Source of the DNA: Clostridiales bacterium
GTDB taxonomy: Bacteria > Bacillota > Clostridia > Oscillospirales > Oscillospiraceae
Assembly: GCA_022774865.1 (NCBI GenBank)
Contig: JALFLH010000003.1
Location: 1-64,000, forward strand
DNA: 64,000 nt
Direction: 5' to 3'
Under the pieces are notes generated by a model. It searched no databases, was not told the DNA's origin, and saw nothing but the letters and a program-made list of their open reading frames with translations. The first letter of the stretch is position 1. Each line of letters opens with the position of its first letter. The translations under genes and the position numbers were made by a program. Shown piece by piece: positions 1-64,000 of the stretch.

Positions 1-1477
<1,477 letters not shown>

Positions 1478-1502
1478 TAGAAATGGGACAGAGGCAGTTG
1501 AA

Positions 1503-2201
1503 AGTGAGCGCCATTTCACAGTAACTGCTGCAGCTATCAAAATGGAGGACTTCGGAACGGCACGGGACATGGTAATGGCCCTGAAAAACAAATACTGGAA
1601 GGACGCATTATTTACATACAAAGGTGTCGAAAAAAGAGTTTGTTTTCATTCCAGAGAAATCCGGGGCAGAAAAGAGGCCTTCAATCCGGAACTGATTGAT
1701 TATCCGGCATTCATCACGGATTTGAGTCAGTTGATGAAGGATGTGCCGATCACACTCTATGCCGCACATATCGACAAGGTGCGTCATGTAAATAAGTATA
1801 TATATCCGCAGCCCTCCTACGGATTGTGTATGACTTTTGTCCTGGAACGGATTCTACGGAATATGCGCGATGACCAAACCTGCATCCTCGTTTTGGAGGC
1901 CCGTGGCACACAAGAAGACAAAGAGTTGCTTGACTTTATCAAAGGGTTGATAGATTTTGGCACCGACTACTATGGTCCAAAACATTTTCAGCGCATTAAG
2001 GGTGTTTACTTCAATCCGAAGTGGTGCGCCATAGCCGATGATAAAAAGTCCTATTGGGAACTGGAGTTGGCAGACCTGTGTGCATATCCGATCCAGAAAT
2101 ATTTCGTTTATGGTACGAAGGACAAAGCCTTTGATGTGCTATTGCCCAAATTCTGTGGATATCCATCCTCAAATGGAAAGGGCATGAAAAGCTTCCCATA
2201 A
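1503..2201 (+). pseudogene. DUF3800 protein, 5'-truncated
   Basis: The frame from about 1503 matches DUF3800, an RNase H-like family common in defence islands and mobile elements: RHFTVTAAAIKMEDF, ALKNKYW, the central ILVLEARGTQEDKELLDF segment and the C-terminal WELELADLCAYPIQKYF. The usual N-terminal IDESG strand with the first acidic residue is missing. The frame instead runs back into the HsdM fragment without a ribosome site. An internal ATG at 1542 could start a protein of about 219 residues, but it would lack that catalytic aspartate. I therefore read it as a pseudogene; a functional short form cannot be excluded. Confidence 0.7.
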
Positions 2202-2209
2202 AAGAAAAA

Positions 2210-2229
2210 GAGCCGCATTCCTGCGGCTC
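2210..2229 (-). terminator. Hairpin with U-rich tail on the minus strand
   Basis: GAGCCGCA and TGCGGCTC pair around a TTCC loop. Reading the minus strand, the stem is followed by TTTTTCTTTT. It lies just past the DUF3800 remnant. No minus-strand gene directly precedes it apart from the repeat region. Confidence 0.6.
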
Positions 2230-2421
2230 CCCGTTTGCTCAATGCAAACCCCAGAAAGATTTTTCTTTCGTATATATTGTAGCAGAATGAGAACAAAAGT
2301 CAATCGGGTCGAGTAAATTTTGCCTTTTCCGCAACGAACCAACGATATTGATTCGACTTATTTTTTCTGAACCTACCGTTATAAACGGGTATTTTGTATC
2401 GAGCCGAGGGTACAAACACAG

Positions 2422-2449
2422 AAAAAAGCACGCTTCGGCGTGCTTTTTT
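2422..2449. terminator. Bidirectional terminator hairpin
   Basis: GCACGC, loop TTCG, GCGTGC, flanked by six A on the left and six T on the right. The stable tetraloop and symmetric A/T tracts allow termination in both directions. Confidence 0.7.
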
Positions 2450-2460
2450 CAACGAAATAA

Positions 2461-2603
2461 ATCCCTGCGGGATTTGTGAAATACCGCTTTGCGGTGTGAA
2501 ATATGGCTTTGCCATGTGAAATGCCTGCGGGCGTGGGGGATTTATTTCATTTCACTTGATGCGCTGCATCAAATTTCACAATGATCGCAGATCATTATTT
2601 CAC
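2461..2603. repeat. Symmetric array of six mini-hairpins joined by GTGAAAT / ATTTCAC linkers
   Basis: The order is: hairpin ATCCC-GGGAT (2461-2473), GTGAAAT, hairpin ACCGC-GCGGT (2483-2495), GTGAAAT, hairpin ATGGC-GCCAT (2503-2515), GTGAAAT, hairpin GCC-GGC (2523-2532), a short spacer, ATTTCAC, hairpin TTGATGC-GCATCAA (2556-2572), ATTTCAC, hairpin AATGATC-GATCATT (2580-2596), ATTTCAC (2597-2603). The left linkers are exact reverse complements of the right ones, so the array can also fold as one large cruciform. The hairpin sequences all differ while loops and linkers are conserved. It is not a CRISPR array because the units are palindromes of unequal sequence. Function unknown; a MITE- or REP-like element is possible. 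Confidence 0.7.
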
Positions 2604-2699
2604 ATTAGTCGTCAGGCAAATTTTTCACCAATCATAATGTGAGAGTTCAGAATCATCTGCAAAAGTTTCCAAATATCTTTTTCGTACCTATTATACATA

Positions 2700-2735
2700 A
2701 TATCGGCTGCCCCTTGCGGGATGGCCGATATTTTT
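2700..2735 (+). terminator. Terminator-like hairpin in the gap left of rplA
   Basis: ATATCGGC and GCCGATAT pair around an inner CCC-TTGC-GGG hairpin and are followed by TTTT on the plus strand. Apart from this and a second stem (about 2751-2791, CCGGTTTC with GAAACCGG around a GCATCCC/GGGATGT core), I see no gene in 2606-2850. Confidence 0.45.
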
Positions 2736-2850
2736 ATGCTGGAGAGTCCCTCCGGTTTCCGACGCATCCCATTGGGATGTGGATGAAACCGGAAATGGTT
2801 TGATACCGGAAAGCGTTGTAAGGCGTAGTTTGGGTTGAGACGGAACAGGG

Positions 2851-2878
2851 AAAACCCCGGATGCAGTCGCATCCGGGG
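2851..2878 (-). terminator. Terminator of the rpmG-rplA operon
   Basis: CCCCGGATGC, a four-base loop and GCATCCGGGG form a perfect 10-bp stem. On the minus strand it is followed by TTTT and lies 16 bases past the rplA stop codon. Confidence 0.85.
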
Positions 2879-2893
2879 TAATAACGTATCCAA

Positions 2894-3586
2894 TTACAGA
2901 TACTTGGCAGTAGAGACCTTGACGCCGGGGCCCATGGTGGAAGCCACGGTGCAGGACTTGATATACTGACCCTTGGCAGCGGCGGGCTTGGCCTTGACGA
3001 CAGCCTTGACCAGCGTGTCCATGTTCTCGGTCAGCTTCTCAGCGCCGAAGGACACCTTGCCAATGGGGCAGTGGATGATGTTGGTCTTGTCCAGACGGTA
3101 CTCAACCTTACCGGCTTTGATCTCCTTGATGGCGGCAGCCACGTTGGGGGTCACGGTGCCGGCCTTGGGGGAGGGCATCAGACCCTTGGGACCCAGAACC
3201 TTACCCAGACGGCCAACGATACCCATCATGTCGGGAGAAGCGACAACCACGTCGAAGTCGAACCAGTTCTCCTTGGTGATCTTTTCAACCATGTCCATGC
3301 CGCCCACGTAGTCAGCACCGGCAGCCTTGGCCTCGTCAGCCTTGGCGTCCTTGGCGAAAACCAGAACCCGGCGGGTCTTGCCGGTTCCGTTGGGCAGAAC
3401 CACGGCACCGCGAACCTGCTGGTCAGCGTGACGGGAGTCAACGCCCAACTTGATGTGCAGCTCAACGGTCTCGTCGAACTTGGCGGAAGCGCCCTTCACA
3501 ACCAGATCCAGGGCTTCGCTGGGATCATATTGAACAGCGCGGTCGATCAGCTTCGCGCTTTCCTGATACTTTTTGCCTCTAAACAA
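2894..3586 (-). CDS. rplA: 50S ribosomal protein L1
   Basis: A 230-residue L1, which binds 23S rRNA in the mobile stalk and can act as translational repressor. Visible signatures include the N-terminal [26 protein letters not shown], and [20 protein letters not shown] followed by TPNV. The start is set at the TTG at 3586 because an AGGAGG lies 9 bases upstream and the resulting protein has the family length; an ATG further upstream would add 16 residues unlike any L1. It is the last gene of the rpmG-secE-nusG-rplK-rplA operon. The genes rplJ and rplL, which usually follow, are absent: a terminator and the decayed island come next. Very secure. Confidence 0.98.
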
Positions 3587-3665
3587 TGTAATTATCCTCC
3601 TATACAGTGGTGATGCGGAATAATCCTCCCACATTTCCGGGGCAATATTCCCGGATCAGCAAATA

Positions 3666-4091
3666 TCAATCAACAACAACGACGCCCATGGAGCGGCAGG
3701 TACCGGCGACCTGGCTCTCGGCGGCTTCCAGAGAAGCGACGTTCAGGTCGGGCATCTTGGTCTTTGCGATCTCGGTGACCTGTGCCTTGGTGATGGTGCC
3801 AACCTTGGTCTTGTTGGGAACGCCGGAACCCTTCTCCAGACCGATGGCTTTCATGATCAGCATGGGGGTCGGAGGAGTCTTGGTGATGAAGGTAAAGCTG
3901 CGGTCTGCGTACACAGTGATAACAACGGGGATCTTGTAACCCTCCATATCCTTGGTACGGGCGTTGAATTCCTTGATAAATGCTGCGATGTTAACGCCGT
4001 GCTGACCCAGAGCAGGGCCAACCGGGGGGCTTGCGGTTGCCTTTGCGGCGTTGATCTGAAGCTTGATAATGCCAGTGACTTTCTGTGCCAT
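3666..4091 (-). CDS. rplK: 50S ribosomal protein L11
   Basis: Encodes 141 residues, the standard L11 length. It starts at MAQKVTG behind an AGGAGGTG site; three codons of upstream open frame (MLI) are ignored because the ribosome site fits the 4091 start. The N-terminal domain ([22 protein letters not shown]) and the rRNA-binding C-terminal domain ([19 protein letters not shown]) are intact. L11 forms the GTPase-associated centre with 23S rRNA. It lies between nusG and rplA in the conserved order. Confidence 0.98.
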
Positions 4092-4195
4092 AATAAGCAC
4101 CTCCTGAATTAAATGTGGTAATATGCGCGATGCGCATTTCTTGCGGGGCTTTCGCCCCTCCCACGTTCCGGCCGGATGAATCCGACCCGATGCGT

Positions 4196-4726
4196 TTACT
4201 GGGAGACGACCTCAACCTGATCGAGTTCAAACTCGACGGGGGTCTCACGGCCAAACATGGAAACAATCACGCTGACCGCATTCTTGTCGATGTCGATGTT
4301 TTCCACCGTGCCGGTGAAGCTGGTCAGCGGGCCGTCCAGAATCCGAACCGTATCGCCGACCGCGTAGTTGACGACAATCTCTTTCTTCTCGACGCCCATG
4401 GCGTAGACCTCTTCGTCCGTCAGGGGGGTGGGATCGTTGCTGGATGAACCGACGAATCCGGTTACGCCGCGTACATCCTTGATGACGTGCCAGGTGTCAT
4501 CGCTGTAGACCATCTTGACCAGCACATAGCCGGGAAAAACCTTTCGATCGTAGGTTTTGCTTGCGCCGGACTCGGTGATCTCGGTGACGGTTTCCAAGGG
4601 AATGGAAACGGCCAGAATCTGATCGTGCAGTCCGCGGCTTTCCACAGTCTTTTCAATGGTGGCCTTGACGGTGTTTTCATAACCGGAATAGGTATGAACA
4701 ACATACCATCTTGCAGTTTCTGCCAT
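4196..4726 (-). CDS. nusG: Transcription termination/antitermination factor NusG
   Basis: A 176-residue protein with the NGN domain ([35 protein letters not shown]) followed by a C-terminal KOW domain ([22 protein letters not shown]). NusG binds the RNA polymerase clamp and couples transcription to translation or pausing. secE lies immediately upstream with an 11-base gap and rplK downstream, the classical arrangement. Secure. Confidence 0.98.
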
Positions 4727-4737
4727 GACGCTATACC

Positions 4738-4968
4738 TTAATGGAAAGCGCTGATCAGGGCAGTGACGCCGATTTCAGCAACAAAGTCGAACAGCCAGAT
4801 GAACACGCCGACAATCAGAACACATACGGCGACAACCAGGGTGTTCTTCAGTACCTGCTGCGGGGTGGGCCATACGACCTTCTTAAGCTCACTGCGAAGC
4901 TCACGGAAGTACTTGCAGACCTTGCCCCAGGTTCTCTTGAACCAGTTTTCCTTTTTGACTTCTGCCAT
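4738..4968 (-). CDS. secE: Preprotein translocase subunit SecE
   Basis: A 76-residue single-spanning SecE. The amphipathic N-terminal region has the family motif FRELRSELKKVVWPTPQQV, followed by one transmembrane helix (NTLVVAVCVLIVGVFIWLF). It clamps SecY in the Sec translocon. It sits between rpmG and nusG. Secure from motif and context. Confidence 0.97.
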   Translation of the reverse strand: MAEVKKENWFKRTWGKVCKYFRELRSELKKVVWPTPQQVLKNTLVVAVCVLIVGVFIWLFDFVAEIGVTALISAFH

Positions 4969-4981
4969 TTGGGGGGCCTCC

Positions 4982-5131
4982 TTACTTGGTCTCGTTGTGG
5001 ATGGTGTGCTTTCTGCAGAATCTGCAGTACTTCTTCATTTCGAGACGGTCGGGGTCATTTTTCTTGTTCTTCATGGTGTTGTAGTTTCTCTGCTTGCACT
5101 CAGAGCATCTCAAAGTGACTTTAACGCGCAT
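4982..5131 (-). CDS. rpmG: 50S ribosomal protein L33
   Basis: A 49-residue protein starting [17 protein letters not shown] and ending in [14 protein letters not shown]. The CxxC...CxxC pattern marks the zinc-binding form of L33. The ribosome site AAGGAGGTG precedes the ATG. It is the first gene of the operon behind the promoter at 5259-5287. Short but unmistakable. Confidence 0.97.
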
Positions 5132-5258
5132 AACGGCACCTCCTTAAATTGCCTCCCTGTATCGCCCCGTCCAGAAAAATTTAGCAAGCGGCCACTACAA
5201 TTGCCACTCCGGGGTTGAAAATGGGCATAAAAATAAACCCTTTTTCACAGGTAAAGCT

Positions 5259-5287
5259 ATTCTACCATGGGGGGGATAAATTGTCAA
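5259..5287 (-). promoter_or_regulatory. Sigma-A promoter of the rpmG-secE-nusG-rplKA operon
   Basis: Reading the minus strand: TTGACA (5287-5282), 17-bp spacer, TAGAAT (5264-5259). The expected start leaves a leader of about 120 bases before rpmG. Confidence 0.8.
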
Positions 5288-5359
5288 TAAGATTTTCCTT
5301 TATTTTTTTGCTTTTCTGCGGTACAATGGAGAAAAATACAGTAAGAAAGGAATTGGAAA

Positions 5360-5779
5360 ATGAAAAGAATGATGGGAATTGATTATGGTGACGCCAGAAC
5401 CGGAATTGCCATATCCGATCTGCTTTGCAGCATTGCCGGCTCCACCACCGTGATCCACAGCCGCAGAGACGAAAAAACCATTGCGGAAATTCAGAAGCTG
5501 ATCGCCGCCTATGACGTGGGAGAACTTGTTGTGGGACTGCCCAAAAACATGGATGGAACCGAAGGCCCCCGCGCGGAACTGTGCAGAGCCTTTGCCGATC
5601 AGCTCAGACAGGCCACCGGTCTTCCGGTGGCCATGTGGGACGAACGCCGGACAACGGTGGAGGCGCATAACATTCTCTCCGCCCATAACTATCACGGGCA
5701 GAAACGGAAAAACACGGTGGATGCCGTGGCTGCTTCGCTGATCCTGGAGGGGTATCTGGCTTACAGAAACAGAGGGTGA
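5360..5779 (+). CDS. ruvX: Putative pre-16S rRNA nuclease, YqgF/RuvX family
   Basis: 139 residues with the RNase H-like fold: MGIDYGDARTGIAISD at the N-terminus carries the first catalytic aspartate, VVGLPKNMDGTEGP is the family signature, WDERRTT the middle acidic motif and NTVDAVAASLIL the last. The family acts in 16S rRNA 5' maturation and has been linked to Holliday junction processing. The ribosome site AAGGAA precedes the ATG at 5360. A TACAAT at 5322-5327 may be its -10 box. In Bacillus this gene neighbours a DUF1292 gene; here that gene lies 3 kb away on the other strand. Secure. Confidence 0.96.
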   Translation: MKRMMGIDYGDARTGIAISDLLCSIAGSTTVIHSRRDEKTIAEIQKLIAAYDVGELVVGLPKNMDGTEGPRAELCRAFADQLRQATGLPVAMWDERRTTVEAHNILSAHNYHGQKRKNTVDAVAASLILEGYLAYRNRG

Positions 5780-5780
5780 A

Positions 5781-6158
5781 TCAGCTTTTACTGCCGGACT
5801 CCCGCCAGAAAAGCTCCCGGATTCCAACCCCGAGAAACAGGAGTCCCAGCATTTTTTTCATGAGCGACAAATCGAGCACCCCGGACAGCACAGAGAAAGC
5901 GGCAGCGGACGCGCATCCGGCCGCGATGGCCGGGACAACCCGCTTCCAGTGGAGCGTTCCCTGACGAAAGCGGAACAGGCAGGCAATGCAGGCCGCCGGG
6001 AGAAAGAACAGCAGGTTGATCCCCCGTGCCGTGGACGGCTCCATGCCCAGCACCGCGGTCAGCCAGAGAATCAGCAGGCTGCCTCCGCCGATGCCCAGCC
6101 CGGCCAGAAAGCCAAACAGAGTCCCAACTGCCAGCGCGATCGGAAGAGAGTCTAGCAT
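5781..6158 (-). CDS. TauE/SafE-type permease, half-size subunit B
   Basis: 125 residues with about four transmembrane helices, starting MLDSLPIALAVGTLFGFLAG and containing the family motif GIGGGSLL and a later ARGINLLFFLPAA segment. TauE/SafE (TSUP) proteins export or import small sulfur or organic anions and normally have two such halves in one polypeptide of about 250 residues. Here each half is its own gene. The start overlaps the stop of the upstream half by 7 bases (ATGCTAG), so translation is probably coupled, and the two products likely form a heterodimer. Substrate unknown. Confidence 0.85.
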   Translation of the reverse strand: MLDSLPIALAVGTLFGFLAGLGIGGGSLLILWLTAVLGMEPSTARGINLLFFLPAACIACLFRFRQGTLHWKRVVPAIAAGCASAAAFSVLSGVLDLSLMKKMLGLLFLGVGIRELFWRESGSKS

Positions 6159-6511
6159 AGAAACCGGATACCTCCCCAGAGAATCATAATACCCAGCCCC
6201 CGGTGGAGCCATCGTACGGGGATTTTTTGCCCCCATAGTCCGGCCGCCGTTCCGCCTGCCGCACTGCCGATCAGATAGGGGAGTGCGGCGCGCCATGGAA
6301 TGGGAGAATGGACAGCACCCGCAATCAGGGAAACCACACACAACGGAAGAATGATCGCCAGTGAGGACGCGAATACCTCCACACTGTCCAGATCGGTCAG
6401 CAGCATCAGCAGGGGAATCAACACCATGCCGCCGCCGGCACCGAACAGCCCGTTCACCGCGCCCGCAGCCAGCCCGGCCAGGATCAAGCCCACCCGGCTT
6501 CGTTTGCTCAT
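6152..6511 (-). CDS. TauE/SafE-type permease, half-size subunit A
   Basis: 119 residues, about four transmembrane helices, with the TSUP signature AAGAVNGLFGAGGGMVLIPL near the N-terminus. It pairs with the overlapping downstream gene to supply the second half of the usual permease. The ribosome site AGGAGG lies 8 bases before the ATG and is buried in an 11-bp perfect hairpin (6520-6548). The foldase gene upstream ends 58 bases away, so expression may depend on read-through of that hairpin. Family clear, transported compound unknown. Confidence 0.85.
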   Translation of the reverse strand: MSKRSRVGLILAGLAAGAVNGLFGAGGGMVLIPLLMLLTDLDSVEVFASSLAIILPLCVVSLIAGAVHSPIPWRAALPYLIGSAAGGTAAGLWGQKIPVRWLHRGLGIMILWGGIRFLC

Positions 6512-6548
6512 AAAAATCGCCTCCTGTGGAAATCTTCTCCACAGGAGG
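6512..6548 (-). promoter_or_regulatory. Terminator-like hairpin that also occludes a ribosome site
   Basis: CCTCCTGTGGA (minus strand 6548-6538), 7-base loop, TCCACAGGAGG (6530-6520), then CGATTTTT directly before the ATG at 6511. The 3' arm contains AGGAGG for the TauE-like gene. One structure can therefore both terminate transcripts from the foldase gene and block translation. Confidence 0.7.
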
Positions 6549-6568
6549 CAAAATTATTCGGAAAAGAA

Positions 6569-8212
6569 TCAGTTGCTGCTCAGAACCAGGTCGGTTTTGA
6601 GATACTTCATGGAGCCTTCCGTGACGGCGGCGTTGTCCAGCAGGTTATTGTACCATGTCTCAGACTCTGTGCTGCGCAGTGCTTTGGTGACCAGATAATC
6701 ACGGTAGGTGGTTTCGCTGTCGCCGGAGTAGAACATCACGTGATAGCCGTAGGTGGACTCTACGATGCCTGTATCGCCCGCCTTGCGGCCGTCGGCGAAG
6801 CACCAGTCGTTGAAATTGGCAACCATCTGGCCGGGATAGACATCCTCGTACAGGCCGCCGTTCTCGCTGGAACCGGGATCCTCGGACTTCTCACCGGCCA
6901 GGGCGGCGAAGCTCTCTTCGTTGGCATCGCCGTTTTTCCACTCGGTCAGAAGCGCTTCGGCGGTAGCCTTGGCTGCGTTTTTCTCCTCATCGGAGTAGGT
7001 GGTGTTGCCGTTGCCATCTTTAGTGCCGCCCTGGAATTTCACCAGAATATGGCGGACATTGGCAAGGGGATACTCGTTGTCGTTGGCGCTGCCGAACAGA
7101 ACCACATAATAACCGGTGGTCGTGGTGGTTTCGTTGCCGTCGTCATCGGTGGAGGTAGAGGTGCTTGCCAAATAGGTGATATCACCGGACTTGCGGGCGG
7201 TGTCTGCTACCCAGTCACGGATGGTAGAGAGAACCTTGCTGTATGCGACATCCTCCTGCGCGGTGCTGGCGGCGGGGGTTTCCGCGTCGGCGTTGATGGG
7301 CATGGCGGCAATGGCGGCGTCAAAGGCTTCCGCATTCTCGTAGGCAGTGCCGGCCAGCTCCTTGGCGGCTGCTTCCGCAGCGTCAACGGCAGCGGCCTTC
7401 TCCTCATCGGAATAGGTGGTGTTGCCTTCCTCGTCGGTGGTACCGCCGGTCAGGAAGCTGTTGACATTCAAGAAGTAATAGTTGTAGGAATAACTGCAGT
7501 ATTCGGCATAATTGGCGGTGCTCTCCGCTTCGATGGCGGCATCGTCATAGGTCAGGCCGTCCACATAGTCGGTCTGGTAGCACTGGGCGAGATAGGTGTT
7601 TTCGTAGTAGTTTCGCAGGCTCTTCTCCGTGGCGCCGTTGCCGTAAATGGCTTTCAGGTAATTACCCACCGAGTATCCGTAGTGGTTTGCATAGGTCTGC
7701 ATATTGGACATCTGGAGATCCACATAGGCCTGCTGCTCTTCATTGAGAGTATAGCCGTTGGCCTTCGCCTCATCCACCAGTGCGTAGACGGATTTGGCGC
7801 TATTGATTGCGGACTGCAGAAAATCGTCAGCCCAGGTGGTGCCGGCTTCCTCGTCCGTGACCTGCTCATCCAGGGGCTTGGTCACGTCCAGACCAAACAT
7901 GGAGGCATAGCTGCCATACTGATTATAAAAATTGTTGACCGCGTCTATGAAGAAATAGTTCATCTCGGCGTTGCTGATCTTGTGATCATTCACGGTCAGG
8001 GCAGTGGTATTGCGCTCCACAATGCCGCTGTGGGTGATGAATTTGCTGATCGCTGTCCAGGCAGCAAAGGCAACCATCAGAGCCAGCACAATCACGAAGG
8101 CAGCGGTATAGATTTTCAGCTTTTTCGCTTCCTTCTGCTCGGCTTTCTGCTTCTCAGTCATCTTTTCAGCATCCTGAGCATTGCGAAGCTTCTTTTTGGT
8201 GGAAGAACTCAT
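6569..8212 (-). CDS. PrsA/SurA-like membrane-anchored peptidyl-prolyl isomerase
   Basis: 547 residues. A charged N-terminus (about residues 1-32) precedes one transmembrane helix (IYTAAFVIVLALMVAFAAW), so the bulk is extracytoplasmic. The N-terminal chaperone part resembles SurA_N (TVNDHKISNAEMNYFF). A parvulin domain follows near the C-terminus: VRHILVKFQGG, FAALAGEKSEDPGSSENGG, DTGIVESTYGYHVMFY. Parvulins catalyse prolyl isomerisation and help secreted proteins fold. The start at 8212 has AGAGG 10 bases upstream; an ATG at 8230 lacks a ribosome site. The promoter at 8284-8312 fits. The protein is larger than B. subtilis PrsA (about 290 residues) owing to a Tyr/Ala-rich central region. Role as foldase is inferred from domains. 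Confidence 0.88.
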   Translation of the reverse strand: MSSSTKKKLRNAQDAEKMTEKQKAEQKEAKKLKIYTAAFVIVLALMVAFAAWTAISKFITHSGIVERNTTALTVNDHKISNAEMNYFFIDAVNNFYNQYGSYASMFGLDVTKPLDEQVTDEEAGTTWADDFLQSAINSAKSVYALVDEAKANGYTLNEEQQAYVDLQMSNMQTYANHYGYSVGNYLKAIYGNGATEKSLRNYYENTYLAQCYQTDYVDGLTYDDAAIEAESTANYAEYCSYSYNYYFLNVNSFLTGGTTDEEGNTTYSDEEKAAAVDAAEAAAKELAGTAYENAEAFDAAIAAMPINADAETPAASTAQEDVAYSKVLSTIRDWVADTARKSGDITYLASTSTSTDDDGNETTTTTGYYVVLFGSANDNEYPLANVRHILVKFQGGTKDGNGNTTYSDEEKNAAKATAEALLTEWKNGDANEESFAALAGEKSEDPGSSENGGLYEDVYPGQMVANFNDWCFADGRKAGDTGIVESTYGYHVMFYSGDSETTYRDYLVTKALRSTESETWYNNLLDNAAVTEGSMKYLKTDLVLSSN

Positions 8213-8283
8213 GGTATCATATCCTCTCATTTGTCCGATTGTATCACATCGCGCAGCTAAAGAAGGTGCGGATAATCTTCGGT

Positions 8284-8312
8284 ATTATAACCTATTTTCC
8301 TGCAGGTTTCAA
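8284..8312 (-). promoter_or_regulatory. Sigma-A promoter of the foldase gene
   Basis: TTGAAA, 17-bp spacer, TATAAT on the minus strand; leader of about 65 bases to the start at 8212. Confidence 0.75.
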
Positions 8313-8381
8313 GTGGTAACCGGCCGGAAAAACCAAAAAGAGAAAAAAATTTACACTTTAGACTTCGGTGAATGCAAAAAT

Positions 8382-8600
8382 AAAAAACATGGGGAGCAAA
8401 AGCCCCCCATGCCAACCCCGCTTCGGCCGTGCGCGTCCAATTATGACCTGCACGAAAAGGCAGGTGGGATGCCGCTCCTGGCCTTTACTGCTCCCAGCGT
8501 CCACCCAACGTCAAAGCGTGGGCGGGAGGTCTGCAATCCGGACAGGAAGTCAAACGTCCCAATTCAATAATGTGGGTCCAAAAGGACACATCACGCACCA
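8382..8600 (-). ncRNA. Structured RNA candidate with intrinsic terminator, possibly 6S-like
   Basis: The 410-base gap between the foldase and DUF1292 genes ends, on the minus strand, in a strong terminator: CATGGGG / CCCCATG followed by six T (8411-8382). Upstream of it the sequence can fold as a long irregular rod: TTGGGA pairs with TCCCA, CTTCCTG with CAGGAG, CTCCC with GGGAG, capped by GCCCACGC with GTTGGGTGG. A side hairpin, CACCTGC / GCAGGT, lies on the 3' strand. A rod with central bubble and terminator is the layout of 6S RNA. I cannot run a covariance model, and the 5' end is a guess. The other reading is the 3' UTR of the DUF1292 mRNA. Confidence 0.4.
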
Positions 8601-8622
8601 AGCAGGGAAAGAAAACGTGTGC

Positions 8623-8904
8623 TCAGTCTTCGCTGTCCTCCGCGTACAGCTCCTCCATCATCAGGTCATACACGGCCTGAAGCTCCTGCTCGTCTTCAAT
8701 CGCGCAAAGAAGCGGTTCTCCGTCCTCCTCCACGCTTTTAAGAATGCTCACTTCCAGATCGGTCTGCTCATCGCCGTCGGCGGCGGGGATCACGGCCAGA
8801 TAAGTGTTTCCGTCATATTCCAGTGTGCTCAGGACTTCCAGTTCGTATTCGGTGCCGTCCTCGTCCACGATGGTCATGAAATCGGAGCCGTATTGATCTT
8901 CCAT
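8623..8904 (-). CDS. DUF1292 (YrzB-family) protein
   Basis: 93 residues, very acidic, starting MEDQYGSDFMTIVDEDGTEYE and containing LEYDGNTYLAVIPA, both typical of DUF1292. GGGAG lies 8 bases upstream of the chosen start; an upstream ATG (8928) lacks a ribosome site. In many Firmicutes this gene is next to ruvX, and a molecular function is not established. It could be cotranscribed with the RNA candidate downstream. Confidence 0.88.
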   Translation of the reverse strand: MEDQYGSDFMTIVDEDGTEYELEVLSTLEYDGNTYLAVIPAADGDEQTDLEVSILKSVEEDGEPLLCAIEDEQELQAVYDLMMEELYAEDSED

Positions 8905-8998
8905 GCAGGTCGCTCCCTTCTGTTTCAAACTTCGCTATCATTCTAGCGTCTTTCCGCCGTAAAATCAAGAGGCAATGTTGCACGAGTTTTGCGCCGGT

Positions 8999-9223
8999 TC
9001 AGGACAGGTAATCCTCCAGCAATTGGGCAAGCTGATTCTCATCCTCCAGATGAATGCCCCGCGCGAGGGCTTTCTGGTCGGCTTCGGGCAGCAGCTCTGC
9101 CCGGTAGGGGAATACCCGAACCGGCTCCGCCCGGCCATCCTTCCAGAGGGCGATCTTTCCCTCGCTGATTCCCAGAAGAAACCCGAAAACCAGCAGAATA
9201 TGAGTCAATATTTTTCTTTTCAT
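8999..9223 (-). CDS. Short exported protein with BofC C-terminal-like domain
   Basis: 74 residues. An N-terminal hydrophobic segment (ILTHILLVFGFLLGI) looks like a signal peptide or anchor. It is followed by SEGKIALWKDGRAEPVRVF and LLPEADQKALARGI, which resemble the C-terminal domain of BofC, the intercompartmental signalling protein of Bacillus sporulation. The ATG at 9223 has GGAGG 7 bases upstream. It lacks the BofC N-terminal domain, so a role in sporulation signalling is only suggested. It is divergent from the PBP gene. Confidence 0.65.
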   Translation of the reverse strand: MKRKILTHILLVFGFLLGISEGKIALWKDGRAEPVRVFPYRAELLPEADQKALARGIHLEDENQLAQLLEDYLS

Positions 9224-9266
9224 GGCAGCCTCCGTCAAATCATTGCGCTTTCCGACGGTAGTATTT

Positions 9267-9298
9267 CCCCAAATTAAAACTTTATTATCAATTTGGGG
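9267..9298. repeat. Inverted repeat between divergent bofC-like and PBP genes
   Basis: CCCCAAATT (9267-9275) and AATTTGGGG (9290-9298) are perfect 9-bp arms around 14 AT-rich bases. It lies upstream of the PBP promoter and could be an operator or a terminator-like structure. Confidence 0.5.
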
Positions 9299-9317
9299 CT
9301 TTCGTTTTTGTTTGGGG

Positions 9318-9328
9318 TATGCTATAAT
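9318..9328 (+). promoter_or_regulatory. Extended -10 promoter of the class A PBP gene
   Basis: TATGCTATAAT with an extended TG motif; no good -35 box is visible at 17 bp. About 90 bases of leader precede the start at 9420. Confidence 0.6.
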
Positions 9329-9419
9329 CGTACAAGTAGTGCTATGCCCACGCGCACTGACTTTCACCGGATTGCTTGACCATACCGGCCTTTCGGCCGA
9401 TGTCATGGAGGATTATTTT

Positions 9420-12128
9420 ATGGACAACGCGAGAAAAAGAAACAAACCCAGGCAGGCGTGGAATCCCCACTGGATTCTGAAGCTGCTCTATGGAGCCTGG
9501 TCTGCCTGCCTGGCGGTTTTGAAGATTGCCATTGGAGCCGCCGCAACGGTTCTTCTGATCGGAATCGTCTGTGCTTTTGTGTTCATCGGGATTCTGGGCA
9601 CCTACCTGCAGGACGACATTCTGCCCGAGGCCAACTACAGTCTGGACAATGCCGGCATCAATCAGACTTCCAATGTATATTATGTGGATCATGACGGCAA
9701 TATTCAGCTTCTTCAGAGAATCCATACGTCCGAGGACCGGCAGTGGGCGCCGCTGGATGAGATTCCGGACGATCTGATACACGCGGCTGTTGCCATTGAG
9801 GACAAGCGTTTTTATGAGCATCAGGGCGTGGACTGGATTACAACCGTAAAAGCCTGTGCCAATATGTTCTTCGGCAGCGGCGACACCTTCGGCGGCTCCA
9901 CCATCACCCAGCAGCTCATCAAGAACCTGACCGGTGAGAAGAGCGTGACGGTTCAGCGCAAGGTGATGGAAATTTTCCGCGCGCAACAGTTTGAAAAAAA
10001 ATACGATAAGAATACCATTATGGAATGGTATCTGAACTCCATTTATTTCGGCAGGGGCAAATACGGCGTGAAAAGCGCCGCGGCTGAGTACTTCGGAAAG
10101 GAACTGCAGAGTCTGACCACTGCCGAATGCGCCAGCCTGATCAGCATTACCAACAATCCCTCCATCTATGGCCCCTACAGTTCCACCTTTGAATGGACGT
10201 ATAAGGATGAGACGAGAGAGATGACGGGCGCCGAGCGGAACAAGATCCGGCAGGAGAATACCCTCTGGTCTATGAAGGAACAGGGCTGGCTGGACGAGGC
10301 GGATTATGAGGCGGCCATCAATCAGGAGCTGGTGTTCAAGAAGGGCATTGATCTGGAGGATCGCTGGATCAAATGCGGCACCGCATCCTGTGGTTATCAG
10401 GGAACCATCGGCAGCTTGACCCATCAGGGAGATCGCTATTACTGCCCTCAGTGCGGCAATGAGATCACCGTGGCGGAGGATTCCTCCCAGGAGATTTATT
10501 CCTGGTTCGTAGATACGGTCATTGAGGATGTGGCCGCCGATCTGGCTGCCCGGGACGGCATTGACTGGAATACCATTAACAAAGAAACCAGAAACAACTA
10601 TATGCTCCAGATTCAGTTGGGCGGTTATCATATCTTTACCACGCTGGATATGGATGTGCAGAACGCCATCGACGCGGTCTATACCGACCTTTCTCAGATC
10701 CCCGCAACGAAAAGCACCCAACAACTGCAGTCCGGCATTGTGGTGATTGACAACCGTACCGGCGATATTGTAGGCATGGCCGGCGGCGTGGGCGAAAAGG
10801 TCACCCACGACGCCTACAACCGCGCCACCGACGCCAAGCTGCAGACCGGCTCCTCCCAGAAGCCCATTTCGGTTTACGCGCCTGCCTTTGAGGTGGGAGC
10901 GATAACGCCTGCCACAGTGGTCAAGGATCTGCCGGTTTCCTATGAAAACGGCGTTTTCCCCAAAAACGACAACCGGAAATACTCCTATTCCCGCACCATT
11001 TTTGAGGGCATTGAGGATTCGGTCAACGCCGTGGCTGTGAACACGCTGCGGATGATCGGCTATGATTACAGCTTCAGCTTCGCAAAGGAGAAATTCGGAT
11101 TATCCACACTGACGGATTACTACGTGAACTCCGCCGGGAAAGTGCTGGGCGACAAGGGGGACTCTCCGTTGGCCATGGGCGCGCTGACGGTGGGCGCGAC
11201 GGTTCGGGATATGTCCGCGGCTTATGCGACCTTTGCCAACAACGGCGTTTATCGGGAGGCCAGAACCTACACCAAGGTTTACGACAGTCTGGGTAATGTG
11301 GTTCTGGACAACACACAGGATTCCAGACAGATTCTCAGTGAAAAGACCGTCACCTATATGAACTACTGCCTGCAGAACGCGGTCAACAACGGAACCGGCG
11401 GCGCGGCAAGCGTGGCCGGCCAGAATGTAGCCGGCAAGACCGGCACCACCTCCAGCAATAAGGATCGCTGGTTTTGTGGGTTCACGGGCTATTATACCGC
11501 CGCGGTCTGGTGCGGCTATGACCAGCCCGAGAAGATCCGTATGTCGGGCAGCAACCCCGCCGCCCAGCTTTTCCGCAAAGTGATGACGCCCATCCACGAG
11601 GGCAAGAGCAGAGTCAGCCTGTACAGTACCAGCCAGATGCGCAGCTTCAGTGTCTGCCTGGACAGCGGGAAGCTGGCAACCGACGCCTGCCGGCTGGATA
11701 TCCGGGGGCTGAACCGGGTGAATTCCGCCATGGCCTATTCGGATGACGGCCCTTCCGAAACCTGTGACAAGCACGTGCTGGTGGACTTTTGCGTCACCGG
11801 CGGCGGTGTGGCAACGGAATACTGTCACCTGTTCGAGAACGCTAAGGTGGAGAAAAAGGCGCTGGTGAAAATGACACCGGCCGAGATCGAGCAGATTCGC
11901 GCAGCCTGCGGCAATGGTCTGTCCAGCGTTTATGAGGATGACAAGTACGTCTATTATGTGTCCAACACGGGTGAAGCACTGGATTGGCACGGGTTCAGCG
12001 GAAGAGCCAATTCCAATATCAGTGCGCCCTATGTGGTTTGCCCGGTTCACACCAAGCAGGCGTGGGAGGCTTATCAGGCTGCCCATGCCACGGAGCCGGA
12101 AGAAGAACCCACCCCGGGCGAAGAATAA
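9420..12128 (+). CDS. Class A penicillin-binding protein (transglycosylase/transpeptidase)
   Basis: 902 residues; polymerises lipid II and cross-links peptidoglycan outside the membrane. A cytoplasmic tail of about 20 residues and a membrane anchor (about 30-60) are followed by the GT51 domain, with EDKRFYEHQGVD near 126 and GGSTITQQLIKN near 157. The transpeptidase domain has SSQK near 477, SVN near 533 and KTGTTSSN near 674. Between the two domains, near 317-347, lies KCGTASCGYQG...YYCPQCGNE, a four-cysteine zinc-ribbon-like insertion not found in standard PBP1a. The start at 9420 follows GGAGG by 8 bases; an ATG 15 bases upstream overlaps the ribosome site. The C-terminal region after 760 is a Cys-containing extension. 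Family secure; the role of the ribbon is unknown. Confidence 0.96.
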   Translation: MDNARKRNKPRQAWNPHWILKLLYGAWSACLAVLKIAIGAAATVLLIGIVCAFVFIGILGTYLQDDILPEANYSLDNAGINQTSNVYYVDHDGNIQLLQRIHTSEDRQWAPLDEIPDDLIHAAVAIEDKRFYEHQGVDWITTVKACANMFFGSGDTFGGSTITQQLIKNLTGEKSVTVQRKVMEIFRAQQFEKKYDKNTIMEWYLNSIYFGRGKYGVKSAAAEYFGKELQSLTTAECASLISITNNPSIYGPYSSTFEWTYKDETREMTGAERNKIRQENTLWSMKEQGWLDEADYEAAINQELVFKKGIDLEDRWIKCGTASCGYQGTIGSLTHQGDRYYCPQCGNEITVAEDSSQEIYSWFVDTVIEDVAADLAARDGIDWNTINKETRNNYMLQIQLGGYHIFTTLDMDVQNAIDAVYTDLSQIPATKSTQQLQSGIVVIDNRTGDIVGMAGGVGEKVTHDAYNRATDAKLQTGSSQKPISVYAPAFEVGAITPATVVKDLPVSYENGVFPKNDNRKYSYSRTIFEGIEDSVNAVAVNTLRMIGYDYSFSFAKEKFGLSTLTDYYVNSAGKVLGDKGDSPLAMGALTVGATVRDMSAAYATFANNGVYREARTYTKVYDSLGNVVLDNTQDSRQILSEKTVTYMNYCLQNAVNNGTGGAASVAGQNVAGKTGTTSSNKDRWFCGFTGYYTAAVWCGYDQPEKIRMSGSNPAAQLFRKVMTPIHEGKSRVSLYSTSQMRSFSVCLDSGKLATDACRLDIRGLNRVNSAMAYSDDGPSETCDKHVLVDFCVTGGGVATEYCHLFENAKVEKKALVKMTPAEIEQIRAACGNGLSSVYEDDKYVYYVSNTGEALDWHGFSGRANSNISAPYVVCPVHTKQAWEAYQAAHATEPEEEPTPGEE

Positions 12129-12152
12129 CACAGAAAACCGAGGAGAAAGCCA

Positions 12153-13025
12153 ATGATTTGGATTTCCGACCAATGGAAAGAATATGAAGTTTTGGACACC
12201 TCCGACGGAGAGCGGCTGGAGCGGTGGGGGAAATACCTGCTCGTCCGGCCCGATCCGCAGGTGATCTGGAGCACACCCCGTCAAATGCCGGAATGGAGGA
12301 AGTACGACGCGCGGTATATCCGCTCCAATACCGGCGGCGGGCACTGGTCAGACCATACCCTTCCTGAACGGTGGCAGATTCGCTATCGGGACTACCTGAC
12401 ATTCAATGTGAAACCCATGAATTTCAAGCATACCGGCGTATTCCCGGAGCAGGCAGCCAATTGGGACTTTATCCGGGAACAATGCGCGGGAGCAGGCCGT
12501 CCGGTGCGGGTGCTGAATCTGTTCGCCTATTCCGGCGGCGCCACGCTGGCGGCTGCCGCTGGCGGAGCAGAGGTGTATCACGTGGACGCGGCCAGGAATA
12601 TGGTGGCGTGGGCGAAGGAAAACGCAGCCGCCTCCGGGCTGGCGGACAGACCCATCCACTGGATTGTAGACGACTGCGGAAAGTTCATTCAGCGGGAGAT
12701 TCGCCGGGGACGCCGGTATGACGGCATTATTATGGACCCGCCCAGCTACGGGCGCGGTCCCGGCGGAGAAATCTGGAAGATGGAAACCAGCTTTTATCCC
12801 TTCCTGCTGGAAGTAAACAAGCTGCTCAGCGATCATCCGCTGTTTGTCATCATCAACTCCTATACCACCGGTCTGGCGCCGTCCGCCGTGGGCTACGCGT
12901 CCGACGCGGTGTTCAGCGCCTCCCATGGGGGGCACACCGAAGTGGGGGAACTGGGGCTGCCGGTGAAATCCAGCGGACTGGTGCTGCCTTGCGGCTCCAC
13001 CGGACGGTGGACGCCGGAACGCTGA
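12153..13025 (+). CDS. Class I SAM-dependent methyltransferase, RlmI/RlmK-like
   Basis: 290 residues. SAM-binding motif I is LNLFAYSGGATLAAAAGG near 120, the acidic motif II is HVDAARN, and the catalytic DPPSYGRGPGGE lies near 194. This combination marks the COG1092 family of rRNA cytosine methyltransferases. The N-terminal PUA domain of RlmI is not evident; the N-terminal 100 residues are family-specific. GAGGAG precedes the ATG. It lies between the PBP and the ECF genes, with only 14 bases to ecfA1, so it may share their transcript. The target RNA is unknown. Confidence 0.88.
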   Translation: MIWISDQWKEYEVLDTSDGERLERWGKYLLVRPDPQVIWSTPRQMPEWRKYDARYIRSNTGGGHWSDHTLPERWQIRYRDYLTFNVKPMNFKHTGVFPEQAANWDFIREQCAGAGRPVRVLNLFAYSGGATLAAAAGGAEVYHVDAARNMVAWAKENAAASGLADRPIHWIVDDCGKFIQREIRRGRRYDGIIMDPPSYGRGPGGEIWKMETSFYPFLLEVNKLLSDHPLFVIINSYTTGLAPSAVGYASDAVFSASHGGHTEVGELGLPVKSSGLVLPCGSTGRWTPER

Positions 13026-13039
13026 GGGAGGAGAAAACG

Positions 13040-13888
13040 ATGCGTGATATGATCAGAGCGGAACATCTTTCCTTTTCCTATCCGGGCGTGGACGACACGC
13101 CCGGCGTCCGTGTGTTTGCGGATCTGGATTTTCGGGTGGAGGAAGGCAGCTTTGTGGCGGTGCTGGGCAGCAACGGCTGCGGCAAGTCAACCCTTGCGAA
13201 GCATTTCAACGCGATTCTGCTTCCCAGCGGCGGAAAGGTATATGTCTGCGGTTATGATACGGCGGACGAGGACAAGCTGATTGCCATTCGTCGGAATGTG
13301 GGAATGGTGTTTCAGAATCCCGATAACCAGATTGTGGCCAACGTGGTGGAAGAGGACGTGGCCTTCGGCCCGGAGAATCTGGGCATTTCCAGCGCGGAGA
13401 TCCGCCGCCGGGTGGATCAGGCGCTGGCGCAGGTCGGCATGAGCGAATACGCACAGCACGCCCCCCATTTGCTCTCCGGCGGACAGAAGCAGCGCATTGC
13501 CATCGCGGGAATCATCGCCATGGAGCCGCGCTGCATCGTGCTTGACGAACCTACGGCTATGCTGGATCCCCGGGGCAGGCGGGAGGTTATGGATACCATT
13601 ACAAAGCTGAACCGGGAAAAGAAAATCACCGTGGTGCTGATTACCCACCATATGGATGAAGCCGCTCAGGCGCAGCGGGTGGTTGTGATGCATCAGGGCG
13701 GGATTGCCGCGGACGGAACGCCGAAGGCGGTGTTTTCCCAGGTGGAGCTGCTCCATTCGCTTGGACTTGCGGCGCCCGAGACAGTTGAGCTTTGCTGGCG
13801 GCTGAATCAGGAGGGCTTTGATCTGCCCCTTGACCGGCTGGATGAGACAGAATGCGCGCAGATACTTTACGATGCGGTAAAGATCTGA
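13040..13888 (+). CDS. ecfA1: Energy-coupling factor transporter ATPase EcfA1
   Basis: 282 residues. Walker A GSNGCGKST near 43, Q-loop VFQNPDNQIV, signature LLSGGQKQRIA near 143, Walker B VLDEPTAMLD near 165 and switch His in ITHHMDEA. The VFQNPDNQ form of the Q-loop is characteristic of EcfA. It is a group II (shared-module) ECF ATPase that pairs with the next gene and EcfT, and serves several vitamin S-components encoded elsewhere. Start chosen by GGGAGGAG 8 bases upstream. Secure. Confidence 0.96.
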   Translation: MRDMIRAEHLSFSYPGVDDTPGVRVFADLDFRVEEGSFVAVLGSNGCGKSTLAKHFNAILLPSGGKVYVCGYDTADEDKLIAIRRNVGMVFQNPDNQIVANVVEEDVAFGPENLGISSAEIRRRVDQALAQVGMSEYAQHAPHLLSGGQKQRIAIAGIIAMEPRCIVLDEPTAMLDPRGRREVMDTITKLNREKKITVVLITHHMDEAAQAQRVVVMHQGGIAADGTPKAVFSQVELLHSLGLAAPETVELCWRLNQEGFDLPLDRLDETECAQILYDAVKI

Positions 13889-13907
13889 CCCGCGGGAGGA
13901 ATGACAT

Positions 13908-14771
13908 TTGGAACCGATTTTGCAGGTTCAAAACCTGAATTATTTCTACAGTATGGGCACGCCATTCCAGCATCAGGCCCTGGAAAATGTGTCGTTTTCC
14001 GTCAGCCGGGGGGAGTTTATCGGGATCATCGGCCACACCGGCTCCGGAAAATCCACCCTGATGCAGCAGTTGAACGGCCTGCTGAAGCCAACTTCCGGTA
14101 CGGTGCTGCTGGACGGGCAGGATATCTGGTCGGACAAGAGCCTGACCCGGCAGGCGCGTTTCCGGATAGGACTGGTGTTCCAATATCCGGAATATCAGTT
14201 GTTTGAGGAAACGGTCTACAAGGACATATCCTTCGGCCCCAGGAATATTGGGCTTTCCCCGGAGGAAATTGACCGCCGGGTGCGCGAAGCCGCCGCTGTG
14301 GTTGGGCTGTCGGAGGCGCAGCTTCAGGTTTCCCCGTTTGATCTTTCCGGCGGGCAGAAACGCCGGGTCGCCATCGCGGGAGTTATTGCCATGGAGCCTG
14401 AGGTTCTGATTCTGGACGAGCCCACCGCCGGACTGGACCCGGCGGGCAGGGAAGGGATTCTGAAAAATATTGAAGATTACCGAAAAACGCACAATGCCGC
14501 CATCCTGATGGTCAGTCACTCCATGGACGACGTGGCCAGGCTGACGGATCGGCTGCTGGTGATGAATGGCTCCAGGCTTGCCATGGACGACACCCCCGCT
14601 GCGGTGTTTGCCCGGGCAGAGGAACTGACGGCCATGGGCCTGAACATCCCACAGGTGACCCGGGTGTTTCTGGAATTGCAAAGGATGGGGCTTCCTGTTC
14701 CCAGTGTTTACACACTGGATCAGGCGGTGGACGCACTGAAAAAGTGCAGGGGAGGTGGTCGTCATGCTTAA
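13908..14771 (+). CDS. ecfA2: Energy-coupling factor transporter ATPase EcfA2
   Basis: 287 residues from a TTG start behind GGGAGGA. Walker A GHTGSGKST near 41, VFQYPEYQLF Q-loop, signature DLSGGQKRRVA near 144, Walker B LILDEPTAGLD near 167. The VFQYPEYQ segment is typical of the second ATPase of the pair. It overlaps ecfT by 8 bases, implying translational coupling. Together with EcfA1 it powers uptake of vitamins or metals. Confidence 0.96.
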   Translation: MEPILQVQNLNYFYSMGTPFQHQALENVSFSVSRGEFIGIIGHTGSGKSTLMQQLNGLLKPTSGTVLLDGQDIWSDKSLTRQARFRIGLVFQYPEYQLFEETVYKDISFGPRNIGLSPEEIDRRVREAAAVVGLSEAQLQVSPFDLSGGQKRRVAIAGVIAMEPEVLILDEPTAGLDPAGREGILKNIEDYRKTHNAAILMVSHSMDDVARLTDRLLVMNGSRLAMDDTPAAVFARAEELTAMGLNIPQVTRVFLELQRMGLPVPSVYTLDQAVDALKKCRGGGRHA

Positions 14772-15570
14772 AGACATCACCCTTGGCCAGTATTTCCCGG
14801 GCAATTCCGTGATTCACCGGCTGGATCCCCGTACCAAGCTCATTGTGTTGGTGGTCTATATTGTGGCGCTGTTTCTGGCTGCAAACTGGGTGTCCTACGC
14901 GCTGATTGCGGCCTTTTTGCTCACGGTTATCAAAATATCCACGATCCCGCCCAAGTCCATTGTGCGGGGCATGAAGCCGCTGGTGATGATTCTGGTTTTC
15001 ACTGCGGTGTTGAATCTGTTTTTCACCGGCGGCGAGACGGTGTTGGTTCATTTCTGGATCGTAACCATCACGGCGGAGGGCCTGGAACGGGCGATTTTTA
15101 TGGTTCTGCGGATTCTGATGCTGATTTCCGGCACCTTCCTGCTGACCTATACCACCTCGCCCATCTCCCTGACTGACGGACTGGAATCGCTGATGGGGCC
15201 GCTGAAAAAGCTGCGGGTTCCGGTGCATGAGCTTTCTATGATGATGTGCATTGCCCTGCGCTTTATCCCAACCCTGATTGAGGAGACGGACAAGATCATG
15301 TCCGCGCAGAAGGCCCGCGGCGCCGACTTTGAGACCGGTAATCTGGTGGAAAAGGCAAAGGCGCTGATTCCGATTCTGGTGCCGCTGTTTATCAGCGCCT
15401 TCCGGCGGGCGGATGAGCTTGCTACGGCGATGGAGTGCCGCTGCTATCAGGGCGGCGAGGGCAGAACCAAGATGAAGCTGCTGCGCTACCACCTGTGGGA
15501 TTATGAAGCCTTTGCTGTGGGCGGCATTCTGATTGCCGCGGTATGCGTGCTGCGTGCGTTTGGACTGTAA
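14764..15570 (+). CDS. ecfT: Energy-coupling factor transporter transmembrane protein EcfT
   Basis: 268 residues, several transmembrane helices, starting MLKDITLGQYFPGNSVIHRLDPRTK, the conserved N-terminus of EcfT. The coupling motifs are QKARGADF and the related ECRCYQGG near the C-terminus, which contact the ATPases. The ATG at 14764 fits the GGAGG better than a GTG 9 bases upstream. It is followed by truA, the order seen widely in Firmicutes. Confidence 0.96.
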   Translation: MLKDITLGQYFPGNSVIHRLDPRTKLIVLVVYIVALFLAANWVSYALIAAFLLTVIKISTIPPKSIVRGMKPLVMILVFTAVLNLFFTGGETVLVHFWIVTITAEGLERAIFMVLRILMLISGTFLLTYTTSPISLTDGLESLMGPLKKLRVPVHELSMMMCIALRFIPTLIEETDKIMSAQKARGADFETGNLVEKAKALIPILVPLFISAFRRADELATAMECRCYQGGEGRTKMKLLRYHLWDYEAFAVGGILIAAVCVLRAFGL

Positions 15571-15578
15571 GGAGCGTT

Positions 15579-16355
15579 ATGCGGAATATTGCACTGTTTC
15601 TGAGTTATCTGGGCACCGGATACCACGGCTGGCAAAGCCAGAAGAATCTGACTACCGTACAGGAGACACTGGAAAAGGCTGTGGCCATGGTGGTGGGGCA
15701 CAGTACCCACGTAACCGGCTGCGGCCGCACGGACGCCGGGGTGCACGCTAGATGCTATGTGGCGAATTTCAAAACGGATTCCACCATTCCGGCTGAGCGG
15801 CTTCCATACGCGCTGAACACCCATCTGCCCTGCGACATCGTTGTGACCCGGGCGTTCGACGTGCATGAACGCTTCAATGCAATCGGCTCCTGCGCCCGGA
15901 AGGAATATACCTACCTGATTTATAATTCCAGATTGAAAGACCCTTTCTATGTGAACCGGGCGTGGTTTTACCCCCGCCATCTGGACGAGGGCATCATGCA
16001 GGCGGCGGCCAACGAGTTTGTGGGAACCCATGATTTTGCCGCAGTCAGAAGTGTGGGAACCGATGTCAAATCCACGGTTCGTACCGTATATGATTATCAA
16101 GTAGCGCGCCGGGGTGATATGATCGAACTGAAGGTGTGCGCCAACGGATTCCTGTACAACATGGCCAGAGCCATGGCGGGCACAGTGGTTTATGCGGCGG
16201 AGGGAAAAATTCGCCCGGAAGATATCGGCGTCATTCTGGAATCCGGCAACCGCACCGCGGCCGGCCCCACCGTTCCGCCCGGCGGCCTGTATATGTCGCA
16301 TCTGTGGTATGATGATGGAATCGAATTGTTTGAATGCGTGCCCCATACGCCGTAA
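15579..16355 (+). CDS. truA: tRNA pseudouridine(38-40) synthase TruA
   Basis: 258 residues. YLGTGYHGWQSQ opens the protein, GCGRTDAGVHA near residue 50 contains the catalytic aspartate, and the C-terminal FLYNMARAMAGT motif is present. It converts uridines 38-40 in the tRNA anticodon arm to pseudouridine. It follows ecfT by 8 bases with AAGGAG before the ATG. Secure. Confidence 0.97.
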   Translation: MRNIALFLSYLGTGYHGWQSQKNLTTVQETLEKAVAMVVGHSTHVTGCGRTDAGVHARCYVANFKTDSTIPAERLPYALNTHLPCDIVVTRAFDVHERFNAIGSCARKEYTYLIYNSRLKDPFYVNRAWFYPRHLDEGIMQAAANEFVGTHDFAAVRSVGTDVKSTVRTVYDYQVARRGDMIELKVCANGFLYNMARAMAGTVVYAAEGKIRPEDIGVILESGNRTAAGPTVPPGGLYMSHLWYDDGIELFECVPHTP

Positions 16356-16442
16356 TTGTTCAAACTTTGTTTTCCATTTTCGCTGTAAGATGTGATATAC
16401 TGTGCCGAAAAGGACTTTTCCTTATCAAAGGAGTGAATTTCA

Positions 16443-18731
16443 ATGCAGCCTAAAATGTGTGTGAAATGCAAAAAGAACGTGGCGGTTCTGTTTATTACGC
16501 GAATTGAGAACGGTGTATCCGTGAATGAGGGCTATTGCCTGAAGTGCGCCAGAAGTCTCGGAATTCCGCAGATTGACGATGCGGTGAAGCAGATGGGAAT
16601 CTCTGAGGAAGATCTGGATATGATCAGCGATGAAATGGGCAACATCTTCGGACAGGCGGACGATTCCGACAAGCACGATGACGATGAAATTGACAGCCAG
16701 ACGGCCACCTTCCCGCTGCTGAACCAGCTTTTCGGCGGCGCTGGCAGTAATCTGCCCGTAAAACCCAGAAAGGAAAAGGAAGAGAAGGGAACCGGTGAGC
16801 ATCCTAAGCAAAAGGCGAAGAAGCACAAATTTCTGGACAGCTACTGCATGGATCTGACCGGAAGGGCAAAAAACGGCCAGTTGGACAGGATTATCGGCCG
16901 GGATGTGGAAACGGAACGGGTGATTCAGATTCTGAACCGCCGCCAGAAGAACAATCCCTGCCTGATCGGCGAGCCGGGTGTGGGCAAGACGGCCATTGCC
17001 GAGGGATTGGCTCAGCGGATTGCCGATGGAAACGTGCCCTTCAAGCTGCGGGATAAAGAGGTTTTTCTGCTGGATCTGACGGCACTGGTGGCCGGCACCC
17101 AGTTCCGCGGCCAGTTTGAAAGCCGCATGAAGAGCCTGATCGGTGAGATCAAGGAGTGCGGCAATATCATTCTGGTCATCGATGAGGTGCACAACCTGGT
17201 CGGCGCGGGGGATGCCGAGGGCAGCATGAACGCCGCCAATATTCTCAAGCCCGCTCTGTCCAGAGGCGAGATTCAGGTGATCGGCGCAACCACCTTCAGC
17301 GAATACCGGAAATACATTGAGAAAGACGCGGCACTGGAGCGCCGCTTTCAGCCCGTGACCGTCGCGGAGCCGACCATCGAGCAAGCTGTCCAGATCATAC
17401 AGGGCATCGCAAAAAGCTATTCCGAGTTCCACGGCGTCACGATTTCTCCGGAGATTGCCCGCCAGTGTGTGGTGCTCTCCGAGCGGTACATCACAGACCG
17501 GTTTTTGCCCGATAAGGCCATTGATCTGCTGGACGAAGCCTGCTCTGATGTGAACCTGCACTGCAAGGAGATTTCGGAGCTTGCCGCGGCCAAGAAGGAG
17601 CGGGATGATTACGAGATGGAACTGCAGATGCTCAACGAAAACACCGAGAACCAGAACTACGAACGGCTTGCGTATATTCGCAGCAAGCTGTGTCAGCTCT
17701 CCGCGCAGATTGAAAATCTGGAGCAGATGCCGAAGCCTGTCCTGACCATGGAAAACCTGGCGCGGGTCATCGAGCTTTGGACGAAAATTCCCGCCTCCAA
17801 AATTAAGGCACAGGAATATGAGCAGATCCGGGGATTGGCAGACCGGCTGAAAACCCACATTGTGGGACAGGACGAGGCAGTGGATGCCGTCGCCCGCGCC
17901 ATCCGCCGCAACCGGGTCGGGATCTCTCCCAAGAAGCGTCCGGTTTCCTTTATTTTCGCCGGGCCCACCGGTGTGGGCAAAACCGAGCTGGTCAAGCAGC
18001 TTGCCAACGACCTGTTCGACAGCGTGGACAGCCTGATTCGGGTGGATATGTCCGAGTATATGGAAAAGCACACGGTTTCCAAGCTGATTGGCTCGCCTCC
18101 GGGGTATGTGGGGTATGACGAAGCGGGACAGCTTACAGAGAAAATCCGCCGCAAGCCCTATTCCGTTATCCTGTTCGACGAAATCGAAAAGGCGCACCCC
18201 GATGTGCTGAACATTCTACTGCAGGTTCTGGACGACGGCCGGATCACGGACGCACAGGGCAGGGTGGTCAATTTTGAGAATACCATCATTGTCATGACCA
18301 CCAATGCCGGCTCAGAGGGACAGGTAGGGGGCATGGGTTTTGGACGTACCAGCGGCGATATGGTGAAGGAGCGGACGATGAAGGCGCTGCAGGGCTTTCT
18401 GCGGCCTGAGTTCATCAACCGGGTGGATGAGATTATCACCTTCAACCAGCTCACGGAGGACAACTTCCTGGGAATTGCCGATATTATGCTCAATGAGCTG
18501 CGGCAGAGTCTGGCGGATCGCGGGCTGACACTGATGTGCGACGAGGGTGTTCGCGGCTATCTGGTTCAGAAAGCATATTCGCAGGTTTATGGCGCCCGAA
18601 ATCTGCGGCGTACCATCCAGCGCGATCTGGAAGACCCCATTTCTGAAAAGATTATGGATTCCTTTGATGCGCCAATTTCCGCACTCCGCGTCACCGTAAA
18701 GGATGATCGGATCGTGGTGGAGTCTGAATAA
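16443..18731 (+). CDS. clpE: ClpE-like AAA+ unfoldase of the Clp protease
   Basis: 762 residues. Instead of the double Clp N-domain it has a short zinc finger, C6xxC9 and C32xxC35, the hallmark of ClpE. Two AAA+ modules follow: Walker A GEPGVGKT near 176 and GPTGVGKT near 506, with Walker B ILVIDEVH and VILFDEIE. A short middle coiled coil (ERDDYEMELQMLNENTEN) separates them. It unfolds substrates for ClpP. No CtsR operator was found upstream; a TATACT at 16396-16401 may be the -10. A terminator follows at 18740. Assignment to ClpE over ClpC rests on the zinc finger. Confidence 0.88.
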   Translation: MQPKMCVKCKKNVAVLFITRIENGVSVNEGYCLKCARSLGIPQIDDAVKQMGISEEDLDMISDEMGNIFGQADDSDKHDDDEIDSQTATFPLLNQLFGGAGSNLPVKPRKEKEEKGTGEHPKQKAKKHKFLDSYCMDLTGRAKNGQLDRIIGRDVETERVIQILNRRQKNNPCLIGEPGVGKTAIAEGLAQRIADGNVPFKLRDKEVFLLDLTALVAGTQFRGQFESRMKSLIGEIKECGNIILVIDEVHNLVGAGDAEGSMNAANILKPALSRGEIQVIGATTFSEYRKYIEKDAALERRFQPVTVAEPTIEQAVQIIQGIAKSYSEFHGVTISPEIARQCVVLSERYITDRFLPDKAIDLLDEACSDVNLHCKEISELAAAKKERDDYEMELQMLNENTENQNYERLAYIRSKLCQLSAQIENLEQMPKPVLTMENLARVIELWTKIPASKIKAQEYEQIRGLADRLKTHIVGQDEAVDAVARAIRRNRVGISPKKRPVSFIFAGPTGVGKTELVKQLANDLFDSVDSLIRVDMSEYMEKHTVSKLIGSPPGYVGYDEAGQLTEKIRRKPYSVILFDEIEKAHPDVLNILLQVLDDGRITDAQGRVVNFENTIIVMTTNAGSEGQVGGMGFGRTSGDMVKERTMKALQGFLRPEFINRVDEIITFNQLTEDNFLGIADIMLNELRQSLADRGLTLMCDEGVRGYLVQKAYSQVYGARNLRRTIQRDLEDPISEKIMDSFDAPISALRVTVKDDRIVVESE

Positions 18732-18739
18732 AAGAAATG

Positions 18740-18769
18740 CCGGGAAGAGAGTCTTCCCGGTTTCTTTTT
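18740..18769 (+). terminator. Terminator after clpE
   Basis: CCGGGAAGA / TCTTCCCGG stem followed by TTTCTTTTT. Confidence 0.85.
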
Positions 18770-18988
18770 GACAGGAATGAATGTCCGTCGGATTGGGCAA
18801 AATGCCCAGATCCGTCAGAGAAAAAAGGCCATCCTCGTATAAAGTCGAAAAATGTTCAATTATGAGAAAAATAGGTATGGAACTTCAGGGGAATTATGAT
18901 AGAATAGATGGGCATGATCCCTTAGGAAAAAATATGGAAATTATTATGGTATAGTTTCGCGCATATTTATGATGGAGGAGAATCAAAA

Positions 18989-20137
18989 ATGTCTAAGAAC
19001 AGCGTGACCCCAGCTCAGTTTTTCAGCACCGACAGACAGGTAGCCTCTTTGGCACTGATTGCCTGCCCCGGTGCGGAGGAATTTACCAGCTTGATTGACA
19101 AGCATTTGGTGGCTTGGGGAAAGGAAGTTGGAATCGACAAGGATACTTTTATTGTACCTTCGGATTGCCCCCGTTTTCAAAACGGCGATGCCAAAGGCCT
19201 GGTGAAGGAATCCGTCCGCGGGTATGATGTCTTCATTGTGGTGGATCCCGGCAACTACAGCCTGACCTATAATTTGTATGGCCATGAAAACCATATGTCT
19301 CCTGATGACCATTTTGCCAATCTGAAGCGCCTGATTCAGGCAGTGGCCGGCCGCGCTCATCGGGTATCCGTGATTATGCCCAGCCTGTATGGCGGCCGGC
19401 AGCACCGTCGTGTGGCAAGAGAGAGTCTGGACTGTGCGGTTGCCCTGCAGGAGCTGCACAGTATGGGCGTTTCCAATGTCATCACCTTTGACGCGCACGA
19501 TCCCAGATTGATGAATGCGGTTCCGCTGATGAGCTTCGACAATGTTATGCCCACCTATCAGGTGCTGAAAACGCTGCTCAAGCATATGCCCGATCTGGAC
19601 TTCAGTAAGGATCACTTTATGGTAATCAGCCCCGATGAGGGCGCTATGTCCCGGAATATGTACTATTCCAGTGTGCTGGGCTGTAATCTGGGTATGTTTT
19701 ATAAGCGCCGGGACTACTCCCGTGTGGTAAACGGACGAAATCCCATTGTGGCGCACGAGTATCTGGGTGAGAGCGTGGAGGGGAAAACGGTGTTCATTGC
19801 CGATGACATCATCGCCTCAGGTGAAAGTATGCTGGAGGTAGGCTGCGAGCTGAAAAAGCGCGGCGCCGATCGGATTATCTGCAATGCCACATTCCCACTG
19901 TTCACCAGCGGCCTGGACAAGTTTGACACTGCCGTGAAGGAGGGTATCCTGACCGCCGTGCTTGGAACCAATCTGACTTACCGTAAGCCGGAGCTGCTGG
20001 AACGGGACTGGTATTATGACGTGGACTGTTCCAAGTATACTGCCTATTTCGTTGCCGCCATCAATCACGATATGTCTGTTTCTTCCATCTGTGACCCTAT
20101 CTCCAAGATTGACGCACTGCTGACTAATCGCAAATAA
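18989..20137 (+). CDS. prs: Ribose-phosphate pyrophosphokinase, long form
   Basis: 382 residues; makes PRPP from ribose-5-phosphate and ATP. The C-terminal PRTase fold carries the PRPP loop VFIADDIIASGESM near 268 and an upstream region with FDAHDPR, matching Prs. The protein is about 65 residues longer than classical Prs (about 315), with a distinct N-terminus and the loop variant DDIIASGES in place of the usual DDMIDTGGT. GGAGGAG precedes the ATG. The 18770-18988 gap is AT-rich with a possible -10 (TAGAAT, 18900-18905) but no convincing -35. Family secure; the subclass is a clostridial variant by my reading. Confidence 0.9.
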   Translation: MSKNSVTPAQFFSTDRQVASLALIACPGAEEFTSLIDKHLVAWGKEVGIDKDTFIVPSDCPRFQNGDAKGLVKESVRGYDVFIVVDPGNYSLTYNLYGHENHMSPDDHFANLKRLIQAVAGRAHRVSVIMPSLYGGRQHRRVARESLDCAVALQELHSMGVSNVITFDAHDPRLMNAVPLMSFDNVMPTYQVLKTLLKHMPDLDFSKDHFMVISPDEGAMSRNMYYSSVLGCNLGMFYKRRDYSRVVNGRNPIVAHEYLGESVEGKTVFIADDIIASGESMLEVGCELKKRGADRIICNATFPLFTSGLDKFDTAVKEGILTAVLGTNLTYRKPELLERDWYYDVDCSKYTAYFVAAINHDMSVSSICDPISKIDALLTNRK

Positions 20138-20162
20138 TTCAGCAGAAATTGATTCAGAAAAT

Positions 20163-20185
20163 GCCCACCATCCGGTGGGCATTTT
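20163..20185 (+). terminator. Terminator after prs
   Basis: GCCCACC, loop ATCC, GGTGGGC, then ATTTTT. Confidence 0.85.
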
Positions 20186-20208
20186 TGTATACGGAAGAAG
20201 AAAAGAAA

Positions 20209-20236
20209 ACCGTCTGGAAAGTGATTTCCAGACGGT
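20209..20236 (-). terminator. Terminator of tRNA-Ser
   Basis: ACCGTCTGGAAA and TTTCCAGACGGT form a 12-bp stem. On the minus strand it is followed by TTTCTTTTC, 8 bases past the tRNA CCA. Confidence 0.8.
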
Positions 20237-20243
20237 ATCTATA

Positions 20244-20335
20244 TGGCGGAGAAGGAGGGATTTGAACCCTCGATACCCTTTTGGGGTATACACGATTTCC
20301 AATCGTGCGCGCTCGGCCAGCTACGCGACTTCTCC
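20244..20335 (-). tRNA. tRNA-Ser(GGA)
   Basis: 92 bases with a long variable arm typical of tRNA-Ser. Acceptor GGAGAAG pairs with CTTCTCC, discriminator G, CCA encoded. The anticodon stem CACGA/TCGTG encloses TTGGAAA, giving anticodon GGA. The T arm contains GGTTCAAATCC. Confidence 0.97.
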
Positions 20336-20418
20336 GTGCGCTCAGCTCTTGCCGACTCGCTTATAATACTACATGAAACGCCGGTTGTCAAGTCTAAATT
20401 TTGCGATTTTTGCATCCG

Positions 20419-20453
20419 AAAAAACGGGGCCGCGCCATTTTTGGCGCGGCCCC
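20419..20453 (-). terminator. Terminator of the 5'-nucleotidase gene
   Basis: GGGGCCGCGCC / GGCGCGGCCCC stem with six U on the minus strand, 15 bases past the stop codon. Confidence 0.88.
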
Positions 20454-20467
20454 TGCCGGGTTTAGGA

Positions 20468-22501
20468 TCAACGCTTCTTCTTCAGAATATCAAACACAAC
20501 GACAAACGCAACGGCGGCAATGATGGCAATCACAATGATGACAATCGCAAGGGTTTCTGCGACAGAGCCTTTTTCCTGAGCGGGGGCTTCGGTAACTTCG
20601 GTGGGGGCGGCAGTGGGCTCCTCCGTGGCTGCTTCGGTGGGCACCTCGGTGGGCTCGGTGCGGTCAGCCGCCTCAAATACGATACGGCCGCTTCCATTCA
20701 CGGTGGAGTAATCCAGCAGCATACCGGGGAACTTGGCCAGCAGAGGAGAGTTGGCCGCGTCAACCGCGCCGCCGTCAAAGGCCTGCACGTAATTGGCCAG
20801 AACCATGTAGTCTTCCATTACGTAATCGAGAACGTTGACGGCACCGCTGAACATATTAAAGCCGTCACCCAGATCACGCAGGGTGTAGTTGTATCCGGCC
20901 AGATTGTAGCTGGCGTCCAGATCCAGAGGCTCATAGGTGTTGGTGTCCTTGTTATAAACCTGAACATCATGGACCCGGTAACCTCCGGTGGGGCCGCCGA
21001 TCCAGACACCCTTGTCGTCCTTCTGGGTGGATTCGGGCCATTCACTGTCAATCATATAGGTAATGCCGGAAACCTGCAGGAAACCGCCGCACTCTTCACC
21101 CGTGCCGGCGCTGCGGGCGCCCCATTCCAGCGCGTCCAGAAGCTGCTGGCCGGTGATGGTCTGCAGGCAGGCCACGTTTCCGAAGGTATGAATCTCTTTG
21201 CAGGTCTTGTAAGAGATGTCACCGGTAACGGCCTTGTTGCGGACACCGCCGCCGTTCATGATGGCAACGTCCACATCCAAACCCATGTCATCAAACAGGA
21301 AGTACAGGGCGTCGGCGGCAAAGTCGCCGGTGTTGGTCTCCTGCTCACGAACCAGACGGTCATCACCCTCGTAGTTGTCGAAGGTCAGGCTGGTCGAGCC
21401 GATGACGGTACCCAGTTGGGTGTCGATTTCTTCAATCCACTGATCCTTGATGGCGGAAACAGCCTGATCAGCACACCAGGTCAGTTCCTTGGGCAACAGA
21501 TCAGAGACAAATTCATAGCCGACCACATGGGTCACTTCGTTGCCCTTGTCATCCAGAACGGCATTGCCGGCTTCATCCTTTTCAACCTCGGTGATCTCAT
21601 TGTATTCCACGAAATCGGTGGTAATTTCGCCGGTTTCCGCGTCGATTACCATCATACCGATGCGGTTGAAATAGTCACCGGTCTGAGTCAGCAGGACGGT
21701 GTTGCCGTCCTTGTCGGCAACTTCCTTGCCTTCCACAGTGGAGTGGGAGTGGCCGTCAATGAACGCGTCCAGACCGGAGACGTGTGCGATGGTCTCTTCG
21801 GAAGTCCAGGGCTGAGAGGCCGCATCGTCGCCCAGATGACCCAGGGCGATAACCTTGGTAGCGCCGGCAGCCTTGGCATCATCAGTGGCTTTCTGCACGT
21901 CGGCATACAGGGCGGAGCCGTCATCACCGCCGGAAATACCATAGATGTAATTGCCGTCCGCATCCTGGAAATAGGCGGGAGTGGATTTGGTAAAGGACTC
22001 GGGGGTGGTGACGCCCACGATGGCGACGACTTCATCGCCGCAGGGGAAGAGCACGTAGCTGTCCAGCACGTTTTCACCCCGGACACCGTTCTCCTCTTGG
22101 TAGAAATTGCAGGAGACATAGGGGAAGTTCGCCCAGGAAATGACATTCATGGTGCCGTCCATGTCATAGTCGAACTCATGGTTTCCCAGAGTAGCTGCGT
22201 CATAGCCGGCGGCGTTCATGAGCTTGATGATGGTCTCGCCCTTGTCCATGGAGCCGTAGGCAGTACCCTGGATGTGGTCACCGGCATCAACGAGCAATAC
22301 GTTGTCATACTGCTTCTTCAATTCAGTTTTCAAAGCAGCAATGACATCGTAGCTCAGAGGGCCGTCGATGTAGGTATGGACATCGTTGGTGTACAGAATC
22401 ACGATGTCATTCGCATCCGCAGTTTCCGCGGCCATGACGGCGGGCACACCCAGAACCAGAACCATGGCCAGACACAGAATCGTTGCGATCAGTTTGCGCA
22501 T
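20468..22501 (-). CDS. Surface-anchored bifunctional UDP-sugar hydrolase/5'-nucleotidase
   Basis: 677 residues. A signal peptide (1-24, ending VMAAE) is followed by a metallophosphatase domain with YTNDVH (37-42), DAGDH (72-76), GNHEFDYD (106 on) and ALGHLGDD/DGHSHS, then a 5'-nucleotidase C-terminal domain with NGGGVR and the substrate-stacking region. A linker rich in Thr, Glu and Pro leads to a C-terminal transmembrane helix with a KKKR tail, so the enzyme is tethered on the outer face. It should dephosphorylate extracellular nucleotides to release nucleosides and phosphate. AAGGAGG precedes the ATG. Secure for family; exact substrate range unknown. Confidence 0.93.
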   Translation of the reverse strand: MRKLIATILCLAMVLVLGVPAVMAAETADANDIVILYTNDVHTYIDGPLSYDVIAALKTELKKQYDNVLLVDAGDHIQGTAYGSMDKGETIIKLMNAAGYDAATLGNHEFDYDMDGTMNVISWANFPYVSCNFYQEENGVRGENVLDSYVLFPCGDEVVAIVGVTTPESFTKSTPAYFQDADGNYIYGISGGDDGSALYADVQKATDDAKAAGATKVIALGHLGDDAASQPWTSEETIAHVSGLDAFIDGHSHSTVEGKEVADKDGNTVLLTQTGDYFNRIGMMVIDAETGEITTDFVEYNEITEVEKDEAGNAVLDDKGNEVTHVVGYEFVSDLLPKELTWCADQAVSAIKDQWIEEIDTQLGTVIGSTSLTFDNYEGDDRLVREQETNTGDFAADALYFLFDDMGLDVDVAIMNGGGVRNKAVTGDISYKTCKEIHTFGNVACLQTITGQQLLDALEWGARSAGTGEECGGFLQVSGITYMIDSEWPESTQKDDKGVWIGGPTGGYRVHDVQVYNKDTNTYEPLDLDASYNLAGYNYTLRDLGDGFNMFSGAVNVLDYVMEDYMVLANYVQAFDGGAVDAANSPLLAKFPGMLLDYSTVNGSGRIVFEAADRTEPTEVPTEAATEEPTAAPTEVTEAPAQEKGSVAETLAIVIIVIAIIAAVAFVVVFDILKKKR

Positions 22502-22641
22502 TTTCAATATCCTCCTTAATATTCTTACACCTTTTCTCTGGTGCAGCTTTATTTTACCGTATTTTCCGGGAAAAGGGAATAGGGTATTTGTGACAGAATT
22601 TTGAATTTTTTCGTTTGATCGCGCCGGCTTTGATCTTCCGG

Positions 22642-22672
22642 TTGACAGGGAAGGGAAAATGTGGTATATAAT
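22642..22672 (+). promoter_or_regulatory. Promoter of the antiporter leader
   Basis: TTGACA at 22642-22647; the -10 is TATATA at 17 bp or TATAAT at 19 bp. Confidence 0.7.
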
Positions 22673-22679
22673 GTACAGA

Positions 22680-22850
22680 CTCGATGTGGGGGAGTAGCAA
22701 GCGCTTTTGCGTAGCGTGTCAACAGTACGGCTTTTGCCTGGCACGCTTCAAATTGCCAGACTCATGTGTAACGCGGAATGCGATACGTGGGTGCCCCGGG
22801 ATAAATGCTTTGGCCTGTGCACAGCGTATACGCTTTGCCGGGTCTTTTTA
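22680..22850 (+). promoter_or_regulatory. yybP-ykoY-type manganese riboswitch with terminator
   Basis: The transcript begins with GGGGGAGTAGC (22688-22699) and returns with GCCAGACTC (22755 on), the two conserved strands of the yybP-ykoY Mn2+ aptamer; GTGTCAACAG and GCACGC form a middle helix. A CCCGG/CCGGG stem ending in TCTTTTTATTT at about 22794-22850 serves as a transcriptional expression platform. The downstream gene is a CaCA-type cation antiporter, a class of gene known to carry this riboswitch. Recognised from memory of the consensus; a covariance search would settle it. Confidence 0.7.
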
Positions 22851-22906
22851 TTTATTGTCCGCTGCATAGGCCGCAGTGCGGCTTATGCACGCACCGAAAG
22901 GTGGGT

Positions 22907-22946
22907 AATTCCATAAAAATGGCTCTTTTCCCGCGTTTATGGAATT
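22907..22946. repeat. Inverted repeat in the antiporter leader
   Basis: AATTCCATAAA and TTTATGGAATT, 11-bp perfect arms around 18 bases, between the riboswitch and the antiporter start; role unclear. Confidence 0.5.
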
Positions 22947-22997
22947 CAGACAGTAATCAATGGGTATCCGCAAAATCTGAGTGAAGGAGAATTCAAT

Positions 22998-23987
22998 ATG
23001 TTCGTATCTGTTCTGCTGTTTGCCCTTGGCCTGCTTCTTCTGATCAAGGGCGGAGATTGGTTCGTGGACGGCGCTACCGGGCTTGCCCGTCGGTTTCACC
23101 TGCCGGATATTATTGTAGGTGCTACCGTCGTTTCCATCGGAACCACACTCCCGGAAGTGATGGTCTCCGCTACCGGTGCCATGCTGGGTCAAGGCTCCAT
23201 GGCCTATGGAAACGCCATCGGTTCCATCATCTGCAATACCGCGCTGATTGCGGCTATTTCTGTGGCGGTCAATCCGGGGCCGGTCAATGTGAAATCCATG
23301 AAGATGCCTGTGATCTTCTTTTTCTGCTCCGCGGCGGTCTACTGTCTGGCTGCCTACATTCTGGGCGAGTTTCCCCGCTGGATGGGAATTGTGATGATGG
23401 CGATTTTTGCAACCTATCTGGTAATCACGGTTCGGCAGGGGCTGAAGAATCCCGACTCTGTGGAGGCGGAAGATCTGGAGACGGAAGCGGAGAAGGCGGA
23501 AGCGGCAGCACCCAAAAAGCTCTGGCAGGATCTTCTGCTGCTGGTTGTGGGTGCGGCGCTGATTGCGGTCGGCGCGGATCTGCTGGTGGAGCACGGCACC
23601 ATCATCGCCAGAGAACTGGGGGTTCCCGAGACGGTGATTGCCCTGACATTCGTGGCGCTGGGAACCAGCCTGCCCGAGCTGGTCACAACCATCACTTCGC
23701 TGAAGAAGGGACATGCTTCCCTTGGAATCGGCAATGTCATCGGCGCCAATGTGTTCAATCTGGTTCTGGTTTCCGGCGTGGCTGTGACGCTGGCTCCCTT
23801 TGAAGTGCCCATGGGCAACCGGATTTTTGGAATCAATTCCTCGCTGGTGCTGGATATTCCGCTGATGCTGGCGGTGATGCTCATTTTGACGGTGCCCGCG
23901 CTGCGCACCAAAAAACTGCACCGCTGGCAGGGAATTCTCCTGCTGTGCCTGTACGCCGCGTTCTGCGTCTGCCAGTTCGCCATGTAA
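22998..23987 (+). CDS. Calcium/sodium-type cation antiporter (CaCA family, YrbG-like)
   Basis: 329 residues with about ten transmembrane helices in two inverted halves. The alpha repeats are GATVVSIGTTLPE and ALTFVALGTSLPEL, each with the ion-binding Glu and Thr/Ser. A cytoplasmic acidic loop (about 150-170, rich in Glu/Ala) separates the halves. It exchanges Ca2+, or plausibly Mn2+ here, for Na+ or H+ across the membrane. The manganese-riboswitch-like leader suggests induction by excess Mn2+, which would make export of Mn2+ its job; that is inference. AAGGAG precedes the ATG. Confidence 0.92.
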   Translation: MFVSVLLFALGLLLLIKGGDWFVDGATGLARRFHLPDIIVGATVVSIGTTLPEVMVSATGAMLGQGSMAYGNAIGSIICNTALIAAISVAVNPGPVNVKSMKMPVIFFFCSAAVYCLAAYILGEFPRWMGIVMMAIFATYLVITVRQGLKNPDSVEAEDLETEAEKAEAAAPKKLWQDLLLLVVGAALIAVGADLLVEHGTIIARELGVPETVIALTFVALGTSLPELVTTITSLKKGHASLGIGNVIGANVFNLVLVSGVAVTLAPFEVPMGNRIFGINSSLVLDIPLMLAVMLILTVPALRTKKLHRWQGILLLCLYAAFCVCQFAM

Positions 23988-24036
23988 GCCATGTAAAGGG
24001 AATGTCCCCTGTCCGAACGGGCAGGGGATATCAAAA

Positions 24037-24067
24037 AAACAGAGACTCGAAAGAGCCTCTGTTTTTT
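24037..24067. terminator. Bidirectional terminator between antiporter and tRNA-Leu genes
   Basis: AAACAGAG with CTCTGTTT, flanked by A and T runs. It serves the plus-strand antiporter and the minus-strand tRNA-Leu pair. A separate GTCCCCTGTCC/GGGCAGGGGAT stem lies just upstream at about 24004-24030. Confidence 0.65.
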
Positions 24068-24154
24068 GGTGCGCGAGGCGGGACTTGAACCCGCACGTCC
24101 GCAGTGAACACTAGAACCTGAATCTAGCGAGTCTACCAATTCCACCACTCGCGC
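24067..24154 (-). tRNA. tRNA-Leu(CAG), copy 2
   Basis: 88 bases including encoded CCA. Acceptor GCGCGAG/CTCGCGC; anticodon stem CTAGA/TCTAG encloses TTCAGGT, anticodon CAG; class II variable arm. It is a tandem duplicate of 24176-24263 with a single visible difference in the variable arm. Confidence 0.96.
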
Positions 24155-24175
24155 ATATGAAGTTGAGAAAAGAGT

Positions 24176-24263
24176 TGGTGCGCGAGGCGGGACTTGAACC
24201 CGCACGTCCGCAATGAACACTAGAACCTGAATCTAGCGAGTCTACCAATTCCACCACTCGCGC
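24176..24263 (-). tRNA. tRNA-Leu(CAG), copy 1
   Basis: 88 bases, the same acceptor, anticodon CAG and encoded CCA as the following copy. 21 bases separate the two, so they are probably processed from one transcript ending at the 24037-24067 terminator. Confidence 0.96.
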
Positions 24264-24359
24264 AACTGCAATTCTCCTGATTGAGTTCTCGCTCAACCAC
24301 TTATATATCTTATCATGTTATACAGGATTTGTCAACACTTTTTTCGCTTTTGCGTCTTT

Positions 24360-24554
24360 TTATTCCTTGACGTAGAGCATACAGTGACAGTAGCCTTTGA
24401 AATTGGGATCTGCGATTTGCTCACGGAACTCTTTGCACATACATTTGTTATCTTCCGTCCGTTCCAGCCGGCAGGGGCAGTATCCGCCGGTACGCTTCAG
24501 TCCTTCGCGGATGGACTTGACCATTTCCTTATCGTCGTTCAGTCTGACAGCCAT
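24360..24554 (-). CDS. Small ferredoxin-thioredoxin reductase catalytic-chain-like protein
   Basis: 64 residues, starting MAVRLNDDKEMVKSI. Cysteines occur as CPC, CMC and CHC (GGYCPCRLER, NKCMCKEFREQI, GYCHCMLYVKE), the pattern of the FTR beta chain: four Cys for a 4Fe-4S cluster plus a redox-active pair. AGGAG precedes the ATG by 8 bases. It is shorter than plant and cyanobacterial FTR beta, and no alpha chain or thioredoxin gene is nearby. It may reduce a thioredoxin-like partner with ferredoxin electrons, but that is inferred only from the motif. Confidence 0.8.
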   Translation of the reverse strand: MAVRLNDDKEMVKSIREGLKRTGGYCPCRLERTEDNKCMCKEFREQIADPNFKGYCHCMLYVKE

Positions 24555-24614
24555 TTTCAACGCTCCTTCCTTCCGACTATTATAAAAATCAAGGGGAAAA
24601 TGTCAATAGGGCAT

Positions 24615-25154
24615 TTATGGAATCCGGCGGTAATGCCCGTCCTGAATTGCGTAGCCCCGCCCGGGTTCTGGCTGCCATTCATAGCGGGATTTGTTTTCGC
24701 CGGGGAACAGGTGCTCCAGGATGGCGGAAATGACCCCGCCATGGGTGATCACCACCGTGTCCTCCTGAATCCGGGAAAAAGCTTCCAGTACACGCTCCTT
24801 CATCTGGGCGCCGCTTTCTCCCCCCGGGGGGATGTTTCCTTCGTTGTCTCCTGTGAGCCATGCCTGATAGGCAGGAATGTCTTTTAGTTCCTCATAGCTG
24901 TGCATTTCAAAAATGCCGAAGTCAACCTCCCGAAACTGGGGTGCCTCCTCATAGAATACATCGCCAAAAAGAATGCGCAGGGTTTCGTTTGTCCGCTTCA
25001 TTCCGCTGGTGAGAAAGCGGACGTTTTGAATGTCATAATGCAGTTGTGCCAGTTCCGCTGCACCCTGTCGGGACAGAGGCAGATCGGTACTGCCGCAGTA
25101 GAGGCGGCGCTCGTTGGCTTCCGTTTTGCCGTGACGAATCAGATAAATCCTCAT
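24615..25154 (-). CDS. CobC-like histidine phosphatase (alpha-ribazole phosphatase)
   Basis: 179 residues of the phosphoglycerate mutase-like superfamily: LIRHGKTEANERRLYCGSTDLPLS at the N-terminus holds the phosphorylated histidine, with REVDFGIFEM and VITHGGVISA later. GxTDxPL is frequent in CobC. The start codon overlaps the stop of the short CobU gene (ATGA), and it is the last gene of the cobalamin operon. That supports removal of the 5' phosphate of alpha-ribazole or cobalamin-5'-phosphate. The superfamily is certain; the substrate is inferred from context. Confidence 0.87.
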   Translation of the reverse strand: MRIYLIRHGKTEANERRLYCGSTDLPLSRQGAAELAQLHYDIQNVRFLTSGMKRTNETLRILFGDVFYEEAPQFREVDFGIFEMHSYEELKDIPAYQAWLTGDNEGNIPPGGESGAQMKERVLEAFSRIQEDTVVITHGGVISAILEHLFPGENKSRYEWQPEPGRGYAIQDGHYRRIP

Positions 25155-25513
25155 TTGAGCCGGTGCTCCAATCCGCAGAAAATCCGGCTGACCCGGGTGG
25201 CCTTCGATGCCAGATACTGGCAAAGCCGGCCGGTATCCTGCCGCCAGGCGCGCGCATGGCCATCCACGGGCACCACGCCGCAGAAAATATCCTGGCAGAT
25301 CAGGATGGCATCCTCCCATTCCGCCCGGTGGGCCTGAAAGAAGGAAAGGGCATCCGTCCGTGTTTCAGTGAATACCTCCAGTCGGTCGATGCAGGGTTTG
25401 GAAAAGTCAATTTCCGCTCCGCTGCAGGTGTAGATGTCCGAATCCTTCAGATGAAATTCTCTTTTCGCAAACTCCAGCTTGCCCTGCCAGGCTCCGCCGA
25501 TAATCAATACCAT
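25151..25513 (-). CDS. Shortened CobU paralogue with altered P-loop
   Basis: 120 residues, against about 180 for CobU. The N-terminal strand and P-loop read LIIGGAWQGKLEFAK, so the usual Ser/Thr after the P-loop Lys is Leu. The C-terminal half (DIFCGVVPVDGHARAWRQDTGRL, ending CGLEHRLK) aligns by eye with the end of CobU (GxGIVP...RxFRDxxGRxN...GxPxxLK). The central segment with the guanylylated histidine is missing. It sits between cobS and the cobC-like gene, with a full CobU two genes upstream. It could be a regulatory or partner subunit, or a kinase of a different nucleotide-loop intermediate. Function not established. Confidence 0.75.
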   Translation of the reverse strand: MVLIIGGAWQGKLEFAKREFHLKDSDIYTCSGAEIDFSKPCIDRLEVFTETRTDALSFFQAHRAEWEDAILICQDIFCGVVPVDGHARAWRQDTGRLCQYLASKATRVSRIFCGLEHRLK

Positions 25514-25523
25514 AATGGCCTCC

Positions 25524-26264
25524 TTAAATCAGACAGGCGGCTGCGGCGCCGCAAAGCTCTCCGATGGTCAGCGCGTAGCCCGCAATGTCCCCGTTCATTC
25601 CCTCCAGAGATCGATAGCCCCGGCGCAGCGCCAGCGCGTAGCCGGCCATACATCCGGCCAACGCCAGACCACCTTTGCCGCAGATCAGAATACCGGCGGC
25701 AGTCAATACAAACAGCACAGTTGAAAGGACAATCAGATGAGATTTTGGCTTTTCCTGCGCGGCGTACTGGCTGGTGGGCATGGGCTTCAGACCCGTCACC
25801 GCCAGCGCGGAGCAGCACCGGCTGACCGCCGGGATCAGAATCAGAATCCGAAAATCCGTATTTTCCCGCGCGGAAGAGAAAAAGGTGAACTGCGCCAGAA
25901 TCAGCATGGCTACGCCGATCACCGCGAAGCTGCCAACATGGGAGTCCTTCAGAATTTCCCGGCGGCGCGCCGGCTCACGGCAGGATTTGACCGCGTCGGT
26001 TACGTCCATGAATCCGTCGAGGTGGATAAATCCCGTGGAAAAGTAGGGCCATGCGCTCAAAAACAGTCCGGATACAAGCGACGGCAGCGACAGCAGGCGG
26101 CACAGCCAAGCCAGAACTGCCCACAGAATTCCGATTTCCAGCCCCACCAGAGGCAGAAACAGCAGCATTTTCCCCCGGGCTTTTTCGTCCCAGATCTGAA
26201 AGGGGAAGGGAATGGCGCAGAACATACTCTGGCACATGGCAAAAGCGTGCAGACAGGTTTTCAT
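25524..26264 (-). CDS. cobS: Adenosylcobinamide-GDP ribazoletransferase (cobalamin synthase)
   Basis: 246 residues, multiple membrane helices. The motif GFIHLDGFMDVTDAV near residue 78 is the CobS signature with the metal-binding acidic residues, and KDSHVGSFAVIG is also conserved. It joins activated cobinamide to alpha-ribazole (phosphate) at the membrane, completing the nucleotide loop. Its start overlaps the end of cobU by 4 bases. Secure. Confidence 0.96.
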   Translation of the reverse strand: MKTCLHAFAMCQSMFCAIPFPFQIWDEKARGKMLLFLPLVGLEIGILWAVLAWLCRLLSLPSLVSGLFLSAWPYFSTGFIHLDGFMDVTDAVKSCREPARRREILKDSHVGSFAVIGVAMLILAQFTFFSSARENTDFRILILIPAVSRCCSALAVTGLKPMPTSQYAAQEKPKSHLIVLSTVLFVLTAAGILICGKGGLALAGCMAGYALALRRGYRSLEGMNGDIAGYALTIGELCGAAAACLI

Positions 26265-26806
26265 AGCGGCATCGCTCCCTTGTAGAGAATGGGGATTCCC
26301 GCGGACATTTCCACAACCGTGTCGCAGACCTGCGCGAGGCGGCGGTCAATTTTCGCCAGACACCGGCGGTAGGCTTCGGTGGACGGATCATAGTGCACCG
26401 CATCGGAATAGAGATAATCGCTGACGACGACGGCATTGCCCACGCTTCGGACAAACGCGATCAACTCATCGGCACATCGGCCTGCTGCTTCCAAATCCAT
26501 TTCATAGTTTTTTTCCGGGGGGAACAGGGCGTTCTGCAGCAGCGCCGTGGCGCTGTCTACCAGAAAGGTGCCGGTTCTGTCCACCCGGTTCAGACAGGAC
26601 AGAATGTCCCGCCCGCATTCAATGGTTTCAAAGCCGAGACCGGCCCGGTCGGCGACGTGCCGCCGGATGCGCGCCCGGTCCTCCGCGTCCACAGGGATCA
26701 TGGTGGCGACATAGTAGCGTGGGCCGTTCCGGGACAGGGTCACGGCCAGATTCTGCGCCAGCGTGGATTTCCCATTTTTGGCTCCACCGGAAATGAAACA
26801 GGTCAT
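26261..26806 (-). CDS. cobU: Adenosylcobinamide kinase / adenosylcobinamide-phosphate guanylyltransferase
   Basis: 181 residues, the full CobU length. The P-loop GGAKNGKST lies at residues 7-15, ATMIPVDAEDRARIRRH carries the guanylylation region, and LVDSATALLQNALF and VVVSDY follow. It phosphorylates cobinamide and transfers GMP to give cobinamide-GDP for CobS. It overlaps cobT by 4 bases (ATGA). Secure. A second, shortened CobU-like gene lies two genes downstream. Confidence 0.95.
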   Translation of the reverse strand: MTCFISGGAKNGKSTLAQNLAVTLSRNGPRYYVATMIPVDAEDRARIRRHVADRAGLGFETIECGRDILSCLNRVDRTGTFLVDSATALLQNALFPPEKNYEMDLEAAGRCADELIAFVRSVGNAVVVSDYLYSDAVHYDPSTEAYRRCLAKIDRRLAQVCDTVVEMSAGIPILYKGAMPL

Positions 26807-27891
26807 CGGCTGCCCTCCACTGTGAATTTGTCACCCTGCCGGATTTCGTCCAGATAGCCGGCGTCAATGCCGGCCTGATCGAAGGTTGCCATCCCGTTGA
26901 TGATGGCGCAGGCGGCGGAGAGTACCTGAAAGGCCAGCGGACATCCGCTGCCTTCCCCCAGCCGCATTCCCAGCAGGAACAGCGGCTCCAGTCCCATGTC
27001 CTCCATGGCAAGGCGGTAGCCTATTTCATAGGAGGCGTGGCTGGGAATCAGGTAATGGCGGACATTGGGACAGAGCCGGACGGCGCACAGCGCGGCCACA
27101 GCGGAGATAAAGCCGTCGATGACTGCGGGACGGCGGGACGCAGCCGCCCCCAGAAATGCGCCGCACATGGCGGCAATGTCAAATCCGCCAACCTTGGCCA
27201 GCACATCCACCGGGTCATTCCGGTCAGGGTGGTTCAGGGCGATTGCCTGACGGATAACCTCCTTTTTCCGGCGGAAGCTGTCGTCTGTAATGCCGCCGCC
27301 CCGGCCGGTGACGGTCTCCACCTCCGCGTTTAGCAGAACGGCAAGAACGGCGGCGGAGGTAGTGGTGTTTCCAATGCCCATTTCCCCGATGCCGATTCCA
27401 TCGGCTTCCGTGGAGTGGGCAAGTTCGAATCCGGTTGCGATCGCCTGTTCCGCCTGTGCGCGGGTCATGGCAGCCTCGTGGGCGATGTTTCGGGTTCCGT
27501 AGGCAATTTTCCGATTCAGAACCGCGCCGGTTGGGATTTCCGCGTTGACACCCACGTCGCATACGGTGATGCCGCAGCCAAAGTGTTTGGCCAGAACGGA
27601 GGCGCCGGTTTTGGCGCGGGTCAGATTGATGGTCTGCATCCGTGTCACCGACTGCGGGGCGCTGGATACGCCCTCGGCCACGACGCCGTTGTCGGCGGCG
27701 AACACCAGAAGATGCGGTTGCTCCATCCGGTTGTAAACCGATCCTGTGATGCCCGCCAACTGGATGGACAGTTCCTCCAGCCGACCCAGACTCCCGGGGG
27801 GCTTGGCGAGCTGGGCCTGACGTGCCCGCGCTGCCGCCATGGCAGCTTCGTCCGGCGGTTGAACCGCGCTGATCATTTCTGTCAAAAGCAT
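26803..27891 (-). CDS. cobT: Nicotinate-nucleotide-dimethylbenzimidazole phosphoribosyltransferase
   Basis: 362 residues. Typical segments are LAKPPGSLGRLEEL, VFAADNGVVAEGVSSAP, GEMGIGNTTTSAA and the glycine-rich GRGGGITD. It transfers phosphoribose from nicotinate mononucleotide to a lower-ligand base to give alpha-ribazole phosphate. It lies between the CbiR-like gene and cobU in the riboswitch-controlled operon. Which lower ligand it prefers cannot be read from the sequence. Confidence 0.97.
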   Translation of the reverse strand: MLLTEMISAVQPPDEAAMAAARARQAQLAKPPGSLGRLEELSIQLAGITGSVYNRMEQPHLLVFAADNGVVAEGVSSAPQSVTRMQTINLTRAKTGASVLAKHFGCGITVCDVGVNAEIPTGAVLNRKIAYGTRNIAHEAAMTRAQAEQAIATGFELAHSTEADGIGIGEMGIGNTTTSAAVLAVLLNAEVETVTGRGGGITDDSFRRKKEVIRQAIALNHPDRNDPVDVLAKVGGFDIAAMCGAFLGAAASRRPAVIDGFISAVAALCAVRLCPNVRHYLIPSHASYEIGYRLAMEDMGLEPLFLLGMRLGEGSGCPLAFQVLSAACAIINGMATFDQAGIDAGYLDEIRQGDKFTVEGSR

Positions 27892-28634
27892 GGTGATTCC
27901 TCCATAAGTATACGCAACGAGGGCTCCGTTTCCGTCAGCTCCAGCGTAAAGGTTGCCCCCGGGCAGAGCGTTTCTGCCCGGCTCAGAAAGGCGCGCATAT
28001 CGATGCTGCCCCGATTCAGGGCACTGTGGGTATCCTGACGGCCATCGTTGTTGTGAATGTGAAAATGGCTGATGAATGGCGCGCAGCGCTCCAGCCAGAT
28101 ATCGGCCGGAAGGGAGGAATAGACATTCACGTGCCCTACGTCCAGACAGAGCCGCAGCCGCGGGTCGTCCACCCCCCGGATGATATCCAGCAGCATCTCC
28201 GGTTCTTCCTCCATGACGTTTTCCAGCGCGATGGGGAGGCCGGGGGCTTCTGCCAGGAATGATTTCCAGAAAGCAATGGACTCTTCCCTGTACCAGCAGG
28301 GGTAATACAGCCGGGGGCTGTAGCCGCCGTGAATGACAATTTTCTCCGCGCCGTAGGATTCCGCCAGCACCATGGCCTGCCGGTAGCGGAACGCGGCCAG
28401 TTCCCTTGCCCTGGGGTCGATGGCGCAGGGAAACAGCTCGTTGAAGGGCGCATGAAAAATGCGCCGGTCTACCCCGTTCAGTTTTTCCCGCACCAAAGAA
28501 TCGGTCTGGGGAAAGCGTTCATCCATATTCCAGGCGGTGCAGTATTCCGCGATTTCCAGACCCAGATTCAGACGTCTCGCCTGCCTTTCGGCATCGGCGG
28601 CAATGGTGGACAGGTAGAGTCTGTTGGTAATCAT
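27882..28634 (-). CDS. CbiR-like TIM-barrel protein (xylose isomerase/AP endonuclease superfamily)
   Basis: 250 residues starting MITNRLYLSTIAADAERQ. Superfamily metal sites are visible: VIHGGYSPR, ALENVMEEEPEM, LCLDVGHVNVYSS, HFHIHNNDGRQDTHSALNRG and LELTE. Sugar-phosphate isomerase-like proteins have varied roles, but in a B12-riboswitch operon with cobT, cobU and cobS the best match is CbiR, the cobamide-remodelling hydrolase first described in Akkermansia, which belongs to this superfamily. It would cleave the nucleotide loop of imported cobamides so that CobU, CobT and CobS can rebuild them with a preferred base. Superfamily is clear; the CbiR identity is inference from context. Start at 28634 overlaps the S-component stop by 4 bases. 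Confidence 0.8.
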   Translation of the reverse strand: MITNRLYLSTIAADAERQARRLNLGLEIAEYCTAWNMDERFPQTDSLVREKLNGVDRRIFHAPFNELFPCAIDPRARELAAFRYRQAMVLAESYGAEKIVIHGGYSPRLYYPCWYREESIAFWKSFLAEAPGLPIALENVMEEEPEMLLDIIRGVDDPRLRLCLDVGHVNVYSSLPADIWLERCAPFISHFHIHNNDGRQDTHSALNRGSIDMRAFLSRAETLCPGATFTLELTETEPSLRILMEESPCF

Positions 28635-29338
28635 GCTGATTTCTCCATTCCCCGCAGCATTCCGTACTTGATTTTGATCCGTTCCAGTTTTTCCAGCATG
28701 GGTTTTCCCAGCAGGGACAGCACCAGAAATGTGCCGACAGCCTGACTGAAATTGACCGGAAATCCGGCAAGATAGATGGCCATCACATTTTTGAAATTGA
28801 TGGTGATCGGGGCGAGAAAGACCGTGCAGGTGTCCAGTAACGGGCCGACAAAAAACAGAACCCCAAGAAATCCGAACACGCCCATGACGAGGGGCTTTCG
28901 GGGCAACCGTCTGCCATAAAACAGAAAGCCTGCCAGCATTCCACCGGCGCCATAAGCCATCATCTGCCAGGGGGTATAGGGCCCCTGACTGTAAAAGAAA
29001 TTGCTGGCCAATGCGCTGACCGCGCCAACCAGAAAGCCGGATTCTGGGCCGAACGCGATGCCCGCAATCATGATAACGCCGAAAATTGCCTTCAAGCCGG
29101 GAATTGGAATGGCAACCCGGGCTGCGACAGCCAGTGCGCACAGAACGGCCAGAATCACCAGCTCCCGCGCCTGCGGCTTCCGTCCTTCAAACGCCATGAA
29201 AAAGGGAATCAGCAGCTCCATGACCACCAGGGTGCTGGTGGCGTAGTACCACCGGCCGGATAACCGGGAGCCGAAAATCAGTGTAGCCGGAATGCACACG
29301 AGAAAAATCAGAAGTGTGGCAATGTGGGATTTTTTCAT
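28631..29338 (-). CDS. ECF transporter S component, probably for a cobamide or precursor
   Basis: 235 residues with about six membrane helices. The segment AIPIPGLKAIFGVIMIAGIAFGPESGFLVGA and the following MMAYGAGGMLAGFLFYG are typical of ECF S-components of the predicted cobalamin-related group (CbrT/CblT-like). It overlaps its own ATPase gene by 4 bases, forming a dedicated group I ECF system. Control by the cobalamin riboswitch upstream and the salvage genes downstream indicate a corrinoid, cobinamide or alpha-ribazole substrate. It should capture the substrate outside and hand it to the T/A module. Confidence 0.87.
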   Translation of the reverse strand: MKKSHIATLLIFLVCIPATLIFGSRLSGRWYYATSTLVVMELLIPFFMAFEGRKPQARELVILAVLCALAVAARVAIPIPGLKAIFGVIMIAGIAFGPESGFLVGAVSALASNFFYSQGPYTPWQMMAYGAGGMLAGFLFYGRRLPRKPLVMGVFGFLGVLFFVGPLLDTCTVFLAPITINFKNVMAIYLAGFPVNFSQAVGTFLVLSLLGKPMLEKLERIKIKYGMLRGMEKSA

Positions 29339-30999
29339 GACAGGTCAGCCTCCCGGTTCGCGGCAATCAGCGCGGTGACGTCTTCCGCCGTGACGGCCAT
29401 GGAAAAGATGTGGCGGCTCATGCGGTTGGCTGCGGTGGTATAGAAGCTGTTGCTTCCGAAAAACCGCCTTGGTGTATCGGTTGTGAGAATCTGTCCGTCA
29501 AAGAACATACTCACCAGATCGGCGTACCGGGCGCAGAATTCCACATCATGGGAAACCATGACGATGGTGATACCCCGGGCTTTCAGGCTGGTCAGAATCT
29601 CGGCGAAGGCTGATTTGAAAAAGCTGTCCAGACCTTTGGTCGGCTCGTCCAACAACAGAATTTGGGGATTGGTCAGCAGAACCTTAGCCAGCGCGGCGCG
29701 CTGCTGCTCGCCGCCGGACAGGTCGCAGGGGTGACTCTCCAGCAGGGAAGTAAGCTGGCAGAGGGATGCGACGTGGTCAATCTGAGCCTGATCCGCACTC
29801 ATTTCTTCCAGTTCCGCGCGGACGGTTTTTTTGACGAAAAGGCTACGGGGATCCTGCGGCAGCATGGCAATACAGCCGTGGAACAGTTCCGACGGCCGGA
29901 TGGATTCCGCCGGTTTTCCGCAGATTCTGATTTTTCCACGGTACGGACGGCAGATGCCGCAGATGGTTTTCAGCAGGGTGGATTTTCCCGCACCGTTGCC
30001 GCCGACGATGGTATAGAGGCTCCCGGTGGGGATCTCGGCGCTGACACCCCGGAGAATGTCCGCGCCGTTCTTTTCGTAACGGAACCACAGCTCCTTCAGA
30101 GACAGCGCCGGAACAGCCGTTGGCGTTTTGGCAGGTTCAGCCGGAAGCCCTTTCACCTGCGGCGATTCCGGGAAAAGATGGCTGAGCCAGGTTCGTCCCT
30201 CCCGCACGGTCAGCGGACACTCGCCCCGGCCATAGGCGCCGTAGAACACCCTCACCGGCGTGGGCATGGCGGAGAAAAGATCGCTGTTCTGGTCATGCAG
30301 ATGTTTGCCGATCTTCGAGGGGGTATCGTCGGCAATGATTGCGCCGCAGTCCAGAATGACAGCCCGGTCGGCATTGGGCAAAATATCCTCAAGACGGTGC
30401 TCCGTGATGATGATCGTGGTGCCCAGCTCCAGATTGATCTTGCGCACGGTATTCAGAAAGTCCGACGCGGCGATGGGATCGAGCTGGCTGGTGGGTTCGT
30501 CCAGAATCAGCACCTCCGGCTGCATCGCCATGATGGAGGCCAGATTGAGCAGTTGCTTCTGTCCGCCGGACAGGCTGGCCACATCCCGATGAAACCAGTC
30601 CTGAATCCCAAAATAGCAGGCCATTTCCGCCACCCGGGCGCGCATGGTTTTCTGGTCACAGCCCAGACTTTCCAGGCCGAAGGCCAGCTCATGCCAGACC
30701 TTATCGGTGACGAGCTGATCGTCGGGATTCTGCATGACATAGCCGATTGCAGCGGCCTGATCGTAGGCGCTGACCTGCTCCAGCGGAATACCGTTGAAAA
30801 AAACCGTGCCGCTTCGCCTGCCGTAGGGGGTCAGAACAGATTTCAGATGGCGCAGCAGGGTCGTTTTCCCCGAACCGGATTTACCGAACAGAACCACATA
30901 TTCTCCTTTTTCAATAGACAGGCTGATGTCTCGCAGCGCGGTTCCGGTGTCGGAAGCGGGGTAGGAGAAGGTCAGATTGCGGATCTCGAAATGTGCCAT
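29335..30999 (-). CDS. Fused two-domain ECF ATPase for corrinoid uptake
   Basis: 554 residues with two ATP-binding cassettes. Domain 1: GKSGSGKTT (39-47), YVMQNPDDQLV, SLSGGQKQLLNLA, LILDEPTSQLD. Domain 2: GGNGAGKST near 335, DLSGGEQQRAALA, LLLDEPTKGLD. It replaces a separate EcfA/EcfA' pair, as in dedicated ECF systems. AGGAGG lies 7 bases before the ATG at 30999; an upstream ATG (31050) would extend into the ecfT gene by unlikely residues. It powers import by the adjacent T and S subunits. Confidence 0.93.
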   Translation of the reverse strand: MAHFEIRNLTFSYPASDTGTALRDISLSIEKGEYVVLFGKSGSGKTTLLRHLKSVLTPYGRRSGTVFFNGIPLEQVSAYDQAAAIGYVMQNPDDQLVTDKVWHELAFGLESLGCDQKTMRARVAEMACYFGIQDWFHRDVASLSGGQKQLLNLASIMAMQPEVLILDEPTSQLDPIAASDFLNTVRKINLELGTTIIITEHRLEDILPNADRAVILDCGAIIADDTPSKIGKHLHDQNSDLFSAMPTPVRVFYGAYGRGECPLTVREGRTWLSHLFPESPQVKGLPAEPAKTPTAVPALSLKELWFRYEKNGADILRGVSAEIPTGSLYTIVGGNGAGKSTLLKTICGICRPYRGKIRICGKPAESIRPSELFHGCIAMLPQDPRSLFVKKTVRAELEEMSADQAQIDHVASLCQLTSLLESHPCDLSGGEQQRAALAKVLLTNPQILLLDEPTKGLDSFFKSAFAEILTSLKARGITIVMVSHDVEFCARYADLVSMFFDGQILTTDTPRRFFGSNSFYTTAANRMSRHIFSMAVTAEDVTALIAANREADLS

Positions 31000-31841
31000 T
31001 GAATGGCCTCCTTGATGTGTAATGCCGAAGGAATCAGCAGAAGAATGCAATAGGTGGCGAACCCGAAAGAAAGAGGCGCTATCCGGATTTCAGGGGAAAA
31101 CGCCGCCGTTTTTTCCCCGCCGAGAATTACGGCAGTTGCCAGCGTGGCCATGCAGGCAATCAAAACCCAGTCCTGCCCGGTCATGTGGTAAATCTGGAAG
31201 CTCGTCCGGGGGGCACTGCCGTAGCCTCTGGCGCGCATGGAATCGCTGGTCGTGATGCTGCCTTCCAGCGCCCAGTCCATCAGTGCGGAGAGAACGGACA
31301 TTCCGTCGGCGATTCTCTCTTTGACGCCGGATTCCTCCGACGCGCTCTTCCCGATACATTTTCTGGCACCGGAAATCTGCCCCGCCTTACGGATGAAGCC
31401 GGGAATCATGCGCAGCACCATCACCAGAAGCAGTGACAGCGCCGGAATCAGATTGCCGAACAGGCTTGTGAATTTGTCGCTGGTCATCACGGCGCTATAG
31501 CACCCGAACCAGAGCAGCATCTCCACGAGCATCCCGGAGATGACCATGCCGTACAGCAGCGCCTCCAGTGTAAAGGGTCTGCCGAACAGGCAAAACAGAA
31601 CCGTCGCCCCATAGGTATTGAACAGGGGATTGATGGCAGAAAGCAGAACAAACACGGGTACAAGCCCGCAGATCATCCGCCATCCCGACCTGCCGTTCAG
31701 CAGAAGATAATAACTTCCGGCGCACACCGCACCGGCCAGCAGATAGGCCGGATGCTGAATCACCACCCCGAACCCGATGGCAAGCATGAAAAACAGAAAG
31801 CTGACCGCTGGATGACGGTTGGAAAGCGCGTCATGGGTCAT
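30972..31841 (-). CDS. ECF transporter T component of the corrinoid uptake system
   Basis: 289 residues, multiple membrane helices, with the coupling motifs SGARKCIG and, later, SMRARGYGSAPRT that dock on the ATPases. Its ATG at 31841 directly abuts the U-tract of a terminator hairpin, and the only ribosome-site-like bases (AAGGGGG) lie in that hairpin's 3' arm. It is the first gene of the operon and the direct target of the cobalamin riboswitch at 31925-32075. Overlaps the ATPase gene start by 28 bases. Family clear. Confidence 0.9.
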   Translation of the reverse strand: MTHDALSNRHPAVSFLFFMLAIGFGVVIQHPAYLLAGAVCAGSYYLLLNGRSGWRMICGLVPVFVLLSAINPLFNTYGATVLFCLFGRPFTLEALLYGMVISGMLVEMLLWFGCYSAVMTSDKFTSLFGNLIPALSLLLVMVLRMIPGFIRKAGQISGARKCIGKSASEESGVKERIADGMSVLSALMDWALEGSITTSDSMRARGYGSAPRTSFQIYHMTGQDWVLIACMATLATAVILGGEKTAAFSPEIRIAPLSFGFATYCILLLIPSALHIKEAIQWHISRSAI

Positions 31842-31864
31842 AAAAAAAGCCCCCTTACGGGGGC
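31842..31864 (-). terminator. Expression-platform terminator of the cobalamin riboswitch
   Basis: GCCCCC, loop TTAC, GGGGGC (plus-strand reading) with seven U before the ecfT ATG. The stem also covers the ribosome site, so it can act on transcription and translation. Confidence 0.8.
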
Positions 31865-31924
31865 CTGCAGTCATGCGCCGCTGCGTAACGCGGACAAGCG
31901 GCCGGACAGCCCCCAAGAGTCCGG

Positions 31925-32075
31925 CGCTTGTGTGCAGGTTCGTATTCCGACTCCGGACGCCATGATGCGGCCAGTCTTCTCAGCTTGCGCCAATGACAGG
32001 CAGCGGCTTCAGTTCCGTCTACGGCGGCTTGGTACCGTTGGGATTTCCCCATTCCAATTTACCCGCGACACTTCT
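31925..32075 (-). promoter_or_regulatory. Cobalamin riboswitch of the ECF-cbiR-cobTUS operon
   Basis: On the minus strand: AATGGGGAAATCCCAACGG, the AAGCCGCC stem region, GCCGCTGCCTGTCATTGGC, GCAAGCTGAGAAGACTGGCC, then GGAGTCGGAATACGAACC near 31950. These follow the order of the cobalamin aptamer core (GGGAA...GGTGC..., GCCACTG-type, GGAAGG-type and AGTCAGGATAC-type elements). The terminator at 31842-31864 completes the switch. All operon genes concern corrinoids, which supports the call. Confidence 0.88.
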
Positions 32076-32104
32076 TACCATGTATCATTCCTTCAGATTT
32101 ATTC

Positions 32105-32133
32105 ATGGTATCACATTCGCCGGGCTTTGGCAA
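32105..32133 (-). promoter_or_regulatory. Promoter of the cobalamin operon
   Basis: TTGCCA, 17-bp spacer, TACCAT on the minus strand; the leader would then run about 255 bases through the riboswitch. Confidence 0.6.
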
Positions 32134-32167
32134 TCCGTTTTCAAAAAAAGATTCCATTTGACAGCTA

Positions 32168-32196
32168 TTGACAATTGACTTTTCAGCCGATATGAT
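32168..32196 (+). promoter_or_regulatory. Sigma-A promoter of the DUF2284 gene
   Basis: TTGACA, 17-bp spacer, TATGAT, 20 bases before the DUF2284 start; divergent from the cobalamin operon. Confidence 0.75.
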
Positions 32197-32215
32197 ACCT
32201 GAGAGGTGATATTCC

Positions 32216-32755
32216 ATGACAGACGATCAGATAATTCAGCTTGCCTATGGGGAAGGATTTGCCGCTGCCGCAGTGACGGATACAGATAAAATTGTGTTCG
32301 ATCCCGCTTTCCGTCCCTACTGCGCGGAGAATCTGTGCGGGCAGTATGGGGTAAACCATTCCTGCCCGCCGGATTGCGGCACGCCGGAGGAAATGAAAGC
32401 GCGGGTACTGGCGCACCGCAAGGCGCTGGTTCTGCAGAGCATTTGGGAGATATCGGATTTTTCCGATCAGCCGGCCATCAAGGCCGCCAAGCGCGCCCAT
32501 AACGAGGCGGAGATTCGGCTGATCCGGCAGATTCGCGCGCAGGGCTGCGATGGATTGATTGTGGGCGCCAGCGGATGCGCTCTGTGCAGCCCCTGCGCCA
32601 AAAAGCTGGGCGAGCCCTGCCGGTTTCCGGATTATCAATATTCCTGTATGTCAGCTTACTGCGTTTTCGTGAAGAAACTGGCGGATCAATGCGGCATGGA
32701 GTACGACTGTGGAGACGGCCTGCTGGCCTTTTTCGGAATGTATATTTTTGATTGA
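32216..32755 (+). CDS. DUF2284 cysteine-rich metal-binding protein
   Basis: 179 residues. Twelve cysteines, with CAENLCGQYGVNHSCPPDCGTP and CALCSPCAKKLGEPCRFPDY, typical of DUF2284, a family thought to bind an iron-sulfur cluster or other metal. It lies between two cobalamin riboswitches but has its own promoter and GAGAGGTGAT ribosome site. The location suggests, without proving, a link to corrinoid metabolism. No catalytic function is known to me. Confidence 0.88.
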   Translation: MTDDQIIQLAYGEGFAAAAVTDTDKIVFDPAFRPYCAENLCGQYGVNHSCPPDCGTPEEMKARVLAHRKALVLQSIWEISDFSDQPAIKAAKRAHNEAEIRLIRQIRAQGCDGLIVGASGCALCSPCAKKLGEPCRFPDYQYSCMSAYCVFVKKLADQCGMEYDCGDGLLAFFGMYIFD

Positions 32756-32780
32756 ATTTTTCAAAGAGCTGTGCTATACT
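32752..32780 (+). promoter_or_regulatory. Promoter of the second cobalamin leader
   Basis: TTGAAT (overlapping the DUF2284 stop), 17-bp spacer, TATACT with an extended TGC. Confidence 0.65.
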
Positions 32781-32781
32781 G

Positions 32782-32950
32782 GTCAGGCATCCGGGGAATC
32801 AGGTGCAAAACCTGAACGAGCCCGTCGCCGTGAGGCGCAGATCACACGATTATGCTTACCTTTTCCACCGCAGGAGAAGGGACAGACCATTGGATGATTC
32901 TGAGAAGGTCGGATAATCGCGCGCCAAGCCGGAATATCCGGTGCATGACC
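32782..32950 (+). promoter_or_regulatory. Cobalamin riboswitch of the DUF4430 lipoprotein gene
   Basis: GGTCAGGCATCCGGGGAATC, AGGTGCAAAACCTGAACG, AGCCCGTCGCCGTGAGGCGC, GGAGAAGGGACAGACC, and GCCAAGCCGGAATATCCGG follow the cobalamin aptamer order closely. Downstream, TCCTTTAT at about 32955-32965 can pair with ATAAGGA of the ribosome site, so control is probably at translation initiation; no U-run terminator is seen. Confidence 0.9.
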
Positions 32951-33007
32951 TTTCCTTTATGCCGCGGGAGCCGGTTTCGGAAGGGAAAAATGAATAAGGA
33001 GAATACA

Positions 33008-33775
33008 ATGATGAAAATGAACAGCATTCGCAAGAAACTGTCGTTCATCCTGTGTATCGTGCTGATTGCGGCTATGGCACTGTTTACTGCGGGTTGCAAC
33101 GACGCATCCGGCGCACCTTCCGGAACGGCCGCGCCTGCCGGGACTGCTTTTACAGTTGTGGTGACCGATCTTCAGGGTGAGCAGACCACATTCCACTATA
33201 CGTCCGACAAGGATACCGTAGGAGACGCGCTGCTGGCTGAGGGTTTGATCGCGGGCGAGGACAGCGATTACGGCCTGTATGTCACCACCGTCAATGGTAT
33301 CACGGCGGACTGGGACAAGGATCAGACCTATTGGGCGTTCTACATTGACGGTGAATATGCCACCACCGGCGTGGACGCTACCAGGATTTCAGAGGGCGCA
33401 ACCTATTCCTTTGTGCTGACCGGGCCGGAGGAAACCGCGACGGAGGCATCCGCGACAGAGGCGTCCGATGTCACAGTGCTTGGAGAGGGTTCGACGGTTT
33501 TCACTGTGGTGACCACGGATCTGGATGGCGTGGAATCCACATTTGAAGTTCATACCGATGCGCAGACGGTCGGCAAGGCTCTGACTGACGTCAGTCTGAT
33601 TGCGGGACACGACAGCGAATACGGCCTGTATGTGGATACCGTCAACGGCATCACGCTGGACTGGGATAAGGACGGAAAATACTGGGCGTTTTACATTAAC
33701 GGCGAATACGCCATGACCGGTGTGGATACAACGGAAGTGACATCCGGCGCGGTTTACGCCTTCAAGGCGGAGTAA
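33008..33775 (+). CDS. Lipoprotein with two transcobalamin-like (DUF4430) domains
   Basis: 255 residues. The signal peptide ends in the lipobox FTAGC with Cys30, so the protein is lipid-anchored outside. Two tandem DUF4430 repeats follow (about 44-135 and 150-255), nearly parallel in sequence: TVVVTDLQGEQTTF/TVVTTDLDGVESTF, AGEDSDYGLYVTTVNGI/AGHDSEYGLYVDTVNGI and YWAFYIDGEYATTGVD/YWAFYINGEYAMTGVD. DUF4430 is the fold of the C-terminal cap of transcobalamin and intrinsic factor. The cobalamin riboswitch in front strongly suggests that it captures corrinoids for the ECF transporter. AAGGAG precedes the start. Binding is inference. Confidence 0.9.
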   Translation: MMKMNSIRKKLSFILCIVLIAAMALFTAGCNDASGAPSGTAAPAGTAFTVVVTDLQGEQTTFHYTSDKDTVGDALLAEGLIAGEDSDYGLYVTTVNGITADWDKDQTYWAFYIDGEYATTGVDATRISEGATYSFVLTGPEETATEASATEASDVTVLGEGSTVFTVVTTDLDGVESTFEVHTDAQTVGKALTDVSLIAGHDSEYGLYVDTVNGITLDWDKDGKYWAFYINGEYAMTGVDTTEVTSGAVYAFKAE

Positions 33776-33784
33776 TGAGCGAAT

Positions 33785-33816
33785 CCCTGCTTTTGGTTGG
33801 AAAGCAGGGATTTTTT
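33785..33816 (+). terminator. Terminator after the DUF4430 gene
   Basis: CCCTGCTTT / AAAGCAGGG stem followed by ATTTTTT. Confidence 0.85.
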
Positions 33817-34342
33817 ATAGCTCCGTGACAAGCTCCGACAGTTGTTTCCGCTTTTTGGGACGCAGCACATCCCCCTGACTGGGATAGCCCAAGGCGATGA
33901 CAAGCCGAACCGGCTGGTTCAGTCCGCAGGCCTTACGGATTTTTCCGTCATCCAGCCATCCCAGAATGCAGCTACCCAGCCCCTGTGCTGTGGCCTCAGC
34001 GGTGAGGTAGGCGGCGGCAATGCCGATGTCAATGGAGCGGTAGTCGATGCCCTTGAGTTTCGCGCCCAGCGCGGCGGATTTGCTGTAGGGCATTTCGGAT
34101 ATGACGATCAGCACCGGAGCCTGGGCTGCGAATTGGTTCATACCCATGGAGGATACCCCCGCGGCAACGGCTTTTGCGGTATCGCCCCGGCAGACGGTGA
34201 AATGATAGGGCTGCCCATTGCAGGCGGAGGGTGCCAGCCGGGCGGCGGCGAGAACGGCGTCGAGCTTTTCCTGCTCCACCGGGCGGGATGCGTCATAGCT
34301 GCGGCAGGATTGCCGGCTGTTTGCGATTTCGGAAAAATTCAT
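33815..34342 (-). CDS. Nitroreductase-family flavoprotein
   Basis: 175 residues with the FMN-binding N-terminal motif IANSRQSCRSYDASRPV, APSACNGQPYHF and the C-terminal GLGSCILGW and IALGYPSQ. Such enzymes reduce nitro compounds, quinones or other substrates with NAD(P)H. The gene is translationally coupled to the YdcF-like gene upstream (ATGA overlap). A SagB/BluB-type role (BluB makes the B12 lower ligand DMB) was considered because of the corrinoid neighbours, but the strand and operon differ and no BluB-specific motif was recognised. Substrate unknown. Confidence 0.92.
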   Translation of the reverse strand: MNFSEIANSRQSCRSYDASRPVEQEKLDAVLAAARLAPSACNGQPYHFTVCRGDTAKAVAAGVSSMGMNQFAAQAPVLIVISEMPYSKSAALGAKLKGIDYRSIDIGIAAAYLTAEATAQGLGSCILGWLDDGKIRKACGLNQPVRLVIALGYPSQGDVLRPKKRKQLSELVTEL

Positions 34343-35610
34343 TTTAATCTCCTTATCAATGCAAGCCAGAGTTTGCGAACGAAGAACGTGAACAGCGCCA
34401 GCACGCCGGCCGCAGTCAGCAGCGCCAGTGCTGCGGAGGGAGCGGTGGCGGCGGCTTTTTTTGCTTCGGGTTCCGTTTCCGCCGTCATGGTTTCAGCGAC
34501 GGCGGTTATCTCCGCGATCTCTGTGGGCTGTGGCGCATCCGTTCCCTGTCCGGGAAGCGCAACCTGAATCTGAAACGCCGCGGTGGCGCGGTAGTTGTTT
34601 TCCGTGTATTTTACGGTGATAATCTGCGTGCCTGTCCGGCTGAGGTCAAAACCGGAAAGCTCGCACAGTGCGGTGACGGCTTTGCGGTAGCCGGTGTCAT
34701 AGACGGCAGTGACCATCAGGGAGAGCTGACCGCCCGGCTCGTACAGCGTCTGTCCCTCCACGGCGATGTAGGAAAGACGGGATAGCGAAGGCTGGGGCAG
34801 ATCGCTCAGGCTGATACCGGCAATCGCTGCCACGTCGGAGGCCTGAGAGGAAACGCTTTCGGAGGACTGACCGGTCTGGTATGCCGCAGTACCGCATATT
34901 TCATAGAGGGTTCCGCCGCTGCGGTAGGCATCCAGGACGCTCTGGGTATAAAAGCACATACTGCCGCGCCGGAGATGGTAATCACTGGTGACCATGGCAA
35001 GACTTTTGACCTGCGGATAGTCGGAGCGGAGCAGGGCGATGGAATACTGGGCGTTCTGTACGGTGCTCAGGGAATTGTTTTCAATGATAATCCGGCTGCT
35101 GTCCACTCCCTTGCGGATCAGCCATGCGGCCATCTGACCGGCTTCGGTGACATCGGAATTGTATCTGGCGGTTCCGCCGCCAGTGCAGAGAAGATAGGCG
35201 TTGGGGTATTTCTGAGCAGCTTCCAGCGCCACCTTCAGCCGCCCGACCAGTTCTCCCCGCATGGAGCCGGTTGGCATCAACTGAAATCCCAGAACCACGA
35301 TGCACAGGGAGTTGTCCTCCGGCAGCCCGTCGGGGAGGGTATCCGAGCGAATGTCCATCCGGGTATTCGTCTGCGTCCAGAAGTCCATGATGTTTTCCCA
35401 GGCAGCGGCGTGGACGGTATCCGTCTGAACGAGATCTTCGCAGATCCGGCCGATATCCGTGGCGGCGCGCTCCTGATAAAAACGGTAGTAATTGATAAGC
35501 TGCTGCACACAGGCGGTGCTCGCGTCCCCGGCGGCAAAGACGGTGCCGGCGGAAGAAAGCACGATGACCAGCGAAAAGACAACCAGCAGTATTCTTCTTT
35601 TTGCGTTCAT
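34339..35610 (-). CDS. Exported YdcF/DUF218-family protein with C-terminal membrane anchor
   Basis: 423 residues. Signal peptide (about 1-27), then an N-terminal helical part, a YdcF/DUF218 domain (IVVLGFQLMPTGSMRGELVGRL, LLCTGGGTA, EAGQMAAWLIRKG, VTSDYHLRRG), a bacterial Ig-like domain near 310-380 (SYIAVEGQTLYEPGGQLSLMV) and a final transmembrane helix with a basic tail. DUF218 proteins such as SanA are linked to envelope integrity. No strong ribosome site is seen before the ATG. It heads a two-gene operon with the nitroreductase and has a consensus promoter with phased TTGACA-type repeats. Enzymatic role unknown. Confidence 0.87.
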   Translation of the reverse strand: MNAKRRILLVVFSLVIVLSSAGTVFAAGDASTACVQQLINYYRFYQERAATDIGRICEDLVQTDTVHAAAWENIMDFWTQTNTRMDIRSDTLPDGLPEDNSLCIVVLGFQLMPTGSMRGELVGRLKVALEAAQKYPNAYLLCTGGGTARYNSDVTEAGQMAAWLIRKGVDSSRIIIENNSLSTVQNAQYSIALLRSDYPQVKSLAMVTSDYHLRRGSMCFYTQSVLDAYRSGGTLYEICGTAAYQTGQSSESVSSQASDVAAIAGISLSDLPQPSLSRLSYIAVEGQTLYEPGGQLSLMVTAVYDTGYRKAVTALCELSGFDLSRTGTQIITVKYTENNYRATAAFQIQVALPGQGTDAPQPTEIAEITAVAETMTAETEPEAKKAAATAPSAALALLTAAGVLALFTFFVRKLWLALIRRLK

Positions 35611-35683
35611 TTGACTTTCAACCTTAAAATGGAATCTATGTGATCCGGCTGCTAAAAAGCACACAAGACCGCAATTTCCAAAT

Positions 35684-35735
35684 ATTATATCAGATAAGTC
35701 GAAAAATGTCAAAGAAATGTCAGAAAAATGTCAAA
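35684..35735 (-). promoter_or_regulatory. Consensus promoter with Pho-box-like 11-bp phased repeats
   Basis: On the minus strand TTGACA (35712-35707), 17 bp, TATAAT (35689-35684). The -35 is the third of three direct repeats, TTTGACA, TCTGACA, TTTGACA, starting every 11 bp. PhoB/PhoP-type response regulators bind such helically phased hexamers. It drives the ydcF-like and nitroreductase genes. Confidence 0.75.
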
Positions 35736-35764
35736 GCAAAGCGGCTTTCGCAGCTCCCATCACA

Positions 35765-36042
35765 AGAAATGACCCCTGACTGCTGCATCCTTCGATACAT
35801 ACAATCAGGGGTCATTTCTGCTGCTTGGGATCTGTCATCACTGGTTAACCTCGCTTTCTGCGGAATCAGCGATGTATGATCTTCAAAAAGAACCCACTCC
35901 GAAACACAGTTCATCTGTTCAATTCCCCATGAGCGGGGAGCGCTTCTGCGTTGGAATCATTCCATGAAGAAAGCCATCGCCCTGACCCGGCATTCTGTCC
36001 GGGCCGTCAGGTTCTCACCTGTCCACTGGTATCACCCTTTCT
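35765..36042 (-). ncRNA. Promoter-driven structured RNA candidate, family unknown
   Basis: A 17-bp-spaced promoter (36049-36077) predicts a transcript from about 36042 leftwards into a region without any credible ORF. Local helices are clear: CAGGT-GAGA-ACCTG (a GNRA tetraloop), CCCGG-ACAGAATG-CCGGG, CCCC-GCTCAT-GGGG, GCGATG with a distant CATCGC, and a final 15-bp perfect stem, AGAAATGACCCCTGA with TCAGGGGTCATTTCT (35765-35819, 25-base loop). No known riboswitch, RNase P, tmRNA or SRP motif was recognised. It stops just short of the YdcF promoter, so it looks like a stand-alone RNA. Confidence 0.5.
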
Positions 36043-36048
36043 GACTAC

Positions 36049-36077
36049 AATATAGCACAATAAATTTAAAATGGCAA
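36049..36077 (-). promoter_or_regulatory. Promoter of the RNA candidate
   Basis: TTGCCA, 17-bp spacer, TATATT with extended TGC, minus strand. Confidence 0.6.
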
Positions 36078-36142
36078 GACGGAAAATTGTATAAAACCAA
36101 CAGCTTCCGCTGATGCAATTCCATGAATTCCATGTGCGGACA

Positions 36143-36171
36143 TTGACAGTCCTGTGTAAATCTGATATATT
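36143..36171 (+). promoter_or_regulatory. Consensus promoter running into a terminator
   Basis: TTGACA, 17-bp spacer, TATATT. The predicted start at about 36178 lies only 4 bases before the hairpin at 36182-36198. Confidence 0.6.
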
Positions 36172-36181
36172 TATTTTAAAC

Positions 36182-36205
36182 GCCGGTCATTGACCGGCAT
36201 TTTTT
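36182..36205 (+). terminator. Terminator between two strong plus-strand promoters
   Basis: GCCGGTCA and TGACCGGC with a one-base loop centre, followed by ATTTTTT. Confidence 0.7.
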
Positions 36206-36210
36206 ATGCC

Positions 36211-36239
36211 TTGACATCATAAAACAAATGTTCTATAAT
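36211..36239 (+). promoter_or_regulatory. Perfect consensus promoter with LexA-like box, for the Y-family polymerase
   Basis: TTGACA, exactly 17 bp, TATAAT. The spacer contains AAAC-AAAT-GTTC (36222-36233), one base away from the Gram-positive SOS box GAAC-N4-GTTC. Bound LexA would block both promoter elements. Confidence 0.82.
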
Positions 36240-36271
36240 ATGATTTGAAGAACAATTAAGGGGGGCGTGTC

Positions 36272-37774
36272 ATGGCCGGATACAAAACCTATATCGCCAT
36301 TGACCTGAAATCCTTTTATGCCTCCCAGGAGTGCGTCGAGCGGGGACTTGACCCGCTGACCACCAATCTGGTGGTGGCGGATGCGGGCCGGACAGAGAAA
36401 ACCATTTGTCTGGCGGTATCTCCATCGCTGAAGGCCCACGGAATCCCCGGACGGGCGCGGTTGTTTGAAGTGGTGCAGAAGGTGAAGGAGATCAACGCCA
36501 TGCGCCGGGCGAACGCGCCGGGGCGGGTGCTGACTGGGAGTTCCAGCGACGCGCTGGAACTGAAAGCCAATCCGTCGCTGGCGCTGGACTACATCATCGC
36601 GCCGCCCAGAATGGCGCACTATATGGAGTGCAGCACAAAAATCTATGAGGTGTATCTGAAATACGTTGCCCCGGAGGATATCCATGTCTATTCCATCGAT
36701 GAGGTGTTCATCGATGCCACGCCGTATCTGAAAATGAATGGCCTATCGCCCCGGAAATTTGCCCGGAAGATCATTCAGGATGTGCTGACTACCTCCGGCA
36801 TTACAGCCACAGCCGGCATCGGCACCAATCTGTATCTTTGCAAGGTGGCCATGGACATTGTGGCCAAGCACGTGGAGCCGGATGCGGAGGGCGTCCGGAT
36901 TGCGGAGCTGGACGAAATGAGCTACCGCCGCCAGCTCTGGAGCCACCGGCCGCTGACGGATTTCTGGCGGGTAGGGCCGGGATACGCAAAAAAACTGGAG
37001 CAGTGCGGGATGTATACCATGGGGGACGTGGCCCGGTGCTCGGTGGGGAAACCGGGAGAGTTTTACAATGAAGATCTGCTTTACCGGCTCTTTGGGGTGA
37101 ACGCCGAGATGCTGATTGACCATGCGTGGGGGTGGGAGCCGTGTACCATCGCGGATATCAAAGCCTATAAGCCTGCATCCAACAGCCTTGGCTCCGGGCA
37201 GGTGCTCCATCGCCCCTATTCCGCAGAAAAGGGGAAGCTGATTGTCCGGGAGATGACCGATCTTCTGGTGCTGGATCTGGTGGACAAGGGGCTGGTGACC
37301 GATCAGATGGTGCTGACGGTGGGTTATGACGTGGAAAGCCTGACCAATGCTCCAAATTTCCGGGGACAGATTACCATGGATCGCTATGGACGCCGGGTAC
37401 CGAAGCATGCCCATGGAAGCGTTAATCTGAGCTGCCATACCTCCTCCACTAAACTGATTATGGACGCGGTCATGGAGCTGTACGACCGGATTGTGGATTC
37501 CGGTCTCCTGATCCGGCGGATCAATCTGGTGGCGAATCATGTGGAGCGGGAGAACCTGACAGCATCCGGCACCGATTACCGGCAGGTGAGCCTGTTTGAC
37601 GAGCCGGAACTGCAGACAGAGGCAGCGGAGCTGGAGCGGGAGCGCCGCCGCCAGCGGGCGGTGCTGCAAATCCGCAAAAAATACGGGAAAAACGCTATTT
37701 TGAAAGGCATGAATTTTGAAGAGGGCGCCACGACGCGTGACCGCAACGCGCAGATCGGCGGCCACAAGGCATGA
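36272..37774 (+). CDS. Y-family translesion DNA polymerase (UmuC/UvrX-like)
   Basis: 500 residues. AIDLKSFYASQECVERG carries the first catalytic aspartate (Asp11), and VYSIDEVFIDATPY near 140 carries the second acidic pair. ATAGIGTNLYLCKVAMD and a helix-hairpin-helix-like FWRVGPGYAKKLEQCGM follow, then little-finger sequence and a basic C-terminal tail. It copies damaged DNA with low fidelity. It lies behind a promoter with an SOS-like box and upstream of a YolD-like partner, the arrangement of B. subtilis uvrX-yolD. Secure for family. Confidence 0.95.
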   Translation: MAGYKTYIAIDLKSFYASQECVERGLDPLTTNLVVADAGRTEKTICLAVSPSLKAHGIPGRARLFEVVQKVKEINAMRRANAPGRVLTGSSSDALELKANPSLALDYIIAPPRMAHYMECSTKIYEVYLKYVAPEDIHVYSIDEVFIDATPYLKMNGLSPRKFARKIIQDVLTTSGITATAGIGTNLYLCKVAMDIVAKHVEPDAEGVRIAELDEMSYRRQLWSHRPLTDFWRVGPGYAKKLEQCGMYTMGDVARCSVGKPGEFYNEDLLYRLFGVNAEMLIDHAWGWEPCTIADIKAYKPASNSLGSGQVLHRPYSAEKGKLIVREMTDLLVLDLVDKGLVTDQMVLTVGYDVESLTNAPNFRGQITMDRYGRRVPKHAHGSVNLSCHTSSTKLIMDAVMELYDRIVDSGLLIRRINLVANHVERENLTASGTDYRQVSLFDEPELQTEAAELERERRRQRAVLQIRKKYGKNAILKGMNFEEGATTRDRNAQIGGHKA

Positions 37775-37784
37775 GGAGAAAACC

Positions 37785-38201
37785 ATGAACAACCGCGATT
37801 CCTATGACGATATCATCAATCTGCCCCACCATGTTTCGGCCAGACGGGCCAGAATGTCCATGACTGACCGGGGCGCCCAGTTTTCGCCCTTTGCGGCTCT
37901 GACCGGCTTCGACGCGGCCATCGAAGAGACAGACAGGCTGACCGACCGGCGCATTGAGCTGACGGAAGGGGAAAAGGAAATTCTCAACGACACGCTTCTT
38001 GGAATCATGGAACGCATCGCGGAACAACCCGAGATTGGGGTTACCTATTTTGTGCCGGATCAGCGGAAAGCAGGGGGAGCCTATATCCGCCGGACAGGCA
38101 GGGTGAAAAAGATCGACCCCTGCGGACGCAGCATTCTGATGACGGATGGAACCGTCATGGCCATGGAGCAGATCATCAAGCTGGAAGAGCTTTCGGATTG
38201 A
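37785..38201 (+). CDS. YolD-like protein, partner of the Y-family polymerase
   Basis: 138 residues starting MNNRDSYDDIINLPHHVSARR. The segment MSMTDRGAQFSPFAALTGFD is conserved in clostridial proteins encoded beside Y-family polymerases, and the C-terminal IRRTGRVKKIDPCGRSILM is a small beta domain like YolD. GGAGAAAA precedes the ATG and only 10 bases separate it from the polymerase gene. It may load, regulate or protect the polymerase; no mechanism is established to my knowledge. Confidence 0.85.
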   Translation: MNNRDSYDDIINLPHHVSARRARMSMTDRGAQFSPFAALTGFDAAIEETDRLTDRRIELTEGEKEILNDTLLGIMERIAEQPEIGVTYFVPDQRKAGGAYIRRTGRVKKIDPCGRSILMTDGTVMAMEQIIKLEELSD

Positions 38202-38307
38202 GAATTTCACCGGATATGCTGAGACAGCAGGGGATGATTTCTGCGGTGCACAGAACGGAAATCCGCCCGATCACCGCAGGCAGGGAGTTGGGGTGGATAT
38301 ATGTGAT

Positions 38308-38334
38308 TTAGCACTCGCGTAGAAAGAGTGCTAA
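38308..38334. promoter_or_regulatory. CIRCE operator (HrcA box)
   Basis: TTAGCACTC, nine bases, GAGTGCTAA: a perfect CIRCE inverted repeat. It lies about 185 bases upstream of hsp20, which it presumably controls. The rest of 38202-38518 holds no gene. Confidence 0.95.
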
Positions 38335-38518
38335 TATTTACAGACAGTTCATAGTCTGTCCATAAAAAGTGCGATTTTCGGGGATATAGTAACGGTAAAC
38401 AAAAAGAAAAACAGATGGCTCCCAATCCCAACGCAAAGATCGCCGGCTCCGCCGACCTTGCCGGATGAAAGGTTACAGGCGGCACAGGAACCATCAAAAC
38501 GCAATTGGAGGAATTGTT

Positions 38519-38965
38519 ATGTTGGAAATTATGCATAGAAATACGCACCCGATGAACGCTTATAACCCCTTCCGCGACATGGAGGAAATGGAACGCCGCT
38601 TCTTCAATGACCCCTTCTTCAGCACACCCGATCTTGCCACTTTCAAGACCGATATTACCGATGAGGGTGACCACTTCCTGCTGGAAGCCGATCTGCCGGG
38701 TTTTGACAAGAACGACATCCATCTGGAAATCAACGGTGACACGCTGAGTGTTCAGGCAGTGCGCCACTCCAAGGTGGAGAAGAAGGACGGCAACAACCGC
38801 GTGGTTCGCATGGAACGTTCCTACGGCACCTACAGCCGCCAGTATGATATCACCGGCATTGATGCCGATCATATCACCGCCAAGTACGACAACGGCGTGC
38901 TGAAGCTGTGCCTGCCCAAAAAGGCGCAGCTTGAAAACGGCGGCAGACGTCTGGAAATCGAGTAA
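38519..38965 (+). CDS. Small heat shock protein, Hsp20/alpha-crystallin family
   Basis: 148 residues. The alpha-crystallin domain spans about 38-140, with TDITDEGDHFLLEADLPGFDKNDI, the middle strand VVRMERSYGTYSRQY and the conserved NGVLKLCLPKK (the GVL motif). It holds unfolding proteins as an ATP-independent chaperone. GGAGGAA precedes the ATG. The upstream CIRCE implies HrcA repression and heat induction. Confidence 0.97.
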   Translation: MLEIMHRNTHPMNAYNPFRDMEEMERRFFNDPFFSTPDLATFKTDITDEGDHFLLEADLPGFDKNDIHLEINGDTLSVQAVRHSKVEKKDGNNRVVRMERSYGTYSRQYDITGIDADHITAKYDNGVLKLCLPKKAQLENGGRRLEIE

Positions 38966-38980
38966 CATCGAGCAAAGATC

Positions 38981-39016
38981 AAAGGGCTCCGGAGATGATT
39001 CCGGAGCCCTTTCTTT
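38981..39016. terminator. Terminator between hsp20 and the HTH-SOR gene
   Basis: AAAGGGCTCCGGA / TCCGGAGCCCTTT stem followed by CTTTTG. It serves hsp20 and, in part, the converging minus-strand gene. Confidence 0.8.
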
Positions 39017-39018
39017 TG

Positions 39019-39603
39019 TTACAGGCGCTTTTTCATCAGCCCATGCCGGTTGCAGTAGAAATACAGAATGCCGTGGCCGTGCAGCTGCATCCGGGCTTCA
39101 GCGTTTCCTTCGGGGTATAGCTTCACAAGCTGAAACCGGTCGGAAGAGGCGAATGCCATAAAGGAGATATAATGTGTTTTGGTCATGGGATGTGAGATGG
39201 TCAGAAAATGCGCATCCTCCACACGTTGGATAAGAAGCGTATGTTCCGCGTCCGGATCTTCGGCATCCAACGGGGGCAACGTGACTCCGCAGCAGCTGAC
39301 CACCGCATCGCCCGTGCAATGGATCACGTTGCCGCAGATGGGGCAGACGTAAAGCCGGGAACGGATCACATTGCAGGAACGGTTGCGGTTGATGATCTGC
39401 TCACCGTTCATCAATTCAATGACCGAAACATCCAGCGCCTGCGCCAGCGGTTGAATCAGCGTCAGATCCGGCAGTCCTTTCCCCGTTTCCCATTTGGAAA
39501 CGGCCTTGTCGCTGACGCCGATCCGTTCGCCCAGTTCGGATTGGGTCAGATGTTTGTTTTCCCGCAGCTTGCGAATGGTATTGCCTGTGACATAGGTATT
39601 CAT
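39019..39603 (-). CDS. HTH regulator fused to a superoxide-reductase (desulfoferrodoxin-like) domain
   Basis: 194 residues. Residues 5-62 form an XRE-type helix-turn-helix (LTQSELGERIGVSDKAVSKWETGK). Then comes a rubredoxin-like knot (CPIC at 87-90, CC at 104-105) as in class I desulfoferrodoxins. The C-terminal SOR fold has the full His4Cys set of the catalytic iron site: His121, HPMTKTH (138 and 144), and YCNRHG (Cys184, His187). All ligands being intact argues for a metal-bound, redox-active sensor or a bifunctional protein. AGGAG lies 8 bases before the ATG at 39603. Probable targets are itself and redox-defence genes; this is inference. Confidence 0.9.
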   Translation of the reverse strand: MNTYVTGNTIRKLRENKHLTQSELGERIGVSDKAVSKWETGKGLPDLTLIQPLAQALDVSVIELMNGEQIINRNRSCNVIRSRLYVCPICGNVIHCTGDAVVSCCGVTLPPLDAEDPDAEHTLLIQRVEDAHFLTISHPMTKTHYISFMAFASSDRFQLVKLYPEGNAEARMQLHGHGILYFYCNRHGLMKKRL

Positions 39604-39627
39604 TGCAATCACTCCTTTTCTGCCGTC

Positions 39628-39656
39628 AGCATATCATGAAAACCCAAAAGATACAA
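39628..39656 (-). promoter_or_regulatory. Promoter of the HTH-SOR gene
   Basis: TTGTAT, 17-bp spacer, TATGCT on the minus strand. Confidence 0.55.
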
Positions 39657-39679
39657 CCTACGGAGCGTAGAGCCGCCGC

Positions 39680-39695
39680 TTTCACCCCGGTGAAA
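39680..39695. promoter_or_regulatory. Palindrome between the divergent HTH-SOR and topoisomerase promoters
   Basis: TTTCACC-CC-GGTGAAA, a perfect 7-bp dyad. It is a candidate operator for a dimeric regulator such as the neighbouring HTH protein. Confidence 0.5.
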
Positions 39696-39716
39696 AACGG
39701 CCGCTGTTGACTTCCG

Positions 39717-39745
39717 GGAGAAAACTGCGTATAATAAAATAGAAT
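39717..39745 (+). promoter_or_regulatory. Sigma-A promoter of the topoisomerase operon
   Basis: TTGACT, 17-bp spacer, TATAAT; about 24 bases of leader before the start at 39776. Confidence 0.8.
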
Positions 39746-39775
39746 TTATATGTCAAGCTTAGGCAGGTATCTGAT

Positions 39776-41758
39776 ATGGCAACAAAAAAGCAGGAACAGT
39801 ACGGCAATTCCAGTATCTCCATGCTCAAGGGGGAGGAGCGGGTTCGAAAGCGTCCCGCGGTTATTTTCGGCTCCGATGATCTGGAGGGTTGCAAGCACGC
39901 GGTGTTTGAGATTCTTTCCAACGCCATTGATGAGGCGCGGGAGGGATACGGGGACACCATCATTGTGACCCGGTACGAGGATCTCAGCGTGGAAGTGGAG
40001 GACTTTGGCCGTGGCTGCCCGGTGGACTATAACGAGAAAGAAAAACGGTTTAACTGGGAGCTGGTATTCTGTGAGATGTACGCCGGCGGCAAATACGGCG
40101 AAAACGGAGAAAACTACGAATACAGTCTGGGTCTGAACGGCCTGGGCTCCTGCGCCACCCAGTACGCTTCCGATTTCTTTGACGCCACCATCCGCCGGGA
40201 CGGATACCGCTATGACCTGCATTTTGAAAAGGGCAGGAATATCGGCGGCCTGAAAAAGCAGCCAACCGACCGGAAGAAAACCGGTTCTCTCTTTCACTGG
40301 CGGCCGGACAAGCAGGTTTTTACCGATATCAACATTCCAGTGGACTATTACCGGGATGTGCTGAAGCGGCAGGCCGTTGTCAACAAGGGCATTACCTTCC
40401 GCTTCCGCAATCAGGTGGGCAAAACCTTTGAAACCGAGGAATACTGCTATCCGGGCGGCATCAGGCAGTATCTGGAGGAGCTGGTGGGGGACAACGCCTT
40501 CACCATGCCGGTGTACTGGGAGACGGAGCGCCGGGGCCGGGACGCGGAAAACCGCCCGGAAATGAAGCTGAAAATCACCGTCTCCTTCTGCTTTTCCAAG
40601 CAGGTCAGCCACATCGAGTATTACCACAACTCCTCCTGGCTGGAATACGGCGGCAGCCCCGACAAGGCGGTGCGTTCCGGCTTTACCGCGGCCTTTGATA
40701 AATACCTGCGGGACAGCAACAAATATATTAAGAACGAGAGCAAAATCATCTTCCAGGACATTCAGGACAGCCTGGTTCTGGTGACCAACTGCTTCTCCAC
40801 CATCGGCTGCTTTGAGAATCAGACGAAAAAAAGCGTCAATTCCAAGTTCACCCAGGACGCCATGACCGCGTTTTTCAAGGAGCAGCTCCAGGTCTGGTTT
40901 ATTGAGAACAAGCAGGAGGCCGACCGGGCGGCGGATCAGATTCTGGTGAACAAGCGCGCCAGAGAGTCCGCCGAAAAGACTAAAAGCAACGTGAAGAAAA
41001 AGCTGTCCGGTTCCATCGACATTTCCAACCGGGTGCAGAAATTCGTGGACTGCCGCAGCCGGGATGCCTCCGTGCGGGAGCTGTATATCGTGGAGGGCGA
41101 TTCCGCATTGGGCAGCGTGAAGCTGAGCCGGGATGCGGAATTTCAGGGCATCATGCCGGTGCGGGGCAAGATCCTCAACTGCCTGAAGGCCGACTATACC
41201 AAAATATTTGCCAGCCCCATCATCACCGATCTGATGAAAGTGCTGGGCTGCGGAGTGGAAGTGCAGGGCAAGAAGGCCAAGGAGCTGAGCAGTTTCGATC
41301 TGTCCCAGTTGCGCTGGAACAAGGTCGTCATCTGCACCGATGCGGATGTGGACGGCTTCCAGATCCGCACCCTGATCCTGACCATGCTCTACCGGCTCTG
41401 TCCCACGCTGATCCGGGACGGCTATGTGTATATCGCGGAGTCCCCGCTGTTTGAGATCACCTGTAAGGACAAGACCTGGTTTGCCTACAACGAGCAGGAA
41501 AAGGTGAAAATTCTCAAGGAACTGGAGGGCAAAAAGGTCACAATCCAGCGCTCCAAGGGTCTTGGCGAAAACGATCCGGAGATGATGTGGATGACCACCA
41601 TGAACCCCGAGACGCGGCGGCTGATCAAGGTCATGCCCGAGGACGCGGAGCGGACGGCACACTATTTTGATGTACTGCTGGGGGACAGCCTGAGCGAGCG
41701 GAAGAATTTCATCGCCGAAAATGGCGCCAGATATCTGGAACTGGCGGATATTTCCTAA
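39776..41758 (+). CDS. parE: Type IIA topoisomerase B subunit (ParE/GyrB-like, divergent)
   Basis: 660 residues with GHKL ATPase, transducer and Toprim domains. Recognisable motifs: RKRPAVIFGSDDLEG, EILSNAIDEAREGYG (Mg/ATP site), GLNGLGSCATQ, the Toprim EGDSALGSVK, PVRGKILNCLKA and CTDADVDGFQIRTL. Several core positions deviate from gyrase: EGDSALG instead of EGDSAGG, and GLNGLGS instead of GLHGVGA. It relaxes or decatenates DNA with the A subunit encoded 12 bases downstream. I infer a topoisomerase IV-like role; the symbol is approximate because gyrase versus Topo IV cannot be separated by eye. Confidence 0.88.
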   Translation: MATKKQEQYGNSSISMLKGEERVRKRPAVIFGSDDLEGCKHAVFEILSNAIDEAREGYGDTIIVTRYEDLSVEVEDFGRGCPVDYNEKEKRFNWELVFCEMYAGGKYGENGENYEYSLGLNGLGSCATQYASDFFDATIRRDGYRYDLHFEKGRNIGGLKKQPTDRKKTGSLFHWRPDKQVFTDINIPVDYYRDVLKRQAVVNKGITFRFRNQVGKTFETEEYCYPGGIRQYLEELVGDNAFTMPVYWETERRGRDAENRPEMKLKITVSFCFSKQVSHIEYYHNSSWLEYGGSPDKAVRSGFTAAFDKYLRDSNKYIKNESKIIFQDIQDSLVLVTNCFSTIGCFENQTKKSVNSKFTQDAMTAFFKEQLQVWFIENKQEADRAADQILVNKRARESAEKTKSNVKKKLSGSIDISNRVQKFVDCRSRDASVRELYIVEGDSALGSVKLSRDAEFQGIMPVRGKILNCLKADYTKIFASPIITDLMKVLGCGVEVQGKKAKELSSFDLSQLRWNKVVICTDADVDGFQIRTLILTMLYRLCPTLIRDGYVYIAESPLFEITCKDKTWFAYNEQEKVKILKELEGKKVTIQRSKGLGENDPEMMWMTTMNPETRRLIKVMPEDAERTAHYFDVLLGDSLSERKNFIAENGARYLELADIS

Positions 41759-41770
41759 AAGGAGTGCACT

Positions 41771-44020
41771 ATGGCACGAAAGAAACAGGAACCGGAAAAG
41801 AATCACAAGAAAATGAATACCGATGGGATTATGGGCCTGCACGGCTCCACCACGGAACAGGCGATTTCGGAAACGCTGGAAATCAACTATATGCCCTATG
41901 CCATGTCGGTGATCGTCTCCCGGGCAATCCCGGAAATCGACGGCTTCAAGCCGTCCCACCGCAAGCTGCTTTACACCATGTATAAAATGGGTCTGCTCAC
42001 CGGTGGCCGCACCAAGTCCGCCAATATCGTGGGTCAGACCATGCGGCTGAATCCCCACGGCGACGCGGCAATCTATGAAACCATGGTTCGTCTGGCCAGG
42101 GGCAACGAGACGCTGCTGCATCCCTTCGTGGACTCCAAGGGCAACTTCGGCAAGGTATATTCCCGGGACATGGCCTACGCCGCCGCCCGGTATACCGAGG
42201 CGAAGCTGGACCCCATCTGCGCGGAGCTGTTCAGGGACATCGACTCCGACACGGTGGATATGGTGGACAATTACGACGCCACCATGAAAGAGCCTGCCCT
42301 GCTGCCAACCACGTTCCCCAATGTGCTGGTGTCCGCCAATCAGGGCATCGCGGTGGGCATGGCCTCCAATATCTGTTCGTTTAATCTGAAAGAGGTCTGC
42401 GACACCACCATCGCCCTGATGAAAAATCCGGATCACGACATTCTGGAGACGCTGCCCGGGCCTGATTTTTCCACCGGCGGTCAACTGCTGTTTGACGAGG
42501 CGGCGACCCGGGAGGTCTATGCTACCGGCCGGGGCAGTTTCAGGCTGCGGTCGAAATGGAACTATGTGAAAGAGAACAATCTGATTGAAATTACCCAGAT
42601 TCCCTATACCACCGCCACGGAGGTCATCATGGATAAGGTGGCGGAATTGATCAAGGCGGGGAAAATCCGGGAAATCGCCGATATGCGGGACGAGACGGAT
42701 CTGGGCGGCCTGAAGCTGACCATTGATCTGAAGCGGGGGGTGGATCCGGACAAGCTGATGCAAAAGCTGTTCCGCCTGACGCCGCTGCAGGACAGTTTCC
42801 CCTGCAACTTCAACATTCTCATCGCCGGAATGCCCAAAGTGATGGGCGTGGGGGAAATTCTGGAGGAGTGGGTGGCCTGGCGGACGGACTGCGTCAAGCG
42901 GCGCATCTTCTTCCAGATCGGAAAGAAAGAAGACCGCCTGCATCTGCTGAAGGGCCTGGCGCGGATTCTGCTGGATATCGACAAGGCGATCCGAATCATC
43001 CGGGAGACAGAGCTGGAAAGCGAGGTTGTCCCCAACCTGATGATCGGCTTCGGCATCGATGAGATTCAGGCGAATTTCGTGGCGGAGATCAAGCTGCGCA
43101 ACATCAACAAGGAATATATTCTCAGGCAGACCCGGACAATCGATGATCTGGAGCGGGAGATCGCGGAGCTGCGGGATACGCTGAATTCCGGCCGCAAGCT
43201 GAAAAACATCATCATCAGGGAATTGCAGCAGGTATCCGAGAAATACGGAATTCCCCGGAAAACGGAGATTCTCTATAATGTGCAGGAGACGGACGGCGGG
43301 GAAGAGGAGGAGCAGACTCCGGATTACCCGGTGACGGTTTTTGTATCCCGGGAGGGGTATTTTAAGAAGATCACAGCCCAGTCCCTGCGGCTTTCCGGCG
43401 AGCAGAAGTTCAAGGAGGGTGACGGGCTGGCTTTTTCTGCGGAGGCAACCAACCGGGGAGAACTGCTGGTATTCACCGATAGATTCCAGTGTTACAAGGC
43501 GCGGCTGGCGGACTTCGAGGATTCCAAGGCCTCCCTGCTGGGTGACTATCTGCCCCAGAAGCTGGGCATGGAGCCGGGTGAGACGGTAGTACAGGTGGTG
43601 CTGCCGGGGGACTATAAGGGCTTCGTACTTTTCTTCTTCGAAAACGGCAAAGCGGCCAAGGTGCCTCTTTCTGCCTATGAGACCAAGACCAACCGGAAAA
43701 AGCTGACCGGCGCCTACAGCGACAAATCGCCGGTTCGGACGGTGATGGCACTGGCTGGCGACGAGCAGCTTGCCGTCTACTCTACGGACGGCAGGTGCCT
43801 GATTTTTTCCACGGCACAGCTTTTGCCCAAAACCACCCGCAATACACAGGGCGTGGCGGTATTGACCCTGCGGAAAAAAGCCGAGCTGGATCGGGCGGTT
43901 TCTCTGGAGCAGAGCGGAATTACCAATCAGAGCCGCTACCGGAGCAAAACCATTCCGGCGGCGGGCGCCCTTCTGCGGGATGAGGACAGCTTTGAAAAGC
44001 AGCAGAGCTTTGATGTGTAA
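41771..44020 (+). CDS. parC: Type IIA topoisomerase A subunit (ParC/GyrA-like)
   Basis: 749 residues. MPYAMSVIVSRAIPEIDGFKPSHRKLLY and the catalytic tyrosine in AARYTEAKL (near 140) identify the breakage-reunion domain. NPHGDAAIYETMVRL and the quinolone-region helix are intact. A coiled coil (about 440-500) is followed by a shortened C-terminal beta-pinwheel with several blades (VTVFVSREGYFKKIT, LLVFTDRFQCYKAR). A GyrA-box is not seen, which favours Topo IV over gyrase. AAGGAG precedes the ATG. First partner of the upstream B subunit. Confidence 0.9.
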   Translation: MARKKQEPEKNHKKMNTDGIMGLHGSTTEQAISETLEINYMPYAMSVIVSRAIPEIDGFKPSHRKLLYTMYKMGLLTGGRTKSANIVGQTMRLNPHGDAAIYETMVRLARGNETLLHPFVDSKGNFGKVYSRDMAYAAARYTEAKLDPICAELFRDIDSDTVDMVDNYDATMKEPALLPTTFPNVLVSANQGIAVGMASNICSFNLKEVCDTTIALMKNPDHDILETLPGPDFSTGGQLLFDEAATREVYATGRGSFRLRSKWNYVKENNLIEITQIPYTTATEVIMDKVAELIKAGKIREIADMRDETDLGGLKLTIDLKRGVDPDKLMQKLFRLTPLQDSFPCNFNILIAGMPKVMGVGEILEEWVAWRTDCVKRRIFFQIGKKEDRLHLLKGLARILLDIDKAIRIIRETELESEVVPNLMIGFGIDEIQANFVAEIKLRNINKEYILRQTRTIDDLEREIAELRDTLNSGRKLKNIIIRELQQVSEKYGIPRKTEILYNVQETDGGEEEEQTPDYPVTVFVSREGYFKKITAQSLRLSGEQKFKEGDGLAFSAEATNRGELLVFTDRFQCYKARLADFEDSKASLLGDYLPQKLGMEPGETVVQVVLPGDYKGFVLFFFENGKAAKVPLSAYETKTNRKKLTGAYSDKSPVRTVMALAGDEQLAVYSTDGRCLIFSTAQLLPKTTRNTQGVAVLTLRKKAELDRAVSLEQSGITNQSRYRSKTIPAAGALLRDEDSFEKQQSFDV

Positions 44021-44034
44021 AGCGGGAGGTATCT

Positions 44035-44898
44035 ATGAACAAAGGAATCAAAACCCTGATCTGGTGTGGAAAAATTGTTTTTGGGTGCATCCTTTTCGCG
44101 CTGAGCTTCGACCTGTTTCTGGAACCCAATGAGGTGAATGCCGGCGGCATCTCGGGCCTTGCGATGGTCGCCGTTGAGCTTTTGGGCTTCGGCTCTGTTG
44201 GTCTGATCACGGCAGTCCTGAATTTGCCGCTGTTTGCGCTGGGCGGCGCGAAAATCGGACGAAAATTCTTTGTGGGTTCCCTGATTGGCATGATTGCCAG
44301 CTCCGCCATGCTGGATCTGTTCGCAGTTCTGCCAGCAGTGAAAGTGGAGCCGCTGATGGCCGCGCTTTACGGCGGCGTACTGTGCGGAATCGGCCTCGGA
44401 ATCGTGTTCGCAGCGGGTGCTTCCACCGGCGGTTCCGACATTATCGTGCGGCTGCTGAAGCTGCGCTATCAGAATGTTCCCATCGGAACCATCAATATCT
44501 GTTTTGATCTGTTGGTCGTGAGCCTGACAGGTCTGGTTTTCCGGGATATTTCCCGGGCGCTGTACAGCGGCGTGACCATCTTTGTATGCGGTCAGGTCAT
44601 TGACGCGGTGGTCTACCGGTTTGACTATTCCAAAGTTGCGTTGATTATTTCAGGTCAATATGAGCAGATCGCCCGCCAGATCGGTGTCAAGCTGGATCGC
44701 GGCGCCACATTTTTGAATGGAGAAGGCTCCTATACCGGCAAGCAGACGAAAGTGGTGCTGACGGTTGTAAAAAAGCAGCAGGTGGCGGAGCTGAAACGGC
44801 TGGTTGTGGAAATCGATCCGGATGCGTTTATTGTCGTGCAGGAGGCCCATCAGGTACTGGGTGAAGGATTCGCGCGTTATTCCAGAGACGCACTGTGA
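44035..44898 (+). CDS. YitT family membrane protein
   Basis: 287 residues. About six N-terminal helices carry the YitT signature (EVNAGGISGLAMV, FAAGASTGGSDIIVRLL), followed by a cytoplasmic DUF2179 domain (SKVALIISGQYEQIARQI, VLTVVKKQQVAELKRLV). The family is widespread in Firmicutes; transport of an unknown solute is assumed. It follows parC by 14 bases with GGGAGG before the ATG, so all may be cotranscribed. Confidence 0.94.
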   Translation: MNKGIKTLIWCGKIVFGCILFALSFDLFLEPNEVNAGGISGLAMVAVELLGFGSVGLITAVLNLPLFALGGAKIGRKFFVGSLIGMIASSAMLDLFAVLPAVKVEPLMAALYGGVLCGIGLGIVFAAGASTGGSDIIVRLLKLRYQNVPIGTINICFDLLVVSLTGLVFRDISRALYSGVTIFVCGQVIDAVVYRFDYSKVALIISGQYEQIARQIGVKLDRGATFLNGEGSYTGKQTKVVLTVVKKQQVAELKRLVVEIDPDAFIVVQEAHQVLGEGFARYSRDAL

Positions 44899-44915
44899 AG
44901 GAGAGGCCGGGCGTT

Positions 44916-46010
44916 ATGAAAAAGAGAATTGCGTTGATGCTGGCGGCGCTTTGCCTGATGCTCAGTGGCTGCAGTTGGCTCGACGGAAGCTATGTTTCGG
45001 TCACGCCCCATCAGGAACAGACGAGCGGCGGCCAGTCTGGCGCGGTTTCCGCCGCAAATTATCTTCAGCTGCGGACAGTGCTGCAGGATATGGTGGATTC
45101 CAGTACGGAGAACGCCGTGATCAATGTGGCGGAATATGACCAGGAGCAGGTTGCAAAGGGAATGCAGACGGCGGTGAACTATCTGTCCTCCCTGTATCCC
45201 CTTGGCGCCTATGCGGTGGACAGAATCGACTACGACATCGGTGTCAGCGGCGGAAAGCCTGCCGTCTCGGTTTCAATCTCCTATATCCACGGCCGCTCGG
45301 AAATCCGGAAAATCAAAACCGTGCCGGATATGACAGAAGCGGAGAAGGCGATAGCGGAAGCGCTGGATGCCTGCAACGAAAGCGTTGTTCTGCTGGTCAG
45401 GCATTATGAGCGTGAGGATCTGGTGCAGATGGTGGAGGATTTTGCGGAGCAGAATCCAGATATTGTCATGGAAACACCGCAGGTGGCAGAGGGGCTGTAC
45501 CCTGACGCGGGAACCAGCCGGATTGTGGAGCTGAAATTCACCTATCAGACCAGCCGGGATTCTCTGCGTCAGATGCAGGATCAGGTAGAACCGCTGTTCG
45601 CCGCGGCCATGCAGTATGTAAGCGGAGACGGCTCGGACAGCCAGAAGTATAATCAGCTTTACGGGTTTCTGATGGAACGCTTTGATTATACCATAGAGAC
45701 GTCCATCACGCCGGCCTACAGCCTGCTCCGCCATGGCGTGGGTGACAGCAAGGCGTTTGCCATGGTCTATGCCGCCATGTGCCGGCAGGCAGGGCTGGAA
45801 TGCCGGATTGTCTCAGGCACCCGAAACGGGGAAGCGTGGTATTGGAACCTGATCTGCGAGGATGGGATCTTTTTTCATGTGGATCTGCTTCAGAGCAGCG
45901 CGTCCGGTCAGCTCCAGAGACTTTCCGATGATCAGATGCACGGCTATGTCTGGGATTACTCGGCCTATCCCGCCGCAGACGCCGCGCAGAACGAAAATTT
46001 GCCGGAATAA
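44916..46010 (+). CDS. Lipoprotein with degenerate transglutaminase-like domain
   Basis: 364 residues. Lipobox LMLSGC (Cys19) anchors it outside the membrane. The C-terminal third aligns with transglutaminase-like domains: YSLLRHGVGDSKAFAMVYAAMCRQAGLECRIVSG, then AWYWNLI and FFHVDL. The nucleophile position (usually GVCxGYA) reads GVGDSKAFA, and the catalytic His of HAWN is Tyr-Trp instead; only the Asp of HVD remains. It is therefore probably a binding protein, perhaps for peptidoglycan peptides. The first start (GTG at 44895) lies within the YitT stop region; I prefer the ATG at 44916 with AAGGAG. Confidence 0.82.
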   Translation: MKKRIALMLAALCLMLSGCSWLDGSYVSVTPHQEQTSGGQSGAVSAANYLQLRTVLQDMVDSSTENAVINVAEYDQEQVAKGMQTAVNYLSSLYPLGAYAVDRIDYDIGVSGGKPAVSVSISYIHGRSEIRKIKTVPDMTEAEKAIAEALDACNESVVLLVRHYEREDLVQMVEDFAEQNPDIVMETPQVAEGLYPDAGTSRIVELKFTYQTSRDSLRQMQDQVEPLFAAAMQYVSGDGSDSQKYNQLYGFLMERFDYTIETSITPAYSLLRHGVGDSKAFAMVYAAMCRQAGLECRIVSGTRNGEAWYWNLICEDGIFFHVDLLQSSASGQLQRLSDDQMHGYVWDYSAYPAADAAQNENLPE

Positions 46011-46025
46011 TTCCGGGAAAAACAC

Positions 46026-46053
46026 TTGACAATTCAGAATAAGATGGTATAAT
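46026..46053 (+). promoter_or_regulatory. Promoter of tRNA-Gly
   Basis: TTGACA, 16-bp spacer, TATAAT; the tRNA begins 15 bases later. Confidence 0.85.
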
Positions 46054-46067
46054 ACATCTTGTTCGTT

Positions 46068-46143
46068 GCGGGTGTAGCTCATCCGGTAGAGCGCCACCTT
46101 GCCAAGGTGGAGGTAGCGAGTTCGAGCCTCGTCACCCGCTCCA
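46068..46143 (+). tRNA. tRNA-Gly(GCC)
   Basis: 76 bases including encoded CCA. Acceptor GCGGGTG/CACCCGC; anticodon stem CCACC/GGTGG encloses TTGCCAA, anticodon GCC; T loop TTCGAGC. Confidence 0.97.
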
Positions 46144-46150
46144 TAAAAAA

Positions 46151-46177
46151 ACCGATGCTGAAGAGCATCGGTTTTTT
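46151..46177 (+). terminator. Terminator of tRNA-Gly
   Basis: ACCGATGCT / AGCATCGGT stem followed by TTTTT. Confidence 0.87.
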
Positions 46178-46217
46178 GTATACACAAAGCAGATTCAAAG
46201 AAAGCAATGCAACCCCC

Positions 46218-46248
46218 AAAGGCCGGTGCAGAAAAGCACCGGCCTTTT
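46218..46248. terminator. Second hairpin between tRNA-Gly and DUF896
   Basis: AAGGCCGGTGC / GCACCGGCCTT with TTT on the plus side and a shorter T run on the minus side. It probably ends the minus-strand DUF896 transcript. Confidence 0.7.
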
Positions 46249-46268
46249 TGCGGCGATAACGAAATGGA

Positions 46269-46472
46269 TTACTTCCGCTCCAGTTTCCGCTTGGTGCCGT
46301 CCGGGTTGAGAACATAGGTGTTCTCCAACTGCCCCACCAGATTGGCTTTCACGGAATCGATATAGATCCGGCGGAGCCGGTCCCGCTCGGCAGTTTCCTC
46401 GGGGGTCAAAGCGCCTGATTTGGCTTTGTGTGCCAGCTCGTTGATTCGTGCGATCACTTCGTTGATGTTCAT
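46269..46472 (-). CDS. DUF896 protein (YnzC family)
   Basis: 67 residues, mostly helical, MNINEVIARINELAHKAKSGALT and GQLENTYVLNPDG. DUF896 is a small two-helix cytoplasmic family; B. subtilis YnzC is linked to the SOS operon yneA. No function can be read directly. It follows ylmH by 11 bases on the same strand. Confidence 0.92.
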   Translation of the reverse strand: MNINEVIARINELAHKAKSGALTPEETAERDRLRRIYIDSVKANLVGQLENTYVLNPDGTKRKLERK

Positions 46473-46483
46473 TCTGATATCCC

Positions 46484-47269
46484 TCACATATATCGGTGGA
46501 TTATCACGGAAATCCGCCCCTTTTTCGTCTGGCCGCCCACGGTCTGCAGCTTGATTTTTCCAAGACCACGGACGGATATTTTGGCACCCTCTGTAACTGC
46601 TTTGTCCGGCTTTTCGCATGGGAGTCCGTCGATGGCCGCCTTCCCGGCGGAGATAAACTGGGCGGCCTGACTCCGGCCGATCCGGAATCCGGCGGAAATC
46701 ACGCTGTCCAGCCGGAGGGAAGCCAGCGTATCCCGGAGCTCCTTTACCTCCGGCTCCTGAACGGCCGCCTGATTCAGAGGAACCTGAGTCAGATGGAGGC
46801 GGGTTCTTCCCGCTGATGAGAAATTTTGCAGAATGTAGGGGGCGATTTCCGCCGAGACAAAAAAGTCGCAGCATCCCTTTCCGGTGCAGATATCTCCCAC
46901 GGTATCCCGGGCAATTCCGGCTCCCATCAGCGCGCCCAGAAAATCCCGGTGGCTCAGGGTGTCGCCTTCATAGTATTCCGCGTGCAGGCATACCACCGGA
47001 CTGCCGGCATCATAAAGATTGTCAACGTCAAGATAGTCGGGAAGATAGCAGATCATCTTCCGCTCGGCATCCCCATAGCCGCCGAAGCGGACAAGGCCGG
47101 ACTGCTCCCCAAACAGATACCGGGCCATCTCCTGCTCCCGGGGGGAGAGAAAACAGGTGTGCGCGGGAATGTCCCGCCGGATTCCGGCGCTGATTTTGTC
47201 CCATAGCTTTGCAAGAAGAAGCTTATCCTCCGCAGTTTGGGCGATTTTCTCAATATTACTGCGTTCCAT
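46484..47269 (-). CDS. ylmH: RNA-binding protein YlmH (S4 domain)
   Basis: 261 residues. The N-terminal two thirds match the YlmH domain (FLSPREQEMARYLF, GALMGAGIARDTVGDI), followed by a C-terminal S4 RNA-binding domain (LRLDSVISAGFRIGRSQAAQFISAGKAAIDGLP). YlmH binds ribosomes and tRNA in ribosome-associated quality control, where it helps C-terminal tailing of stalled peptides. In Bacillus it sits in the divIVA cluster; here it stands with DUF896. Promoter at 47285-47312. Confidence 0.92.
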   Translation of the reverse strand: MERSNIEKIAQTAEDKLLLAKLWDKISAGIRRDIPAHTCFLSPREQEMARYLFGEQSGLVRFGGYGDAERKMICYLPDYLDVDNLYDAGSPVVCLHAEYYEGDTLSHRDFLGALMGAGIARDTVGDICTGKGCCDFFVSAEIAPYILQNFSSAGRTRLHLTQVPLNQAAVQEPEVKELRDTLASLRLDSVISAGFRIGRSQAAQFISAGKAAIDGLPCEKPDKAVTEGAKISVRGLGKIKLQTVGGQTKKGRISVIIHRYM

Positions 47270-47284
47270 GCGATCACCGGGATT

Positions 47285-47312
47285 ATTATAGCATATCTTT
47301 GTGTGGTTGCAA
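47285..47312 (-). promoter_or_regulatory. Promoter of ylmH-DUF896
   Basis: TTGCAA, 16-bp spacer, TATAAT with extended TATGC on the minus strand. Confidence 0.75.
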
Positions 47313-47323
47313 GCAAGTTTTTC

Positions 47324-47352
47324 TTGTGCGCCGGGGAAATGTGGAGTATAAT
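47324..47352 (+). promoter_or_regulatory. Promoter of the flavoprotein pair
   Basis: TTGTGC, 17-bp spacer, TATAAT; divergent from the ylmH promoter. Confidence 0.7.
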
Positions 47353-47382
47353 AAACAGAAATCGGACGGAAAGGAAAACGCT

Positions 47383-48588
47383 ATGGTGATCGGAATCATT
47401 GGAGGCGGCGCGTCGGGCATGGCGGCGGCGATTGCCGCGGCGGAAAACCCGGACGCACAGATTGTGCTGATGGAGCGGCAGGCCAGAGTCGGGAGAAAAC
47501 TCTCCGCCACCGGTAACGGCCGCTGCAACCTGACAAACCTCCACGCACTGGAGGGGGGATATCACGGGGATAGCCCGGCGTTTGCGCGTAGCGCCCTGAA
47601 TGCCTTTGATGTGCAGAGTACCCTTTCGTGGTTTCGCGGTCTGGGCCTGTATACCATGACGGAGGATTCCGGGCGGGTGTATCCTTATTCCAATCAGGCA
47701 AATTCCGTGGTGGATGTGCTTCGCTTCGCGTTGGAGCGTCCCAATATCCGCCTGCTGACGGGCTTTGAGGTTTCCAGAGCGAAGAAAACGGCGGATGGTT
47801 TTCTGGTGCAGTCCGGCGATGAAGCGATCCCCTGCGACAGGCTGGTTATTGCCTGCGGCGGCCTTGCCGGTGCCCGGCTGGGCGGCTCCATGGCAGGCTA
47901 TCAGCTTCTGCGGGGCTTCGGGCACCGGGTTACCAAACTGCGCCCCGCGCTGGTGCAGCTCAAATCCGAATGGAGCGGCTGCGCGTCGCTCAAGGGCGTC
48001 CGTGCCAACTGCAGGGCAGCCATCTGCCGGGACGGTATGGAGCAGGCGGAAAGCACGGGGGAGTTGCAGTTCACGGAGTATGGCCTCAGCGGGCCTGTGA
48101 TATTCGAAATCTCCCGGGATGCCTGCCAGGGCGCGGGAATCTGGAGCTGCCGGCTGGATTTCCTGCCGGAGCTGTCCGTGAATGATCTGCGGGAGGAGCT
48201 GCTGCACAGAAGAAGCGCCCATTGGCGCGTGGAGGAACTGCTCACCGGTATCCTGCACAATCGCCTTGGCCGGGTGCTGACGCGCGCTGCGGGCGTTCGG
48301 CTGACGGCGGAGAAGCTGCGTGATGAGGATATTGAAAACGTCTGTCATGCGGTCAAGCACCTTGAGGTTCCTTTGACGGAACCGATGGGGATGGATGCCG
48401 CACAGGTGACCGCCGGCGGTATGCGAACGACGGAATTCAACCCGGACACCATGGAGAGCCGTCTGGTTCCGGGGCTTTATGCCTGCGGCGAGGTGTTGGA
48501 CGTGGACGGCGACTTCGGCGGCTATAATTTACAGTGGGCGTGGAGCTCCGGCCGGATGGCGGGACTGCACGCCGGAGGAATACAATGA
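47383..48588 (+). CDS. NAD(P)/FAD-dependent oxidoreductase, HI0933/YhiN family
   Basis: 401 residues. Dinucleotide motif IGIIGGGASGMAAAIAAAE at the N-terminus, then GRKLSATGNGRCNLTN (family signature), VIACGGLAG, TAGGMRTTEF and the C-terminal ACGEVLDVDGDFGGYNLQWAW. The family includes BaiN, a bile-acid dehydroxylation flavoprotein, but the sequence alone does not single out that function. The stop overlaps the next gene start (ATGA). Exact substrate unknown. Confidence 0.95.
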   Translation: MVIGIIGGGASGMAAAIAAAENPDAQIVLMERQARVGRKLSATGNGRCNLTNLHALEGGYHGDSPAFARSALNAFDVQSTLSWFRGLGLYTMTEDSGRVYPYSNQANSVVDVLRFALERPNIRLLTGFEVSRAKKTADGFLVQSGDEAIPCDRLVIACGGLAGARLGGSMAGYQLLRGFGHRVTKLRPALVQLKSEWSGCASLKGVRANCRAAICRDGMEQAESTGELQFTEYGLSGPVIFEISRDACQGAGIWSCRLDFLPELSVNDLREELLHRRSAHWRVEELLTGILHNRLGRVLTRAAGVRLTAEKLRDEDIENVCHAVKHLEVPLTEPMGMDAAQVTAGGMRTTEFNPDTMESRLVPGLYACGEVLDVDGDFGGYNLQWAWSSGRMAGLHAGGIQ

Positions 48589-50180
48589 TACGAATTCGAG
48601 AGATTGCCTTGCCCCCGGCCCATCATGAGAACCAGCTTCTGTATGAGGCCGCGAAGCTGCTCAAAGTGCCCAATTCCAGGGTGCGCGGCTTGAGGATCGT
48701 CAGGCGGAGTGTGGACGCCCGAAAAAAACCCGATGTGAAGATCGTCTACACGGTGGATGTGATGGTCGACGGCAACGAGGAAAAATTGATCCGCAAGTCG
48801 GGCTGCAGGCGCGCTGCCATTGCTCCGGTTTCATTTTACCGCCCGCCCCAGTGCGCTGTGACGCCCGCCTTCAGGCCGGTCGTGGTGGGCTTTGGGCCGG
48901 CCGGTATGTTTGCCGCGCTGATTCTGGCCATGGCGGGTCTGAGGCCGCTGGTGCTGGAGCGGGGGGAGGATGCCCGGCGCCGTCACGAGAAAGTGGAGAA
49001 ATTCTGGCAGACCGGGGAGCTGGATACCCGGAGTAATGTGCAGTTCGGCGAGGGCGGCGCCGGAACCTTCTCTGACGGCAAGCTGAACACGGGCGTCCAC
49101 AACCCCCGGATCGGGTGGATTCTGGAGCAGTTTGTTCGGTTCGGCGCCCGCGAGGAGATTCTGTATGACGCCAAGCCCCATGTGGGCACGGATGTGCTGC
49201 TGACGGTGGTGCAGAACCTGCGCCGGGAGATCATCCGGCTGGGCGGGGAGGTTCGCTTCAACAGCCGGGTGTGCGGCATTCAGACCGGGGGCGGCCGCCT
49301 GACCGGGCTGGAGCTGGAGAGCGGGGAGCGGATTGAATGTGACAGGGTGATCCTCGCCATTGGGCACAGCGCCCGGGATACCTTTGAAATGCTGAACAGA
49401 ATGGCCATTCCCATGGAGGCGAAGCCGTTTGCCATGGGGGTGCGGATTGAGCACCGGCAGAGCATGATTGACATGGCGCAGTACGGTAAAACCGATCCGG
49501 CGCTGCCGCCGGCGGACTATAAGCTGGTCAGGCATCTGGCGGACGGCACGGTTTACACGTTTTGCATGTGCCCGGGCGGCTATGTGGTGGCCGCGGCCTC
49601 CGAGCCGGGGCGGGTGGTGACCAACGGCATGAGCTATGCCGACCGAAGCGGTGAAAATGCCAATGCCGCACTCCTGGTAACGGTCAATCCGGTGGATTTC
49701 CCGGGACGGGATGCGCTGGCCGGAATGCGGTGGCAGCGGGACATTGAGGAAGCGGCCTACCGCGTCAGCGGCAGCTACCGGGCGCCCGCCCAGACCGTGG
49801 GGGACTTTCTTTCGGGTGTTCCTAGCACAGGGCCGGGCAGCGTCCTTCCCACCTATCGGCCGGGGGTGGCATGGTGCGACCTTCATGACATTCTCCCGGA
49901 CAGAATATCCCGTTCGCTGGCGGAAGCGCTTCCGGCGCTGGATCACGCGCTGGCGGGCTTTGCCAGTGCGGACGCCGTCCTGACTGCTCCGGAAACCCGC
50001 AGTTCATCACCCGTGCGGATTCTGCGGGGGGATAACCGGCAGTCCGTGCTTCGCGGGTTGTATCCGGCGGGAGAAGGCGCGGGATACGCAGGCGGCATTA
50101 TGTCCGCTGCCATCGACGGAATGGTTTCGGCGGAGGCCCTGATTACGCAGTTGGAGGAGGAACCCCAATCATGGAAATGA
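48585..50180 (+). CDS. FAD-dependent dehydrogenase-like flavoprotein (COG2509)
   Basis: 531 residues. An N-terminal domain of about 90 residues (MIRIREIALPPAHHENQLLYEAA) precedes the FAD motif VVVGFGPAGMFAALILAMAG. FGEGGAGTFSDGKLNTG is the family signature, with GHSARDTFEML and the C-terminal YPAGEGAGYAGGIMSAAIDG. GGAGGAA precedes the ATG. Coupling to the preceding flavoprotein suggests a joint role. The physiological substrate is not known to me. Confidence 0.94.
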   Translation: MIRIREIALPPAHHENQLLYEAAKLLKVPNSRVRGLRIVRRSVDARKKPDVKIVYTVDVMVDGNEEKLIRKSGCRRAAIAPVSFYRPPQCAVTPAFRPVVVGFGPAGMFAALILAMAGLRPLVLERGEDARRRHEKVEKFWQTGELDTRSNVQFGEGGAGTFSDGKLNTGVHNPRIGWILEQFVRFGAREEILYDAKPHVGTDVLLTVVQNLRREIIRLGGEVRFNSRVCGIQTGGGRLTGLELESGERIECDRVILAIGHSARDTFEMLNRMAIPMEAKPFAMGVRIEHRQSMIDMAQYGKTDPALPPADYKLVRHLADGTVYTFCMCPGGYVVAAASEPGRVVTNGMSYADRSGENANAALLVTVNPVDFPGRDALAGMRWQRDIEEAAYRVSGSYRAPAQTVGDFLSGVPSTGPGSVLPTYRPGVAWCDLHDILPDRISRSLAEALPALDHALAGFASADAVLTAPETRSSSPVRILRGDNRQSVLRGLYPAGEGAGYAGGIMSAAIDGMVSAEALITQLEEEPQSWK

Positions 50181-51154
50181 CCATTCAGGCATGGCGGGAA
50201 ATGAAAAAAGAGCTGCGCCGCCGGTTCAGCGCGGTTGGATGGATTTTGCTGATTTACTACGGCATTCTGAATGCGGCGGTTTTTCTGACCGCCTTTTTTG
50301 AGATGACCTTCGGTATGATGGGTGCCCTGCTGTCCGGCCAGCCGGAACAGATTCCCACGATGCTGGAAAAGGGTATGAAGGATGGCTGGGGCTATGTCGT
50401 GGCGGTGGCAGTCGGCCTGCTGGCGCTGCTGATCTGGAAAAAGCCGTCCCTGCGGAAGGCGGGTGAAAGAGGCAAGCCCATGACGCCGGGCAGCTTTTTG
50501 TCCCTGCTCTGCCTGTTTTTGAGCGGACAGGCGGTCTACCAGCTTCTGACCACCTTCGCTGAGCTGATTCTCAACGGATTTGGCCTGTCCATGCTGGACG
50601 GGCTGGAGAGCCTTGCTATGGACACGGGCAGCTTCAGTATGTTCCTTTACGCGGGAATTCTGGCGCCTGTCACGGAGGAAATTCTGTTCCGGGGCGTCAT
50701 TCAGCGGGCGCTGATGCCCTACGGCAGAAGATTTGCCATTTTCTGCTCCGCGTTTGCTTTCGGAATTTTTCATGGAAATCTGTTACAGTCACCCTACGCT
50801 TTCCTGATGGGACTGGTGCTTGGATACACCGCGTCGGAATACTCCATTGCGTGGTCCATGGTGCTGCATATGATCAACAATCTGGTATTGGCGGATCTTC
50901 TGCCGCGGCTGCTGTCCGGCTTGCCGGATATCACTGCCAATCTGATCGTCTGGGCGGTGATTCTGGCGTTTACCGTGGGTGCGGTCGCCGTTATCATCGC
51001 GAAGCGCCGTTCAATCGGGGAGTATTTCCGTGCGGATCACAAAAACGGGGTGTATCTGAGCTGCTTCTTTACAAGCCCCGGCATGGTGATTCTGATGGTC
51101 CTCATGGGAATCAGCATGGTTTTCACCTTTATGTTAATGCTCAGTCCCTTGTAA
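50171..51154 (+). CDS. CPBP family intramembrane metalloprotease
   Basis: 327 residues, about eight membrane helices. The CPBP motifs are present: TEEILFRGVIQRAL near 168 (EExxxR), FGIFHGN and HMINN, which bind the catalytic metal. The family includes prenyl-protein peptidases (Rce1) and bacteriocin-immunity proteins. It overlaps the flavoprotein gene by 10 bases, so the three genes form an operon. Substrate unknown. Confidence 0.93.
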   Translation: MEMTIQAWREMKKELRRRFSAVGWILLIYYGILNAAVFLTAFFEMTFGMMGALLSGQPEQIPTMLEKGMKDGWGYVVAVAVGLLALLIWKKPSLRKAGERGKPMTPGSFLSLLCLFLSGQAVYQLLTTFAELILNGFGLSMLDGLESLAMDTGSFSMFLYAGILAPVTEEILFRGVIQRALMPYGRRFAIFCSAFAFGIFHGNLLQSPYAFLMGLVLGYTASEYSIAWSMVLHMINNLVLADLLPRLLSGLPDITANLIVWAVILAFTVGAVAVIIAKRRSIGEYFRADHKNGVYLSCFFTSPGMVILMVLMGISMVFTFMLMLSPL

Positions 51155-51160
51155 GAACAT

Positions 51161-51190
51161 ATCCCGGGAGCGGATGCTCCCGGGATTCAT
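51161..51190. terminator. Terminator between the CPBP and DUF1294 genes
   Basis: ATCCCGGGAGC / GCTCCCGGGAT 11-bp stem between convergent genes; T-rich tail on the plus side (TCATTTTA). Its right arm touches the DUF1294 stop codon. Confidence 0.7.
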
Positions 51191-51474
51191 TTTATCAGGA
51201 ATAAGACTGTGGCGGCGGCAACGAGCTGCGCCGCCAGAATCAGCGGAAGGCCGATATAGAACCGCGGATGTTTGGTTTTGTGCCGGAACAGATACATTCC
51301 GGCGATGGCGCCGAGGCTTCCGCCCAGCGCCGCCGCGCCGAGCAGCGTTTTTTCTGGAATCCGCCAGGCGCCGCGCCGGGCTTTCCGCTTGTCCGCAAGC
51401 ATAAGCAGAAAGGCGGCCGCATTGATTAGAAGTAAGTACACCAGCAGTATTTCCAAGGTGGATTTTCCTTTCAT
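51187..51474 (-). CDS. DUF1294 small membrane protein
   Basis: 95 residues, three hydrophobic helices. DKRKARRGAWRIPEKTLLGAAALGGSLGA and FRHKTKHPRFYIGLPL form the DUF1294 signature. Function unknown; often associated with cold-shock proteins in other bacteria. No clear ribosome site is seen. Divergent from the following lipoprotein by 12 bases, so promoters overlap. Confidence 0.93.
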   Translation of the reverse strand: MKGKSTLEILLVYLLLINAAAFLLMLADKRKARRGAWRIPEKTLLGAAALGGSLGAIAGMYLFRHKTKHPRFYIGLPLILAAQLVAAATVLFLIK

Positions 51475-51486
51475 GGGAGGATGGGT

Positions 51487-51975
51487 ATGAAAAAAGGATG
51501 GTTGATTCTGGCGCTGGGGCTGCTCCTGACTGGGTGCAGCACCGCAGAAACCTATGAGACGCTGGCCGACCAGGTGGTGGTATCCGTTCTGGCGGAGCCG
51601 AAGCAGATTCAATTCAGCCTGCCGGAGGAATCGGTGCTTCCGGCGATGGAGACGGAAAACGGCACACTGTATCTTTGCAGCGGATATGATGTTTCCACGC
51701 AGATTCTTCCCGGCGGCGATCTGGACGGAACGGTGCGAAGCGTCAGCGGCTGCGGCAGGGAGGAACTGACGGTTCTGGAAACGGCGGCTGGGGAATGTAG
51801 GCGGCTGGACTTTGTCTGGACGGTCAACAGCGACGAGGGCGAACAGGTGTGCCGCGCCGCCATTCTGGATGACGGAAGCTATCACTATGTGCTGTCCGCC
51901 ATGACCGACGCGGATACTGCCAGAGAATACGGGGAAATGTGGAACGGAATGTTTGAATCCTTTACACTGTCCTGA
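51487..51975 (+). CDS. Small lipoprotein of unknown function
   Basis: 162 residues. Lipobox LLTGC with Cys17 marks lipid anchoring. The mature part has four cysteines and is acidic. I do not recognise a domain. GGGAGG lies 6 bases before this ATG, which favours it over the ATG two codons earlier. Its 3' end overlaps the converging WYL regulator gene by 14 bases. Confidence 0.75.
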   Translation: MKKGWLILALGLLLTGCSTAETYETLADQVVVSVLAEPKQIQFSLPEESVLPAMETENGTLYLCSGYDVSTQILPGGDLDGTVRSVSGCGREELTVLETAAGECRRLDFVWTVNSDEGEQVCRAAILDDGSYHYVLSAMTDADTAREYGEMWNGMFESFTLS

Positions 51976-52978
51976 GGGAGCCGAGTGGCTCAGAGGGTTC
52001 CTCATATTGCTCCAGCGCTTCCCGGCACATGGCCTTGCACGCCTGGATTACGGAAGGGGGATAGAGAATTTTCGCTTTTTTCCCGAACCCGATGACCCAG
52101 CTTAAAAACATGGGGGAAACGGCCACATTGACGGTAAAGGTGAAATCGTCCTCCCCGTCGGGGACGAGAATCAGATCCCGACCGAAGCGGTCGATGACCA
52201 CGTTGACCAGACTGCGGTGGAAGCGCAGCTTAACGTCCAGCGCTTCCCCGGAGTACATCTGAAACAGGCGGTTGGCGTGGGCGGTGAAGCGTGGGCCGGT
52301 CAACTCCGGGCAGGGAATCCGCGCATTGTCCAAAAGGCGGATATTCGCCATGCGGTCTACCCGGTAGGAGGTAACGCCGTGCCGCTCGGACCAGGCCAGC
52401 AGATAGCAGTTTTCGTTATCCTGGCAAAGACCGTAGGGACTGGCACAGTAGTCCTTTTCCCGGTAATGGCGTTTGCCGTCAATCCCCCAATCAAAATAGC
52501 GGAAGCTGATCTGACGGTTCTGGGCGATGGCCTCCTGAATGGCGTCCACGCTGTAGTAGATGGTTTCGTTCATGCTCTTGACCCGCCCGGAAACCAGAAC
52601 CTCCCGGCGCATCAGGCTGGCGTCATGCTCATTGCACTGACTGCAGAGCTTGCCAATCAGTTCTCTGGTTTTCTTCTCCGTCAGAAACCGACTTGACTGA
52701 ACGGCATCAATCAGCAGCTTGAGCTCGGACAGCTCGAAATTCCGGGAGGCAATGTAGTAGCCGCCCTTTTTACCCGGAGCTGCCACAATGTCCACACCGT
52801 ATTCCTGAAGCGCCGCAATGTCGGAGTAAATGGTTTTCCGCTCGCAGTTGATGTCGTGGCGCTGCTTCAGCATATCGGCCAGCTCGGTGGCTGTGACCGG
52901 GTGGCCGGCATGGGAATATCGCTGCAGATAGTCAAGAAGATAGAAGATTTTCAGCTTTTGATTGTCTGATTTCGGCAT
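51962..52978 (-). CDS. WYL-domain transcriptional regulator (YafY/DeoR-like)
   Basis: 338 residues. An N-terminal winged helix (KLKIFYLLDYLQRYS, ELADMLKQRHDINCERKTIYSDIAAL) is followed by a WYL domain near 145-215 (ISFRYFDWGIDGKRHYREKDYCASPYGL, CYLLAWSERHG, YRVDRM) and a WCX-type C-terminus. WYL proteins sense ligands, often nucleic acids, and control DNA repair, defence or metabolism. GGGAGG precedes the ATG. Targets unknown. Confidence 0.94.
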   Translation of the reverse strand: MPKSDNQKLKIFYLLDYLQRYSHAGHPVTATELADMLKQRHDINCERKTIYSDIAALQEYGVDIVAAPGKKGGYYIASRNFELSELKLLIDAVQSSRFLTEKKTRELIGKLCSQCNEHDASLMRREVLVSGRVKSMNETIYYSVDAIQEAIAQNRQISFRYFDWGIDGKRHYREKDYCASPYGLCQDNENCYLLAWSERHGVTSYRVDRMANIRLLDNARIPCPELTGPRFTAHANRLFQMYSGEALDVKLRFHRSLVNVVIDRFGRDLILVPDGEDDFTFTVNVAVSPMFLSWVIGFGKKAKILYPPSVIQACKAMCREALEQYEEPSEPLGSLRTV

Positions 52979-53074
52979 GGCGCATCCCTCCCGCTGCATG
53001 GTTTCATTATAGCACAGTTTTCCAAAAGTGAAAAGCACGAATCCGGCGCACCCATGTGGGGTGCGCCCGGGATT

Positions 53075-53103
53075 TGCATTTGCCGCGGATCTATGCTATA
53101 CTG
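53075..53103 (+). promoter_or_regulatory. Promoter of the endonuclease IV gene
   Basis: TTGCAT, 17-bp spacer, TATACT with extended TATGC. A GCGCACCC/GGGTGCGC hairpin lies just upstream (about 53047-53067). Confidence 0.65.
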
Positions 53104-53127
53104 TAACCATTGGAGGTGCGAAACAGT

Positions 53128-53955
53128 ATGCGATATATTGGCTGTCATCTGTCGTCATCCGGGGGATATCTGGAGATGGTGAAAACGGCGGAGAAGATCG
53201 GTGCAAATACATTTGCCTATTTTACGCGGAATCCGAGGGGTTCCAAAGCGAAACAGGAAGATTCTGCTGATGCCGCTGCCGCCATGGCGCGTCTGCGGGA
53301 AATGGGGTTCGGCAGGCTGGTCGCCCACGGGGCCTACACCATGAATCTCTGCACGGCTGACCCGGAGGCAAGGGCGTTTGCCTGCGACGTGCTGTGCGAC
53401 GATCTGCGGCGAATGGCGGCGCTGCCCGGGCAATCCTATAATTTCCATCCCGGCTCCCATGTGGGGCAGGGCGCGCAGGCCGGTATCGGTTATATTGCCG
53501 TCGCACTGAAAAAGGCGCTGGAGCCGGGATACCCGGTGACGGTGCTGCTGGAAACAATGGCAGGAAAGGGAAGCGAAATCGGCGGAACCTTTGAAGAGCT
53601 GAAAGCCATTCTGGACGCGGTGGGAAGCGATCAGGTTGGCGTGTGTCTGGATACCTGCCATGTCTGGGATGCGGGCTATGATATTGCCCACGATCTGAAC
53701 GGCGTTCTGGCAGAATTTGACCGGGTGATCGGGCTGGACAGGCTGTACGCGCTGCATCTGAACGACTCGAAAAACCCCATGGGCAGCCATAAAGACCGGC
53801 ACGCGTGTATCGGGCAGGGATATCTGGGATTGAACACCTTCCGGGCTGTGGTGACCCACCCGGCACTGGCTGGCAAACCCATGATTCTGGAGACACCCAA
53901 TGCCCTTCCCGGGTATGAGAAAGAGATTGCCCTGCTGCGGGGGCTGGAATCTTAA
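53128..53955 (+). CDS. nfo: Deoxyribonuclease IV (AP endonuclease)
   Basis: 275 residues, TIM barrel with three zinc sites: IGCHLSSSGGYLEMV, FHPGSHVG, LLETMAGKGSEIGGTFEEL, VCLDTCHVWDAGYDI, LHLNDSKNPMGSHKDRHACIGQG and ETPN. It cleaves DNA at abasic sites in base excision repair. GGAGGTG precedes the ATG at 53128. Secure. Confidence 0.97.
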   Translation: MRYIGCHLSSSGGYLEMVKTAEKIGANTFAYFTRNPRGSKAKQEDSADAAAAMARLREMGFGRLVAHGAYTMNLCTADPEARAFACDVLCDDLRRMAALPGQSYNFHPGSHVGQGAQAGIGYIAVALKKALEPGYPVTVLLETMAGKGSEIGGTFEELKAILDAVGSDQVGVCLDTCHVWDAGYDIAHDLNGVLAEFDRVIGLDRLYALHLNDSKNPMGSHKDRHACIGQGYLGLNTFRAVVTHPALAGKPMILETPNALPGYEKEIALLRGLES

Positions 53956-54026
53956 AGAATAATTCATTTGACAACCCGGGCAAAATGTGCCATGTTAAAG
54001 AAAACGATCAGGAGGTGGTGGCGCAA

Positions 54027-55751
54027 GTGGAACGGCTGATTCAGATCCTTTCCGGAGCGAAGGATACATATGTCAATGTCTATCTGGGCATTCTGCGGTA
54101 TGCGGCGCCTGTATTGGCAATCCTGCTGCTGTGGCGGTGCCTGAAACCGCTGCTGACCTTCAAGCGGGAACCGGAGATCTGGGCATGGCTTTGCATGAAG
54201 GACGGAACCCGCTATGCGCTGACACACTGGGAGAATGTCATCGGCCGCAGCAAGGCCAGCGATGTCTGCATCGATTTTCCCACGGTTTCCCGCAACCACG
54301 CGGTTCTGACCCGGTATGACGACGGGAGTTGGACGATCACCGATACCAATTCCAAGAGCGGCGTGCTGGTAAACGGCAGGCAGGTTTCCATCTGCGCGCT
54401 GGAGCCGGGGGACGAAATCAACATCGGCGGACTGGAAATGAATCTGACGCCGATTACCCAGAAACAGGAGCAGCTTCTGGCCAGACTGCGGGTGCGAACC
54501 GGAACCGGACTGGACAGCGTCATCAATCTGCTGATTTTGTCCATTTTTCAGTGTATGTGCTGTCTGGGTTTTCTGCTTGGCGGCACGCCAGACCAGTTTT
54601 CCAATATTGTGCAGGGCTTTGGCGGCATTCTGATCTGCCAATGGCTTTTGCTGATTTTCTATGCGCTGATCCGGCGCAGTTCCTTTGAACTGGAAACAGT
54701 CGCCTTTTTCCTGTGCACCATGGGCATGGCAATCATCTGCTCCGTCAAACCTTCGGAGACCGTCAAGCAGCTTACCGCCATCGCGCTGGGGCTGGCGGTC
54801 TATCTGGCCGTGGGCTGGTCGCTGCGGAATCTGGAGCGGGCAAAGAAATTCCGGTATCTGGCTACGGCGCTGGGCGTGGGATTTCTGGTGATTACGCTGC
54901 TTTTCGGCAAGGAGCAGCACGGCGCGAAGGCATGGCTGAAAATTGCGGGCATGACGCTGCAGCCCTCGGAGCTGAGCAAGGTCTGCTTTGTCTATGCCGG
55001 CGCCTCTACGATGGACCGGCTGCTGAACAGACGAAATCTGATTGGCTTTATTGTCTATTCCGTTGTGATCTGCGGCTGCCTCGCGCTGATGAACGACTTT
55101 GGAACCGCGCTGATTTTCTTTGTCGCTTTCCTGATTATCGCCTATATGCGCTCGGGCAGTGTGGGAACCGTTGCGCTGGCCTGTACGGCGTTGGGTTTTG
55201 CAGGTGTCATCGCCATCAAAATCGCGCCCCATGCCCTGCGGCGCTTCACCATCTGGCGCCACATTTGGGAGGACCCCTTTAATTTGGGCTACCAGCAAAC
55301 CAGAGCCATCATGTGCCTGGCCTCCGGTGGCCTGTTCGGTCTGGGCGCGGGCAGAGGACTGCTGAAGCGTGTTTTTGCCGCGGATTCCGACCTGGCCTTT
55401 GCGGCAGTTTCCGAGGAATGGGGACTGATCATGGGCTGCCTGACCGTATTGTGTATTGTTGCGCTGGGGCTGTTTGCCCTGCGAACCGTTTCCTTGTCCC
55501 GCAGCAGCTTCTACGCCATTGGCGCCTGCACGGCAGCCGGAATTCTGCTGACCCAGTCCATTCTCAATTGCTTGGGCACGCTGGATATTCTGCCGCTGAC
55601 CGGCGTGACGTTTCCGTTTTTGTCGAACGGCGGCTCCAGCATGATTGGCGCGTGGGGATTGCTTGCCTTTCTCAAGGCGGCGGATACCCGGCAGAACGCC
55701 AGCTTTGCCGTGCGCTTTGCCGGAAAAAGGAGGACAGGCGTGAATGAATAG
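54027..55751 (+). CDS. FtsW/RodA/SpoVE-family glycosyltransferase with N-terminal FHA domain
   Basis: 574 residues from a GTG behind AGGAGG (11-base spacing; an in-frame ATG at 53985 lies before the ribosome site). A first membrane helix (about 20-40) is followed by a cytoplasmic FHA domain near 70-130: VIGRSKASDVCIDFPTVSRNHAVL, then TNSKSGVLVNG. A SEDS membrane domain of about ten helices follows, with AKAWLKIAGMTLQPSELSK and TFPFLSNGGSSMI. SEDS proteins polymerise lipid II; FHA domains bind phosphothreonine, suggesting control by a Ser/Thr kinase such as PrkC. The next gene encodes its transpeptidase partner. Family certain; which of FtsW, RodA or SpoVE is open. Confidence 0.94.
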   Translation: MERLIQILSGAKDTYVNVYLGILRYAAPVLAILLLWRCLKPLLTFKREPEIWAWLCMKDGTRYALTHWENVIGRSKASDVCIDFPTVSRNHAVLTRYDDGSWTITDTNSKSGVLVNGRQVSICALEPGDEINIGGLEMNLTPITQKQEQLLARLRVRTGTGLDSVINLLILSIFQCMCCLGFLLGGTPDQFSNIVQGFGGILICQWLLLIFYALIRRSSFELETVAFFLCTMGMAIICSVKPSETVKQLTAIALGLAVYLAVGWSLRNLERAKKFRYLATALGVGFLVITLLFGKEQHGAKAWLKIAGMTLQPSELSKVCFVYAGASTMDRLLNRRNLIGFIVYSVVICGCLALMNDFGTALIFFVAFLIIAYMRSGSVGTVALACTALGFAGVIAIKIAPHALRRFTIWRHIWEDPFNLGYQQTRAIMCLASGGLFGLGAGRGLLKRVFAADSDLAFAAVSEEWGLIMGCLTVLCIVALGLFALRTVSLSRSSFYAIGACTAAGILLTQSILNCLGTLDILPLTGVTFPFLSNGGSSMIGAWGLLAFLKAADTRQNASFAVRFAGKRRTGVNE

Positions 55752-57117
55752 AGTATCCAGACGCGCGTATGCGCTGCTGTTGCTGATTGTGATTCTGGTG
55801 GGGGGGCTGGGCATTTTCCTCTATGAGTATGTGACCCAGGCGGACAGTTGGATTGTCAGCGCCGGTTCGCCCCATGTTTTCAACAGCACCAACATCGGCT
55901 GCGGGCAGGTAGTGGACAGAGACGGCAATCTTTTGCTGGATCTGACCGAATCCAGAGTTTATTCCGCGGATGCCGTAACCAGACAGTCCACGCTGCACTG
56001 GCTGGGCGACCGGAAGGGCAATATCAGCGCCCCGGCCGTCGCGCACTACGCCAGAGAAATGACCGGATACAATCTGGTGGACGGACTCTACGCCTATGGC
56101 GGCACGGACGGACAGGCGGTGCTGACAATCTCCAGCGCCGTACAGAACGCGGCCCTGGAGGCGATGGGGGACAGAAAGGGGACTGTGGCGGTTTATAACT
56201 ACAGAACCGGGGAGATTCTGTGCGCGGTGACCACGCCAACCTATGATCCGGACAATGTGCCGGATATTCAGGGGGATACCACCGGCGCGTATGAGGGAAT
56301 CTATCTGAATCGGTTCACCCAATCGGCCTATGTCCCGGGCTCCATCTTCAAGATTGTCACCACGGCCGCCGCACTGGACTGTGTCGATGACATTCTGGAG
56401 CGGAAATTTACCTGCACCGGAACCTATGAATACGGAATTGACAAGGTAACCTGCGAGAAGGCGCATGGCACGCTGACCTTGAAGGAGGCGCTGGCCAAGT
56501 CCTGCAACTGCTGCTTTGGACAGATTGCCAATCTGGTGGGCGCGGAAAACCTGACAAAGTATGTCAGGCAGTTTCGCGTGACGGAGCCTGTGCGCTTTGA
56601 CGGAATCACCACCGCGAAAGGAAACTTTGATCTGACCGGCGCGGCGCCGGTACAGATTGCGTGGGCCGGGATCGGCCAGCACACGGATCAGATCAACCCC
56701 TGCCGGTATCTGACCTTTATGGGCGCGATCGCCGCCGGCGGGCAGGGTGTTCTGCCCCATCTGGTTAAGCAGGTTTCCGCCAATGGTGAGACGACCTATA
56801 CGGCGCAGGCAGAGCAGGAGGAGCGGATCATGCCCGCGGAAATCGCCGCAACCTTGCAGGCATATCTTCGGAACAACGTGGAGAAAATCTACGGCTCGGA
56901 CAAGTTTCCGGGTCTGACCGTATGCGGCAAATCCGGAACAAGCCAGCTTGGCGGCGATCAGAAGTCCAACGCCATGTTTGCCGGGTTCGTGACGGATGCG
57001 GAATACCCCCTTGCGTTTATCGCGGTTGTGGAAAACGGGGGCTATGGCGCGTCCACCTGTATTCCCGTTTTGAGCAAGGTTCTGGCCGCCTGCAAGGCGG
57101 AAATGGACGGTATGTAA
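55744..57117 (+). CDS. Class B penicillin-binding protein (transpeptidase)
   Basis: 457 residues. One N-terminal membrane helix, a short pedestal, then the transpeptidase domain: SIFK near 200 in YVPGSIFKIVT, SCN near 252, KSGTSQ near 395. It is shorter than PBP2 or PBP3 (about 600-700) and lacks a PASTA tail, as in clostridial PbpA-like partners of SEDS proteins. The start overlaps the FHA-FtsW gene by 8 bases, so the two are coupled and form a SEDS-bPBP pair that makes and cross-links septal, side-wall or spore peptidoglycan. Confidence 0.94.
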   Translation: MNRVSRRAYALLLLIVILVGGLGIFLYEYVTQADSWIVSAGSPHVFNSTNIGCGQVVDRDGNLLLDLTESRVYSADAVTRQSTLHWLGDRKGNISAPAVAHYAREMTGYNLVDGLYAYGGTDGQAVLTISSAVQNAALEAMGDRKGTVAVYNYRTGEILCAVTTPTYDPDNVPDIQGDTTGAYEGIYLNRFTQSAYVPGSIFKIVTTAAALDCVDDILERKFTCTGTYEYGIDKVTCEKAHGTLTLKEALAKSCNCCFGQIANLVGAENLTKYVRQFRVTEPVRFDGITTAKGNFDLTGAAPVQIAWAGIGQHTDQINPCRYLTFMGAIAAGGQGVLPHLVKQVSANGETTYTAQAEQEERIMPAEIAATLQAYLRNNVEKIYGSDKFPGLTVCGKSGTSQLGGDQKSNAMFAGFVTDAEYPLAFIAVVENGGYGASTCIPVLSKVLAACKAEMDGM

Positions 57118-57170
57118 ATGTTGTATATCCTGCACAAAAAAGCGGAAAATCTGTCCAATAAAGTTTTGTA

Positions 57171-57209
57171 ATCTCACAGGTTGACAAATGTCCGCCTGTG
57201 AGATACAAT
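57171..57209 (+). promoter_or_regulatory. Promoter of the liv leader, with inverted repeat around the -35 box
   Basis: TTGACA (57181-57186), 17-bp spacer, TACAAT (57204-57209). ATCTCACAGG (57171-57180) and CCTGTGAGAT (57195-57204) form a perfect 10-bp inverted repeat with the -35 in its loop, a likely operator. Confidence 0.78.
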
Positions 57210-57240
57210 TTTGTCATCAATTGGAGGGAGGTATTTGACA

Positions 57241-57390
57241 ATGTCCGGAATGAATCACTTCAAAAATTCCGCATCCGCCTGCTGCAACTGCGGCAAAGCG
57301 GCCGATACCTCTGCGCGAATTAGCCGGATTGCGGGCACTGTCGATTTGCGGGCGGTGTCCGTTTTCGTTTGCCTGACGGATTCAGAATAA
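57241..57390 (+). CDS. 49-codon leader ORF upstream of livJ
   Basis: Starts MSGMNHFKNSASACCNCGK behind GGAGGGAGG and ends with TDSE. The second half has a cluster of branched-chain codons: Ile, Ile, Val, Leu, Val, Val, Val, Leu within 19 codons. It is followed by a CTTCTTAT/ATAAGAAG hairpin (57398-57418) and an intrinsic terminator. The layout suggests a leader peptide that couples branched-chain aminoacyl-tRNA supply to read-through. No homologue is recognised. Translation itself is supported only by the ribosome site. Confidence 0.5.
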   Translation: MSGMNHFKNSASACCNCGKAADTSARISRIAGTVDLRAVSVFVCLTDSE

Positions 57391-57417
57391 AGCGGCTCTT
57401 CTTATTATGTATAAGAA

Positions 57418-57446
57418 GCGGTTGCGGTTTGCGTAACTGCTTTTTT
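57418..57446 (+). terminator. Terminator (attenuator) before livJ
   Basis: GCGGTTGCG pairs with CGTAACTGC (two wobble pairs) and is followed by six T, 37 bases before livJ. It abuts a second hairpin at 57398-57418. Confidence 0.65.
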
Positions 57447-57482
57447 ATAGCTTTTTAGAAAATGGGAAAAGGAGAATTCACA

Positions 57483-58640
57483 ATGAAAAAGGTATTTGCA
57501 ATGTTGTTGGCTGCCGTTATGGTTGCCGCACTGTTCGCCGGCTGCGGCGCTGGTTCCGCGGACGCGAACACCATTAAGATTGGTATGACCGGCCCGCTGA
57601 CCGGCGATGCCGCCATTTATGGTACCGCTGTCAAGAACGGCATTGAGATCGCCGTTGCCGAAATTAACGAGAAGGCAAAGGCTGAGGGCGGCCTGAAGAT
57701 CGAGTTCAAGGCCGAGGATGACGAAGCCGACGGCGAGAAGGCTGTTTCCGGCTACAACGTCCTGAAGGACTGGGGGATGCAGGTGTTCATCGGCACCGTC
57801 ACCTCCGGCGCCTGCAACGCGGTTGCTCCCGGCGCAGTTGCCGATCAGATGTTCCTGCTGACGCCCTCCGCGTCCTCCGCTGAGGTTGCCATGGCCGGTG
57901 CTTCCACGTTCCAGATGTGCTTCACCGACCCCAACCAGGGCGCTTCCGCCGCTGAGGTCATCTCCTTGAACTGGGCTGATGCCACGATTGGTGTCATCTA
58001 TGATTCCTCCGACGATTACTCCTCCGGCCTGTATGAGGGCTTCAAGGCGAAGGCCGGTGAGCTGGGTCTGAATGTGGTCTGCGAGACCTCCTTCACCAAG
58101 GATACCAAGAGCGACCTGTCCACGCAGGTTACCCAGTGCAAGGACGCCGGCGCGGATCTGGTGTTCCTGCCCATCTACTACACCGAGGCTTCTCAGATCC
58201 TGACTTACGCGAACAAGATCGGTTATGCGCCTACATTCTTCGGCTGCGACGGTATGGACGGCATTCTGGGTGTGGAAGGCTTCAACACCGCTCTGGCGGA
58301 GGGCCTGGCTCTGATGACCCCCTTCGATGCCAATGCCACCAACGAAGCTACCCAGTCCTTTGTTGCCAAGTATATGGAAAACAACAACGGTCAGGTTCCC
58401 AACCAGTTTGCGGCTGACGCTTATGACTGTGTCTACGCAGTTTACAAGGCCTGTGTCGCCGCCGGTATTGACGGCAAGACCCCCGCTGTCGATGCCTGCG
58501 CTGCGCTGGTGAAGCAGTTCGGCTCCATGACCTTTGACGGTCTGACCGGTAGCGGCATGACCTGGGATGCCAACGGCATGATTTCCAAGGCTCCCGCCGC
58601 CGTTGTGATTGAGAACGGTATCTACGTTCCCATGGGTTGA
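57483..58640 (+). CDS. livJ: Branched-chain amino acid ABC transporter substrate-binding protein
   Basis: 385 residues. Lipobox ALFAGC marks a lipoprotein. The periplasmic-binding-protein fold of the LivJ type is evident: IKIGMTGPLTGDAAIYGTAV, GTVTSGACNAVAPGA, LLTPSASSAEV, IYDSSDDYSSGLYEGF, FLPIYYTEASQIL and GCDGMDGI. It binds Leu, Ile or Val outside the cell. Codon choice is very regular, as in highly expressed genes. AAAGGAG precedes the ATG. Secure for family. Confidence 0.95.
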   Translation: MKKVFAMLLAAVMVAALFAGCGAGSADANTIKIGMTGPLTGDAAIYGTAVKNGIEIAVAEINEKAKAEGGLKIEFKAEDDEADGEKAVSGYNVLKDWGMQVFIGTVTSGACNAVAPGAVADQMFLLTPSASSAEVAMAGASTFQMCFTDPNQGASAAEVISLNWADATIGVIYDSSDDYSSGLYEGFKAKAGELGLNVVCETSFTKDTKSDLSTQVTQCKDAGADLVFLPIYYTEASQILTYANKIGYAPTFFGCDGMDGILGVEGFNTALAEGLALMTPFDANATNEATQSFVAKYMENNNGQVPNQFAADAYDCVYAVYKACVAAGIDGKTPAVDACAALVKQFGSMTFDGLTGSGMTWDANGMISKAPAAVVIENGIYVPMG

Positions 58641-58649
58641 TATTCCAGC

Positions 58650-58681
58650 TTGGGATGGAAGGGGAGACCCTTCCATCCCAA
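58650..58681 (+). other. 14-bp hairpin with GAGA tetraloop between livJ and livH
   Basis: TTGGGATGGAAGGG, GAGA, CCCTTCCATCCCAA: a perfect stem without a U-tract. It probably protects the livJ mRNA from 3' exonucleases and so raises binding-protein levels relative to the permease genes. Confidence 0.7.
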
Positions 58682-58754
58682 ATCCGGTTCGACAGTCCAT
58701 GAGAGCGACAGCCAGAGGCCGCCGTCATAGGCTGTCGGGGAAGAGAGGGTAGAT

Positions 58755-59636
58755 ATGCAAATCTTACAGTATTTTATTAACGGAATCAGCATTGGAGCTG
58801 TCTACGCCATCATTGCATTGGGCTACACCATGGTGTATGGCATTGCAAAGATGCTGAATTTTGCGCATGGCGACATCATTATGGTGGGCGCCTATATTTC
58901 ATTTTGTGTCACAAATTATCTGGGCCTTCCTGCCATCGTGTCTGTGGTGATTTCCATGGCGGTCTGCACCGTTCTGGGTATCGTCATTGAAGGTCTGGCC
59001 TATAAGCCCCTGCGGGGCGCGCCCAGCCTGGCCGTTCTGATCACCGCCATCGGCGTCAGCTATTTCCTGCAGAACGCGGCGCAGCTCATCTGGTCGTCCA
59101 GCGCCAAGAATTTCACCAGCATCGTCACCTTCGCTCCCATCCGCCTGTTTGATGGTAAGCTGGTTGTCACCGGTGAGGTTTTGGTGACGGTTCTTGTTTC
59201 CGTCGTGGTGATGTTTGCGCTGACCTGGTTCACAGGCTCCACCCGTACCGGCAAGGCGATGCGCGCTGTGTCCGAGGATCAGGATGCTGCCCAGTTGATG
59301 GGTATCAACGTAAACCGGACGATCTCCACCACCTTTGCCATCGGTTCCGCGCTGGCAGCCGTTGCCGGTGTCCTGCTTTGCTCCACGGTGCCGACCCTGC
59401 AGCCCACCACCGGTTCCATGCCCGGCATCCGCGCATTTACCGCAGCCGTTTTGGGCGGGATCGGCTCCATCCCCGGCGCCATGCTGGGCGGCATTCTGAT
59501 CGGCATTATTGAAACCTTTGCCAAGGCCTATATTTCCACCCAGTTCAGCGATGCGGTGGTGTTCAGCGTGCTGATTATCATCCTGCTGGTCAAACCGGCC
59601 GGCCTGCTTGGCAAACAGGTTCAGGAAAAGGTGTGA
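58755..59636 (+). CDS. livH: Branched-chain amino acid ABC transporter permease LivH
   Basis: 293 residues with about eight membrane helices. GISIGAVYAIIALGYTMVYGIAKMLNFAHGD is the LivH N-terminal signature, and AVSEDQDAAQLMGINVNRTI is the EAA-like loop that contacts the ATPases. Second gene of livJHMGF. Secure. Confidence 0.96.
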   Translation: MQILQYFINGISIGAVYAIIALGYTMVYGIAKMLNFAHGDIIMVGAYISFCVTNYLGLPAIVSVVISMAVCTVLGIVIEGLAYKPLRGAPSLAVLITAIGVSYFLQNAAQLIWSSSAKNFTSIVTFAPIRLFDGKLVVTGEVLVTVLVSVVVMFALTWFTGSTRTGKAMRAVSEDQDAAQLMGINVNRTISTTFAIGSALAAVAGVLLCSTVPTLQPTTGSMPGIRAFTAAVLGGIGSIPGAMLGGILIGIIETFAKAYISTQFSDAVVFSVLIIILLVKPAGLLGKQVQEKV

Positions 59637-59646
59637 GGTGGTTACC

Positions 59647-60723
59647 ATGAAAAAAATATTGCAGAACAAAACAACCCGCACCAATCTGACCACATATGCT
59701 TTGGTAACCGTTGCGTTTCTCGTGCTTCAGGCCCTTTCGTCGATGGGAATGCTGACAAGCTCGGTCAATGGGTATCTGGTTCCCGTGTGCGTATACATTG
59801 TGCTGACGATTTCCCTGAATCTGCTGGTGGGCGTGTGCGGCGAGCTGAGCCTGGGCCATGCCGGATTTATGGGCATCGGCGCTTTTTCAGGGATTGTTGC
59901 GGCGGCGCTGCTTCAGTCCGCCGTTCCCAATGGAACGCTTCGCCTGATTACGGCTATGATCGTGGGCGGCATTCTGGCCGGATTTCTTGGCTTTCTGATC
60001 GGGATTCCGGTGCTCCGTCTTCGGGGCGACTATCTGGCCATTGTGACGCTGGCCTTCGGCGAAATCCTGAAGAACCTGATTGGAAATATGTACATCGGTA
60101 CCGACGCCAAGGGACTTCATTTCTCCATCTCCGCCTCAAAAATGGAGCTGCTGGAAGGCGGCACCTATCTGATAGCAGGACCCAAGGGCGCAACCGGCGT
60201 TGAAAAGCTCTCCACATTTTCAATGGGATTTGTGCTCATTCTGTTCACACTGTTCATTGTACTGAATCTGATCAATTCCAAAGAAGGCCGCGCCATCAAG
60301 GCCATCAAGGAAAACCGCATTGCGGCTGAGTCCGTGGGCATCAATGTCACTGCGTTCCGTATGAAGGCTTTTGTGGTGTCGGCGTTCCTGGCGGGTATGG
60401 CTGGCGCGCTGTTTGGCCTGAATTTCTCCTCTGTCACCGCCTCCAAGTTCAACTTCAACACATCGATCAACATTCTCGTGTTTGTGGTTCTGGGCGGTAT
60501 GGGCAATATTCTCGGCTCCGTTATTTCCGCGACGGTGCTGTATCTGCTGCCGGAGCTGATGCGCGGTCTGGATGATCTCCGGATGCTGCTGTATGCCGTT
60601 GTGCTGATTGTCGTGATGCTGTGCACCTGGTCGCCCAGTGTCAAGGGATGGATTCAGTGTGTGTGCGACCGTGTCAAAGGGCTGTTTCATAAACCGGGAA
60701 AGGAGGCCGTAAGCAATGAATGA
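59647..60723 (+). CDS. livM: Branched-chain amino acid ABC transporter permease LivM
   Basis: 358 residues, about nine membrane helices. LSLGHAGFMGIGAFSG, the cytoplasmic loop GRAIKAIKENRIAAESVGINV and VTASKFNFNTSINILVFVVLGGMGN identify LivM. GAGGTGG precedes the ATG. Partner of LivH; overlaps livG by 8 bases. Confidence 0.96.
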   Translation: MKKILQNKTTRTNLTTYALVTVAFLVLQALSSMGMLTSSVNGYLVPVCVYIVLTISLNLLVGVCGELSLGHAGFMGIGAFSGIVAAALLQSAVPNGTLRLITAMIVGGILAGFLGFLIGIPVLRLRGDYLAIVTLAFGEILKNLIGNMYIGTDAKGLHFSISASKMELLEGGTYLIAGPKGATGVEKLSTFSMGFVLILFTLFIVLNLINSKEGRAIKAIKENRIAAESVGINVTAFRMKAFVVSAFLAGMAGALFGLNFSSVTASKFNFNTSINILVFVVLGGMGNILGSVISATVLYLLPELMRGLDDLRMLLYAVVLIVVMLCTWSPSVKGWIQCVCDRVKGLFHKPGKEAVSNE

Positions 60724-61549
60724 GTATTCCAGAAAAATGATCAAGGTCTCCGATGTGAGTTATCTGCGGGAGCAGGATGCGGACAAGCTGCCCGTACTGG
60801 ATGTGCGGAATCTGGGTATTGATTTCGGCGGCCTGACCGCTGTGGATGGATTCAGTATGACCATCGGGCCTACGGAAATTTCCGGCCTGATCGGCCCCAA
60901 CGGCGCGGGAAAGACCACCATCTTTAATCTGCTGACCAGCGTCTATCAGCCCACCCGCGGCTCCATCCTGCTCAAGGGCGTGGACACCAAGGGGATGACC
61001 ACCGCCAAGGTCAACAAGCTGGGAATTGCACGCACCTTTCAGAATATCCGCCTGTTCAACGACATGACGGCGCTTGACAATGTGAAGGTCGGTATGCACA
61101 ACGAGATCAAATGCTCGTTTTTTACCTCCATGCTCCATCTGCCCGGCTATTTCAAGGCAGAAAAAAAGGCGAACGCAAAGGCAATGGAGCTGCTGGATTT
61201 CATGGGACTGGCAGATATTGCCGATCAGAAGGCGGGCGGGCTGCCCTACGGCGTTCAACGCCGGCTGGAGATCTGCCGCGCGCTGGCTTCCAATCCGTCT
61301 ATTATTCTCTTGGACGAGCCTGCGGCCGGCATGAACCCCAGTGAGACCACGGAGCTGATGCACCAGATTCGCCGCATCCGGGATACTTTCCACATTGCCA
61401 TTTTCCTGATCGAGCACGACATGAATCTGGTTATGAATGTCTGTGAGGGAATTGTGGTGGTGAACTACGGCAAAATCATTGCCAAGGGAACCCCGGAGGA
61501 AATCAAAAACAATCCCGCAGTAATTGAAGCCTACCTTGGAAGGAGCTGA
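60716..61549 (+). CDS. livG: Branched-chain amino acid ABC transporter ATPase LivG
   Basis: 277 residues. Walker A GPNGAGKTT, signature LPYGVQRRLEICRAL and Walker B IILLDEPAAGMNP; the LPYGxQRRLEI variant of the signature is typical of LivG. An N-terminal extension of about 20 residues precedes the ATPase fold. Couples ATP hydrolysis to import. Confidence 0.96.
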   Translation: MNEYSRKMIKVSDVSYLREQDADKLPVLDVRNLGIDFGGLTAVDGFSMTIGPTEISGLIGPNGAGKTTIFNLLTSVYQPTRGSILLKGVDTKGMTTAKVNKLGIARTFQNIRLFNDMTALDNVKVGMHNEIKCSFFTSMLHLPGYFKAEKKANAKAMELLDFMGLADIADQKAGGLPYGVQRRLEICRALASNPSIILLDEPAAGMNPSETTELMHQIRRIRDTFHIAIFLIEHDMNLVMNVCEGIVVVNYGKIIAKGTPEEIKNNPAVIEAYLGRS

Positions 61550-61554
61550 GTGCC

Positions 61555-62256
61555 ATGATGCTGAAAATTGACGACATTCATGTTTATTATGGCGCTATCC
61601 ATGCCATCAAGGGCGTATCCTTTGAGGTGGGGGAAGGCGAGATCGTGGCGCTGATCGGTGCCAACGGTGCCGGAAAGAGTACCATCCTGAAAACCATTTC
61701 CGGCCTGATGCATCCGCGCTCCGGAAAAATCGAATTCATGGATCAGGATATCACCCATATGGACGCCTACAAGCTCCTCCGCCATGGGCTGGCGCACGTT
61801 CCCGAGGGCCGGCGGATTTTCCTGCAGATGACAGTTCAGGAAAACCTTGAAATGGGTGCCTATATCAATAAAGAGGTATCCAAAACAGATCTGGAGAAGG
61901 TATTTTCCTATTTTCCCCGCCTGAAAGAGCGTCGCAAGCAGATTGCGGGCACGCTGTCCGGCGGTGAACAGCAGATGCTGGCCATGAGCCGGGCGCTGAT
62001 GAGTCACCCGAAACTGATGATGCTGGATGAGCCTTCCATGGGACTGGCGCCCATTCTGGTGGATCAGATTTTTGATATCATCAAGCAGCTCCATGCGGAT
62101 GGAACCACCATTCTTCTGGTGGAGCAGAATGCCAGCAAGGCACTCCAGATCGCCGACCGTGCTTATGTTCTGGAGACAGGCAAAGTCACGCTGTCTGGCA
62201 GCGGCAAGGAGCTGGCGTGCAGCGATGATGTGAAAAAAGCGTACCTCGGCGGCTGA
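61555..62256 (+). CDS. livF: Branched-chain amino acid ABC transporter ATPase LivF
   Basis: 233 residues. Walker A GANGAGKST, signature TLSGGEQQMLAMSRAL and Walker B LMMLDEPSMGLAP, with HVPEGRRIFLQMTVQENLEMGAY, all characteristic of LivF. AAGGAG precedes the ATG. Last gene of the transporter operon, ended by the hairpin at 62272-62304. Confidence 0.96.
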   Translation: MMLKIDDIHVYYGAIHAIKGVSFEVGEGEIVALIGANGAGKSTILKTISGLMHPRSGKIEFMDQDITHMDAYKLLRHGLAHVPEGRRIFLQMTVQENLEMGAYINKEVSKTDLEKVFSYFPRLKERRKQIAGTLSGGEQQMLAMSRALMSHPKLMMLDEPSMGLAPILVDQIFDIIKQLHADGTTILLVEQNASKALQIADRAYVLETGKVTLSGSGKELACSDDVKKAYLGG

Positions 62257-62271
62257 GATTCATATATGTGT

Positions 62272-62304
62272 ACCCCCTGCATAAGCTGTGCAGGGGGTGT
62301 TTTT
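62272..62304 (+). terminator. Terminator after livF that abuts the next start codon
   Basis: ACCCCCTGCA / TGCAGGGGGT stem followed by GTTTTT; the ATG at 62305 follows at once, and the GGGGGTG ribosome site lies in the 3' arm. Confidence 0.8.
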
Positions 62305-62454
62305 ATGTGCCGCAGGAATCAGATGAGGGGTTGCCTGCTTCTGGGGCTGGGGATCGGCCTGCTGGTTGCCCAGCTTCTGGAATCCACGTTTTTATGTACA
62401 TGGGGCGGAGTCGTGATTATTGTGGTGGGCGCCTGCTCGCTGCGCAGAAAATAA
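62305..62454 (+). CDS. Small two-helix membrane protein
   Basis: 49 residues: MCRRNQMRGCLLLGLGIGLLVAQ then LLESTFLCTWGGVVIIVVGACSLRRK. Two hydrophobic helices with basic residues at both ends predict a hairpin with both ends inside. No known family recognised. Its ribosome site is trapped in the liv terminator stem, so it should be translated only when that stem is open. Confidence 0.6.
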   Translation: MCRRNQMRGCLLLGLGIGLLVAQLLESTFLCTWGGVVIIVVGACSLRRK

Positions 62455-62518
62455 ATGGAATAAACTTGTCCCCGGCTGAATAGAATTTCTCAGGAGCGCT
62501 GGATAAGGAGTGATTGTC

Positions 62519-64000
62519 TTGGAATTACAGTTTCAGAAATCGCAGTGCCGCTGCCTTGGAAGGGCTGTGCGGGAAGTGAAAAACACGGAGCTGACACAGG
62601 AGGTTCGGTTGAGCGACGGAATGCCGGATATCGGGCGGGTTCTGGGCGCATGGGGGCAGGCAGTTCTTCGCAGCAAGGAATGGCGCGCCGGACAGGTGAG
62701 CGCCTCCGGCGGCGTCATGACCCGCATTCTGTACGCACCGGAGGACGGAAGCGAAATCCGGAGTTTGGATACCTGGATTCCATTCCAGATCCAATGGGAT
62801 ATTCAGAATGCAGACAGGGATGGAACGCTCCGCGTTCTGCCGCTGCTGCGGTTTCTGGACAGCAGAACCGTTTCAGCGCGGAAGATCATGGTGCGGGCCG
62901 GGGTTGCCGCCATGGCGGAAGCGCTGTACCCGACTGAGAAAACCATCTGTTCGGCGGATCAACTTCCGGCGGATATTCAACTGTTGAAACGAACCTATCC
63001 CATGATGCTTCCCTGTGAAGCGGGAGAAAAGACATTTACGTTGGATGAGGAACTGACACTGCCGGGTCATATTCCAGCGATGCAGAGAATCCTTTATGAT
63101 ACCGTCCGAACAGAGGTGACAGAGAAAAAGGTGATGACCAATAAGCTCCTGTTCCGGGGAACGGCGATTGCGCATCTGATCTATCAGTGCAATGAAGGCA
63201 ATGTGCATACCTGGGATTTTGAACTTCCGTTTTCCCAGCTTACGGAGCTGGAGGGGGACCGCAGCCCGGATGCGCAGGCGGATATCCAGCTTGTTTTGAC
63301 CAATCTGGAGCTGGAACAGGGAGAAACGGGACAGCTTCGCCTGAAATGCGGGATGACCGGACAGTATTTGGTTCATGACCGTGTGATGGTGGAACTGACG
63401 GAGGATGCCTACAGCACCAGGCGGACGGTGGAGCTGGCGCGGGAGCCTCTGTTTCTTCCGGCGCTGCTGGAAACCCGTTTGGAGACAGTTTCGGCCGGGC
63501 AGCAATTCCCCGGAATTGAGGGGGAAATTCTGGATGCCGTTTTTTTGCCGGATTTTCCGCTTCCGCAGCGCACGGCTGAGGGATATTCTCTGGAGTTTCC
63601 CGGCCTGTTTCAGATTTTGTACCGCGATGAATCGGGGACGGTTCAGACTGCTACGGCACGCTGGACAGGGCATACGGAGTTTCCGGCGGACGGCGACTGC
63701 CGGGTGGATGCAGTGCTTCAGCGGATAGGCAGCGCACAGACGGCCGGTTCTGAAGGAGGAGTGAAAGTGATCGCGCAGGCGGCTCTTTCCATGGATGTGA
63801 CATCCAACAGGGAAATGACCATGGTGACGGGGCTGACAACGGGAGAGGAGCAGGAGCCGGACCCGTCCCGCCCATCGCTGATACTCTGCCGTCCGGAAGG
63901 GGATGGACTGTGGAACATCGCGAAACGGTGCAATTCCACCATGGAGGCAATTCAAAAGGCCAATGGTCTGAAGGGGGAGCCGGAGGATGACCGGATTCTG
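62519..64000 (+). CDS. SipL-like spore coat morphogenesis protein (SPOCS/DUF3794 plus LysM), 3' end cut
   Basis: 494 codons open to the window edge from a TTG behind AAGGAG (8-base spacing). N-terminal segment LELQFQKSQCRCLGRAVRE, then EVRLSDGMPDIGRVLG, the DUF3794 core (VTEKKVMTNKLLFRGTAI, LPFSQLTEL) and, near 450-490, a LysM start (GDGLWNIAKRCNSTMEAIQKANGL). This matches SipL of Clostridioides, which binds SpoIVA and anchors coat assembly around the forespore. Upstream, GAATAAAC and AATAGAAT (about 62458-62488) resemble a sigma-E promoter. The role is inferred from domain order. Confidence 0.88.
   Translation, partial: MELQFQKSQCRCLGRAVREVKNTELTQEVRLSDGMPDIGRVLGAWGQAVLRSKEWRAGQVSASGGVMTRILYAPEDGSEIRSLDTWIPFQIQWDIQNADRDGTLRVLPLLRFLDSRTVSARKIMVRAGVAAMAEALYPTEKTICSADQLPADIQLLKRTYPMMLPCEAGEKTFTLDEELTLPGHIPAMQRILYDTVRTEVTEKKVMTNKLLFRGTAIAHLIYQCNEGNVHTWDFELPFSQLTELEGDRSPDAQADIQLVLTNLELEQGETGQLRLKCGMTGQYLVHDRVMVELTEDAYSTRRTVELAREPLFLPALLETRLETVSAGQQFPGIEGEILDAVFLPDFPLPQRTAEGYSLEFPGLFQILYRDESGTVQTATARWTGHTEFPADGDCRVDAVLQRIGSAQTAGSEGGVKVIAQAALSMDVTSNREMTMVTGLTTGEEQEPDPSRPSLILCRPEGDGLWNIAKRCNSTMEAIQKANGLKGEPEDDRIL

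Follow-up and report, generated by a model that had tools for sequence, protein, structure and literature searches.

A cobalamin riboswitch-linked DUF4430 lipoprotein as a predicted corrinoid-capture partner of a CbrT-like ECF importer in Clostridia

Our analysis of a 64,000-nucleotide stretch of clostridial DNA (hereafter the window) suggests that a small lipoprotein with two DUF4430 domains is a riboswitch-controlled corrinoid-capture protein partnering a CbrT-like ECF importer, a prediction to which we assign a probability of about three in four. Its evidence comes from the gene and its leader, from a divergently transcribed cobamide salvage operon and from the recurrence of this arrangement in related loci. 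The elements in and around the lipoprotein gene are:

32752-32780, plus strand: promoter-like sequence TTGAAT-17-TATACT, its second hexamer preceded by TG (consensus scan)
32755-32959, plus strand: cobalamin riboswitch aptamer RF00174 (44.8 bits, gathering score 31.5, E 5.3e-8 over the full window)
33008..33775, plus strand: tandem DUF4430 lipoprotein of 255 amino acids, with its likely ATG at 33008 (or 33011) behind AAGGAG
33095-33097, plus strand: codon of the lipobox Cys30, preceded by a signal peptide of about residues 1-29 (sequence read by eye)
33137..33430, plus strand: DUF4430 or transcobalamin-beta-like domain 1, residues 44-141 (Pfam match)
33467..33772, plus strand: DUF4430 domain 2, residues 154-255 (Pfam match), sharing 64% identity with domain 1 across 90 residues

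The initial annotation had described two DUF4430 domains fused in one lipid-anchored protein, and this description holds. PF14478 (DUF4430) matches the protein in two stretches (E 4.9e-18, 65.8 bits against a cut-off of 23.8), each domain also passes this cut-off when scored singly (39.3 and 34.8 bits), and the lipobox LFTAGC, read by eye, contains a Cys30 that is retained in 90% or more of the 66 aligned sequences. The two domains are identical at 58 of 90 residues and carry the same conserved motifs; the motif YWAFYI-GEYA-TGVD is very highly conserved. The gene start, by contrast, had to be corrected, because the mechanically listed open reading frame (32852-33775) starts within the riboswitch aptamer, the likely ATG being that at 33008 after AAGGAG. 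The protein consists of signal peptide, linkers and the two DUF4430 domains and nothing else, and its gene is the only DUF4430 gene found in its own, 96% complete genome. By structural comparison, the lipoprotein contains a beta-grasp domain equivalent to the B12-capping beta domain, with 15-23% identity to transcobalamin-type chains in the structural alignments; no transcobalamin chain was retrieved with a sequence profile, and the link to transcobalamin is a structural one. An alpha/alpha toroid was found neither as a Pfam toroid family nor as a helical segment of that kind in the model.

That a cobalamin riboswitch precedes the lipoprotein gene had also been annotated correctly, with the RF00174 match over the gathering score and the aptamer starting at the stop codon of the upstream DUF2284 gene. 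The transcript probably starts near 32782, judging from the promoter-like site, a kind of site that occurs five times in the region against a mean of 1.5 in shuffled sequences and is in itself no evidence of function. Since a sequence scan revealed no terminator-like site between aptamer and start codon, control probably operates at translation, which is the simplest guess. Only two RF00174 matches were found in the genome, the second one lying on the opposite strand in front of the divergent operon:

32216..32755, plus strand: DUF2284 predicted metal-binding protein, between both riboswitches (PF10050, 131 bits)
31920-32109, minus strand: second RF00174 match, before the divergent operon (30.4 bits, 1.1 below the gathering score; E 1.2e-5, local search)
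30972..31841, minus strand: EcfT-like transmembrane protein (frame open to 31916), positioned between riboswitch and EcfA
29335..31050, minus strand: fused double ECF ATPase EcfA-EcfA' (ABC_tran in two stretches; TIGR04520 342 bits, cut-off 315)
28631..29338, minus strand: ECF S component, CbrT-like (PF07155/PF12822 over cut-off; best PDB sequence match 6fnp)
27882..28622, minus strand: TIM-barrel protein resembling CbiR, a putative hydrolase of cobamide remodelling (PF01261, 81.6 bits)
26803..27891, minus strand: CobT (TIGR03160 423.7 bits, cut-off 319.3)
26264..26806, minus strand: CobU (PF02283 98.7 bits, cut-off 27)
25527..26264, minus strand: CobS (PF02654 139.2 bits, cut-off 23.2)
24618..25319, minus strand: CobC-like alpha-ribazole phosphatase (His_Phos_1; TIGR03162 114.7 bits, below the cut-off of 162.9)

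The corrinoid ECF operon postulated to diverge from the lipoprotein gene is therefore present as far as its ECF genes are concerned, but its earlier description had missed the second riboswitch and the tail of CobU, CobS and CobC-like genes. The EcfT-like protein matches neither a Pfam nor an NCBIfam family, and a sequence search of the PDB gave nothing relevant; we take an RG-type motif, together with its position, to support the name, and relatives of this protein occur in 13 of the 80 homologous loci introduced below. The S component carries the Pfam labels ECF-ribofla_trS and ECF_trnsprt and is predicted to be of CbrT type, its PDB sequence search yielding 6fnp (ECF-CbrT) at E 2.7e-5 and next RibU (3p5n) at E 0.002. 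The CbiR-like protein is named with this reserve because it scores 44.5 bits against NF041277 (CbiR), under the cut-off of 105, and the CobC-like gene, about 200 bases past CobS, presumably belongs to the same operon. Judged from these protein families, the divergent gene set looks like a system for uptake of cobinamide or cobamides and rebuilding of the lower loop. CbiC, a marker of de novo synthesis, was not found in the genome by a search that was positive in 7 of 14 control genomes.

The claim that the genome has no other receptor was not accepted: at G000:C10 (L141) it encodes a Peripla_BP_2 lipoprotein together with a FecCD-type permease and an ATPase, an ABC importer resembling FecBCD/BtuFCD, without an RF00174 match there. 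DUF2284 relatives occur in 7 of the 80 loci, five of which (L055, L058, L065, L073 and L083) have them no more than about 700 bases from the DUF4430 gene, and the DUF2284 protein may belong to corrinoid salvage. Elsewhere in the window, two adjacent tRNA matches (24070-24154 and 24179-24263, minus strand, 50.1 bits each) lie just downstream of the cob genes, and a Gut-1 RNA is found at 2450-2527 (plus strand, 82.6 bits).

The initial annotation had staked its proposal on riboswitch linkage being conserved among homologues, and conserved it is. In a biased sample of homologous loci, i.e. the best 80 of 410 relatives obtained with two subfamily peptide patterns (L051 and L052 coming from one genome), a same-strand RF00174 match ends no more than 700 bases upstream in 60, with a median gap of 69.5. 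This tally ties locus to riboswitch by position and strand within a genome, the contig not being checked, and can mislead, as the divergent riboswitch it gives for L090 is absent in a direct scan. When all 60 linked loci were directly rescanned, 53 had a match over the gathering score on the same strand and within 700 bases (14/14, 16/19, 14/16 and 9/11 in the individual batches); the other seven (L044, L045, L069, L072, L076, L119 and L120) had sub-threshold matches of 24.8-30.5 bits, with an additional match over cut-off 1.2 kb upstream in L044. Fifteen of the 20 unlinked loci were also rescanned (L048, L053, L056, L071 and L117 were left out; L053 and L056 have less than 100 bases of upstream sequence): 12 were without RF00174 over cut-off, L083 and L096 had a divergent riboswitch, and L065 had one downstream on the other strand.

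At the scale of the family, 83 of 120 genomes contain DUF4430 and 88 contain RF00174. Among the matches listed, and with one of the two window domains omitted, 9 of 149 DUF4430 domains (window included) have one of 151 riboswitches (the window's own added) no more than 700 bases upstream, where random placement in genomes assumed to be 2.3 Mb long predicts 0.04; within 7 kb, the numbers are 31 of 149 and 0.4. DUF4430 is thus associated with cobalamin riboswitches far beyond chance. Most listed domains have no visible riboswitch link, however, and the generalization that all DUF4430 proteins are B12-controlled was rejected for this reason. Of 29 genomes with a hit to the profile of the window's subfamily, 13 have a riboswitch match directly upstream, three of the 13 below cut-off; 30 genomes had been picked for this from the 120 for small DUF4430 reading frames or weak riboswitch matches, i.e. 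not at random.

Several loci depart from the simple pattern. Near the DUF4430 genes of G088:C3 (37833-39220), L045 (G122:C112:4901-6956) and L044 (G121:C77), several cobalamin riboswitch matches are clustered within a few kb, in tandem or back to back. In L087, L090, L097 and L104, the DUF4430 relative has a tRNA gene some 200-300 bases upstream on the other strand, neither a riboswitch nor an S component was found, and the relative is possibly a paralogue with another role. In L113, a tetrahydrofolate riboswitch (4421-4525, minus strand) is found upstream of the DUF4430 gene on the opposite strand, the S component is the next gene, and there is no cobalamin riboswitch over cut-off.

The second recurrent neighbour is the transporter itself. 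In 50 of the 80 loci the gene after the DUF4430 gene encodes an ECF S component, mostly a few bases away and often without any gap, and its product has the S-component fold; in 13 further loci, as in the window, ECF genes diverge from the DUF4430 gene. Since no Pfam or NCBIfam family names the paired S component, its identity depends on this fold and on a PDB profile match: a profile of 17 sequences (A3) has 6fnp (CbrT) as its sole match at E 1e-11, and a single member reaches 6fnp at E 0.0027, whereas CbrT is not among the matches listed in the fold comparison. An hhalign comparison of the window S family with the paired S family (E 3e-4, probability only 40%) carries no weight. With a riboswitch in 60 and a CbrT-like next gene in 50 of the 80 loci, the idea of a B12-controlled surface protein that has the transcobalamin-cap fold and serves an ECF S component is well supported as a prediction.

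So tight a gene pair, together with the strong conservation of the YWAFYI-GEYA-TGVD motif, might also be expected of an accessory subunit that stabilizes or gates the S component and captures no free corrinoid. The cobalt ECF transporter has a small extracytoplasmic subunit, CbiN, with such a stabilizing or gating role. We nevertheless regard an accessory subunit as unlikely. The fold is that of B12-capping beta domains in particular, and one such domain binds B12 by itself. Here and in 13 of the 80 loci, the gene diverges from the ECF genes and is not paired with the S gene, and copy numbers of one to three domains fit a tethered binder more readily than a subunit of fixed stoichiometry.

Copy number also bears on how a corrinoid-capture protein would hold its ligand. 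The initial annotation had imagined both repeats clamping one corrinoid between them, an arrangement that would take the place of transcobalamin's alpha/alpha toroid. The presence of two intact domains that carry the same conserved motifs, the frequency of two- and three-domain forms among the close homologues looked at and the precedent of transcobalamin, which puts two domains around one B12, speak for this. However, only one DUF4430 domain is present in 9 of 12 syntenic ECF loci (two have two, one has three), in 49 of the 50 loci where an S gene follows (the remaining one scores zero by motif count) and in the lipoprotein of a genome of the same genus (G049); three-domain versions exist, as in L051. 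Moreover, the relative placement of the domains is not confident in the predicted model (pTM 0.51, with pLDDT below 50 for linker residues 143-150). Domain 1 of the window protein is up to 76% identical to single-domain orthologues, compared with 64% to domain 2, and two domains in tandem seem to have arisen by duplication in certain lineages. As a general mechanism the clamp was rejected, given the single-domain orthologues, and for the window protein it seems quite unlikely.

DUF4430 domains also occur in much larger surface proteins. L136, L137, L138 and L139 (the latter at G087:C34:10200-17500) contain riboswitch-led large proteins with DUF4430 and SLH repeats, some with Ig-like domains. 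In L139 a 1011-residue DUF4430 protein, a 515-residue SLH protein and another DUF4430 protein are followed by relatives of EcfT and EcfAA (37% identity over 225 residues and 52% over 172 residues, respectively, to the window proteins). Both the 1011-residue and the 515-residue protein show sub-threshold similarity to alpha/alpha toroids, and L139 could possibly encode a bacterial transcobalamin split into a toroid chain and a cap chain.

For the small lipoprotein, a ligand other than a corrinoid, e.g. cobalt, heme or a lower-ligand base, with mere co-regulation with cobamide salvage, has to be weighed as well. The nearest solved relative, the single-domain RUMGNA_00854 (PDB 3u7z), was deposited as a 'putative metal binding protein', most listed DUF4430 domains lack a riboswitch link, and no cobamide-dependent client enzyme (neither PF02310 nor NrdJ, TIGR02504) was found in the 96% complete genome despite its cobamide salvage operon. 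Yet with a paired S component that matches only the cobalamin carrier CbrT among PDB sequences, riboswitch matches in three quarters of the loci and a fold that is that of B12 carriers, we consider a different ligand very unlikely.

Corrinoid capture by such domains is not a new idea in general. Burroughs et al. 2007 (PMC1796856) defined a transcobalamin-like SLBB clade in low-GC Gram-positives with secreted or surface members, found such domains generally in operons with CbiO-/CbiQ-like (ECF) genes and predicted scavenging of B12 or its precursors, as given in the accessible part of that paper. The window protein belongs to the same domain clade and is likewise found beside ECF genes; B12 capture is supported here as a prediction, with the general idea already theirs. 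Neither 'riboswitch' nor 'lipoprotein' occurs in the main text of that paper, and its accessible part does not describe the unit of riboswitch, small DUF4430 lipoprotein and CbrT-like S component. At the level of titles and abstract beginnings, subscription papers and preprints excluded, no literature was found on riboswitch control of a DUF4430 lipoprotein or its pairing with a CbrT-like S component, and no DUF4430 paper on a bacterial B12 protein; nor did the literature searched, so far as accessible, contain a dedicated substrate-capture lipoprotein for any vitamin ECF transporter.

Among known systems, transcobalamin, intrinsic factor and haptocorrin (PDB 2bb6, 2pmv and 4kki; beta domain alone, 5no0 and 5np4) share the beta cap with the window protein, which differs from them in lacking the alpha/alpha toroid that completes their B12 site, in having two beta domains and in its lipid anchor. 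BtuG and BtuH are Gram-negative proteins with folds that differ from the DUF4430 fold and, unlike the window system, they work with BtuB and BtuCDF; BtuF, also of an unrelated fold, partners a type II ABC importer and not an ECF transporter. In predicted role there are parallels to all three: BtuG and BtuH of the Bacteroidetes are B12-binding proteins of B12 transport loci (PMC6143338, PMC8941943), BtuG in particular being a surface lipoprotein from riboswitch-linked loci (PMC6143338), and BtuF is the extracytoplasmic B12-binding partner of an ATP-driven importer (PMC5997447), each according to the accessible text of these papers. ECF-CbrT of Lactobacillus delbrueckii (6FNP, PMC5997447) is the best PDB sequence match of both the window S component and the DUF4430-paired ones; in the accessible text its cluster is nrdJ-cbrS-cbrT-pduO, with no DUF4430 lipoprotein named, and the S component is itself the binding protein. 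CbrT and BtuFCD also appear as known B12 uptake transporters in what is accessible of a human gut microbiome survey from 2019 (PMC6593275). The gut origin of many related loci (according to record titles) and the precedent of BtuG with intrinsic factor (accessible part of PMC6143338) could suggest that the lipoprotein docks to B12 carriers of the host or of other bacteria and strips them of B12 instead of binding free corrinoid, but this is hardly to be expected of a protein with no sign of a docking partner in sequence or structure and with related loci from several host animals (record titles).

Overall, then, we favour the reading as a corrinoid-capture protein, which would work as follows. 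The lipoprotein would be held by its lipid on the outer face of the Gram-positive membrane and be made under cobalamin-riboswitch control, with corrinoid repressing its synthesis, probably at translation. Each of its DUF4430 domains, predicted to adopt the beta-grasp fold with which the beta domain of transcobalamin and intrinsic factor caps B12, may contribute to catching cobamides or cobinamide outside the membrane. The lipoprotein would thereby raise the local corrinoid concentration for the CbrT-like S component or hand the corrinoid over to it, and the CbiR-like protein, CobT, CobU, CobS and the CobC-like protein would then remodel and finish the cofactor.

We see an even chance that this represents a widespread clostridial B12 ECF importer with a dedicated capture lipoprotein homologous to the animal B12 cap, in which the S component provides the other half of a corrinoid sandwich. 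If so, beta-grasp cap and S component would be the bacterial equivalent of beta cap and toroid in transcobalamin. With a conserved, riboswitch-controlled pair of transcobalamin-cap-like lipoprotein and CbrT-like S component, vitamin ECF transport would gain a capture step outside the cell, and Gram-positive bacteria would have their own counterpart of BtuG and BtuF. Such a finding would also bear on how animals acquired their B12 carriers, and competition for B12 among gut Clostridia would become directly testable.
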